From positions 1-42,876 of the forward strand of contig QHVM01000021.1 of the NCBI GenBank assembly GCA_003223555.1: a DNA stretch of 42,876 nucleotides, read 5' to 3'. This DNA is from Acidobacteriota bacterium (GTDB lineage Bacteria > Acidobacteriota > Vicinamibacteria > Fen-336). Every line of letters begins with the position of its first letter. Position 1 is the first letter of the stretch. This document shows positions 1-42,876 of this stretch, in pieces. The notes under the pieces were generated by a model. It made no database searches. It had not been told where the DNA came from and was given only the letters and a program-made list of their open reading frames with translations. Made by a program: the position numbers and the translations under genes.

Positions 1-85
1 TGGCGCGGTGGCGGCCCTTCTGGTCTTCCTCCGGCTTCTTCGCCTCGCGGCCGGGGCGGCGAGCGGAGATCTGTCCCTTGTCCAA
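1..85 (-). CDS. partial 5' end of a left-running gene, possibly a TetR-family regulator
   Basis: An open frame runs off the left edge from a TTG at 85-83, preceded by a purine-rich AGGAAGAGGG about 5 nt upstream. The 28 visible residues are very basic (they begin MDKGQISARRPGRE). That would suit the tail before a DNA-binding domain, but no domain is visible. The TetR assignment is inferred only from the TACCGA-N4-TCGGTA palindrome and the left-facing promoter just upstream, since TetR regulators commonly control themselves. Another start or another family is possible. Confidence 0.33.
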   Translation of the reverse strand, partial: MDKGQISARRPGREAKKPEEDQKGRHRA

Positions 86-123
86 CGTGTCCCTCTTCCT
101 GGTTCCTACGGGATTGCCTGACC

Positions 124-139
124 TACCGAGCGGTCGGTA
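124..139. promoter_or_regulatory. TetR-type operator palindrome
   Basis: A perfect inverted repeat TACCGA-GCGG-TCGGTA is seen. Its form (ACCGA...TCGGT) is typical of operators bound by TetR-family repressors of fatty-acid or xenobiotic genes. It overlaps the -10 region of the left-facing promoter, the position expected for repression or autoregulation. Confidence 0.6.
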
Positions 140-167
140 AGTATCACGCGCCGGCGCGTGCTGTCAA
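138..167 (-). promoter_or_regulatory. sigma70-type promoter facing left with an internal 16-bp palindrome
   Basis: On the minus strand a -35 TTGACA (167-162) is followed, after 18 nt, by an extended -10 TGATACTTA (146-138). The spacer holds a perfect 16-bp palindrome, CACGCGCCGGCGCGTG (145-160). The operator at 124-139 abuts the -10. Together they form a compact regulated promoter for the partial gene at the left edge. The spacer palindrome could be a second regulator site. Confidence 0.55.
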
Positions 168-268
168 GGCCTTTCGTTGGCCTCAGCGGTTGGCGAGGGT
201 CGCGAATTCGGACGAGCGCAGGAGCCAATCCACCTTGACTCGTCCCGCCGCCGGTTGTTGCATACGCC

Positions 269-817
269 ATGGCCTGGATCCGGACGGTGGACCCCGCGGG
301 AGCGGAGGGGCTCCTCAAACAGATCTACGACGCGGCCGTCCGGCGGGCGGGGAAGGTCTTCAACGTCGTCCGCCTGCAGAGCCTGCGCCCGAAGGTCCTT
401 CGAGCGTCGACGCAGCTCTACCTCGAGCTGATGCACGCTCCCGAGGGCGCGCTCACCCGCGCCCAGCGGGAGATGATCGCGGTCGTCGTGTCCGCCGCCA
501 ACGGCTGTCATTATTGAATGGACACCCACGGGGAGGATCTCGGGGCCGAGATCCAGGGCCAGCCGGGCGCGGATGAGCTGCTCGCCGCCCTGAAGGCCGA
601 CTACCGCCGCGCCGAGCTGTGCGCGGCCGACCGCGCGATGCTGGACTACGCGGTGAAGCTCACCCGCACGCCCTCCACGATGCGGCCGGACGACGTGCAG
701 GCGCTGCGGTCGGCGGGCCTGGGCGACGCAGCGATCCACGACGTCGCGCAGATCACGGCTCTCTTCAACTACTACAACCGCGTCGCCGACGGCCTGGGCA
801 TCGACCCCGAGCCGTAG
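269..817 (+). CDS. AhpD-like peroxidase-related selenoprotein (in-frame TGA = Sec)
   Basis: This is an alkylhydroperoxidase D / carboxymuconolactone decarboxylase-fold protein of the 'peroxidase-related enzyme' type, 182 residues if TGA 515-517 is read through. The frame is open on both sides of the TGA. The local motif is N78-G-C80-H-Y-U83-M-D-T-H87, which matches the AhpD CxxC-x3-H site with selenocysteine at the second, peroxidatic cysteine. The E/R-rich helix before it (LTRAQREMIAVVVSAANG) and the C-terminal helices (TALFNYYNRVADGLGIDPEP) are typical of the family. A stem-loop suited to SelB lies 25 nt after the TGA (see 535-554). Read as two ORFs, the first would end inside the active site and the second would start within it, which makes little sense. 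The stop (TAG) overlaps the GTG of the next gene, so translation is coupled. The role is presumably thiol-dependent peroxide reduction; the substrate is unknown. Selenocysteine insertion is inferred, since no sel genes are in the window. Confidence 0.85.
535..554 (+). promoter_or_regulatory. bacterial SECIS-like hairpin
   Basis: Downstream of TGA 515-517, GGATCTC (535-541) pairs perfectly with GAGATCC (548-554). The apical loop is GGGGCC, or GGGC if one more C-G pair forms. The loop begins 25 nt after the TGA, inside the roughly 16-37 nt spacing known for bacterial SECIS elements, and a G leads the loop as SelB recognition generally needs. The stem sits within the coding sequence and codes for EDLGAEIQ. 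Confidence 0.75.
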
Positions 818-3678
818 TGCGGGGCTCCCGGCTCTCCGACGCGCTCGGCGCCGTCCTCGCCCTCGTCGTCGCTCTCCTGGTCCTCGCCGTGCTCCGCTGG
901 GGGCCCGTCTACGCCGAGCCGCCGCTGCCCGTACGGGCGCTGCCGCTAGCGGGACCGGCAGTGCTGCTGGCGGTGCTGGTCGCGCTGACGGCCGGCGAGC
1001 GGCCGTCGCGTCCGATCCGTCCTTTCGTCTTTGCCCTCTTCGCGTGCGCCGCGGCGCTGGCTCTCGTCGTCAGGCTGCGCCCCGCCGCCGGTCTGCCCGC
1101 CGAGGTCTCCGACGCATCGGCGGTCGTCGGCCGGCTGCCTCCCGGCCCGATCGAGGTGAACGGGCCGCTCTTGCGTGACCTGCCGCCAGTGCGGCGCTGG
1201 ACGTTCCGGTGGGCGGGGCCGCTGCGCGTGGACGAGCCGGGCACGTACCGTCTCTGGGTGGCCGGCCGCGGGCGCGTGGAGGTGAGCCTCGACGGCCGGC
1301 CGGCGCTGGCCGCCGTCGTCAGGCTGCGCCCCGCCGCCGGTCTGCCCGCCGAGGTCTCCGACGCATCGGCGGTCGTCGGCCGGCTGCCTCCCGGCCCGAT
1401 CGAGGTGAACGGGCCGCTCTTGCGTGACCTGCCGCCAGTGCGGCGCTGGACGTTCCGGTGGGCGGGGCCGCTGCGCGTGGACGAGCCGGGCACGTACCGT
1501 CTCTGGGTGGCCGGCCGCGGGCGCGTGGAGGTGAGCCTCGACGGCCGGCCGGCGCTGGCCGCCGAGGGCGATCCCCTCCGGGCCGGGAGCGACATCGGCC
1601 TCTCGGCGGGAGAGCATCGGCTCGACGTCGTCCTGCACCGGATCGGTCCCGGACCGCGCCTTCGCCTCGGCTGGTCGCACGGCGGGCGCGACGGGATGAT
1701 CCCGCCCCGCCACCTGGGGCCCGCCGGCGGGAGGCTCGGCTGGCGTCTCGTCGACCTGCTCGCGCTCGCGATAGCGGCCCTGGCCGGAGTGATCGTCTTC
1801 GTGGCGCCGTGGGCGGGGCCGCGCACGCTGCCCGCGCCGTCGCGGGTGACGCCGCGCGAGGTCGGCCTCTCGCTGGCCGGCCACGCCGCCCTCGTGGCGC
1901 TCATGAGCTGGCCGCTCGTCCTCGACCTCGCCCACGCCGGCATGACCGACCGGCCCGACGGACGGCTCAACGCATGGATCCTGGCCTGGGACGTCCACGC
2001 GCTCCGCCACCAGCCCACCCGCCTGTTCCAGGCGCCGATCTTCCATCCGCTGCCTGACGCGCTCGCGTTCTCCGAGAACCTCATCGTGCCCGCCGCCCTG
2101 TCCGCGCCGTTCCAGCTCGCGGGCGGCCCGGTGCTGGGCTACAACGTGGTCCTCCTGCTCAGCATGATCGTTTCCGGCCTGGGCGCCCAGCTCCTCGTCC
2201 GGCGGGTGAGCGGCGACCGCTTCGCCGCCTTCGTGGGGGGAGCGATGTTCGCGGTGGGGGCGCACCGCTGGATCCGCCTCGCCCACCTGCAGGCCCAGGT
2301 CACGATCTTCCTTCCGTTCGCGCTCCTCGCTCTGGATCGCTTCTGGGAGAAGCGGACGGCGCGCCGCGGGCTGCTCGTGGGCCTGCTGCTCGCGCTGCAG
2401 GCGCTGGCGTCCATCTACCTCGGGGCCGTCACCGCCCTCGCGCTGGCGGCCGCGGTCGGCGCCGCCCTCTTCGCCGGGCTGAAAGCGCGGGACCTGCTCC
2501 GCCTCGCCGCCGGCGCCGCTCTCGCCGCGCTGCTCCTCCTGCCCGTGGCCCGTCCCTACCTCCGCATGCGGTCGTTCTACGGCGTGGAGTGGTCGATGGC
2601 GGACGTGGCCACCTACGCCACCACCCTCGAGTCGTACGCGGCGGGAGGAACGCGGCTCTACGGCTCGATCGGACAGAGGCACCTCGATCCGGAGCGCGTC
2701 CAGGACACGCTCTTCCCGGGCCTGACCGTCCTGCTGCTCGGTCTGGCCGGCCTCGCCGTGGCGCCCCGGCGCTACCGCGCGGTGGCCGTCGTCGCCTCGA
2801 CGCTCGCGATCCTCGTCTCGCTCGGCCCGCAGACCGCCCTCTACCGCTTCCTCCACGAGAACCTCGTCTTCGTCCGCGGCGTGCGCGCCCTGTCGCGCTT
2901 CTCGCTCCTGCCCGTGCTGTCCCTCGACGTGCTGGCCGGCATCGCGCTCTCGGGGCGGCGGCACGGGCTGGCCGTGGCCGCGCTCGTCCTGATGCTCGCC
3001 GAGTCCAGCAACGTCCCGATCCGCTACGCGAGGTACGCCGGCCCGCCGGACTCGGCCCGCTGGCTCGCGGGCCGCCCGGGCGCGGTGGCCGTGTTGCCCC
3101 TCGGCGAGGGCGACACCCAGGCCATGCTCGACGGCACCGTCCACTTCCGGCCTTTGGTCAACGGTGACTCGGGTTTCGTGCCGCGCCCCTACACGCGCGC
3201 GATGGAGCTGCTGCAGGAGCCGCTGACCGCGGACGCCCTCCGCCTCCTGCGCGCGGTGGGGGTGAGCGACGTGGTGACGCGCTCGGACGAGGCGCTGTCC
3301 GAGCAGGCGCGCTTCGGCGAGGAGAGGATCTACGCGGTGCCGCCGGGGGAGGCGGCCCACGCCGTCTCGCCCGGCCGGGGCGCCCTCGCCGGGGCGAGCG
3401 GGCTGGGCTTCGACCTCGGAGAGGCGCGGCAGATCGACGCCGTCGTCTTCGAGGTCGACGAGGCCGACTGGGTCGCGCGGCCACGACTGGGCCTGTCGCT
3501 CGACGGCCAGCACTGGACCGATGTCGAGGCCGTGGCCAGCCTCGCCGACGCCACGCTGTCGCTCATGAAGGACCCGCGCCACGGACGGGGCGAGATACGC
3601 TTCGCCACCCGGAACGCCCGCTATGTCCGGCTCGACCCCCGCCTTCCTGCCCGCCCGGGAACGCTGCAGTCCAGATGA
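817..3678 (+). CDS. large polytopic membrane protein with PA14-like and discoidin-like domains
   Basis: This 953-residue protein has the layout of a membrane glycosyltransferase (GT39/YfhO-like type). Two N-terminal membrane segments come first. A PA14-like beta-sandwich region follows (GPLRVDEPGTYRLWVAGRG ... GEHRLDVVLHRIG). About ten further hydrophobic helices then span roughly residues 310-740, with an extracytoplasmic loop carrying YFHPLPDALAFSENL-like residues. The C-terminal soluble part ends in an F5/8-type-C-like sequence (LGFDLGEARQIDAVVFEVDE ... YVRLDP). It probably glycosylates an envelope substrate from a polyprenyl-linked sugar; substrate and donor are not evident. The start GTG 817 overlaps the TAG of the preceding gene (TAGTG). 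Residues about 84-166 and 167-249 are identical because of an exact 249-bp tandem duplication, and only the second copy runs on into the rest of the PA14 fold. Confidence 0.75.
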   Translation: MRGSRLSDALGAVLALVVALLVLAVLRWGPVYAEPPLPVRALPLAGPAVLLAVLVALTAGERPSRPIRPFVFALFACAAALALVVRLRPAAGLPAEVSDASAVVGRLPPGPIEVNGPLLRDLPPVRRWTFRWAGPLRVDEPGTYRLWVAGRGRVEVSLDGRPALAAVVRLRPAAGLPAEVSDASAVVGRLPPGPIEVNGPLLRDLPPVRRWTFRWAGPLRVDEPGTYRLWVAGRGRVEVSLDGRPALAAEGDPLRAGSDIGLSAGEHRLDVVLHRIGPGPRLRLGWSHGGRDGMIPPRHLGPAGGRLGWRLVDLLALAIAALAGVIVFVAPWAGPRTLPAPSRVTPREVGLSLAGHAALVALMSWPLVLDLAHAGMTDRPDGRLNAWILAWDVHALRHQPTRLFQAPIFHPLPDALAFSENLIVPAALSAPFQLAGGPVLGYNVVLLLSMIVSGLGAQLLVRRVSGDRFAAFVGGAMFAVGAHRWIRLAHLQAQVTIFLPFALLALDRFWEKRTARRGLLVGLLLALQALASIYLGAVTALALAAAVGAALFAGLKARDLLRLAAGAALAALLLLPVARPYLRMRSFYGVEWSMADVATYATTLESYAAGGTRLYGSIGQRHLDPERVQDTLFPGLTVLLLGLAGLAVAPRRYRAVAVVASTLAILVSLGPQTALYRFLHENLVFVRGVRALSRFSLLPVLSLDVLAGIALSGRRHGLAVAALVLMLAESSNVPIRYARYAGPPDSARWLAGRPGAVAVLPLGEGDTQAMLDGTVHFRPLVNGDSGFVPRPYTRAMELLQEPLTADALRLLRAVGVSDVVTRSDEALSEQARFGEERIYAVPPGEAAHAVSPGRGALAGASGLGFDLGEARQIDAVVFEVDEADWVARPRLGLSLDGQHWTDVEAVASLADATLSLMKDPRHGRGEIRFATRNARYVRLDPRLPARPGTLQSR
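1066..1563 (+). repeat. perfect tandem duplication, 2 x 249 bp, in frame
   Basis: Bases 1066-1314 and 1315-1563 are identical at every position I compared, third codon positions included. The unit is 83 codons and keeps the reading frame. It encodes the first half of the PA14-like region. Complete identity means either a very recent duplication or an assembly artefact. Confidence 0.95.
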
Positions 3679-3685
3679 GGGCCGC

Positions 3686-5416
3686 TCAGGGCTTCCTTTC
3701 CTTCTCGCGGGAGACGTAGGCGCGGATCTGCTCCTCCAGGACCGGCAGGGGAACCGGACCGTTGGCGAGCACCGCGTCGTGGAACGCCCGGACGTCGAAC
3801 CGCTGGCCCAGCTCCTTCTCCGCCGTCCGCCGCAGCTCGCGGATCTTCAGCTCGCCCATCTTGTAGGCCAGGGCCTGTCCGGGCCAGGAGATGTAGCGGT
3901 CGGTCTCCGTGCGCACCTCGTGGAGCGAGAGCGCGGTGTTGGCGGCCAGGTAATCGATGGCCTTCTGGCGCGGCCAGCCGAGCGCGTGCAGACCGGTGTC
4001 GACGACCAGCCGGCAGGCCCGCCACATCTCGTAGGTGAGCCGGCCGAAGTTGCTGTAGGGGTCCTGGTAGAACCCCGCCTCCAGGCCGAGGTGCTCGGAG
4101 TAGAGTCCCCAGCCCTCGACGAAAGCCCCCAACCCGGCCGCGCGGCGGAAGGCCGGGACGTTCTCCAGCTCCTGCTGGAGCGCGATCTGGAGGTGGTGGC
4201 CGGGGACGGCCTCGTGGAGCGTGAGCGCCTCCAGCACGTAGAGGGGCCGGCTCTCGAGCGCATACGTGTTCACCCAGTAGGTGCCGGCGCGCGTGCCGCC
4301 GACGGGGGCCTCGACGTAGCGGCCGCCCGTGTACTTGGGCGCCAGGTGCGCCGGCACGGGCTCGATGCCGTACGGGAGGCGCGGCAAGTGGCCGAACAGC
4401 GAGGGCAGCTTCCCGTCCATGCGCTTGGCGATGAACGAGGCGTCCTTCAGCAGCTCCTCGGGCGTGCGCGCATAGAAGCGGGGGTCGGTGCGCAGGAACT
4501 GGAGGAAGGCCGTGAAGTCGCCCCCGAACCCGGCCTGGCGCATGACTTGCTGCATCTCGCCCCGGATCCGATCGACCTCGGCGAGCCCGATCCGATGCAC
4601 TTCCTCGGGCGTGACGTCGAGGGTGGTGAAGTGGCGGACGCGGTGGGCGTAGTACTCGCGGCCGCGGGGCAGGTCGGCGGCCGCGGTCGTGGTGCGGGTC
4701 TTCGGGATGTACTCGCCCACCATGAAGTCGAGGAAGGTGCTATAGCCGGCCACCGCGCCGTCCATCACTGCGGCCCGGCCCTCGGCCGCCAGCCGCGCGC
4801 GGTCCGCCTCCGGCACGCCCGGCGGGAAGCTGCGGAAGGGGGCATAGAACACGCTCTTCTCGGGGTCGTCGACGACGTGGGTCCGGATCGTCACGTCGTA
4901 GCCCTCGAGCACCACCCGCGGCAGCGTGAAGCCGGTCCGGAGGCCCTCGCGCATGTTCGCGACCTGCTGGGCGACGTAGGCCGGAAACGCGCGCAGGCGC
5001 GCGAGGTAGTTCCGGTAGTCCCCCGGGCTCGAGAGGGTCATGGAGCGAGGCAGCTCGGCGAAGGCGGTATGGAAGCCGCTGTCGGCGTTGATCGGGAGCT
5101 GCCAGCTCCCGAACTCGTGGTCCGCCTGGTCGTCCTTCAGCTCGCGGGCGAGCATGTCGTAGCTGATGCGGTCGGGCACGTCGAGGCCGGCCCGGTCGAT
5201 CGCCTGGAGCCGCTGGAGGGTGGTCCGCCGCCGGTCCGCCGCGCGCTGGAGTTCGGCCGGCGCCACCGAGGGCAGGCGGTCGTCGTATCGGTGGTCGCCG
5301 ACGGACGTCGCCAGCAGCGGCTCTTCGCGGAGCCTCGCCTGCCATTCCTCGTCGACCAGCCGGTGGAACTCCGCCGGCGCCGACACGGCCGCTGCCAGAA
5401 GGATCAGATGAAACAC
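3686..5416 (-). CDS. DUF885 family protein (putative exported metallohydrolase)
   Basis: The 576-residue length is normal for DUF885. A short hydrophobic N-terminus (FHLILLAAAVSAPA) looks like a signal peptide. The family hallmark HEAVPGHHLQ lies at residues 401-410, followed by EGWGLYSEHLG, which resembles a gluzincin-type zinc site (HExxPGHH plus a downstream Glu). Family members are thought to be metallopeptidase-like, but substrates are generally unknown. GTG 5416 is chosen because AAGGAGG stands 5 nt upstream. It starts 15 nt after the proline dehydrogenase stop on the same strand, so the two are probably cotranscribed. It converges on the membrane protein ending at 3678. Confidence 0.88.
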   Translation of the reverse strand: MFHLILLAAAVSAPAEFHRLVDEEWQARLREEPLLATSVGDHRYDDRLPSVAPAELQRAADRRRTTLQRLQAIDRAGLDVPDRISYDMLARELKDDQADHEFGSWQLPINADSGFHTAFAELPRSMTLSSPGDYRNYLARLRAFPAYVAQQVANMREGLRTGFTLPRVVLEGYDVTIRTHVVDDPEKSVFYAPFRSFPPGVPEADRARLAAEGRAAVMDGAVAGYSTFLDFMVGEYIPKTRTTTAAADLPRGREYYAHRVRHFTTLDVTPEEVHRIGLAEVDRIRGEMQQVMRQAGFGGDFTAFLQFLRTDPRFYARTPEELLKDASFIAKRMDGKLPSLFGHLPRLPYGIEPVPAHLAPKYTGGRYVEAPVGGTRAGTYWVNTYALESRPLYVLEALTLHEAVPGHHLQIALQQELENVPAFRRAAGLGAFVEGWGLYSEHLGLEAGFYQDPYSNFGRLTYEMWRACRLVVDTGLHALGWPRQKAIDYLAANTALSLHEVRTETDRYISWPGQALAYKMGELKIRELRRTAEKELGQRFDVRAFHDAVLANGPVPLPVLEEQIRAYVSREKERKP

Positions 5417-5431
5417 CGCGGCCTCCTTGCC

Positions 5432-6364
5432 TCAGGAGCGGACCAGGCTGCGGGCCACGAACCACACGTTGGCCGGCCGCTCCGCCAACCGCCGCATGTA
5501 CCAGGGGAACCAGTACGACCCGTAGCTGACGAGGACGCGCACCGTGTGGCCGGCCCGCGCCAGACGCTGCTGCTCGGCGCGCTGGATCCCGTAGAGCAGG
5601 TGGAACTCGCAGTCGCGAGCCGGCCGCCCGAGGGCCGAGGCATGCTCCACGATCGCGCGCAGGAGGCGGGTGTCGTGCGTCCCGAACACGGCCCGCCCGC
5701 CGGCCTTCCGCGCGTCGCCGGCCAGCAGGCGGCGGGCGAGCGCCAGGTAGCTCGCGTCGACGTCGCTCTTGCGGGGGAAGGCGACCTCGGCCGGCTCCCG
5801 GTAGGCGCCCTTCACGAGGCGGATGCCGGCGCCGGTGGGGAGGAGCCGCTCCACGTCCTGCGCGGTGCGGAACAGGTAGGCCTGCACGCAGACGCCCACG
5901 TTCGCATGCTCGGCGCGCACGCTCCGGGCCAGCTCGAGCGTGGCGTCGACGTAGCGCGACTGCTCCATGTCGATCCACACGAAGCTGCCGAGGGCCGCCG
6001 CACGTCCGGCGAGCGCGCGCAGGTGGGCGTGACAGCGCTCGCGGTCGAAATCCAGGCCGAGCTGCGTCGGCTTGACGGAGATCTCGCCGTCGATGTTCCC
6101 CGCCCGGATGCGTTCCAGGGCGTCGACGTAGTGGGCGGCGACCTCGTCCGTCTCGACGGCGTCGGTGACGCTCTCGCCGAGCCGCGTCAGCACGAGACCG
6201 ATGCCGTCCCGCCTCAGGGCGGTCGCGGTCCCCAGCGCGTCGTCGAGGGTCTCCCCGGGCATGAAGCGCGAGACCGCCCGGCGGACGAAGGCGCGGCGGG
6301 TCGCCTGCGCGCGCAGCCAGCGGCTCTCGGAGCCGGCCAGGAGCAACGAGCGCATCAAGCCCAT
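5432..6364 (-). CDS. putA: proline dehydrogenase
   Basis: A monofunctional FAD-dependent proline dehydrogenase, 310 residues from the chosen start. It oxidises L-proline to 1-pyrroline-5-carboxylate and passes electrons to the quinone pool. The TIM-barrel motifs appear in order: ISVKPTQLGLD, FVWIDMEQSRYVD, IRLVKGAYREP, VFGTHD, and the C-terminal RRLAERPAN (about 291-299), which matches the RxxxExxxN proline/FAD site. The short length and the lack of a P5C dehydrogenase domain mark the one-domain type. The frame is open back to 6493, but that extension would run past the promoter region of the divergent gene at 6447; the N-terminus MGLMRSLLLAG fits the family better. ATG 6355 is an alternative start. 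Symbol given by function. Confidence 0.9.
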   Translation of the reverse strand: MGLMRSLLLAGSESRWLRAQATRRAFVRRAVSRFMPGETLDDALGTATALRRDGIGLVLTRLGESVTDAVETDEVAAHYVDALERIRAGNIDGEISVKPTQLGLDFDRERCHAHLRALAGRAAALGSFVWIDMEQSRYVDATLELARSVRAEHANVGVCVQAYLFRTAQDVERLLPTGAGIRLVKGAYREPAEVAFPRKSDVDASYLALARRLLAGDARKAGGRAVFGTHDTRLLRAIVEHASALGRPARDCEFHLLYGIQRAEQQRLARAGHTVRVLVSYGSYWFPWYMRRLAERPANVWFVARSLVRS

Positions 6365-6407
6365 CGGAAGAGGCCGCGATTCTAGTGCAACCCGGCCGGG
6401 CCCGCGG

Positions 6408-6413
6408 TAGACT
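6408..6413 (+). promoter_or_regulatory. putative -10 element for the GMC oxidoreductase operon
   Basis: TAGACT preceded by CGG lies 33 nt before ATG 6447, in the spacer between divergent genes. The same GTAGACT-type element precedes several starts in this window (24239-24247, 29742-29747, 39553-39561), which supports its use. No clear -35 is seen. Confidence 0.4.
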
Positions 6414-6446
6414 CCTGGTTCCGCCCCATAGCGCGAGGCTCGATCC

Positions 6447-8174
6447 ATGCTCCTCCAGGTTCGACCGCCGTTCCCGAAAGAGGCCGATCTCACGACCGTC
6501 TACGACGCCGTCGTCGTCGGCTCCGGCGCCGCAGGCGGCATGGCCGCCCACGTCCTCACCTCGCACGGCTTGAACGTCCTGCTGCTGGAAGCAGGCCGCA
6601 AGCTCGACATCGAGTCCGAGCTGAAGTCGATGGAGTGGCCCTACGACCACCCCCGCCGGGGCGAGATGCCCCGCGACTCGCACGCGATCACGCGGAACGA
6701 GTACACGATACGGCAGCCGCCCTACGCCCAGGGGACGGAGTACAAGCACGTCTACTCGTACGTCCAGGGCTGGAACGGCTCGGACTACAGCAAGAACATC
6801 GTGGTGGACGAGAAGGACCACCCCTACACGGGGACGAAGTACGCATGGGTGCGCGCGCGGCTGCTGGGCGGAAAGACCGCCATCTGGGGGCGGCTGCCCA
6901 TCTCGTACGCGGACATCGCGCCCTACTACGACAGGGTCGATCTCTACCTCGGCGTCGCCGGCCACAAGGAGAACCTGCCCTACCTGCCCGACAGCCTCTT
7001 CCAGCGCTCGACGCGGCTCAATCCCTCGGAGGTGCTGCTCCGGGAGAGCCTCAAGAAGATGAACCGGGTGCTCACGCCCTACCGCGCGGGCGTCACGACC
7101 GACGGGCTGAAGCACAACAAGTACCGCAGCAAGTGCTACGGGCGGGGGGCGTGCGGCCGGCGAGCGGGCGGCTGCGACATCCACGCCGCGTTCGACTCGC
7201 CGACCGGGCTCATCTATCCCGCCCTCGACACCGGGCACCTGACGCTGCGCACCAACTCCACCGCCCGCGAGGTGACGGTCGATCCCGCGACCGGCAAGGC
7301 GCGGGGGGTGGCCTTCGTCGACACCGAGACCGGCCGGCACTACGAAGCGAAGGCGAGGGCGGTGGTGGTGGCCGCCTCCACGCTGGAGTCCGCGCGGCTG
7401 CTGCTGCTGTCGAAGTCGAGCGCCCACCCGAACGGCATCGGCAACTCGTCCGGCCACGTCGGCCACAACTTCTGCGAGCACGTGATGGGTCCGAGCGTCC
7501 TGGGCCGGGTGAAGGACCTGGTGGGCAAGCCGCGCACGCTCGACGACGGCCGGCCCGGCGGCTTCTACATCGCCCGCTACCGCAACCTCGAGGAGCGGCA
7601 TCCGAGGTTCATCCGCGGCTACGGCTTCGAGGGCGGCGGAGGGACAGGCATGATCCCCGGCCGCGCCTTCTCCACCCCCGGCTTCGGGGCCGACTTCAAG
7701 AAGACCGTGCGCGACGAGGCGGGAGCCTTCATCCACATGGGCGGCTTCGGCGAGGTCCTGTCGCGCTACGAGAGCTCGGTGTCGATCGATCCCACGGTGA
7801 AGGACCGGTGGGGGATCCCGGTGCTGAAGTTCGACTACGCGTTCGGCGACAACGAGAAGCAGATGGCCCTCGACATGGCGGCCACCGGCCGGGAGATGTT
7901 CGAGGCGGCGGGGATCGAGGTCCTCCATGCGGACGCGGACGTCCTCACCGAGGGCTGGTCCATCCACGAGCTGGGCACCGCGCGCATGGGCCGCGACCCG
8001 AAGACGTCCGTCCTGAACCAGTTCCAGCAGTCGCACGACGTGAAGAACCTGTTCGTGGTCGACGGCAGCAGCCACGTGAGCGCGTCGTGCCAGAACCCGA
8101 CCTGGACGATCATGGCCCTGGCCTGGCGCTCCTGCGATCACCTGGCCGACGAGCTGGGAAAGGGGAACCTGTGA
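6447..8174 (+). CDS. GMC family FAD-dependent oxidoreductase (large subunit)
   Basis: A 575-residue glucose-methanol-choline oxidoreductase. The N-terminal Rossmann motif VVVGSGAAGGMAA (GSGAAGG at 25-31) binds FAD. C-terminal signatures are HELGTARMG with the catalytic-type H507, and NPTWTI with N550. A Cys-rich insertion (CYGRGACGRRAGGCD, roughly 231-245) is typical of the membrane-linked dehydrogenase branch. It likely oxidises an alcohol or sugar and pairs with the gene that overlaps its stop by 4 nt (GTGA), which resembles gluconate 2-dehydrogenase subunit 3. There is no signal peptide, so export would depend on the Tat signal of that partner. The true substrate cannot be told from sequence. 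No cytochrome c subunit is adjacent. Confidence 0.9.
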   Translation: MLLQVRPPFPKEADLTTVYDAVVVGSGAAGGMAAHVLTSHGLNVLLLEAGRKLDIESELKSMEWPYDHPRRGEMPRDSHAITRNEYTIRQPPYAQGTEYKHVYSYVQGWNGSDYSKNIVVDEKDHPYTGTKYAWVRARLLGGKTAIWGRLPISYADIAPYYDRVDLYLGVAGHKENLPYLPDSLFQRSTRLNPSEVLLRESLKKMNRVLTPYRAGVTTDGLKHNKYRSKCYGRGACGRRAGGCDIHAAFDSPTGLIYPALDTGHLTLRTNSTAREVTVDPATGKARGVAFVDTETGRHYEAKARAVVVAASTLESARLLLLSKSSAHPNGIGNSSGHVGHNFCEHVMGPSVLGRVKDLVGKPRTLDDGRPGGFYIARYRNLEERHPRFIRGYGFEGGGGTGMIPGRAFSTPGFGADFKKTVRDEAGAFIHMGGFGEVLSRYESSVSIDPTVKDRWGIPVLKFDYAFGDNEKQMALDMAATGREMFEAAGIEVLHADADVLTEGWSIHELGTARMGRDPKTSVLNQFQQSHDVKNLFVVDGSSHVSASCQNPTWTIMALAWRSCDHLADELGKGNL

Positions 8175-8746
8175 AGCCCGCGGATGCGAAGGGCCTGACC
8201 CGGCGAGACGCGCTCAAGATCGCGGCCGGCGCCGCGCTGTCGGCGCCGGCCCTCTTCACGAGGGCGATGGCCGCTCCGGCGGCGGCGGCCGCCTCCGGGC
8301 CGCGATTCTTCACCCGGGAGGAGCTCGCGGTCCTCGACGAGCTGACGGAGCTGATCATTCCGGCCGACAGCCACTCCCCGGGCGCGCGCGCGGCCGGCGT
8401 CTCCTCCTTCATCGACGGCCGGCTCGCGGAGGCATACCTCCCGGTCGAGCAGGACGTGCAGCAGCGCTGGCGGGACGGTCTCCGGCGGGTCGACGCGCTC
8501 TGCCGGGAGATGAACGGCGCCGCGTTCCTGGCCGCCTCACCGGCGCAGCGGGTCGCGGTCCTCACGCGCATGGCGGCGAGCGAGAAGGAAAAGGAGCCGA
8601 CCTCCGCCGACGACAAGTTCTGGCGCGAGCTGAAGAGTGCGACCGTCTACGCCTACTACACCTCGGAGATCGGCATCCACCAGGAGATGGAGTACAAGGG
8701 CAACACGCTGCAGCAGGAATACGCCGGGGAGGAAGCGAAGGACTGA
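8171..8746 (+). CDS. gluconate 2-dehydrogenase subunit 3 family protein (Tat exported)
   Basis: A 191-residue small subunit. The N-terminus LTRRDALKIAAGAALSAPALF is a Tat signal with twin arginines and a hydrophobic core. The mature part has the family pattern FFTREELAVLDELTELIIPAD ... GARAAGVSSFIDGRL ... QQRWRDGLRRVD and ends in the typical AYYTSEIGIHQEMEYKGNTL. GTG 8171 overlaps the stop of the FAD subunit (GTGA), so the two are coupled. In known three-subunit dehydrogenases this subunit carries the FAD subunit through the Tat pathway and the complex donates to a cytochrome c; the latter is not encoded here. Confidence 0.88.
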   Translation: MKPADAKGLTRRDALKIAAGAALSAPALFTRAMAAPAAAAASGPRFFTREELAVLDELTELIIPADSHSPGARAAGVSSFIDGRLAEAYLPVEQDVQQRWRDGLRRVDALCREMNGAAFLAASPAQRVAVLTRMAASEKEKEPTSADDKFWRELKSATVYAYYTSEIGIHQEMEYKGNTLQQEYAGEEAKD

Positions 8747-8784
8747 GCGCGAGCGGCGGCCCTGGAGGGCACGCCGTTCGCGCT
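8746..8784 (+). terminator. strong hairpin after the dehydrogenase operon
   Basis: Directly at the stop codon, AGCGCGAGCGGCG pairs with CGCCGTTCGCGCT (13 bp with one mismatch or wobble) and an inner GCCCT/AGGGC pairs again. No T-run follows, so this could be a factor-dependent terminator or a 3'-stabilising structure. Confidence 0.45.
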
Positions 8785-8901
8785 CCCCGCTCAACGACGT
8801 TGCCTCGATGTGACGGCCGGTACGGCCCGTTCCCCGCAGAGCGCCGCGGCGGGCGGACCCCCGACGGCGCCCCGCCATGACATGATCGTGAGGACCCTTC
8901 C

Positions 8902-9357
8902 ATGGCTCGCGTCCAGGTCACCCGCACCTATCTGGATCTGGTGAGGCCCGAGGATCTCGCGGCCGCTCCCAGCGCGGATCCGCGCTTGAGGCTCGAGCGC
9001 GTGGAGCAGTGTCCGACCTCGTTCCACCGAGCCGACCAGGCACGGGCGTATCTCGACTCGCCGACGGTGCGGCTGTGGGTGCTCTACTGCGCGGGTGCGC
9101 CGGCCGGCTATTTCGAGCTGAAGCGTCACGACGACGGCTCGGTCGAGATCGCCTACTTCGGCCTGCTCCCGGAGTTCAAGGGCCGCGGGTTCGGCAAGCA
9201 CATGCTCACCGAAGCGACCCGGCAGGCGTGGTCCTGGGGGGCGCAGCGGGTATGGCTGCACACCTGCAGCCTGGACGATCCGGCCGCGCTGCCGAACTAC
9301 CTCGCGCGAGGATTCCGCCCCTTCAAGACCGAGGAGTACGCCATTGAGATGCCTTAA
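8902..9357 (+). CDS. GNAT family N-acetyltransferase
   Basis: A 151-residue single-domain acetyltransferase. The acetyl-CoA motif A is LLPEFKGRGFGKHML (R/Q-x-x-G-x-G type), with the preceding strand GSVEIAYFG. The motif B region DPAALPNYLARGFRPFKTEEY closes the fold. The acceptor (small molecule, peptide or protein) cannot be inferred. It stands alone between a terminator-like hairpin and the nrdJ regulatory region. GAGGA upstream of ATG 8902 serves as the ribosome site, and a weak TGACATGAT element is at 8878-8886. Confidence 0.85.
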   Translation: MARVQVTRTYLDLVRPEDLAAAPSADPRLRLERVEQCPTSFHRADQARAYLDSPTVRLWVLYCAGAPAGYFELKRHDDGSVEIAYFGLLPEFKGRGFGKHMLTEATRQAWSWGAQRVWLHTCSLDDPAALPNYLARGFRPFKTEEYAIEMP

Positions 9358-9381
9358 CCCCTTGGATGACAATCTATTGGT

Positions 9382-9401
9382 GGGCTCGGCGGAGAGAGCC
9401 C
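9382..9401 (+). terminator. possible terminator hairpin after the acetyltransferase gene
   Basis: GGGCTC (9382-9387) pairs with GAGCCC (9396-9401). A T-rich tract (TATATTTTTC) begins 9 nt later, so this is not a canonical intrinsic terminator. The right arm overlaps the first base of the NrdR-like box. Confidence 0.3.
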
Positions 9402-9416
9402 AAGATGTGGTATATT
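9398..9416 (+). promoter_or_regulatory. NrdR-box-like element overlapping an extended -10
   Basis: CAAGATGTGG (9401-9410) matches the core of the NrdR box (CwAtATaTwG) at most positions, about 10 of 16 over the full box. An extended -10, TGGTATATT (9408-9416), overlaps it. A repressor bound here would block nrdJ transcription, which fits the known role of NrdR at ribonucleotide reductase genes. A closely similar box is at 14195-14210. Confidence 0.5.
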
Positions 9417-9422
9417 TTTCCC

Positions 9423-9452
9423 TTGACAACGCCGCTACATCGGCCGAATAAT
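9423..9452 (+). promoter_or_regulatory. second candidate promoter for nrdJ
   Basis: TTGACA (9423-9428) is followed after 18 nt by AATAAT (9447-9452), about 95 nt before the nrdJ start. This stretch is notably AT-richer than the flanking genes. Confidence 0.5.
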
Positions 9453-9546
9453 CCGTCCACTTCGGATTCGATCAGTACTTGAGCTAAAGCGGTTTAAGTA
9501 GGCCAGGCCGCGATAGAAACAGATCTATCAGCTGGAGGCGTCTTCC

Positions 9547-12500
9547 ATGTCGACCCATCCCCCCGAGAAAACGACAGCCGAAGCCCGGACGACGCCCCAG
9601 GCCGCCCGCCCCGGACTCTCCTTCCGGCGTCATTTCACGAGGCCCGGCCGGCATCCCTTCGACGAGGTGAGCTGGGAGACGCGCTCGGCGGTGATCAACG
9701 ACGAGCGCGGCCAGGCGGTCTTCGAGCAGCACGGCATCGAGGTGCCGTCGACCTGGAGCCAGACCGCGACGAACATCGTGGCCTCGAAATATTTCCGCGG
9801 GATGCTGGGCTCGCCGGAGAGGGAGGGCAGCGTCCGGCACCTCATCTCCCGGGTGGTGGACACCATCACGGCGTGGGCCGACAAGCAGGGCTACTTCGCG
9901 ACGGCGGACGACCTCGCGAGCTTCTCGGCCGAGCTGACCCACCTGCTCGTGAGCCAGAAGGCGGCCTTCAACAGCCCGGTCTGGTTCAACGTCGGGATCG
10001 AGAAGCATCCCCAGGCCTCGGCTTGCTTCATCAACTCCGTGAACGACACGATGGAGTCGATCCTCGGGCTGGCCAAGACGGAGGGGATGCTCTTCAAGTT
10101 CGGCTCCGGCACCGGCTCGAACCTCTCCTCGATCCGCTCGAGCCGGGAGCCGCTGGCCGGGGGCGGCACCGCCTCGGGGCCGGTCTCGTTCATGCGGGGC
10201 TACGACGCGTTCGCGGGCGTGATCAAGAGCGGAGGCAAGACGCGCCGCGCGGCCAAGATGGTGATCCTCAACGCGGACCATCCCGACATCGAGGAGTTCA
10301 TCACCAGCAAGGCCGACGAGGAGAAGGGCGGGGCCTACGACTCGGTCTTCTTCCAGAACGCGAACCACTCGGTCCGCGTCACCGACGAGTTCATGCAGGC
10401 GGTCGTGGACGGCAAGGAGTGGCAGACGAAGTACGTGCTGACCGGGAAGACCTGCCAGACCTACCAGGCCGGCGACCTCATGCGGCTGATGGCCGAGGCG
10501 GCCTGGCAGTGCGGCGACCCCGGCCTGCAGTTCGACACCACGATCAACGACTGGCATACCTGCCCGGGCACCGCGCGGATCAATGCATCGAACCCATGCG
10601 TGACGGGAGACACGCTGGTGGCCACTTCCGAGGGCTGGCGGCGCATTGACGGGTTGGTGGGCCGGTCGGCGGAGATCATCGGCTCCGATGGCCAGCCGCA
10701 TCTGGTCGACTGCATCTTCCCGACCGGCACGAAGCAGGTGTACCGCCTGCGAACCCGCGCCGGCTATGAGGTTCGGATCACCGCGGACCACAAAGTCTGG
10801 ACGATCGACCGCGGCGATGTTCCGGTCAGCGATCTTAGAATGGGCGAGCGGCTGCAGCTGGTCGCCCCCGGTTTCGGTCGGCGGGCGGTTGGCGAGCAAT
10901 TGGCGATGGCCGTTGGCGTCGCGGTCGGAGATGGCTGCCTCGTGCGTAGCGCCCATCGTTACGGGATCCAGGAAATCGTGATTCTGACCATGGCTGCCAA
11001 CGAGGCCGGTGTGCTGGTTTCCATTGCCGGTGCCGTGAACGAGGAGAAGCAATTGCGGCGAGCCGTGGGCGCGGTCGGCCGTCCAGACGGCGTCTCAGTG
11101 AGGGTAAGCCAGTCCGGCTCTCGGTTGGCCTTCTCTTCACGGCCGGACGTGGACCTGTTCAAGGAGTTCGCCGTTCTCGACGAGGGTAGCCATCGCAAGC
11201 GCTTCACGCCGGCCGTTTTCGATCTTGACAAGCCCTCGCTGGCGGCGCTGCTTCGCGGGCTGTTCACCTCCGATGGCACGGTCGCGAACTACGGCGAGAA
11301 GTCGCAGTACATCTCCCTCGATTCGTCCTCACGGGAGCTGCTGGGACAGGTGCAGATCCTGCTCCTGGGCTTCGGCGTCAAGTCCAAGCTCTACGACAAC
11401 CGCCGAGGAGGTATCACCGCGTCGATGCTTCCCGACGGACGCGGTGGGATGAAGAGCTATCCGGTCAAGGAGATGTATTCACTGCGCGTCAGTCGCTCGT
11501 GGCGGTTCGTATTCGAGCGGGAGATCGGCTTCGATCCCTCGAGCCCCAAGGCAGCTGCTCTCGCGACTCTCAATGGGCAGATCAGCACTTGTCGCGACGA
11601 CCTGACTGACGCCGTAGCATCGATTGAGCCGGTCGGTGAGCAGCCCGTCTACGATCTGACCGAGAGGTCGACCCATCATTTCGTAGCCAACGGCTTGCTG
11701 GTCCACAACTGCTCCGAGTACATGTTCCTCGACGACACCGCCTGCAACCTGTCCTCCCTCAACCTCATGAAGTTCCGGAAGGAGGACGGCGAGTTCGACG
11801 CCGAGGCATTCAAGGCCGCCTGCCGGACGATGATCACCGCCCAGGAGATCCTGGTCGACAACGCCAGCTACCCGACGCCGGCCATCGACCGCAACAGCCA
11901 CGACTACCGGCCCCTCGGTCTCGGCTACGCCAACCTGGGCGTGCTGCTCATGGACCGCGGCCTGCCCTACGACTCGGACGCCGGCCGGGCCTACGCGGCG
12001 GCCGTCACCGCCCTCATGCACGGCGAGGCGTACGCCCAGAGCGCGCGGGTCGCCTCGGCCATGGGTCCCTTCTCCGGCTACGCCCGGAACGAGGAGCCGA
12101 TGCTGCGGGTGATCGACAAGCACCGGCAGCACGCCCACATGATCGACTCCACGCTGGTGCCGAAGGAGCTGCTACGGGAGGCCCTCACGGTATGGGACGA
12201 GGCCTACGCGCTGGGCGCGCAGCACGGCTACCGCAACAGCCAGGTGACCGTGCTCGCGCCCACCGGCACGATCGGCTTCATGATGGACTGCGACACGACC
12301 GGCATCGAGCCCGACATCGCGCTCGTCAAGTACAAGAAGCTGGTGGGCGGCGGGGTGATGAAGATCGTCAACCAGTCGGTGCCCGGCGTGCTGCGCAAGC
12401 TCGGCTATCCGGCGGCCCAGGTGGACGAGATCGTGCGCGCCATCGACGAGAAGGAGACGATCGAGGGCGCGCCCCACCTTCGGGAAGAGCACCTGGCCAT

Positions 12501-13341
12501 CTTCGACTGCGCGTTCCCGCCCGCGAGCGGCAAGCGGTCCATCCCCTACATGGGCCACATCAAGATGATGGCGGCGGTGCAGCCGTTCCTCTCGGGGGCG
12601 ATCTCCAAGACCGTCAACATGCCGGCCGACTCGACGCCGGACGACATCACCGACGCGTACGTCGAGTCGTGGCGGCTCGGGCTGAAGGCGGTCGCCGTCT
12701 ACCGCGACGGCTGCAAGCGGAGCCAGCCGCTCAGCACCTCGAAAGACGAAGGCAAGACGGCCGGCGCGGCCCCCGCGCCCGACGCGCGTCCGGCCCGGCG
12801 CAAGCTGCCCGACGAGCGGCGGGCGATCACCCACAAGTTCTCGATCGCCGGCCACGAGGGCTACATCACGGTGGGGATGTACGACGACGGGAAGCCGGGG
12901 GAGATCTTCCTCGTCATGGCCAAGGAAGGCTCCACCATCTCCGGCCTGATGGACGCTTTCGCGACGTCCATCTCGATGTCGCTCCAGTACGGCGTGCCCC
13001 TGGAAACGCTGGTAGAGAAGTTCTCCCACGTGCGCTTCGAGCCCTCGGGCTTCACCAAGAACCCGGAGATCCCGTACGCGAAGAGCATCACGGACTATAT
13101 CTTCCGGTGGCTGGCCTCGAAGTTCCTCTCCGCCGAGCACCAGGAGGCGGTCGGCGTGCACCCGGTCCAAGCTCCGTCCGAGGCGCCCGCCGGCGGCGCC
13201 CCGACCCGGGCGACCGCGGGGGGCCCGGCTTACCGGAGCCAGGCCGACGCCCCGTCGTGCCACTACTGCGGCAGCATCATGACGCGCAACGGCAGCTGCT
13301 ACCGGTGCAGCAACTGCGGGAGCACCAGCGGATGCAGCTAG
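9547..13341 (+). CDS. nrdJ: adenosylcobalamin-dependent ribonucleotide reductase with intein
   Basis: A class II ribonucleotide reductase that makes deoxyribonucleotides without oxygen dependence, using AdoCbl to generate the thiyl radical. The precursor is 1264 residues, and the spliced enzyme would be 893. Seen: the first redox Cys in QASACFINS (C160), the N-P-C-S-E active-site core split by the intein, NLSSLNL, QVTVLAPTGTIGFMMDCDTTGIEPD, the strongly conserved tail VHFRPSG-like region (SHVRFEPSGFTKNPEIPYAKSITDYIFRWLA), and a Cys-rich zinc-ribbon C-terminus (CHYCGSIMTRNGSCYRCSNCGS). GGAGG stands 8 nt before ATG 9547. The upstream region carries a NrdR-like box and two promoters. No cobalamin riboswitch is recognisable in the short leader. 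The last 10 bases overlap the next gene. Confidence 0.97.
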   Translation: MSTHPPEKTTAEARTTPQAARPGLSFRRHFTRPGRHPFDEVSWETRSAVINDERGQAVFEQHGIEVPSTWSQTATNIVASKYFRGMLGSPEREGSVRHLISRVVDTITAWADKQGYFATADDLASFSAELTHLLVSQKAAFNSPVWFNVGIEKHPQASACFINSVNDTMESILGLAKTEGMLFKFGSGTGSNLSSIRSSREPLAGGGTASGPVSFMRGYDAFAGVIKSGGKTRRAAKMVILNADHPDIEEFITSKADEEKGGAYDSVFFQNANHSVRVTDEFMQAVVDGKEWQTKYVLTGKTCQTYQAGDLMRLMAEAAWQCGDPGLQFDTTINDWHTCPGTARINASNPCVTGDTLVATSEGWRRIDGLVGRSAEIIGSDGQPHLVDCIFPTGTKQVYRLRTRAGYEVRITADHKVWTIDRGDVPVSDLRMGERLQLVAPGFGRRAVGEQLAMAVGVAVGDGCLVRSAHRYGIQEIVILTMAANEAGVLVSIAGAVNEEKQLRRAVGAVGRPDGVSVRVSQSGSRLAFSSRPDVDLFKEFAVLDEGSHRKRFTPAVFDLDKPSLAALLRGLFTSDGTVANYGEKSQYISLDSSSRELLGQVQILLLGFGVKSKLYDNRRGGITASMLPDGRGGMKSYPVKEMYSLRVSRSWRFVFEREIGFDPSSPKAAALATLNGQISTCRDDLTDAVASIEPVGEQPVYDLTERSTHHFVANGLLVHNCSEYMFLDDTACNLSSLNLMKFRKEDGEFDAEAFKAACRTMITAQEILVDNASYPTPAIDRNSHDYRPLGLGYANLGVLLMDRGLPYDSDAGRAYAAAVTALMHGEAYAQSARVASAMGPFSGYARNEEPMLRVIDKHRQHAHMIDSTLVPKELLREALTVWDEAYALGAQHGYRNSQVTVLAPTGTIGFMMDCDTTGIEPDIALVKYKKLVGGGVMKIVNQSVPGVLRKLGYPAAQVDEIVRAIDEKETIEGAPHLREEHLAIFDCAFPPASGKRSIPYMGHIKMMAAVQPFLSGAISKTVNMPADSTPDDITDAYVESWRLGLKAVAVYRDGCKRSQPLSTSKDEGKTAGAAPAPDARPARRKLPDERRAITHKFSIAGHEGYITVGMYDDGKPGEIFLVMAKEGSTISGLMDAFATSISMSLQYGVPLETLVEKFSHVRFEPSGFTKNPEIPYAKSITDYIFRWLASKFLSAEHQEAVGVHPVQAPSEAPAGGAPTRATAGGPAYRSQADAPSCHYCGSIMTRNGSCYRCSNCGSTSGCS
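10597..11709 (+). other. intein (371 aa) with degenerate LAGLIDADG endonuclease, in nrdJ
   Basis: An in-frame insertion from Cys351 to Asn721 of the precursor. Block A is CVTGDTLV with Cys1. Block B is YEVRITADHKVW with the TxxH site. Two dodecapeptide-like motifs are AVGVAVGDGCLV and LLRGLFTSDGTV, indicating a LAGLIDADG homing endonuclease domain. Block F/G is YDLTERSTHHFVANG ending LLVHN, and Cys722 is the +1 residue. All splicing residues are present, so it should splice. Its codons are less GC-biased than those of the flanking extein, a sign of separate origin. It sits between Pro and Cys of the NPCSE motif, so the +1 Cys is the catalytic radical cysteine. Confidence 0.95.
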
Positions 13342-13715
13342 AGAGCCGCCCGGCCTCCAGCGCCCGGCCGCCGCTCGTCGCCTCCCCCGCGCCGCGAGAC
13401 GTCTGGTGGGAGCACTGCCGTAACAACCTCGGCATCGCGCGCCTCCTCGTGCACGAGGGCCGGCCGGAAGCCCTGGTCGCCACCGCCTGCTGGATGGCGG
13501 TGGAGAGCGCGTGCCGGGCCGCCCTCGAGCAGGCCGGCCTGCCCTACGCCGGGGACCTCGAAGCGTCGCTGGAGCAGCTCGCGGCTCCGCCGGACATCTG
13601 GGAGCTGCAACAGCTCGGCCGGCCCGCCCGTCGCCTCGCCGGCGCCGAGCGAGCGGTGGCGTGGATGGCGTCGTACCTCAAGCGAATGGCCCCCGACCGT
13701 ACCTGGGGGTACTGA
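13332..13715 (+). CDS. small HEPN-like helical protein
   Basis: A 127-residue protein starting at ATG 13332, inside the last 10 bases of nrdJ, so it is translationally coupled to it. After a Pro/Ala-rich N-terminal stretch, the sequence WWEHCRNNLGIARLLVHEGRPEALVATACWMAVESACRAALEQAG has the helix-helix pattern of HEPN domains (small nucleotide-binding or RNase-like helical bundles). The usual catalytic RxxxxH motif is not evident, so nuclease activity is doubtful. Its coupling to ribonucleotide reductase suggests an accessory role, but nothing in the sequence proves it. The fold assignment is tentative. Confidence 0.7.
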   Translation: MQLESRPASSARPPLVASPAPRDVWWEHCRNNLGIARLLVHEGRPEALVATACWMAVESACRAALEQAGLPYAGDLEASLEQLAAPPDIWELQQLGRPARRLAGAERAVAWMASYLKRMAPDRTWGY

Positions 13716-13725
13716 CGGCGAAAGC

Positions 13726-14165
13726 GTGACCTTCGTCCCCCGCGTCGCGGCCCTTCTGATCCCCGGCGTCCTCTTGTCCGGGTGCGACGTCGCGAAGGAC
13801 CTCACCAAGTCCAGCCCGCCCCCTCCCACCTCGGCGCACATCGAGCTGACGATCACTCCACCGTCACGGTCGCCGAGACAGCCGGCCTCGGCGGCCGGAT
13901 CGACTCGGTGGAGGTGACGCTGCGCAACGTGACGCTGGGCCGCGACGAGAGCAAGGTCACGCTGGGATCGGACTGGGTCGCTCGGCAGGCGGGCACCAAC
14001 CGGCTCGAGGCGAAGGCGAGGATCGGCTTCCAGCCCGTGGTGTCGGGCTACCCGATCCTCGCTTCCGGACCGCGCCCGCAATTGCGCATCATCCTCGGCG
14101 TGCAGTTCGTCGACGACAAGAACAACACGCTCTTCCAGTCCGTCCAGGCCGATCTCGCCTTCTGA
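13726..14165 (+). pseudogene. small lipoprotein gene with a frameshift
   Basis: The first frame starts at GTG 13726 and encodes VTFVPRVAALLIPGVLLSGCD, a lipoprotein signal with lipobox LLSG-C. It proceeds to IELTI near 13855 and then loses sense. The second frame, open from there to TGA 14165, carries the remainder (STVTVAETAGLGGRIDSVEV ... PQLRIILGVQFVDDKNNTLF), a beta-rich domain. A one-base indel near 13850-13870 would join them into about 145 residues. It may be a sequencing error rather than a true pseudogene. It follows the HEPN-like gene by 10 nt and may belong to the nrdJ operon. No family recognised. Confidence 0.65.
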
Positions 14166-14187
14166 GGCCTCAGGCCACAGATTTTCC

Positions 14188-14216
14188 TTGACAACCACAA
14201 GATGTAGCGTTACTGT
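14188..14216 (+). promoter_or_regulatory. promoter with a NrdR-box-like operator in its spacer
   Basis: TTGACA (14188-14193), a 17-nt spacer and TACTGT (14211-14216) form a good sigma70-type promoter. The spacer is filled by CCACAAGATGTAGCGT (14195-14210), which matches the 16-bp NrdR consensus at about 12 positions and shares CAAGATGT-G with the nrdJ box. Transcription would start near 14223, just before the 51-aa gene. Confidence 0.6.
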
Positions 14217-14245
14217 ACGGCCGGACCGCGACAGGCAGGGGTTAA

Positions 14246-14401
14246 ATGGCCGAGGAGCTGAAGGTTAAGACCCAGGAGGTGCTCGAGTCGCTCACTGATG
14301 AGCAGGTGCAGATGGTGCTCGCCTATGCCCGCTGCCTGCGCGACATGGAGCCCGCCGTCCTGAACAACATCCTCGAGGCCCTGCTGGAGGACCGGGCCTG
14401 A
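14246..14401 (+). CDS. 51-aa helical small protein
   Basis: An open frame from ATG 14246 to TGA 14401 encodes an acidic, all-helical peptide (core VLESLTDEQVQMVLAYARCL and a tail LNNILEALLED). The -LTDEQVQMVLAYARCL- pattern recalls the short dimerising proteins of DUF2281 type, but I do not recognise a firm family. It is the first gene after a strong promoter with an embedded operator, and its TGA overlaps a CTG that opens the next frame. The high-quality promoter and coding-like third positions argue that it is real. Confidence 0.62.
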   Translation: MAEELKVKTQEVLESLTDEQVQMVLAYARCLRDMEPAVLNNILEALLEDRA

Positions 14402-14919
14402 ACCAGGTCCCGCTGGGGGTCCTGTGCCGCCGCCCGGGGGGACGTCGAGCTGTCCTCCACTGTCTTTGCCTCCGTCTGGCCCGTCACCCCGAGCTCGTCG
14501 CCTTCGCCCGGCGCCTCGTGCGACGCGTCCCCCTCGAGGACCGCCTGGGCCGTCTGGCGTCCGTCTTCACGTTCGTGAGCCACCTGATGGACGTGCCGCT
14601 GCCGGAACGCCCCCGGGACGGCGCCGACGTGCTGCTGGCCCTGGCCGGTGCGCGCGACGGCCCGGCCGTGATCCTGGCCGCGCTGCTCCAGGCCCTCGGC
14701 GAGAAGGCCCAGCTCGAGCACACGCGGGAGGTGGTGTTCGTGCGCGTGGAGCTCCAGCTCGCCGACCTGCGCCGCCTGCCTCCTCACGCCGTCCTCGTCC
14801 TCGGCCGCGCGCACCGCGGCCGGTACCTGCTGCCGCTCGACCCGCGCCGCGCCTGCTCGCCCCTGGGCTTCCTGCCCCGGCCCGTGCGCCGGGCCCTCGC
14901 CCGCCGCCTCATCGCATAG
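14398..14919 (+). CDS. transglutaminase-like protein lacking the catalytic Cys
   Basis: About 173 residues. The stretch LVAFARRLVRRVPLEDRLGRLASVFTFVSHLM followed by a linker, then DGPAVILAALLQALGEKAQL and EVVFVRVEL, follows the transglutaminase-like pattern (helix, 'GDCxDkaxLLaaLLraLG', 'HvfvrV'). Here the Cys position is replaced (GARDGPAV), so it would be an inactive member that acts by binding. The frame opens upstream without ATG/GTG/TTG. Possible starts are CTG 14398, overlapping the previous stop (CTGA), or the later GTG 14518, which would remove the first helix. A frameshift near the start is also possible. The fold assignment is by eye. Confidence 0.55.
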   Translation: MNQVPLGVLCRRPGGRRAVLHCLCLRLARHPELVAFARRLVRRVPLEDRLGRLASVFTFVSHLMDVPLPERPRDGADVLLALAGARDGPAVILAALLQALGEKAQLEHTREVVFVRVELQLADLRRLPPHAVLVLGRAHRGRYLLPLDPRRACSPLGFLPRPVRRALARRLIA

Positions 14920-14954
14920 AAGCGCCCTCCGTCCCGCGATGCGCATCCTTCAAT

Positions 14955-14989
14955 CCCTCTCCCCGGATGGGAGAGGGCCTGGGTGAGGG
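14955..14989 (+). repeat. dispersed-type hairpin element (CCCTCTCCC...GGGAGAGGG)
   Basis: CCCTCTCCC (14955-14963) pairs perfectly with GGGAGAGGG (14969-14977), followed by CCTGGGTGAGGG. This form is common as a dispersed intergenic palindrome in many GC-rich bacteria. It may also end transcription of the preceding gene. Confidence 0.55.
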
Positions 14990-15009
14990 ATCCGCGCTCC
15001 GTCCGCATC

Positions 15010-15015
15010 TACAAT
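15010..15015 (+). promoter_or_regulatory. -10 element directly before the membrane protein start
   Basis: TACAAT ends 7 nt before GTG 15023, so transcription would start at or next to the start codon, giving a leaderless message. No ribosome-binding site is present. Confidence 0.45.
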
Positions 15016-15022
15016 CCGCTCC

Positions 15023-17357
15023 GTGCCCTCGCCTCGCGACGCGCTGCGGGCTCTTCTTCCGTTCGCGGCCCACGCGCTGGCGCGCGAGGTCGATGCCGCC
15101 GCGGGCCTCCTCCTCCGCTCGACCCTCGACCTGCCCGACTTCGTCCGGCAGGCCCTGCGCCTCGTCGACCCCATCGCGTTGCTCGGACACGTCGCGGCCT
15201 GGACGGCCGGAGGAGCCGTCTTCTGGCTCACGCTCGCTCTTCTTCGCTCGCGGCGCGAGGGCGCGTCGCTCGCCGCGGCCCTCCCGGCCACCTCGAGCGG
15301 ATTCGCGCCGCTCTACCTGAGACCCGTCCTCACCCTCCTCGCCCTGGCGGCGCTCGCCCTCCGGCCGTCCTACCCCTACGGGTTCACGCTGCCGGTGGCC
15401 CTCACCCAGGATCTCGCGGTTGCGCAGGACGCCGCGGCGCTGGCCGCGCTGGTGGCCGCGAACGTCCCGCCGCTCCGGCTTCCGGCGCCCGGCGCGGCCT
15501 CGCTGGGCCTCATCGCTTTCATCGCCTACGCGCTGGTGACGCCCCCGTGGGCCCGGCACTGGGATGGGCATCCGGGCAACGAGCCGAAGACCCTGCGCAT
15601 GGCAGTGGCGCTCGGGCACGGCCTGACCCTCGACGTCGAGGGGGTGAGCGCGGCGATGGAGGCCCTCCCGACGCGCGGCCTTGCGGCCTCCGCCCGCGAC
15701 GCGGCGGCCACCGTGATGGGGGAGTCGACCCGCATGATCGCGGCGCTGGCCCACGGTCCGCGCGCGCTCGGCGCCTCGGCGATCGGGGCCACGCGCATCA
15801 CCCGTCAGACCGTGCGCGGCAAAGAAGGCGGCGTGTATCACGTCCTCGCCCCTGGAGTCTCGGCGCTCATCGCCCCCGCGCTACGAATCGACCGGGCGCT
15901 GAACCTGCGGCGCGGCGCCTGGGGACGGCTCGGCGTCACTCTGCTTCTGTGGAACGCACTGGCGGCCGCGCTCGTCTCGGCGCTGTTCCTCCTCGCTCGC
16001 GACGCCACCGGCCGTCCCGCCCTGGCCGCTGCGCTGGCCGCCGGCTTCGCCTTCACGCCGCCCTTCCTCTTCTACTTCTTCCAGTTCTATCCGGAGATGC
16101 TGGGCGCCCTGGGGTTGACGCTCGCCCTGCGGGCGATCCTCTTTGGCGCGTGGTGGACGAGCGGCACGATGGCGTGGCTGGGCCCGCTCCTGGCGTTCCT
16201 GCCCTGGCTGCACCAGAAGTTCCTGCCGGTGTGGGTGGTCCTGGTCGCGATGGCGGCCGTCAAGGCGGTCGACGAGATGGTGAGCCTCCGCGCGCTGCTG
16301 TGGCTGGCCGTCCCTCAGCTCGCGAGCGCGTATCTCTTCGCCCTCTACAACTTCGCCATCACCGGCAGCGCCCGGCCCGACGCCCTCTACCTCGCCTGGG
16401 GCCCGGGCGGTGTCAGCTCGGCCCGCATGGGGCAGGGGCTGTTCGGTCTCCTCCTGGACGCCCGCTACGGGATCCTTCCCTACGCGCCGGTCTACCTGTT
16501 CGCCGCCGGCGGAGCGCTCCTGCGGGGCCGGGCACCCTCACGCCTGCGGTGGGCCCTGCCCGCGATGGCGGCGTACTACGTGACCGTGGCCTCGGCCGAC
16601 AACTGGAGCGGCGCCGTGTGCAACCTCGGACGCTACTTCATGCCGGTAGCGCCCTGGCTGGCCGCGGCGGTCGCGGCGGCCCTGGCCGCCGCCGGCCGCC
16701 GGCGCGGCGTGCTGGCCGTCGCCCTCGCGCTCGTCGGCTGGACCGCTCTGTTCGCGGCCGCGCTGTGGGCCGACCCCCACGCTGCCAACGACTGCGCCCT
16801 GCTCCTCAACCGCAGCGCATTCGCCGACGGCAATCTCTACGTCCCCAACCTGTTCCTGCGCACGTGGAGCGAGGCCGCCCCCGGCCTCTTCGTGCGCATA
16901 GGCGTATGGCTGCTGCTCGTCGCCACCGCCGGGCTCTGGATCCGGCGGGCGGCGGCCGGTCGAGGCGGCCGCTCGCCGGTACGCGCGCTGGCCGGGCTGG
17001 CCGCCGTGGTCCTGCCCGCGGTTCCCGGAAGTGATGGGCCTGGGGCCGGGCGCGGCCGCGTTCCTGTCCGGTGCGGTGACCGTGGAGGAGAACCGGGCCC
17101 GGGCCAGGGCGGGCGTCGTGGAGCTGCTCGTGCGCTCGCGAGAGCCGCGCTCCGAGGTGACCGTATGGGCCGAAGGTGAAGGCACGCTCCGGGCGGCCGG
17201 GCGGCCCGCGGTGGTCCTGCCCGGCCGCGAGGTCGTCCTGACGGTGCCGCTCGACCCGATCGCGACGCTGCGGGGACGGCGCGGCGGCAGCGAGTTGCTG
17301 GCCCGCCAGCGCCTGGCGATCGATACCACGGGAGAGGTCGTGCTCCGCCTGAGATGA
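15023..17357 (+). pseudogene. polytopic glycosyltransferase-like membrane protein, frameshifted near its C-terminus
   Basis: From GTG 15023 one frame encodes about 665 sensible residues with roughly eleven hydrophobic helices (for example LLFLLARD-, FLFYFFQFYPEMLGALGLTLALR, PQLASAYLFALYNFAITG). This is the layout of an integral-membrane glycosyltransferase or related envelope protein. Near 17022 the frame turns into Gly/Arg-rich nonsense that ends at 17179. A different frame opens at FPEVMGLGPGAAAF and runs to 17357 with a beta-rich C-terminal domain (AGVVELLVRSREP ... EVVLTVPLDP). One extra base in GCGGTTCC (17018-17025) would explain it. It could instead be two genes, the second starting at GTG 17031. 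Function beyond membrane transferase is not recognisable. Confidence 0.65.
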
Positions 17358-17410
17358 AGGACCAGGCGCTCGGGCGAGCGCAGGGGAACGTGGAGCCCCC
17401 TGCCGGATCG

Positions 17411-18244
17411 TCAACCCGCGGAGCGACCGGGTCCACGTGGTGCGGAGGGCTCGCCGTCCCCGCCGAGGCACTGCTCGAAGAAGAGCAGAGTATCCTCGAG
17501 GTGGGTGCTCCAGTAGCCCCAGTCGTGGGCGCCCGGGAACTCGTCGTACCGGTGGTCGATGCCCTGGCGGACGAGCTCCTCGTGCAGGCGCCGGCTGGCG
17601 TCGAGAAGCGGGTCGTCGGTGCCGCAGTCGAAGCGGATGGGAGGCAGGGACGCGCGATGGCGGGCGATCCACACCCCGACGAACGGCTCCTCGGCCAGGT
17701 AGCTGCCCGGCTCCTCGGCAAAGCGCTCCATGTCGTTCAGCCGGGTGATCGGCGAGTGGGCCGAGACGCTGCGGACGGATCCCCCGTATTTCGCGCCCAG
17801 GCGTAGCGCCCCGTATCCGCCGATGGACAGGCCGCCGAGCAGAAGCGCGGGGCCCAGCTCGGGCACGATCTCCCGCACGCAGCCGACGACGTCCTCCATG
17901 ATCCACCGCTCGTAGTCGCCGTGCGCGTGGGGGACGAAGCCGGTGTCGTCGGCCCACCGCCCGTCGGCGGGCATGGCCAGGACCATGGGTCGGATCCGGC
18001 CGTCGTCGATGAGCCGCCGTGCGGTGCGGTCGGCGCCGCCCTGGGCGGCCCAGGCCCAATGGCTGCCGTACACGCCGTTGAGCAGGATGACGAGGGGCAT
18101 GCGCACGTGCTCCCCCGGCGGCACGAACAACGTGACCTCGCCCCGGCCCCCGAGGGCCGGGCTCTCGAAGGTCAAGACCCGGAGGTGAGCGTTGTGCGGC
18201 TGCGCGCTCGACAGGGCCACGTCCCGGTAGGAGCCGACCGTCAT
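17411..18244 (-). CDS. esterase D/antigen-85-type alpha/beta hydrolase
   Basis: A putative serine esterase of 277 residues. The nucleophile elbow GGLSIGGYG (Ser140), the acid in CGTDDPLLD, and the His in FPGAHDWGYW form the catalytic triad. It lacks a signal peptide and is probably cytoplasmic. I chose ATG 18244 because GGAGGAGACGGGG lies just before it (GGAGG 7-8 nt upstream). An upstream ATG at 18259 would add five residues but has no ribosome site and sits only a few nt after a TAGGCT -10 (18271-18266). It runs divergently from the ABC operon. Substrate unknown. Confidence 0.87.
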   Translation of the reverse strand: MTVGSYRDVALSSAQPHNAHLRVLTFESPALGGRGEVTLFVPPGEHVRMPLVILLNGVYGSHWAWAAQGGADRTARRLIDDGRIRPMVLAMPADGRWADDTGFVPHAHGDYERWIMEDVVGCVREIVPELGPALLLGGLSIGGYGALRLGAKYGGSVRSVSAHSPITRLNDMERFAEEPGSYLAEEPFVGVWIARHRASLPPIRFDCGTDDPLLDASRRLHEELVRQGIDHRYDEFPGAHDWGYWSTHLEDTLLFFEQCLGGDGEPSAPRGPGRSAG

Positions 18245-18338
18245 CCCCGTCTCCTCCATGCTTCAGCCTACCTCGGTCCGTCGCGTTTCTGCCACAATGG
18301 CGGAACTTCGGGTTGCGGAGGGACGTTCCTTGGGGGGG

Positions 18339-19214
18339 ATGGCCGAGGCACCGCTCGTCGAGTTCAAGGACCTGTGCGTGTCCTACGGCCCGGTCCAGGC
18401 CCTTTCCGGCGTCAGCGGCGCGTTCCTTCCCGGGCCCACCGGCCTGCTCGGGCCCAACGGCGCCGGCAAGACGACGCTGCTCAAGACCCTCCTCGGCTTC
18501 CTCGAGCCGGAGCGCGGCTCGCTGAGCGCCTTCGGCCTCGACCCCGTCCGGCAGCCCCTCGAGGTGCGCCGCCGCATCGGCTACATGCCGGAGGTGGACT
18601 GCCACCTGCCCGGCATGACCGCCGCCGCCTTCGTGGCCTTCGCCGGCGAGCTGTCGGGGATGCCGCGCGACGAGGCGGTCAGCCGGGCCCACGAGGTCCT
18701 CTACTACGTGGGGCTGGGGGAGGCCCGCTACCGCACCGTCGACACCTACTCGACGGGCATGAAGCAGCGGGTCAAGCTGGCCCAGGCCCTCGTCCACGAC
18801 CCCGACCTGCTGCTGCTCGACGAGCCCACCAACGGCCTCGACCCCGCCGGCCGCGAAGAGATGCTGGCCCTCGTCCGCGACGTCTCGGATCGGCGGCAGA
18901 TGAGCCTCATCCTCTGCTCCCACCTGCTGCGGGACGTGGAGCAGGTATGCGAGAACGTCATCGTCTTCAACCTGGGCCGGGTGGCGGCCTCCGGCCGCAT
19001 CGCAGACCTGACCGGGCCCCGTCGATCCGTCTACGACGTGCGGGTGAAGGGCGATCCGGCCGCCTTCCTCACCGACCTCAAGGACCACGGCTGCGAATGG
19101 CGGGAAGGCCGCACCGCGCGCGAGGCTGGAGTGCAGGTGCGCTTCCTCCGCCCGGGGGCGGAGACGCTGGAAGACGTGTTCCTGCGCGCCCTCGGCCACG
19201 AAGCGGAAGGCTGA
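18339..19214 (+). CDS. ABC transporter ATP-binding protein (first)
   Basis: A 291-residue ATPase of the ABC-2 exporter type (NatA/CcmA-like). Walker A is GPNGAGKTT (38-46), the signature is YSTGMKQRVKLAQAL, and Walker B is LLLLDEPTNGLDP. A C-terminal extension (RRSVYDVRVKGDPAAFLTDL...) is typical of this group. The open frame begins earlier, at 18258, but ATG 18339 has GGGGGG directly upstream and fits family N-termini. It heads an operon of ATPase, permease, ATPase, permease and an envelope protein. Confidence 0.93.
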   Translation: MAEAPLVEFKDLCVSYGPVQALSGVSGAFLPGPTGLLGPNGAGKTTLLKTLLGFLEPERGSLSAFGLDPVRQPLEVRRRIGYMPEVDCHLPGMTAAAFVAFAGELSGMPRDEAVSRAHEVLYYVGLGEARYRTVDTYSTGMKQRVKLAQALVHDPDLLLLDEPTNGLDPAGREEMLALVRDVSDRRQMSLILCSHLLRDVEQVCENVIVFNLGRVAASGRIADLTGPRRSVYDVRVKGDPAAFLTDLKDHGCEWREGRTAREAGVQVRFLRPGAETLEDVFLRALGHEAEG

Positions 19215-19233
19215 CCGGCCGGTCCGCGCTGAA

Positions 19234-20079
19234 ATGCCGATCTACGAGCAGACGTACCGGAGGCACGAAGCGCGCGGTCCGCTGCGGCGCGTCCGCTTCT
19301 GGCCCATCACCCGGGAGGCCCTGCGCCTCATCCTCGCCCGGCGGTGGTTCCTCGCCCTGCTCGCCGCCGCCGGACTGCCCTTCGTGGTCCAGGTGATCCG
19401 CATCTACGTGGTGACGCGCTTCCCGCAGGCGAACCAGTTCCTGCCCGTCGACGGCCGCCTCTTCGGCGAGCTGCTGGCGTGGCAGGCCCTCTTCACGATG
19501 TTCATCACCATCTTCGGCGGCGCGGGGCTCGTCGCCAACGACCTGCGCACGGGCGCCATCCTCGTCTACCTCTCCCGTCCCCTCACCCGGCGCGACTACG
19601 TGATCGGCAAGCTGGGCGTGCTCCTGGCCCTGAACCTCGCGGTGACGCTCCTTCCCGGCCTGATGCTGTACCTCGTCGCCCTCTCACTGGCCCCCGACCT
19701 GTTCTGGAAGTGGAGCCTGGCCTGGATCGCGCCCGCGGTGGTGGCCCAGTCGCTGGCGATATCGATCGTGATGAGCCTCGTCGCCCTCGCCGTGTCGTCG
19801 CTGTCGCGCAGCGCGCGGGTGGCCGGCCTCGGCTTCTTCGGTCTCTTGATCGGGCTCGAGGTCGCGCGGGGCATCCTCTACGCCCTCTATCGCCGCCCGG
19901 AGACCGCCCTCCTCTCGCTGCAAGCCGACCTGCGCTCGCTGGGGGTGGCGCTGTTCGGGCTCACCGAGCGCGCGGTCACCCTGCCGTGGGCGTACGCGGC
20001 CGCGATGCTCGTAACGGTGTCGATCGCCTGCCTGCTGATCCTGCGCTCGCGGGTGCGCGCGGTCGAGATCGTCCAGTGA
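19234..20079 (+). CDS. ABC-2 type transporter permease (first)
   Basis: A 281-residue integral membrane protein with six hydrophobic segments (for example WFLALLAAAGLPFVVQVIRI and LGFFGLLIGLEVARGILYAL). The cytoplasmic sequence GLVANDLRTGAILVYLSRPLTRRDYVIGK is the hallmark of ABC-2 permeases with the NatB-like layout. It presumably pairs with the preceding ATPase. It starts 19 nt after that stop. The GTG of the next gene overlaps its stop (GTGA). The exported substrate is unknown. Confidence 0.9.
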   Translation: MPIYEQTYRRHEARGPLRRVRFWPITREALRLILARRWFLALLAAAGLPFVVQVIRIYVVTRFPQANQFLPVDGRLFGELLAWQALFTMFITIFGGAGLVANDLRTGAILVYLSRPLTRRDYVIGKLGVLLALNLAVTLLPGLMLYLVALSLAPDLFWKWSLAWIAPAVVAQSLAISIVMSLVALAVSSLSRSARVAGLGFFGLLIGLEVARGILYALYRRPETALLSLQADLRSLGVALFGLTERAVTLPWAYAAAMLVTVSIACLLILRSRVRAVEIVQ

Positions 20080-20996
20080 GCGCGACATTGGAGCTTCTCC
20101 GCGCCTCGCGCTGGTACGGCCAGGTGATCGCGCTCAACGACGTGACGACCGCGATCGAGCCCGGCGTCACCGGCCTGCTGGGGCCCAACGGCGCCGGAAA
20201 GTCGACGTTCCTGAAGCTCCTGGCCGGCCAGCTCGCCCCCAGCCAGGGCGAGGTGAAGGTCCTGGGCCGGCCGGCCTGGGGCTCTCCCGAGCTGTTCCAC
20301 CGCGTCGGCCTCTGCCCCGAGGTGGACGCGTTCTGGGAGCAGCTCACCGGCCTGCAGTTCCTCCTCGCTCTGCTGCGGCTCACCGGCTACGACGAGGCCG
20401 ACTGCCGCCAGCGGGCCGAGAACGCGCTCCACCAGGTGGCGCTCCTCGACGCCAAGGACCGCAAGATCGGCGGGTACAGCAAGGGCATGCGGCAGCGGGT
20501 GAAGCTGGCCCAGGCCCTGGCCCACGACCCGGAGGTGCTGCTGCTCGACGAGCCGGTCTCCGGCATGGACCCGGTGAACCGCCGCCGGGTCGTGGACCTC
20601 GTGCGGCGGCTGGGGCGGGAGGGGCGGACGGTCGTCGTCTCCAGCCACATCCTGCACGAGGTGGAGGCGATGACCCGCCGCGTGCTGCTCATCCACAACG
20701 GCCGGATCCTGGCCGAGGGCGACGTGCGGGAGATCCGTGACCTCATGGACGAGCATCCCCACACCGTCGCGCTGCGCGCCCGCGATACCCGGGCCCTGGC
20801 GCGCCCCGTGGTCGGATTGCCCCACGTGCTCTCCCTGACCTTCGGCGCCGAGGGCGAGTGGCTCACCGTGCAGACCGCCCGGCCCGACGAGCTGTACGGC
20901 AACCTGCTCGAGGCGGCCGAAGAGTCCGGCGTCACCGAGATGTACTCTCCCGACGAGAACCTGGAATCGGTCTTCCGCTACCTGGTGGCGAGGTGA
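20076..20996 (+). CDS. ABC transporter ATP-binding protein (second)
   Basis: A 306-residue ATPase paralogous to the one at 18339. Walker A GPNGAGKST (36-44), signature YSKGMRQRVKLAQAL and Walker B VLLLDEPVSGMDP are intact, and the switch H is in VVVSSHILHEVEAM. The GTG start overlaps the permease stop by 4 nt, and its own stop overlaps the second permease the same way. Two divergent ATPases in one operon suggest a heterodimeric ABC-2 exporter of four chains, or two tandem half-systems. Confidence 0.93.
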   Translation: MSATLELLRASRWYGQVIALNDVTTAIEPGVTGLLGPNGAGKSTFLKLLAGQLAPSQGEVKVLGRPAWGSPELFHRVGLCPEVDAFWEQLTGLQFLLALLRLTGYDEADCRQRAENALHQVALLDAKDRKIGGYSKGMRQRVKLAQALAHDPEVLLLDEPVSGMDPVNRRRVVDLVRRLGREGRTVVVSSHILHEVEAMTRRVLLIHNGRILAEGDVREIRDLMDEHPHTVALRARDTRALARPVVGLPHVLSLTFGAEGEWLTVQTARPDELYGNLLEAAEESGVTEMYSPDENLESVFRYLVAR

Positions 20997-21799
20997 GGGA
21001 CACCTCGCGGCCGGTCCCGTTCGGCCGCGCCGCCCGGGGCGTCTTCGACCTCGCCCTCGAGGGCATGGTGTGGAGCCGGCGCAGCGTGCTCATGGCGGTC
21101 CTGGTGGGCCTGCCCGTCGTCATTGCGATCATCTATCGTGTCTTTCTGCCCGCTCAACTGAAACCGCGACTCACGCCCTTCGAGCTCTACGGAGGGCTGG
21201 TGGTGTTCGTCTACCTGCGCAACCTGTTGCCGCTGGTGGCATTGTTCTACGCGACCGCCCTCGTCGCCGACGAGGTGGAAGGCAAGACGCTGACCTATCT
21301 CCTGACGCGGCCGATACGTCGGGAGGCGATCCTGGCCGGCAAGTTCGCGGCCTACGTCGCCACCACCTTGAGCCTGGCCCTGCCGGCGGTGGTGCTGACG
21401 TTCTTCATCCTCCTCACCTCCCGCGGCCGCGCCGGCCTGGGGGGCGCCGTGCCGGACCTGCTGCGCGACCTGGGGGTGCTGGCCCTGGCGCTCCTCGTCT
21501 ATGGGGCCCTCTTCACTCTCCTGGGCGTCCTCCTGAAGCGGCCGGTGATCCCCGGGCTGTTCTTCCTCTTCGTGTGGGAGCTGGTGGCGAACCTGCCCGG
21601 CTACCTCCCGCGTTTGACGCTCACCGCCTATCTGCGATCACTCGTCCGACACCGGCCGGCCGAGGAGGGCATCTCGGAGATCTTCGGCCAGGTCCTGCCC
21701 TCCGCCTTGTGCCTGGAGGTGCTGGCGGCGGCGGTGGTCGTCTTCCTGGCCGCCGCGGCCTGGATCTTTTCCACCCGCGAATACGTTATGGAGCAGTAG
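20993..21799 (+). CDS. ABC-2 type transporter permease (second)
   Basis: A 268-residue membrane protein with about six segments. LVADEVEGKTLTYLLTRPIRREAILAGKF is the ABC-2 permease signature. GTG 20993 overlaps the preceding stop (GTGA). It shares the layout but little detailed sequence with the first permease, consistent with an asymmetric exporter. Start chosen for coupling; the next in-frame Met lies well inside the protein. Confidence 0.88.
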   Translation: MRDTSRPVPFGRAARGVFDLALEGMVWSRRSVLMAVLVGLPVVIAIIYRVFLPAQLKPRLTPFELYGGLVVFVYLRNLLPLVALFYATALVADEVEGKTLTYLLTRPIRREAILAGKFAAYVATTLSLALPAVVLTFFILLTSRGRAGLGGAVPDLLRDLGVLALALLVYGALFTLLGVLLKRPVIPGLFFLFVWELVANLPGYLPRLTLTAYLRSLVRHRPAEEGISEIFGQVLPSALCLEVLAAAVVVFLAAAAWIFSTREYVMEQ

Positions 21800-21802
21800 G
21801 CC

Positions 21803-21808
21803 TACAAT
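21803..21808 (+). promoter_or_regulatory. possible internal -10 before the last gene of the ABC operon
   Basis: TACAAT at 21803-21808, shortly after the permease stop and 20 nt before the SD GGAGG (21818-21822) and ATG 21828, may give the last gene an extra promoter. Confidence 0.35.
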
Positions 21809-21827
21809 TGTGCCTCCGGAGGCTCTC

Positions 21828-22816
21828 ATGACACGCAGCCGTCTGGTCGTCCTGTCGTCCCTCGTCGTGGTCGGGGTCGGTGTCGTGGGGGCTCTCGGCG
21901 CCCTCTACCTCGACCCCGCCCGGGCCGCGGTGGGTCCGCTGCCCGCCGAGGGACTGGCCCTGCCCAGCGACACCCGGTTCGTCCTCGGCTTCGACGTCCG
22001 CCGCTTCGTCAGGGCCCCGGACGGCCCCCGGCCTTCGTGGACCTGGAGGAGAAGACCGGCCTCAACCCGGAGCGCGACGTCGACCGCATCGTCGTCGCCG
22101 GCCGCGGGACCGAGAAGGGCCCGGAGGGCGGGATCGTCCTGGCCAGCGGCCGCTTCGACCGCACGAAGCTGTCGCGGGCCATCGAGACCCAGACCAAGGG
22201 CGTGACCACCAAGAGCCACGGAGGCACGACCGTCTATCTGTTCCGCGAGGGCTCGCGGCGGGGCGCGGCCGCGGCGGCGTTCCTCGACGACGACACGCTC
22301 GTGCTCGGCTCGCAGCCGAGCGTCGAGGCGACGATCAGCAACCACGCCGGCGGCAAGGCCCCGCTGCGGGCCAACGCGGGCCTGGTGGCGTTGCTCGAGG
22401 GCGTCAAGCCGGGAGCGACGTTCTGGGCGGTGGGGGACCAGAGCGTGCTCTCCAAGCTGCCGCTCAGCCTGCCCGCTCCCGGCGGCGAGGGGGCGTCGGT
22501 CGCCATTCCGCCCGTCAAGAGCGTGGTCGTGACGGGCGACCTCGACCCGGTCGTGGCGCTGGAGATGACGGGCGAGGCGGCCGACGCCAGGGCCGCCCAG
22601 AACCTGGCCGACGTGGTCCGCGGCCTGGTCGCGCTGGCCAGCCTGCAGGCCGGCCAGCGCCCGGAGCTGAAGGAGCTGGCCTCGGCGGTGAGCGTCACCA
22701 CCGACGACACCCGCGTCCACGTCAACCTGCGGGTGCCCTACGAGCTGCTGGACTCGCTGGCGCCGAAGCGGCCCGCAACCTCCAGCGCGGAGCCTTCTCC
22801 CGGAGCCGGTCGGTAG
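21828..22816 (+). pseudogene. anchored envelope protein of unknown function, frameshifted
   Basis: The start ATG 21828 has GGAGG 6 nt upstream. Residues 5-30 form a signal or anchor helix (VVLSSLVVVGVGVVGALGALYL). The sequence then reads LALPSDTRFVLGFDVRRFVRAP until about 22028, where a C-rich run precedes nonsense. A second frame continues sensibly (FVDLEEKTGLNPERDVDRIVVAG ... VPYELLDSLAPK) to 22816. One base gained or lost near 22020-22035 explains it. The pattern 'LGFDVRRFV ... EKTGLNPERDVDRVVVA' matches an uncharacterised family that I recall from Acidobacteriota. It ends the ABC operon, so it may be an envelope partner of that exporter. Confidence 0.65.
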
Positions 22817-22824
22817 CGCGGGCG

Positions 22825-23098
22825 GGTCTCAGGGGGCGTGCCACCAGCACGCCGGCCAAGGCTGCGAGCGGAGCGCGATTCACTCGCGCGTAGCGAGCGG
22901 GGGGTTCTCAGGGGGCATGCCGCCAGCACGCCCGGCCAGGCTGCGAGCGGAGCGCGATTCACTCGCGCGGAGCGAGCGGGGGGTCTGGGGGGCGCGCCGC
23001 TAGCGCCCCCCAGCTCATTGAGGACCGGAGCGCGATTCACTCGCGCGGAGCGAGCGGGGGGTCTGGGGGGCGCGCCGCTAGCGCCCCCCAGCTCAATA
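22825..23098. repeat. tandem array, three and a half units of 78-79 bp, each with two hairpins
   Basis: Units start at 22825, 22903, 22982 and 23060 (the last is partial). Each full unit holds GAGCGCGATTCACTCGCGCG (22871, 22950 and 23028), which folds as GCGCGA/TCGCGC, followed by GAGCGAGCGGGG or similar. A second stem is GGGGGGCGC/GCGCCCCCC in units 3 and 4, replaced by a related GGGGGC..TGCC form in units 1 and 2. The array lies between two convergent genes and even supplies the stop codon of the porin gene at 23093. It is probably a dispersed palindromic element that also ends transcription on both strands. Confidence 0.85.
23065..23089. terminator. bidirectional hairpin at the convergent gene ends
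   Basis: GGGGGGCGC (23065-23073) and GCGCCCCCC (23081-23089) pair perfectly around a 7-nt loop. It lies just past the stop of the minus-strand porin gene and serves both directions. It also occurs in the previous repeat unit (22987-23011). No T-run follows. Confidence 0.45.
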
Positions 23099-24229
23099 GA
23101 CTACGCGGAACTCGGTGCGGTAGCGCCTGACCCAGTGTCCCCGCTCCTCGGGGCGGGGGCTGTCCTTGAAGCGCTGGAGCTGGCCCACGACGTGGACGGC
23201 CATGTGGTCGGCCACCTTCACGCCGAGGTCCCCGCGGTGGCCGCGCCAGCCCGTCGACCAGAAGAAGTCGTCGGTGGCGTAGGCGGCGACGGTGGCGTCC
23301 TTGTCCACGCGGGCGAAGGTGTACTCGCCGCGCACGCGTGCGCTCTGCGTCGAGCCCAGGACGGCGGCCAGCCAGAGCCCCTCGTTGTTCTTCTGGGGCG
23401 CTTCGCCGGCCGCACGCGCCGTCTTGCTGGCGCCGAAGTTCCGGCTCAGATCGGCCACGAACTGGAGCGGCACGCCGCCGTCACGCCGGTAGCGGACGAT
23501 GGCGTCGGCGACGTCGTAGTCCTCGAACAGCAGGCCGTCCCGACGGCTGTTCTGCCGGCGGATCCGGGCCTCGATCCCGCCGACGCGGGTGAAGCGGAGG
23601 AACGAGGCGCGCAGCTCGACGCGCCCGTGCTCGCCGGCCCCGAAGAAGCCGGCCCCCGAGGCCATGAGCAGTCCCGCCCCGTCGTCGTCGAAGACGTGGC
23701 TGCCGCGGGCGCCGAGGAGGGTCAGGCCCATGCGGGGCCGGCCGGCCTCGTCGTGCGACTCGAGGGTGAGCGCCCCGCCCTGCGGCCGCAGGTCGCGGTC
23801 CCAGAGCATCTCGGTGAGCCCCACCGGCATCTCGAAGCGCCCGCCCTCGAGCCGGAGCCCGCGCGTGAGCTGGAGGCGGGCGAAGGCGAGGTCGACGCGC
23901 GCGTCCCGCGAGCGGTAGTTGTCGCGGATGATCGTGGCCGACGGCTCGTGGTTCCGGTCGCTGCCGTAGGCGAAGTTGAAGCCCAGGCCCAGGGTCAGCT
24001 TGTCGAGGCGGGCCTCCCCGCGGGGCCGCAGCCGGACGCTCGCCCGATCATCGTTGTGGTAGCGGCCGGCGGCGTCGAAGATCCGCGAGGTCCACTCCTC
24101 CCGCTCGAACCCGTCGGCCTTGACCTTGAAGCTGTACTCCTTCTCGGGCTGGAAGATGGGGGCCGCTTCCTGGGCCGGGGCGGGCGCGGCGGCGAGGACG
24201 AGGACGAGCGCGGCCGGTCCACGTCGCAT
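23093..24229 (-). CDS. outer-membrane beta-barrel, porin-like protein
   Basis: A 378-residue exported protein. MRRGPAALVLVLAAAPAPAQ is a signal peptide with an AQ-type cleavage site. The rest alternates amphipathic strands with charged turns (for example RGLRLEGGRFEMPVGLTEML and SARVRGEYTFARV) and ends in aromatic VVY, the usual C-terminal barrel signal. It resembles 'putative porin' families. The substrate is unknown. Its promoter is the extended -10 TGCTAGACT at 24247-24239, ending 9 nt before the start, so the leader is very short. The stop falls within the tandem repeat. Confidence 0.8.
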   Translation of the reverse strand: MRRGPAALVLVLAAAPAPAQEAAPIFQPEKEYSFKVKADGFEREEWTSRIFDAAGRYHNDDRASVRLRPRGEARLDKLTLGLGFNFAYGSDRNHEPSATIIRDNYRSRDARVDLAFARLQLTRGLRLEGGRFEMPVGLTEMLWDRDLRPQGGALTLESHDEAGRPRMGLTLLGARGSHVFDDDGAGLLMASGAGFFGAGEHGRVELRASFLRFTRVGGIEARIRRQNSRRDGLLFEDYDVADAIVRYRRDGGVPLQFVADLSRNFGASKTARAAGEAPQKNNEGLWLAAVLGSTQSARVRGEYTFARVDKDATVAAYATDDFFWSTGWRGHRGDLGVKVADHMAVHVVGQLQRFKDSPRPEERGHWVRRYRTEFRVVY

Positions 24230-24238
24230 GCGAGGGCG

Positions 24239-24247
24239 AGTCTAGCA
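24239..24247 (-). promoter_or_regulatory. extended -10 for the porin gene
   Basis: On the minus strand TGCTAGACT (24247-24239) lies 9 nt before ATG 24229, implying a leader of only a few bases. Confidence 0.5.
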
Positions 24248-24322
24248 CGGCCCCGGCGGCCGCCCGCCGAGTTGGCACGCGCCGCGGGCGCCGATACCAT
24301 TCCGGGAGGGAGGCTCGCGAGG

Positions 24323-25009
24323 ATGGCGCGGGTGGTGGTCGTCATTCCCGCCGTCGACGAGGAGGAAGCCATCGGGCCGGTGCTCGCCGAGATCCCTCCC
24401 GTCGCCGACGAGGTGATCGTCGTGGACAACGGCTCGCGCGACGGGACCGCCGCGCGGGCGGCGGCGGCCGGGGCCCGGGTCGTCCGCGAGCCTCGCCGCG
24501 GCTACGGCCAGGCGTGCCTGGCCGGCCTCGCCGCCGCCCCCGACGCCGACGTGTACGCGTTCCTCGACGGCGACCACAGCGACTACCCGGCCCAGCTGCC
24601 CGCGCTGCTCGCCCCCATCCTGGCCGGCGAAGCCGACCTGGTGGTCGGCTCGCGCCGGCTGGGCCGCCGCGCCCCCGGCGCCCATCCCTGGCACGCGGTG
24701 CTCGGCACGCGGGTCTGCGTGGCCCTCATGAACCGCCTCATCGGCACCCGGGCCACCGACCTCGGGCCTTTCCGCGCGATCACCGCCGCCGCGCTGCGGC
24801 GGCTGGACATGCGCGACCGCGGCTTCGGCTGGACGGTGGAGATGCAGGTGAAGGCGCGCCGGCGCGGGCTGCGAGTGCGCGAGGTGCCGGTGGACTACCG
24901 CCCGCGCATCGGGCGCAGCAAGGTGAGCGGCACGCTCTCGGGAAGCCTGCGGGCGGGCGCCACCATCCTGGGCACCATCGCGCGGCACGCCCTGGGCGGG
25001 CAAGGATAG
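24323..25009 (+). CDS. family 2 glycosyltransferase
   Basis: A 228-residue GT-A transferase of the dolichyl-phosphate mannose synthase / polyprenyl-phosphate glycosyltransferase type. N-terminal VVVIPAVDEEEAIGPVL, then VIVVDNGSRDGTA and the metal-binding YAFLDGDHSDYP (DGD 82-84). The C-terminal motif FGWTVEMQVKARRRGLRVREVPVDYRPRIGRSKVSGT is typical. No membrane anchor is present. It probably makes a lipid-linked sugar, possibly the donor for the polytopic transferase two genes on. Start ATG 24323 follows GCGAGG; a TACCAT element at 24294 may be its -10. Confidence 0.92.
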   Translation: MARVVVVIPAVDEEEAIGPVLAEIPPVADEVIVVDNGSRDGTAARAAAAGARVVREPRRGYGQACLAGLAAAPDADVYAFLDGDHSDYPAQLPALLAPILAGEADLVVGSRRLGRRAPGAHPWHAVLGTRVCVALMNRLIGTRATDLGPFRAITAAALRRLDMRDRGFGWTVEMQVKARRRGLRVREVPVDYRPRIGRSKVSGTLSGSLRAGATILGTIARHALGGQG

Positions 25010-25048
25010 GAGACAATCCCTGCTGGAGCGCCCGCAGGGAGGGCCACG

Positions 25049-25198
25049 ATGATTCGCAAGCTGAAGTCGGGAAAGTACCGGCTGTACTCGCGGAAGAAGG
25101 ACGCCCGGACGGGCCGGCGCAAGAACCTGGGGACCTTCGGCAGCCTGGAGGCGGCCAAGGCCCACGAGCGGGCCGTCCAGTATTTCAAGCGTCATTGA
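25049..25198 (+). CDS. 49-aa conserved basic small protein
   Basis: This encodes a very basic protein (MIRKLKSGKYRLYSRKKDA, then RRKNLGTFGSLEAAKAHE and a tail AVQYFKRH). I recognise the pattern KLKSG-YRLYSRK-D--TG-RRNLGTF from short proteins found in several Proteobacteria and Acidobacteriota; their function is unknown. The composition suggests nucleic-acid binding. It recalls the N-terminal AP2-like or integrase arm fold, though only as an inference. ATG 25049 has GGAGGG 5-6 nt upstream; a GACAAT element at 25012-25017 may be the promoter. Confidence 0.75.
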   Translation: MIRKLKSGKYRLYSRKKDARTGRRKNLGTFGSLEAAKAHERAVQYFKRH

Positions 25199-25257
25199 CC
25201 CCCCGCCCCGTCCCTCCCCACGCCGGAGAAGGGGGGGATGGGTGGCAGCGTTGCGTC

Positions 25258-27183
25258 GTGCTGGTGGTTTGTGGGGGCGTGATCACGGCCTGCGTGGCCG
25301 CGTGGGCCGTCGAGGGAGACCAGACCCGCCGCGTCGGCACCCACCTGATGCTCTTCGGCGTCGCCTTCGGTGCGTACCTCGGTGCCCTCCACATCGCGCG
25401 GGGCCTGTCGCGCCGCTGGCTGCGCGCCGCGCTGGGGATGGCCGTGCTCTGGCGTCTCGCCCTTGTCCCCGCCTTTCCCCTCCTCTCGGACGACGTCTTC
25501 CGCTACGTGTGGGAAGGCCGGGTCCAGCTCCACGGCGGGAATCCCTACGCCTGGGAGGACCGGCCCGAGTCGCCGCGCTGGGAGGCGCTGCGGGACGGCG
25601 TCTGGCGCACGGTCACCCACAAGGAGTACACGGCCGTCTACCCGCCGCTGTGGGAGATGGTCTGCCGGCTGGTGGTGGGACTGCGCGACTCGGTCACCGC
25701 CATGAAGGCGTTCGTCGTCGTCGGCGAGCTGGCCCTGTGGGCGCTGCTGGCCCGCCTCCTCCGCCGGCGCCGGCTGCCCCCCGAGCGGCTTCTCGTCCTC
25801 GCCTGGAGCCCGCTGGCGCTGGTCGAGGTCGCGGGCAGCGGCCACAACGACGCTTTCGGCGCGCTCCTGCTGACGCTGTCGCTGGCCGCCCTCGACCACG
25901 GCGACGGCCTCGGCTCCGCCGCCGCGGCGGCGCTCGGAGCGCTGACGAAATTCCTGCCCGCCCTCGTCGTCCTCGCCTGGCTGCGGCGCTACCGCTGGTG
26001 GCACCTGGTGGCCGGGCTGGACCTCGCGCTGCTCCTGGTCATCCCTTACGCCACCGCGGGGCCGGGGCTGTGGATGAGCCTCGGGAAATACGGGCGGTAC
26101 TGGCTCTTCAACCAGACGCTGTTCGATCCGCTGGCCGCGCTCGCCGGCGGGCACGAGGAGGGGGTGCGGCTGGCCGGCGTGCTGCTCGGCGGGTTCGCGC
26201 TCGCCCTGGCGGCGCGGAAGACGGAGCCGGCCGCCGCCGCGCTCGCCGTCGTGGCCGCCTCGATCCTCCTCGCGCCGAACGTGCTCCCCTGGTACGCGCT
26301 ATGGCTGCTGCCGCTGCTCGTGCTGCAGGACGCGCCGGGCCTCCTTCTCTTCACGGGCAGCGTGCAGCTCGCCTACCTCGTCTATCCCGAATGGCTGTCC
26401 GGCCAGCGCTGGCAGGTCGGCTGGCCGGTGCGGGCCCTCGAGTACGGGCCGTGCGTGGCGGTCGGCATCGCGGCCTGGCTGCAGCGGCGAGTCTCGGCCC
26501 CCGAGAAGGCGCCGTGCAGTGACGACATCCTGGTCGTCTTCGTCAAGGAGCCGCGGCCCGGCGCGGCCAAGACCCGTCTCGTGCCGGAGCTGGGCGCGGA
26601 GGCCGCCGCCGAGCTGTATAGGGCCCTGGCCGACGAGGAGATCCGCCGCACGGTCCCGCGGCGGGGGGAGTACCGCCGGCTCTTCTTCTTCGCTCCGGCC
26701 GAAGCCCGCGGCGCGATGGAGGCCTGGCTGCCGGGAGAGGTCCTGCTGCCGCAAACGGGCACCGACCTGGGCGCGCGCATGGCGGAGGCCTTCGAGCAGG
26801 TCTTCCGCCGCGGCGCCCGCCGCGCCGCCGTCATCGGCAGCGACGTGCCGTGGCTCTCCCGCCGCCTGGTCGCCGGCGCTTTCTCGGCCCTGGCCGAGCA
26901 CGACGTCGTCATCGGCCCCACCGTGGACGGCGGCTACTACCTGCTCGCCCTCGACCGGTCCCGGCCCGAGCTGTTCGAAGGCATCGCCTGGAGCACGCCG
27001 TCGGTACGCGCCGCCACCGCCGAGCGCGCCGCGGCCCTCGGCCTGCGCGTCCGGATGCTCGAGGAGCTGCCCGACATCGATACGCTGGCGGACGTCCGCG
27101 CCCAATGGGGGAAGCTGCGCCCGCTGCTGGGGAAGCGGGTGCGCGAGCCCGTGGAGCGGGCCCTCCGGCACGCTTCGCTGTAG
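25258..27183 (+). CDS. fusion of a polytopic mannosyltransferase-like domain with a DUF2064 GT-A domain
   Basis: One 641-residue frame with two enzymatic parts. Residues about 1-415 form a GT87/GT39-like membrane transferase: RLALVPAFPLLSDDVFRYVWEGRVQLHGGNPY with the DD pair, TAVYPPLWEM, and SLGKYGRYWLFNQTLFDP. Residues about 422-641 are a soluble DUF2064/TIGR04282 domain (DDILVVFVKEPRPGAAKTRL, IGSDVPWLSRRLV, IGPTVDGGYYLLAL), a GT-A nucleotidyl- or glycosyltransferase-like fold. A single frame spans the junction (KAPCSDDILVV) with no start there in that frame. GTG 25258 is the earliest sensible start, since upstream sequence in frame is low-complexity. With the GT2 gene it may form a polyprenyl-sugar pathway. 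Substrates unknown. Confidence 0.82.
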   Translation: MLVVCGGVITACVAAWAVEGDQTRRVGTHLMLFGVAFGAYLGALHIARGLSRRWLRAALGMAVLWRLALVPAFPLLSDDVFRYVWEGRVQLHGGNPYAWEDRPESPRWEALRDGVWRTVTHKEYTAVYPPLWEMVCRLVVGLRDSVTAMKAFVVVGELALWALLARLLRRRRLPPERLLVLAWSPLALVEVAGSGHNDAFGALLLTLSLAALDHGDGLGSAAAAALGALTKFLPALVVLAWLRRYRWWHLVAGLDLALLLVIPYATAGPGLWMSLGKYGRYWLFNQTLFDPLAALAGGHEEGVRLAGVLLGGFALALAARKTEPAAAALAVVAASILLAPNVLPWYALWLLPLLVLQDAPGLLLFTGSVQLAYLVYPEWLSGQRWQVGWPVRALEYGPCVAVGIAAWLQRRVSAPEKAPCSDDILVVFVKEPRPGAAKTRLVPELGAEAAAELYRALADEEIRRTVPRRGEYRRLFFFAPAEARGAMEAWLPGEVLLPQTGTDLGARMAEAFEQVFRRGARRAAVIGSDVPWLSRRLVAGAFSALAEHDVVIGPTVDGGYYLLALDRSRPELFEGIAWSTPSVRAATAERAAALGLRVRMLEELPDIDTLADVRAQWGKLRPLLGKRVREPVERALRHASL

Positions 27184-27193
27184 AGGACCCTGG

Positions 27194-27199
27194 TATCAT
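27194..27199 (+). promoter_or_regulatory. extended -10 after the fusion gene
   Basis: TGG-TATCAT (27191-27199) lies 170 nt before the SGNH gene. It may serve that gene through a long leader, or a short untranslated RNA ending at the hairpin 27246-27266. Confidence 0.4.
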
Positions 27200-27245
27200 G
27201 CTCCGGGTAGCTCGGCCGGCGGCGTGAGCACCACGCGTTGACGAT

Positions 27246-27275
27246 GCGGGGAACTTCATTTCCCGCGGCCCTTTT
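27246..27275 (+). terminator. intrinsic terminator-like hairpin
   Basis: GCGGGGAA (27246-27253) pairs with TTTCCCGC (27259-27266), one G-T pair, loop CTTCA. GGCCCTTTT follows. It suits termination of the upstream glycosyltransferase operon or of a short RNA begun at the -10 at 27194. Confidence 0.45.
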
Positions 27276-27369
27276 CTTCGGTCTCCCGGTCCTCCAAGCG
27301 CTCAGATCGGACCGGGATCCCGGTGTCGCCGCTCGCATGGCCGCTCTCGCCCGACACTGAGGCTCTGGA

Positions 27370-27954
27370 ATGAGGCAGGAACGCGCCAGCATCTACGGGC
27401 TCATCGCCTGTCAGGGTGATTCCCTGACCTACGGATCGCGCGATCCCGACGGCATGAGCTATCCGCTCTACCTCGGCCGGCTTCTCTCCGAGAAGCACCA
27501 CCAGACCTGGGTCACGGTCAACCTGGCGGTGGCCCGCGACGGCTGGGTCGAGATCTGGCGGCGCAACTACCACGAGCTCCTGTCGCTCCCGGAGGCGCGC
27601 GAGGTGTGCCTCTGGGCGGGAACCAACGACGCCAAGCAGAACCGCTCCCTCGACCAGACGCTCGTGGCGTGCGAGGCCGTCCTCGACCAGTGCCGGGCGG
27701 CGGGCCGTTTCGTGTATCTCGCCACCCTGCCGGGCAAGAACGGCTTCGGGGCGCCGCTGGAGCCGTGGAGCATGAACGAGATGATCGAGAAGCTGAACCA
27801 CGCCTACCGGCGCATCGCCGAAGGGCGCGGCCTCGGCCTGGTGGACCTGTCGAGCATCCCGCGGGAGCATTTCGTGGACGGCATCCACCTGACCCAGGCC
27901 GGGAACCTGTGGGTGGCGGAGAGGTTCGCCGCCGCGATCGAAGCCCGGCGCTGA
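27370..27954 (+). CDS. SGNH/GDSL-type hydrolase
   Basis: A 194-residue serine hydrolase. Block I is ACQGDSLTYG (Ser18), block III is WAGTNDAK (G84, N86), and the catalytic pair is DGIHLTQAG (Asp170, His173). It has no signal peptide, so it is predicted cytoplasmic. The reaction is presumably ester or acyl hydrolysis; the substrate is unknown. It is transcribed alone, converging on folE 10 nt later. Confidence 0.9.
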   Translation: MRQERASIYGLIACQGDSLTYGSRDPDGMSYPLYLGRLLSEKHHQTWVTVNLAVARDGWVEIWRRNYHELLSLPEAREVCLWAGTNDAKQNRSLDQTLVACEAVLDQCRAAGRFVYLATLPGKNGFGAPLEPWSMNEMIEKLNHAYRRIAEGRGLGLVDLSSIPREHFVDGIHLTQAGNLWVAERFAAAIEARR

Positions 27955-27964
27955 CGGCCGCCGG

Positions 27965-28609
27965 CTAGCCGAGCCCGTCGTGCTTCTTCTTGATGAGCGA
28001 GAGGAACTCCTCGCGCGTCTGGAGCTGGTCGCGGAAGCCGCCCAGCATGCAGGACGTCACCGCCACGGAGTTCTGCTTCTCCACCCCGCGCATGATCATG
28101 CAGAGGTGCATCGCCTCGATCACCACGCCCACCCCGCGCGGACGGATGGCGTCCTGGAGGGCGTGGGCGATCTGGACCGTGAGCCGCTCCTGGACCTGCA
28201 GCCGCCGGGCGAAGGCGTCCACCAGGCGCGGGATCTTGGAGAGCCCCACGACCTTCTCCTTCGGGATGTAGGCGACGTGGGCCTTGCCGAACCAGGGGAG
28301 CAGGTGATGTTCACACAGGGAGAACACCTCGATGTCCTTGACCACCACCATCTCGTCGTAGCACACGCTGAACAGCGCGCTGTTCAGGATGGCGCGGACG
28401 TCCTCCCGGTAGCCCTTGGTGAGGAATCGGAAGGCCTTCTCGACCCGCTCGGGCGTCTTGAGCAGGCCCTCCCGGTCGGGGTCCTCGCCGATGGCGGCCA
28501 GCACCGCCCGCACGTGGGGCGCGATGTCGCCGCCCAGCTCCGCCGGCCCCCGGAGCGCCGCCGAAGCTCTCACGGGGCGCACGCGCCGCGCGCGCTTGCG
28601 GTCAGCCAC
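27965..28609 (-). CDS. folE: GTP cyclohydrolase I
   Basis: It converts GTP to 7,8-dihydroneopterin triphosphate, the first step toward folate or pterins. The 214-residue length is normal. Zinc and catalytic motifs are [32 protein letters not shown], and [12 protein letters not shown] with the second Cys. A basic N-terminal extension ([12 protein letters not shown]) precedes the usual domain. Its first bases overlap the end of the radical SAM gene by 8 nt, so the two are cotranscribed. That pairing could mean a pterin-linked radical SAM pathway, which is speculation. Confidence 0.97.
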
Positions 28610-29729
28610 GGACCGGCAGCGCCAACCGGCGATTGGCGGCGAGGTCGACCCGCGTCGGCGCCTTCGTCACCGCGCAGCTCCGGCAGATCGCCTCGCCGGC
28701 GAACGGGTCGTCCCAGGTGCGCTCCCGGTGGGCCCGGCGCAGGCGCTCGAAGTTGGTGCTCGCCCACGCCTCGCGGAGGCTCTTCATGAGCGGCGGCCGG
28801 GGCAGCCGCACCACCGGCCCCCCGTCGATCTCGAGGGTGAAGCCCTGGCAGCACGGCATCGTGTGCCGGCCGTCCCAGGTCACGACCATCCGGCGGAAGG
28901 GGTCCGAGCACTGGAACTCGTCCGCGGTCATCTGGCGCCAGTGGGCGGCCTTCCAGTGGTGCTGCGTGCCGGCGGGGGAGTAGCACTCCGAGACCGAGAT
29001 CCAGTCCACCTCCATCTTGTCCCGCCAGAACTCCTCCATCCGGCCGGAGTCGACGGCCTCGGCGTTGAGGTGGGTGCGGACGACCGACGCCCGGATGCGG
29101 CAGTCGGGCGCGCCCTTGCCCTCCGCGCGCGCCTTCACCGCCGAGCGCACGGAGTGGAGGAGGACCTCCCACTTGCCGCCCACCCGCTGGCGCTGGTACG
29201 TGTCGGGGTCGCAGGCGTCGACCGAGAACATGAGGTCGGTGATGCCCGCCTCGACGAGCTGGGCGAACAGCTCGGGGTTCTTGCGCGCGCCGCCGTTGCC
29301 GTTGGTGTTCATCATGATGTCGGGGAAGCCGAGCCCGGCCGCCTCCCGCACGAAGGACACGATGCGGGGATGCATGGAGGGCTCGCCCCGGTAGTTGAGC
29401 TTGATCGAGCTGACCCCCAGGTCCGTGCACTGCTGGACCAGGCGACCGTAGAGCACGGGGTCCATGTAGCCCCGCTGGTAGGTATGCTCGTCGAAGCCCT
29501 GGGTGCGGATGTGCTCGTGGGTCCAGATCTGGCAGAAGCCCTGCGGGTCTTCCTCGGAGCTGCCGCAACGCAGGTCGCACACGGCCACCGTCTCGAGGTC
29601 GACGTGGACCGGGTGGTCCGAAGGGTCCGTCTCGGCTTCCCGGCGATCCCATTCCCGCCGGTACGCCTCGTAGCGCTCGGAGCGGGTGGGAACGGCGCCC
29701 AGGACGCGAAAGGTGGGGTCCTTGCTCAT
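28602..29729 (-). CDS. radical SAM/SPASM-like protein with an altered [4Fe-4S] motif
   Basis: A 375-residue protein with the fold pattern of radical SAM enzymes: [41 protein letters not shown]-terminal SPASM-like set has MPCCQGF and CRSC. The cluster motif should be CxxxCxxC. Here it reads C51-D-L-R-C55-G-S-S58, with Ser at the third position (codon TCC, one base from TGC), and another Cys at 66 (CQIW). Either C66 replaces the third ligand (CX3CX10C) or the cluster is impaired. Related family members act on sugars or peptides. A GTAGACT -10 lies at 29748-29742. It is followed by folE with an 8-nt overlap. Confidence 0.85.
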
Positions 29730-29741
29730 CCTCGAATGGCT

Positions 29742-29748
29742 AGTCTAC
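29742..29748 (-). promoter_or_regulatory. -10 element for the radical SAM-folE operon
   Basis: On the minus strand GTAGACT (29748-29742) lies 12 nt before ATG 29729, suggesting a leader of about 5-6 nt. Confidence 0.45.
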
Positions 29749-29782
29749 CCGGAAGGGCGCCGCGGCCGGTAGCGGCCCGGAA

Positions 29783-29791
29783 TGGTATGAT
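29783..29791 (+). promoter_or_regulatory. extended -10 for the first kinase gene
   Basis: TGGTATGAT (29783-29791) lies 56 nt before ATG 29848. The related TGCTATCAT precedes the paralogous kinase at 33491-33499, showing that the duplication included the promoter. Confidence 0.5.
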
Positions 29792-29847
29792 CCCGCGCCA
29801 AGTCGCACCTCCAGGCCCCGCAACACCGGGCCCCTCGCCGGAGCGCG

Positions 29848-32038
29848 ATGGATTTCGACAAGATCGGCAAGTACCAGATCGTCGGCAAGATCGGCCAGGG
29901 CGCGATGGGCGAGGTCTTCAAGGCCCACGACCCGCTCCTCAACCGGCTGGTGGCGGTCAAGACGATCTCCGGCAAGCCGGGGACGCAGAGCGACGCCCAC
30001 AAGCGGTTCCTGCGCGAGGCGCAGTCCGCGGCGCGCCTGAACCACCCCAACATCATCACGGTCTACGACCTGGGCGAGGAGCAGGGCCGCGTCTTCATGG
30101 CCATGGAGCTGCTCGAGGGGACCGACCTCCGCGAGGTGATCAACACCCGCGCGGTCACGGATCTCGGCCAGAAGCTCGAACTGATGGAGCAGATCTGCGA
30201 CGGCCTGGCCTACGCCCATTCGAAGCAAGTCGTCCATCGGGACCTCAAGCCGGGCAACATCCACATCCAGCCGAACGGCCAGGTCAAGATCATGGACTTC
30301 GGGCTGGCCCGCCTCGGCGCCTCGGAGATGACCGCCACCGGCACCGTCATGGGCACGCCCAACTACATGTCGCCGGAGCAGGTGCGGGGCGAGAAGGCGG
30401 ACGCCCGCTCGGACATCTTCGCCCTCGGCGCGGTCTTCTACGAGCTGCTCACCTCCCACAAGGCCTTCGACGCCGACTCCATCCACGCCGTCCTGTTCCA
30501 GGTCCTGGACCACGACCCGGAGCCGGTGCGCAAGTGGGTCCCCGACGTCCCGGAGATCCTGGTCGCGCTGGTGCAGCGCGCGCTGGAGAAGGACCCGGCG
30601 CGCCGCTTCCCGGACGCCGGCCAGATGCGGGAGGCGGTGAGGATCGCGCGCCAGGTCGTCGCCGGCGAGATGGAAGAGGTGGCCGGACTCTCCGCGCTGC
30701 GCGAGCTGGGCACGGCGGAGGCGACCGTCATCGGCCTTCCCGCCGACGGTGAAGCGACCGTGGTGGGCCTGCCGCCGGCGGACTCGCCGCCGGAGCGCGG
30801 CTCGTCGCCCGACCGGACGCGGCCACCGGTCAGCTTCGGGAAGGGCCGCGGCCAGCCCGGCCCGCGGGGACCCGGCGTCTCGCGGACCGGACGCGGCGTC
30901 ACCGTGCGGCCGCCCGCCCGCGGCGGGGCCCCTGCCGCGGCCGCCCCCGGGCCGCCGCGCGCGTCGCGCCTGCCCGTGGTCCTGGGGGCCGGAGTGCTGC
31001 TGCTGGTCGTCGGCGTGGCGGTGGCGGTCTGGCTGCTGCGGCCCTCCGCCGCGCCGATCCCGACGCCCACCCCGAACATCACGGACCCCATCATCGACGC
31101 CCTTGTGGCCAGCCTGGTCGAGCTGGCCAACCAGGACCTGAAGAACAAGAACTACGCCTCGGCCGTGAAGCGCGCCGACAACATCCTCAACGTGCGGGCG
31201 GACAACCCGGAGGCGCGGCAGATCAGGGCGGTGGCCCAGGCCAAGCTTGACGAGGTCGAGGGGGCCGCCCGTGATGCACGCAGCGCCTTCGAGGCCGGCG
31301 ACACCGACAAGGCCTCGCAGGCGCTGTCGACGGTCATGTCGATCAATCCCAACCACCCCGTCGTCGACGAGCTGTCGCAGAAGCTCAACCGCTACTTCCG
31401 GGCCACGGCCGAGGAGGCGCGGGGGCAACTGGCGGGCTCGCGCACCGCCGCCGAGGGCGCCGGGGCCAGCCGCCAGGCGGAATTCGCCGACGCCGTGTCC
31501 AGCCAGCGCAAGGCGGAGGCCCTCTTCAAGAACCAGGAGTTCGCGGTGGCCACCCAGCGCTACCTCGAGGCCCGCGACCATTTCGACCGGGCTCGCAACG
31601 CGCAGGAGCGGCCCAAGCCCACCCCGAAGCCGACCGCCGTCGTCGTCGCGCCGACGTTCGCCCCGCCGGCCACCACGCTCCCCCCGACCAGCCTCCCGCC
31701 GGCCACGGCGGCGCCGACGGCCGTGCCCAGCCCGCAATCGCTGGCCTTGCCCCTGGGCGACGAGCCCGCCGTCCGGAGGGTGCTCGACGACTACAAGCGG
31801 GCCATGGAGACGAAGGACCTCAAGCTGCTCAAGGCGGTGAAGCCCAACATGTCCCGCCGGCAAGCTGCAGTTGAGCCTGGCCACGGATTCCATCCAGATC
31901 GACGGAGCGCAGGCGACGGCCCGGGTCTCCCGGCAGGACGTCATCGACGGCCGCCAGCAGCCGAGGTTCCAGCAGACCTTCACGCTGGTCAAGGGGCCGT
32001 CCGGGTGGACGATCCGCGAGTGGGTGATCCGCCGCTAG
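29848..32038 (+). CDS. membrane Ser/Thr protein kinase with TPR-like tail, one frameshift near the C-terminus
   Basis: A PknB-like kinase. Gly loop GQGAMGEV (15-22), ATP Lys38 in VAVK, HRDLKPGN with Asp132, DFG 150-152, and MSPEQVRG activation end. A Pro/Gly-rich linker leads to a single membrane helix (about 371-395, LPVVLGAGVLLLVVGVAVAVWLL). A TPR-like helical region and a C-terminal SnoaL/DUF4440-type domain follow. All kinase residues are intact. The C-terminal domain needs a one-base shift near 31850-31861: the frame from ATG 29848 reads into nonsense after KPNMS, while the adjacent frame gives KLQLSLATDSIQIDG ... SGWTIREWVIRR and ends TAG 32036-32038. That TAG overlaps the opposite gene's stop in CTAG. 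The role is transmembrane signalling. Confidence 0.85.
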
Positions 32039-33345
32039 AAGCTGTACTCGAAGCCGACGAGCGGCGTCACCTTGTCGCGCAGGCCCCCGTTGTCGAGCTT
32101 GAAGAGCACGTTCAGGTCGAGCAGGAGCTTTCCCCCGGCGTTGACCTTGATCCCCGCCGCACCGTCGGTGACGTTGAAGTCGGCGTCCTGCACGAAGTGG
32201 ATGCTGGGGAAGGTCAGCCCGCCCTGGAGGGCGTGGAACGTCTCGGTCTGCAGCCGCGGCGACTTGAGGACCCGCCGGCCCAGAACGTCGAGGGCGAGGG
32301 TGACCCGCGACGTGAGGCCGATGTCCAGCCCCCCCTCGTAGAGGATCTGGCTGGGCAACGACTTCTTCTCGCCGGTGAGCACGTTGCCGGCCAGCACGCT
32401 CTTGCCGTTCCACTGGTAGCCCACGTTGATGTGCGGGGAGAAGACCTTCTTCGACACCGACAAGACCGCGAAGGGCTTCACCCCGTAGGCGCCGGAGCCG
32501 AGCAGGTCCTCCTCGTCGCCGGTCGGGAAGCGGACGTCCACGCCGAGGGCGAAGCCCGTCGCGCCGCCCTTGAAGGGCTGCGCCTTGAGGCGAGCGACGA
32601 CGTCGCCGATGCCGGAGGCGCTGCCGGAGTTCTCGAAGCGCTTGTGGCTGCCGAACCCGCCGGGCGCCGACGGATCGGAGAAGAAATGGGTGGCCGGGCT
32701 GGAGGCGGTGCCGATGCGCTGGACGGTGGCGTCGGACACCACGTCCATGTCCACGGTCACGACCGGCACCGCGACCGAGAGGTCGAGGCGGTCGGCCAGG
32801 CCGTAGCTGAGGAACGCCGTGAACTGCCCGACCTTGAGGTCGATGCCGTTGTTGGTGGTCACGACGTCGGCCCGTCCGCCGGGGGAGGCGTTGTCGTGGG
32901 TGAAGACGGCGGGGACGTTGTGGATGTCCACTCCCTCGATGCTGTCGAACGTGAAGTACTGGTAGTTGACGCCCAGCGAGAACTTCTTCCTGCCGATCGT
33001 CTCCGACCGCTCGGCGAGGATCGGGCCGAAGCTCTGGGTCGAGCGCTTGAAGACCCCCAGGGCGGGATCCAGCTCGTACGTGAAGCCGGAGGCGGGGGAG
33101 GGGAGCGGCACCGATGCGAGCTGGCTGGCCAGGGAGATGTTGAACTGCGTGAACTCGGCCTGGAAGGCGCTGTTGAAGTGGGCGGAGTGCGTGCTGCCGT
33201 CGGGCAGCAGCGCCTCGCTGTTCACGATCAGGCCTCGCGACCCGTAGAGGTCCGGGATGAGGAACGCCAGCTTGTCGTCGGCCCTGAGGGCGGCCGGGCT
33301 CGCCAGCGCGGCGAGCGCCGCGAGGAGGATCGCCTTTCTCGCCAT
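32035..33345 (-). CDS. outer-membrane beta-barrel transporter-like protein
   Basis: A 436-residue exported protein starting at ATG 33345 with GGAGG upstream; the frame extends farther but gives no better start. MARKAILLAALAALASPAALRA is the signal peptide. The rest has the alternating beta-strand pattern of porin-like barrels (LGVNYQYFTFDSIEG, LDLSVAVPVVTVDMDV, FALGVDVRFPTGDEEDL), ending in aromatic FEYSF. FPTGD near the middle recalls the 'transporter / outer membrane protein' families that include FadL-like and MetA-pathway types. Substrate unknown. It lies between the two kinases and overlaps the stop of the first by CTAG. Confidence 0.82.
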   Translation of the reverse strand: MARKAILLAALAALASPAALRADDKLAFLIPDLYGSRGLIVNSEALLPDGSTHSAHFNSAFQAEFTQFNISLASQLASVPLPSPASGFTYELDPALGVFKRSTQSFGPILAERSETIGRKKFSLGVNYQYFTFDSIEGVDIHNVPAVFTHDNASPGGRADVVTTNNGIDLKVGQFTAFLSYGLADRLDLSVAVPVVTVDMDVVSDATVQRIGTASSPATHFFSDPSAPGGFGSHKRFENSGSASGIGDVVARLKAQPFKGGATGFALGVDVRFPTGDEEDLLGSGAYGVKPFAVLSVSKKVFSPHINVGYQWNGKSVLAGNVLTGEKKSLPSQILYEGGLDIGLTSRVTLALDVLGRRVLKSPRLQTETFHALQGGLTFPSIHFVQDADFNVTDGAAGIKVNAGGKLLLDLNVLFKLDNGGLRDKVTPLVGFEYSF

Positions 33346-33490
33346 GACACCTCCCGTCCAGCCGGAGTCCGGAGCGGCGGGAGGAAACGGCGCCGCCCTG
33401 GACGGCGGGACGGCCGAGTGTGCCATCCGATGATCACATCGTCAAGCGAACGGCGTGCCCCGGGGTGAGCGGGCGCACTCGTAAGTCGCG

Positions 33491-33499
33491 TGCTATCAT
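33491..33499 (+). promoter_or_regulatory. extended -10 for the second kinase gene
   Basis: TGCTATCAT (33491-33499) lies 15 nt before ATG 33515, so the leader would be only about 9 nt. Confidence 0.5.
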
Positions 33500-33514
33500 C
33501 GCCGACCGGAGCGC

Positions 33515-35144
33515 ATGGACCACAAGGCGATAGGCAAGTACCAGATCATCGCCCGCATCGGCCAAGGGGCCATGGGCGAGGTCTTCAAGGCCCACGACCC
33601 CTCCCTGAACCGGATGGTCGCCGTGAAGACCATCTCCTCGAGCCTGGGGACCGAGAGCGAGCTGCGCCGGCGTTTTCTCCGGGAGGCCCAGTCCGCCGCC
33701 CGCCTCAATCATCCCAACATCATCACCGTCTATGACTTCGGAGAGGAGGAGGGGCAGATCTACATGGCCATGGAGCTGCTCGAAGGCTCCGACCTCAAGG
33801 ACCTCATCATGGGCGGCACGCTCGGCAGCCTGGATCGCTAGCTGGACGTCATGGAGCAGCGATCTCAAGCCGGGGAACGTGCACATCCAGCCGAGCGGGC
33901 AGGTGAAGATCATGGACTTCGGCCTCGCGCGCCTGGGCGCCTCCGAGATGACCCGCACCGGAGTGGTCATGGGCACGCCGCACTACATGTCACCGGAGCA
34001 GGTGAGGGGGGAAAAGGCCGACGCGCGCTCGGACGTCTTCGCGCTGGGGGCGATGTTCTACGAGCTGCTCGCGGGCCGCAAGGCTTTCGACGGCGATTCC
34101 ATGCACACGGTGCTCTTCCAGGTCCTCCAGGAGGAGCCGGAGTCCATCAGCCACTGGGTCGACGTGCCCCCGATCCTCGCCGAGGTCGTGGAGAAGGCCC
34201 TGCAGAAGGACGCGGCGGGCCGCTTCCACGACGCCAGCCAGATGCTCGGCGGCGTGCGCGCCGTGCGGCGGGCCATCGCCGAGGGCTGTCTCGAGGCGAC
34301 GCTGGACGCGGAGGTCGGCCTCTCGCCCGGCGGCGACCGCCCTTCCGGCGACACCAGGATCGTCGGCTCGGTGGCGCTGCAGCGGCAGCCCGGGACTGGA
34401 CGGCCGGCGCCGGCGACGCTGTCCGCCAAGGCGCCGACCCAGCTCGACGCGCGGCGCTCCCGCTCGCGCCCCCCGGTCGCCGCGCCGCTGTCTCGCGTCC
34501 CGCTGTACGTGGGGGGAGCGCTCGGAGTGCTGGCCCTCGTACTGGCCGGCGGCTTCGCCGCCCTGCTGCTCTCGCGCGGCCCGGCTCCGGCCAGCGAGCC
34601 GCCGCGGCCCATCGACAACCTCACGCGGGTGCTGGTCGCCAGCCAGGTCGAGCTGGCCCGGAACAAGCTCGACGAAAAGAGCTATCGCGCCGCGGCCACC
34701 CGCGCCGAGCAGGCCCTCAAGCTCGATCCGAAGAACGACGTGGCCCGCCAGCTCCTGGCCCGGGCCCAGGATGCCTTGAAGCAGGCCGATGCCGCCGCGC
34801 AGGCGGCCCGCACGGCTCTCGCGGCCGGCGACGACGCGAAGGCGGCCCAGGCGCTGTGGAGCCTCCTCTCCCTCGATCCTCGCTACGACGGCGTCGACGC
34901 GCTCGTCGCGCCGCTCAACCCCGTGTTCCACGACCAGGCCGGCCAGTCTCGGCAGCTCATGAGCGAGGCGCGCGCCGGTGCCGAGCGGGCCAAGGCCAAC
35001 GGCCTGCCCGGCTTCGCCAACGCCGTCACCGCCGGCGCCGAAGGCGATGCCCTCCTGGCCAGGAAGCAGTACGCGGCGGCCACCGCCCGCTTCCTGGACG
35101 CCCGGGACGAGTTCGAGCGGGCGCGCCGCTCGGTCCAGCGCTAG
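33515..35144 (+). pseudogene. broken paralogous Ser/Thr kinase gene
   Basis: A paralog of the kinase at 29848. From ATG 33515 the N-lobe is intact (GQGAMGEVFKAHD, VAVKTIS) up to LGSLDR, where TAG 33839 stands at a codon where the paralog has Lys. About 20 bases later (33860) the sequence jumps from VMEQ directly to DLKPGNVHIQ. Compared with the paralog, roughly 47 bases coding ICDGLAYAHSKQVVHR, including HR of the HRD catalytic loop, are missing and the frame shifts. The downstream frame then remains fully open to 35144, with DFG, MSPEQ, a membrane helix (VPLYVGGALGVLALVLAGG) and TPR-like repeats, but it lacks the C-terminal DUF4440-type domain. Probably inactive unless the two lesions are errors. 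Confidence 0.85.
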
Positions 35145-35155
35145 GCGGCACGCCG

Positions 35156-35174
35156 CCGGCGGGAGAGCCGCCGG
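35156..35174 (+). terminator. hairpin between the broken kinase and mrfA
   Basis: CCGGCGG/CCGCCGG pairs perfectly over a GAGAG loop in a 68-nt spacer. No T-run follows. Confidence 0.35.
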
Positions 35175-35212
35175 ACCCGTCCTGACCCGCTTCCGGTCCA
35201 CCATGGCGCGCA

Positions 35213-37597
35213 GTGAGCCAACAGCTCGTCCTGCGGCGGGAGCGGACTGAAGAGGCGCTCGTCGCCGTCCTGAAAGGCCTCGAGGCGGCGAAGGGGCCGG
35301 GGGCGGAGCCGGTCCTGGCCGCCCTGCGCCGTTTCCCCGCCCAGCCGGCGGTGTTCGCCGGGCTGCCCGAAGGCCTGCACCCGCGGCTGCGCGACGCGCT
35401 CGCGGCGCGCGGTCTCGCCCGGCTCTATTCACACCAGCGCGATGCCTACGAGGCGGCCCGCTCCGGACGCCACATGGTCGTGGTGACGCCGACCGCCTCC
35501 GGCAAGACTCTCTGCTACAACCTGCCCGTCCTCGACCGCATCCTCAACGAGCCGGACGCCCGGGCCCTCTACCTGTTCCCGACCAAGGCCCTGGCCCAGG
35601 ACCAGCTCGCCGAGCTGCACTCGCTCGTGGAGGCGCTGGGGGCCGACATCGGCGCGTTCACCTACGACGGCGACACGCCCGGCGACGCCCGCAAGGCCGT
35701 CCGCTCCCGCGCCCACGTGGTCGTCACCAACCCGGACATGCTGCACAAGGGGATCCTGCCCCATCACACCAAGTGGGTGAAGCTGTTCGAGAACCTCCGC
35801 TACGTGGTGGTGGACGAGCTGCACACCCACCGCGGCGTGTACGGCTCCCACGTGGCCAACATCCTCCGCCGCCTGCAGCGACTCTGCCGCTTCTACGGCT
35901 CCGACCCGCAGTTCCTCTGCTCGTCGGCCACCATCGGAAACCCGAAGGAGCTGGCCGAGACGCTGACCGGCCGGCCGATGGCGCTCATCGACCGCAGCGG
36001 CGCGCCGCGGGGCGAGCGCTACTTCGCCATCTACAACCCGCCGGTCGTCAACCGGCCGCTCGGCATCCGCCGCTCCGCCCTCAACACGGCGCGGGACGTG
36101 GCCCTGTCCTTCTTGAACAAGGGGCTGCAAACGATCGTCTTCGCCCCCTCGCGCCTCGCCACCGAGGTGCTCGTCACGTACCTGAAGGAGGCGCTCGAGG
36201 CGCGGCCGGGCGCGGAGGGGGTGGTACGCGGCTACCGCGGGGGCTACCTGCCCCTGAAGCGGCGGGAGATCGAGCGGGGCCTGCGGGACGGCTCCGTGCT
36301 GGGAGTGGTCTCCACCAACGCGCTCGAGCTGGGCATCGACATCGGCGGGCTCGACGCGGCGGTGCTCCTCGGCTATCCGGGAAGCGTGGCCTCGGCCTGG
36401 CAGCAGGCCGGCCGCGCGGGCCGCCGCTCCAGCACGTCGGTCGCGGTGATGGTCGCCAACTCGACGCCCCTCAACCAGTTCATCGCCCGCCACCCGGACT
36501 ACTTCTTCGGGGCGCCCGTCGAGCAGGGCCGGATCAACCCCGACAACCTGCACATACTCGTCAGCCACGTGAAGTGCGCCGCCTTCGAGCTGCCCTTCGG
36601 CGCCGACGAGGGCTTCGGCAGCGAGGACGTGCAGCAGGTCCTCTCCTTCCTCGAGGAAGAGCGCCTCGTCCACCGCGCGGGCGGGCGCTGGCACTGGACG
36701 AGCGAGAGCTATCCGGCCGATGCGGTGAGCCTGCGCAGCGTCTCCTCGGACAACTTCGTCGTCCAGGACGTCACGCCGGGCAAGGATCCGCGGATCATCG
36801 CCGAGGTGGACTTCGACTCGGCCCCCGCCGTGCTCCACGAGAAGGCGGTCTACATCCTGGAGGGCAAGACCTACCTGGTCGAGAGGTACGACCACGCCGA
36901 GCGCCGGGCCGAGGTGCGGGAGGCGGAGGTGGACTACTACACCGACGCCGTCACGTACACGAAGGTGCGGATCCTGGAGCGGTTCGACGGAGAGGATGCC
37001 GGGCGAGCCCGCCGGAGCCACGGGGAGGTCCACGTCACGGCGCAGGTGGTCGGGTTCAAGAAGATCAAGTTCCACACCAACGAGAACGTGGGCTCGGGCG
37101 AGCTGCAGATGCCCGAGAACGAGATGCACACGACCGCCTACTGGCTGACCATCCCGCGCGAGACCCTGGCCGGATTGCCCTACGGCCGCGAGGAGCGGGG
37201 GGACGGCGTCGTGGCCTTGAGCTACACGCTGGGGCAGCTGGCCGCGCTGTTCCTCATGTGCGACCGGCACGACCTGGGAGTGGCGGTCGGCGACGACGGC
37301 CGGGGCGAAGCCCGCGTGGAGAGCGGCCGGCGCCGGCTCGACGAGAGCGAGCCGCCGGCGGCCCCGGGAGCGGACTACGAGCCGAACATCTTCCTCTACG
37401 ACAACTACCCGGGCGGGATCGGGCTCTCAGAGCCGCTCTACCGGCTTCACCCTCGCCTGCTGGCCGAGAGCCGCGCCCTCATCGCCGGCTGTCCGTGCGC
37501 GGAGGGATGTCCGTCCTGCGTGGGTCCCGCGGGCGAGGCGGGGACGCGCGGCAAGGAAGTGGCGCTGGCCCTGCTCGACCTCCTCCTGAGCCGGTGA
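35213..37597 (+). CDS. mrfA: MrfA-like DEXH helicase with DUF1998 (YprA family)
   Basis: A 794-residue SF2 helicase. Motif I is TPTASGKT (92-99), motif II is VVVDELHTHRG (about residue 200), motif III SSATIGNP, motif VI QQAGRAGRRSS. The C-terminal DUF1998 region contains YDNYPGGIGLSEPLYR and four Cys in CPCAEGCPSC (about 761-771), as in the zinc site of Bacillus MrfA. In Bacillus, MrfA with MrfB repairs mitomycin-type DNA damage in an excision pathway separate from UvrABC. Here the next gene is the MrfB partner, overlapping by GTGA. GTG 35213 is the family-compatible start. Identity and pairing are strong; the damage specificity is an inference from the family. Confidence 0.9.
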   Translation: MSQQLVLRRERTEEALVAVLKGLEAAKGPGAEPVLAALRRFPAQPAVFAGLPEGLHPRLRDALAARGLARLYSHQRDAYEAARSGRHMVVVTPTASGKTLCYNLPVLDRILNEPDARALYLFPTKALAQDQLAELHSLVEALGADIGAFTYDGDTPGDARKAVRSRAHVVVTNPDMLHKGILPHHTKWVKLFENLRYVVVDELHTHRGVYGSHVANILRRLQRLCRFYGSDPQFLCSSATIGNPKELAETLTGRPMALIDRSGAPRGERYFAIYNPPVVNRPLGIRRSALNTARDVALSFLNKGLQTIVFAPSRLATEVLVTYLKEALEARPGAEGVVRGYRGGYLPLKRREIERGLRDGSVLGVVSTNALELGIDIGGLDAAVLLGYPGSVASAWQQAGRAGRRSSTSVAVMVANSTPLNQFIARHPDYFFGAPVEQGRINPDNLHILVSHVKCAAFELPFGADEGFGSEDVQQVLSFLEEERLVHRAGGRWHWTSESYPADAVSLRSVSSDNFVVQDVTPGKDPRIIAEVDFDSAPAVLHEKAVYILEGKTYLVERYDHAERRAEVREAEVDYYTDAVTYTKVRILERFDGEDAGRARRSHGEVHVTAQVVGFKKIKFHTNENVGSGELQMPENEMHTTAYWLTIPRETLAGLPYGREERGDGVVALSYTLGQLAALFLMCDRHDLGVAVGDDGRGEARVESGRRRLDESEPPAAPGADYEPNIFLYDNYPGGIGLSEPLYRLHPRLLAESRALIAGCPCAEGCPSCVGPAGEAGTRGKEVALALLDLLLSR

Positions 37598-38958
37598 GCA
37601 CATCCCTCCACGACCGCCTGCGGCGGCTGCGGCGGGAAGCCGACGGTGACGCCGCCCCCGCCCCCGGGAACGAGCTGGAGCGGCTGGAGCGCGCTCTGGT
37701 CGGCGCGGCCGGGGACGGTCTCAGCCTGAAGGAGCGCCTGCAGCGCCTGGCCGCCGCCGCCGCGCGGGGCCGGGCCGCCGTCCCGCCGCCGCGGCGGTGG
37801 CGGGAGGCCGTTCCTCTCGAAGAGCTGTTGCAGGGGCGGCGGATCGAGAACGAGCGCGGCGAGTTCTTCCTGATCGAGACGGACACCAGCCTGGAATCGT
37901 TCCACGGCGACTCGCCGCTCAGCCGCGTGCAGGTCATCGATCCCGACAGCGTGGCCGTCCTCAGCGGCGAGCCGGTCTTCGCCGGCTTCGAGCTGCGCCA
38001 GGCCGCCTTCCTGGACACCGAGACCACCGGCCTGGCCGGCGGGACCGGCACCGCCGCCTTCCTGGTCGGCCTCGGCTTCGTCGACGGAGACCGCTTCCGT
38101 GTCCGCCAGTACTTCATGCGCGACTATCCGGAAGAGGCCGCGCTGCTGCGCGGCCTGGCCGACGATCTGCGCCGCTTCTCGCGGCTGGTGACCTTCAACG
38201 GCCGCACCTTCGACGTGCCCCTGCTGGAGGCCCGTTATCGCCTCAACCGCGAGCGCTTCCCGCTCGACGGCGCGCGCCACTTCGACCTCCTGCACCCTGC
38301 GCGGCGGCTCTGGAAGCTGCGGCTGGAGTCGTGCCGGCTGCAATCGCTGGAGGCGGCCCTGCTCGGCCTGCGCCGCGACGGCGACGTGCCGGGCGAGGAG
38401 ATCCCCCAGATCTGGTTCGACTACCTGCGGCGGCGGGACGGGCGCTCGCTCCTGCGGGTCCTGGAGCACAACCGGCTGGACGTCGTGTCCCTGGCCGCCC
38501 TCTCCACCCTCGCCTGCCGGTGGGTGGAGGACGGCTGGGCCGAGGATCCGCGCGACGTCTATTGCCTGGCCCGCGTGCTCGAGCGCGCCGAGCTGCCCGA
38601 GCGGTGCGAGGCGCAGTACCGGCGCCTGGCGTCCTCCGGCGCCCACCCGTGGCGGGTCCGCTCGCTGCTTCGCCTGGCCGCCCGGGCCAAACGCCTCGGC
38701 GAGCACGCGGCGGCGGTGGAGCTGTGGGAGCAGGCGGCCGGAGAAGGGGACTGGTGGGCGCTGCGGGAGCTGGCCGTCCACCACGAGCACCGCGCGCGGG
38801 ACCTCGCGGCGGCCCTCCTCGTGGTCGAGCGCGCGCTGGAGACGCTCGAGGATCACGGCTCGCCGACCGCCCACCGCGTCCGCGCGGACTTCCGCCGCCG
38901 CCGCGAGCGCCTGCTGGCCAAGCGCGCAGGGCCACCCCCAACCTCCCCCGGCCCTTAA
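37594..38958 (+). CDS. mrfB: MrfB-like DEDD exonuclease with TPR-like tail
   Basis: A 454-residue protein that starts at GTG 37594 inside the mrfA stop. The RNase H-like exonuclease core shows AFLDTETTG (D141, E143), LVTFNGRTFDVPLL (D207) and LEHNRLDVVSL (H292, D296), the D-E-D-D set with H-x3-D spacing like YprB/MrfB. About 130 helical C-terminal residues (CEAQYRRLASSGAHPW ... ALRELAVHHEHRARD) form TPR-like repeats. About 75 extra N-terminal residues precede the domain. It presumably degrades DNA from the lesion unwound by the coupled helicase. Its stop lies in the left arm of an inverted-repeat element. Confidence 0.9.
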   Translation: MSTSLHDRLRRLRREADGDAAPAPGNELERLERALVGAAGDGLSLKERLQRLAAAAARGRAAVPPPRRWREAVPLEELLQGRRIENERGEFFLIETDTSLESFHGDSPLSRVQVIDPDSVAVLSGEPVFAGFELRQAAFLDTETTGLAGGTGTAAFLVGLGFVDGDRFRVRQYFMRDYPEEAALLRGLADDLRRFSRLVTFNGRTFDVPLLEARYRLNRERFPLDGARHFDLLHPARRLWKLRLESCRLQSLEAALLGLRRDGDVPGEEIPQIWFDYLRRRDGRSLLRVLEHNRLDVVSLAALSTLACRWVEDGWAEDPRDVYCLARVLERAELPERCEAQYRRLASSGAHPWRVRSLLRLAARAKRLGEHAAAVELWEQAAGEGDWWALRELAVHHEHRARDLAAALLVVERALETLEDHGSPTAHRVRADFRRRRERLLAKRAGPPPTSPGP

Positions 38959-39080
38959 ACGCAGAGGACGCGGAGAACGAACGGAGAGAACTCGGAGGAA
39001 CGAAGTACGGCGGACGACCTCAAATTCCTTCTCTGCGTCCTCGAGCTATTCCTGCCATTCTCTGCGTGCTCTGCGTTAAA
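38955..39080. repeat. 126-bp inverted-repeat (MITE/REP-like) element
   Basis: The left end TTAAACGCAGAGGACGCGGA (38955-38974, then GAA) and the right end (39058-39080) are inverted copies with a few mismatches, built from GCAGAG-N2-CGC(A/G)GAG. A further CTTCTCTGCGTCCTC copy lies inside (39029-39043). Such Ctctgcg/cgcagag elements are common dispersed intergenic repeats. The left arm contains the mrfB stop. It probably also folds in RNA as the mrfB terminator. Confidence 0.6.
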
Positions 39081-39094
39081 AAGGCGATGCGGGC

Positions 39095-39457
39095 CTACGG
39101 GATCTCCGACTGCAGGAAGCCGACGAGGTCCTGGATCGACAGCGGCTTGGCGAAGACCCTGACCCCCGCCTTCCGCGCCGCCACGAGCAGGGGAGAGCGG
39201 ACGTAGGCGGTCATGAGGGCGACCGGCAGGCCCTGGATGCGCTGGCGCAGCGCAGAGGCGAGCGCGGCGCCGTCCTGGCCCGGCATGACCAGGTCGACGA
39301 TGGCCGCGTCGTAGGGGGCGGAGGCCACCCGTGCGAGCGCTTCCTCCGACGACGTCGCGGCGTCGATGAGGAAGCCGTGCCGCGAGAGCGCATGCGAGAG
39401 CATCATGATGATGTCCTGATTGTCGTCGACGATCAGGATGCGCGGAGACGCCTTCAC
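39095..39457 (-). CDS. single-domain response regulator receiver (CheY-like)
   Basis: 120 residues, only a receiver domain. The acidic pocket is D11-D12, the phosphoacceptor is D55 in IVDLVMPG, the switch Thr is T83 in LMTAY, and Lys104 is in VFAKP. With no output domain, it would relay phosphate or bind a partner. No histidine kinase is in the window. The start is GTG 39457; TAGGCT 9 nt upstream may be the -10, giving an almost leaderless message. Confidence 0.92.
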   Translation of the reverse strand: MKASPRILIVDDNQDIIMMLSHALSRHGFLIDAATSSEEALARVASAPYDAAIVDLVMPGQDGAALASALRQRIQGLPVALMTAYVRSPLLVAARKAGVRVFAKPLSIQDLVGFLQSEIP

Positions 39458-39552
39458 GGCCGGCTAGCCTACTCGACGGCGCCGCCCCCGTAAAGACGCG
39501 ATCCGGTCCCGCGATCCTCCCGCCGCGGTCGAGCCGGCCCGGTCCGCCGGCC

Positions 39553-39561
39553 TGATAGACT
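39553..39561 (+). promoter_or_regulatory. extended -10 for the membrane/TPR protein
   Basis: TGATAGACT (39553-39561) lies 11 nt before ATG 39573, predicting a leader of about 5 nt. Confidence 0.5.
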
Positions 39562-39572
39562 TCGGCCTCGAC

Positions 39573-42233
39573 ATGGAGCCGGCCGTGCCCAGTCCCCGCC
39601 GGAAGGCGGTGGCGGACGCCCTGGGGCTGGGCTTCATCCTCCTCGTCCTCCTCGACTACCTGCGCCCCTCGCTGCTCCTCCTGCCCACCATCGCCGCCGG
39701 CGGCGATACGCCTTGCCACTACCCCACCTTCGCATGGTTCCACGATCACCTGCTTCCGCACGGCCGGCTGCACGGCTGGTACCCGGGCGCCTACCTGGGC
39801 CAGCCGCTGCTGCTCTATTACTTCCCGCTGCCGTTCCTGGCCATGTCGGCCGTCGCGCCGCTGGTGGGCCTGCCGGCGGCCTTCAAGCTGGGGACCGTGG
39901 TCGGGGTGTTCCTGCTCCCGGTTCTCGCCTACGCCTCGCTGCGCCTCATGGGATTCCGCTTTCCGGCCCCGCTGCTCGGGGCCGGCGGCGCCCTCGTCTT
40001 CCTCTTCTGCGAGGAGAACCCCATCTGGGGCGGCACGCTCGCGAGCACGCTGACCGGCGAGTTCGCCTACACCCTGGGGCTCGCCCTCGCCGTGCTCTTC
40101 CTCGGCCTCGTCTATCGCGCCTACAGCCGGGGCTGGTCCTGGCGCGCGCCAGGGCTGCTGCTCGGCCTGACCGCGCTCGCCCACGGCTATGCGGTGCTGT
40201 GGGCGGGCCTTTCGGCCGCCTACTTCCTCTACGCCGCCCGCCGTCCGCCGCGCACGCTGGCCTGGCTGGCCGCGGTGGCGGCGGGCGCCTTCGCCGCCGC
40301 GGCGCTGTGCCTGTTGCCGCTGCTCGCGGCCTGGGGTTGGACCACCCCCTACGACGACCCGTGGATCACGGTGTCGCTGCCCAACCTCTTCCCGCCCCTG
40401 CTGTGGCCGCTCTTCGCGGCGGCCGCCGCCGGCTGGATCACGACCCTCGTCGCGGGCCGCCTGGCCGGAGGCCCCGACCACCGTCTGCTCTTCCTGCTCC
40501 ACGCCACCGTTGCCGGCGCCGCGCTCGCCGTGGGCGCGCCCGCCCTGGGCGTCATCGACGTCCGCTTCGTCCCCTTCGCCCAGCTCGCGGCCTGCCTGGC
40601 GGGCGGCGCGACGCTCGGCCTGCTCGTCCAGTCGCTGGCCGCCGCCGACCTGGCCGCGCTCGCGCTCGTATTGCTGGCCGGCATCTACGGCGACGCCCGC
40701 TCCCACGTCCTCCGCTATTGGGTCGACTGGAACTACACCGGGCTCGAGGCCAAGGAGCTGTGGCCCGCTTTCCGCGACTTGACGGAGAAGCTGCGCGGCT
40801 CGGAGGCCGAGCCGCGGGTGGCGGTCGAGTACAGCGCCGAGCACGAGAAGGCGGGCTCCATCCGCATGTACGAGACGCTGCCTTTCTTCTCCGGGCGATC
40901 CACCCTCGAGGGCGTGTACAACCAGGCCAGCCTGCAGACCCACTTCGTCTACTACCTGGCGTCGGAACTGGGGGCGACCTCGCCCAATCCCTTCAAGAGC
41001 CGCGACTACTCCCGCTTCGACACCGAGGCCGCCCTGCGCCACCTGCGCCTGTTCGACGTGGGCGACGTGGTCGCCCTGAGCCCGCAGCTCATCTCGAGCC
41101 TCGCCGGCCGTTCCGACGTCGGGGACGTGGCCCGCATCCCGCCCTACGCGCTCTTCCACCTCCTGCCGGAGACTACGGACGCCGGTCCGGGCCATGTGGA
41201 GCCGCTCGCCTGGGCCCCCGTGCGCTCGTCGCCGCGCGGCTGGCGGGAGAAGGCCTGGCGATGGTTCACCCGCAAGCCCCTCAGCCCCGCCCCGCTCGTC
41301 TTCACCGACGACCCTCGCTTCGACGTCGTGGAGAAGGACGAGTGGCTGCCGCCGCCGGCCGTGCCGCTGCCCGGCGGCGTCGAGGTGCGCGAGACGGTCG
41401 AGGCGGAGCGCCTCACCGTGACGACCAACCGCGTCGGCCATCCGCTCCTGGTCAAGGTCTCCTACCACCCCCGCTGGCGGGCGGAAGGGGCGGACGGCCC
41501 CTACCTCGTTTCGCCCGCCCTCATGCTCGTGGTGCCGCGGCAGCCGACGTTCCGCCTCGTCTACGCCCGCAACTGGGCCGACTACCTCGGGCTCGTCCTG
41601 AGCGCGGGCGCGGTCCTGCTCGCGCTCGGCCAGGGACTCTGGGCGCAGAGGCGAAAGAGGACTTCCACGACGAGCGTGCCCGAGGACGCCGCTCTTCGGC
41701 CTGCCCCGGCCGCCGTGACCATCGGGGGCCGGCCGCTTGAATCATTGGACGCGTGCGCCCTGCCCCCGCCTCCCCGGCGCTGGGGATGGATCGTGCCGGT
41801 GGCCGCGCTGGCCCTGCTCGTCGCGGTGCGGCCGCTGGCCGGGCGGCGCGCGGGCGGCGTCGCCGCGTCCGCCCTCTACGAGCGGGCCTCCCGCGCCTAT
41901 GCCGAGGAGCGCTTCGCCGACGCCGCGGAGTACGCGCGCGACGCCCTCGGCCTGCGTCCGGCCGGCGAGGAGCGGGGAGGCCTGCTGAGCCTGCGGGGCG
42001 AGAGCCTGCTCGCGGCGGGGGACCTACGGGGGGCGGCCGAGGCTTTCGAGACGCTGCTCAGCGCCGAGCCGCGCGGCAGCTATACCGCCGAGGCGCTGTT
42101 CGGCGCCGCGCGGGCCCGAGCCGCGGCCGGCGACGCCGACGCCGCGCGCGGGCACCGCGAGCGGCTGCTCCGAGAGTTCCCGGACACGCCGTGGGCGCGG
42201 CGTGCGCGTGACGAAGGTGATCGGCACCCTTGA
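39573..42233 (+). CDS. large polytopic membrane protein with C-terminal TPR-like domain
   Basis: 886 residues. About twelve hydrophobic helices (LGFILLVLLDYLRPSLLLLP, LLLYYFPLPFLAMSAVAPLV, LLGLTALAHGYAVLW...) lie in the first 390 residues. A periplasmic region then carries SAEHEKAGSIRMYETLPFFSG and HPLLVKVSYHPRWRAEGADG, the latter typical of 'YfhO/6-TM glycosyltransferase-like' membrane proteins. A membrane helix near 695 and another near 740 follow, and a TPR-like end (YERASRAYAEERFADAAEYARDAL, FETLLSAEPRGSYTAEALFGAARARAA) completes it. Enzymatic activity is not recognisable beyond similarity to GT39/GT83-like architecture. It is the last complete gene before the window end. Confidence 0.75.
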   Translation: MEPAVPSPRRKAVADALGLGFILLVLLDYLRPSLLLLPTIAAGGDTPCHYPTFAWFHDHLLPHGRLHGWYPGAYLGQPLLLYYFPLPFLAMSAVAPLVGLPAAFKLGTVVGVFLLPVLAYASLRLMGFRFPAPLLGAGGALVFLFCEENPIWGGTLASTLTGEFAYTLGLALAVLFLGLVYRAYSRGWSWRAPGLLLGLTALAHGYAVLWAGLSAAYFLYAARRPPRTLAWLAAVAAGAFAAAALCLLPLLAAWGWTTPYDDPWITVSLPNLFPPLLWPLFAAAAAGWITTLVAGRLAGGPDHRLLFLLHATVAGAALAVGAPALGVIDVRFVPFAQLAACLAGGATLGLLVQSLAAADLAALALVLLAGIYGDARSHVLRYWVDWNYTGLEAKELWPAFRDLTEKLRGSEAEPRVAVEYSAEHEKAGSIRMYETLPFFSGRSTLEGVYNQASLQTHFVYYLASELGATSPNPFKSRDYSRFDTEAALRHLRLFDVGDVVALSPQLISSLAGRSDVGDVARIPPYALFHLLPETTDAGPGHVEPLAWAPVRSSPRGWREKAWRWFTRKPLSPAPLVFTDDPRFDVVEKDEWLPPPAVPLPGGVEVRETVEAERLTVTTNRVGHPLLVKVSYHPRWRAEGADGPYLVSPALMLVVPRQPTFRLVYARNWADYLGLVLSAGAVLLALGQGLWAQRRKRTSTTSVPEDAALRPAPAAVTIGGRPLESLDACALPPPPRRWGWIVPVAALALLVAVRPLAGRRAGGVAASALYERASRAYAEERFADAAEYARDALGLRPAGEERGGLLSLRGESLLAAGDLRGAAEAFETLLSAEPRGSYTAEALFGAARARAAAGDADAARGHRERLLREFPDTPWARRARDEGDRHP

Positions 42234-42248
42234 CCATCGGAGACGCTG

Positions 42249-42257
42249 TGGTACGAT
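42249..42257 (+). promoter_or_regulatory. extended -10 for the last gene
   Basis: TGGTACGAT (42249-42257) is the best promoter-like element in the 112-nt spacer before GTG 42346. No clear -35 accompanies it. Confidence 0.45.
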
Positions 42258-42345
42258 CCCGCCCGGCAACGAACCCTTCCCTCGCGCGCATCTTCTTCGA
42301 GGGACACGCCCCGGCGGTGGTCGTTCCTTGGCAGGAGGAGCACTG

Positions 42346-42876
42346 GTGAAGCGGAGCGTCTTGCCCGTCCTGGCCGCAGTCCTGGGCCTCGCGACCTCCC
42401 TGCGCGCGCAGGGGGTGACGATCGACCACAAGGCGGTGGGCTGCATCGTGGCCGAGCAATACCCGAAGATGAGCGCCTGCTTCGTGCCCGCACCCAGCCT
42501 CGCTCGCTCCCGCGTCTATTTCCGCGCCGGCGGCACTCCCCACTGGTACTTCGTGGACGGCAAGCAGGAGATGCCCTGCCACGCCTTCGTGCTGCCCAAG
42601 CCGAAGAAGACGATCAAGAAGATCGACTACTACGTCGAGGGGCTGGACCGCTCGGGCGGCGAGGGCCGCACGGCGGAGTACAACCCCGACGTGGTCCCGA
42701 GCGCCGCTCAGTGCCGCAAGGACGTCCCCGTGGCGCCGTTCCTGACCCGGGCGACGGTGGTGGTGGGAGCCACGCCGGGCGCGCCGGCGCTCATCCCCGG
42801 CTTCTCGGGCTTCGTCGGCGCCGCGGCGGGCGGGCTGTCCAGCGGCGCCGTCCTCGGCATCGTGGCCGGCGGGGCG
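42346..42876 (+). CDS. partial exported protein of unknown function
   Basis: The open frame runs off the right edge without a stop. GTG 42346 is preceded by AGGAGG. A signal peptide is seen at the start (SVLPVLAAVLGLATSLRAQ) with AQ-type cleavage. The visible 177 residues contain Cys in VGCIVAEQYPKMSACF, then VYFRAGGTPHWYFVDG and TIKKIDYYVEG, and a Gly/Ala-rich stretch, probably a membrane helix, at the edge (SGFVGAAAGGLSSGAVLGIVAGG). I do not recognise the family. Confidence 0.7.
   Translation, partial: MKRSVLPVLAAVLGLATSLRAQGVTIDHKAVGCIVAEQYPKMSACFVPAPSLARSRVYFRAGGTPHWYFVDGKQEMPCHAFVLPKPKKTIKKIDYYVEGLDRSGGEGRTAEYNPDVVPSAAQCRKDVPVAPFLTRATVVVGATPGAPALIPGFSGFVGAAAGGLSSGAVLGIVAGGA

Follow-up and report, generated by a model that had tools for sequence, protein, structure and literature searches.

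An AhpD-like, peroxidase-related gene of an Acidobacteriota bacterium with a TGA codon very probably read as selenocysteine

Whether the TGA at 515–517 ends a short reading frame or is read as selenocysteine (Sec) within a longer one is the question raised by positions 269–817 of the DNA studied here (the window, 42,876 nucleotides from an Acidobacteriota bacterium), which is part of contig C25 in an assembly of 5.39 Mb, 151 contigs and 98% completeness. A single frame (frame 1) extends from ATG 269 to TAG 815–817 and contains one in-frame TGA, codon 83. Under the standard code it falls into an 82-codon stump and a separate ORF of 99 aa (518–817), the split into two short products that the earlier note had foreseen for conventional gene calling. 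If TGA is read as Sec, a protein of 182 residues results, in which the motif around the codon is C80-H-Y-U83-M-D-T-H87 and TGA occupies the second Cys place of a CxxC. The features of the coding region are as follows:

269–817, + strand: coding sequence of an AhpD-like, peroxidase-related selenoprotein (very probable), 182 aa with Sec83; frame, profile and PDB matches, homologs
470–472, + strand: Glu68, AhpD profile position 118, proposed proton-relay acid; column invariant
506–508, + strand: TGT, Cys80, expected resolving Cys of CxxU; column invariant in the alignment
515–517, + strand: TGA, very probably selenocysteine, residue 83, second Cys of CxxC; homologs with TGA or Cys
527–529, + strand: His87, AhpD profile position 137, proposed proton relay; column invariant

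The 182-aa reading was assigned to the NCBIfam family TIGR01926 (peroxidase-related, AhpD-like) with 154.9 bits against a cut-off of 81.8, residues 2–182 lying on profile positions 1–177/178, and Pfam CMD (PF02627) was matched as well. The match thus runs end to end and covers the C-terminus beyond TGA, which had been described as family-typical. Related structures in the PDB (3c1l, 6k40, 2pfx, 2oyo, 2prr), mostly of uncharacterised peroxidase-related proteins, span residues 12–182 or nearly so. CxxU and the following His, the features by which membership of the family is judged, are found in invariant columns (C80-H-Y-U83-x3-H87). Two neighbouring profiles stayed below their cut-offs in the same search: canonical AhpD (TIGR00777) with 21.4 bits against 191.95, and the AhpD-related (seleno)protein NF041238 with 67.1 bits against 175. 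The designation AhpD-like therefore holds in the sense of TIGR01926, and not in that of canonical AhpD. The alignment to TIGR00777 nevertheless places residues 60–92 on positions 110–142 with an offset of 50, so that E68, C80, U83 and H87 fall on 118, 130, 133 and 137, positions which we take to be the Glu, the resolving Cys, the peroxidatic Cys and the His of Mycobacterium tuberculosis AhpD. Sec is therefore located where the attacking residue is expected, as the earlier note had proposed for this TGA. Residue 82 is Tyr, a place at which M. tuberculosis AhpD presumably has His132.

The two short ORFs of standard gene calling are also what a true stop would present, in a gene broken or split by a nonsense mutation or a sequencing error. 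This was confronted with homologs, drawn from 60 whole genomes of relatives and from 80 loci in named genomes, by direct inspection of their codon for residue 83. The window aside, it is TGA in 93 relatives, TGC or TGT in 15 and a Ser codon in one; that Cys should appear here in some homologs had been predicted. Sec forms occur in Acidobacteriota, Myxococcota, Gemmatimonadota, Chloroflexota, Poribacteria, Planctomycetota and others, including Nannocystis isolates (Myxococcota), one of them on a complete chromosome. Conservation does not cease at the codon: amino-acid identity to close relatives is 0.57–0.70 before TGA and 0.48–0.64 after it, the differences mostly affect the third base of codons, before TGA as well as after it, and each of the 23 relatives included in the comparison of flanks has the frame behind TGA. 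As TGA is conserved from phylum to phylum, a nonsense mutation or pseudogene is rejected. In the tree, whose bootstrap support is not fully settled, 14 of the 15 Cys forms constitute one group (Chloroflexota and Actinomycetota) and the remaining one stands among Sec forms.

Selenocysteine insertion in bacteria calls for a SECIS element behind the codon, and a perfect 7-bp hairpin with a G-led loop after TGA had been pointed out by the earlier note:

535–554, + strand: predicted bacterial SECIS hairpin, stem GGATCTC (535–541) and GAGATCC (548–554), loop 542–547; covariation

The 7-bp stem was confirmed; its 6-nt loop, GGGGCC, begins 24 nt past TGA, and an alternative drawing has 8 bp and the loop GGGC. 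Published limits for bSECIS elements are a loop of 3–9 nt located 16–37 nt after UGA, a stem of 4–16 bp, G in the first two loop positions and a minimum free energy (MFE) of -7.5 kcal/mol or lower (PMC13188914). Loop, stem and distance all lie inside these limits, as does the MFE of the region (about -17 kcal/mol). This energy was dropped as evidence for the hairpin, as it is no better than that of shuffles (z -0.22), which is explained by the GC-richness of the region, and as Cys homologs, taken in bulk, show equally stable folding of this stretch. The case for the stem is carried by covariation. Among 19 sequences in a common register, 97.7% of cells pair compared with 30–47% when the stem is slid, an excess that is partly expected in view of the stem having been read off the same 19 sequences. 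Four of the seven stem pairs vary on both sides, with 24 two-sided compensatory cells, and the covariation score was reached by none of 500 shuffles. The rows from Poribacteria show two-sided changes, CG to UA and CG to GC among them, which are strong evidence for the stem. The hairpin at 535–554 is, on these comparisons of sequence, a covarying SECIS element.

A true stop at 515–517 is therefore very improbable: TGA stands at the same codon in the relatives, the downstream frame is conserved and the hairpin covaries. The conservation of TGA and downstream frame, together with the compensatory changes in the stem, lifts the support for Sec beyond chance, and positions 269–817 can with great confidence be regarded as a selenoprotein gene, in which TGA 515–517 is decoded as Sec83 via a SECIS element and the product is AhpD-like (TIGR01926).

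The hairpin does not keep one distance from TGA throughout the family. Its loop starts about 16–19 nt after TGA in the majority of clades, at 24 nt in the clade of the window and at 28 nt in two Anaerolineae (L075, L079), with a contrast in register between loci L046, L069–L081 and others on the one side and L024 and L054–L067 on the other. The tree calls for no fewer than two changes of the 24-nt register. It is rather probable, though far from assured, that the SECIS, measured from UGA, has changed its place in the coding sequence within one selenoprotein family. If so, the family could show how a SECIS register shifts while the active site of the protein is kept.

Decoding would further demand the selenocysteine machinery, and the search of the genome for it which had been recommended gave a divided result, with three components found and selA lacking. 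In profile searches of the same genome selB was detected on contig C28 with 335.6 bits including its C-terminal part (cut-off 242), and selD on C126 at 2747–3667 (L011) with 341 bits and an in-frame TGA of its own in the active-site loop (CAGU); tRNA-Sec (selC) with anticodon TCA is located on C45. No selA was found over the cut-off in the assembly. The best match, short and with 23.6 bits, is situated on C151 and was rejected, as it reads by eye as a different, PLP-enzyme-like protein, and no selA was seen beside selB on C28.

The missing selA might indicate a former user of Sec which lost this gene, the locus being a relic that ends at TGA. We regard such a loss as highly unlikely, since the genome has selB, selC and a selD of the Sec type, and since selA was recovered over the cut-off in 46 of the 60 genomes searched, among them the same-genus genome and 10 of 13 other genomes of the same family. 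The position of selA is informative as well. In the same-family genomes examined it lies between purH and nuoN-nuoM (in the same-genus genome, on a short contig, this arrangement is visible only in part), and no gene is common to the selA loci of the family and the region around selB. This assembly lacks purH, which the control search recovered from 13 of 14 genomes, and the nuoM copies found in it are diverged ones, with at most 52% identity and in a different neighbourhood. As a near-universal gene is missing too and nuoM is represented by diverged copies only, an assembly gap is the likely cause: the block purH-selA-nuoN-nuoM was probably left unassembled.

The machinery also bears on a changed genetic code, by which UGA would specify some other amino acid. 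The selD of this genome terminates at TGA, so that TGA has two meanings here, Sec and stop; the genome also possesses selB and tRNA-Sec, and Cys occurs at residue 83 in some homologs. The likelihood of a recoded UGA is accordingly negligible, and selenocysteine is retained as the reading of codon 83. For the organism itself, insertion of Sec is what we infer from the sequence of gene and machinery.

On this basis a course of events can be proposed. SelB bound to the hairpin 535–554 of the mRNA would deliver Sec-tRNA to UGA 515–517, and the ribosome would then continue to TAG 815–817, resulting in the 182-aa AhpD-like protein. Its Sec83 selenolate would attack the substrate, a selenenylsulfide would form as Cys80 resolves the intermediate, proton relay could fall to Glu68 and His87, and the enzyme would be regenerated by a thiol reductant of the cell. 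Catalytic steps, electron donor and substrate are inferred here, the mechanism being the ordinary one for such enzymes. The predicted role is most likely the reduction of small peroxides or that of a related thiol-disulfide enzyme. No conserved operon partner that would point to a function was found in the flanks of the window gene and of 23 relatives.

Upstream of the gene, at 121–142, lies an imperfect inverted repeat, ACCTACCGA-4 nt-TCGGTAAGT, which by resemblance could be an operator of a TetR-type repressor. The next gene encodes a large membrane protein in which PA14 was matched, and contains at 1052–1564 a tandem duplication (unit of 249 bp, 2.1 copies, 98% match). As the duplication is in frame, the protein carries this unit twice. 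Elsewhere in the window, 9547–13341 corresponds to a class II (B12-dependent) ribonucleotide reductase with an intein carrying a LAGLIDADG endonuclease domain, and 35213–37597 to a DEAD-box helicase of the HRQ1/MrfA type with a Zn-binding domain.

As a selenoprotein the enzyme class is already known, and the present gene is a further member in this genome. AhpD-like selenoproteins with CxxU have been reported since 2005–2008 (PMC1088965, PMC1794560, PMC2398784), and TIGR01926 with CxxU is included in a list of prokaryotic selenoproteins from 2026, with MCB9421940.1 as example (PMC13188914). The window protein has the curated profile, the CxxU motif and a single Sec in common with the latter; compared with the example given there it is a new member with its own SECIS in the 24-nt register. 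CxxU and the CMD/AhpD domain are likewise shared with AhpD-like 1 and AhpD-like 2 of the Global Ocean Sampling survey (COG2128, pfam02627; PMC2398784). NF041238, characterised by a CFYUT motif, matches residues 2–179, but with a score below its cut-off the protein is not a member. With canonical AhpD, such as that of M. tuberculosis, the spacing of Glu, Cys, Cys/Sec and His is equal; unlike there, Sec replaces the peroxidatic Cys.

The selenoprotein reading corrects an annotation that would otherwise consist of two short hypothetical proteins, and the use of selenocysteine is documented in this lineage. With a distribution across many phyla, Sec as well as Cys forms and a shifted SECIS, the family offers a fair case for studying the exchange of Sec and Cys and the placement of the SECIS.
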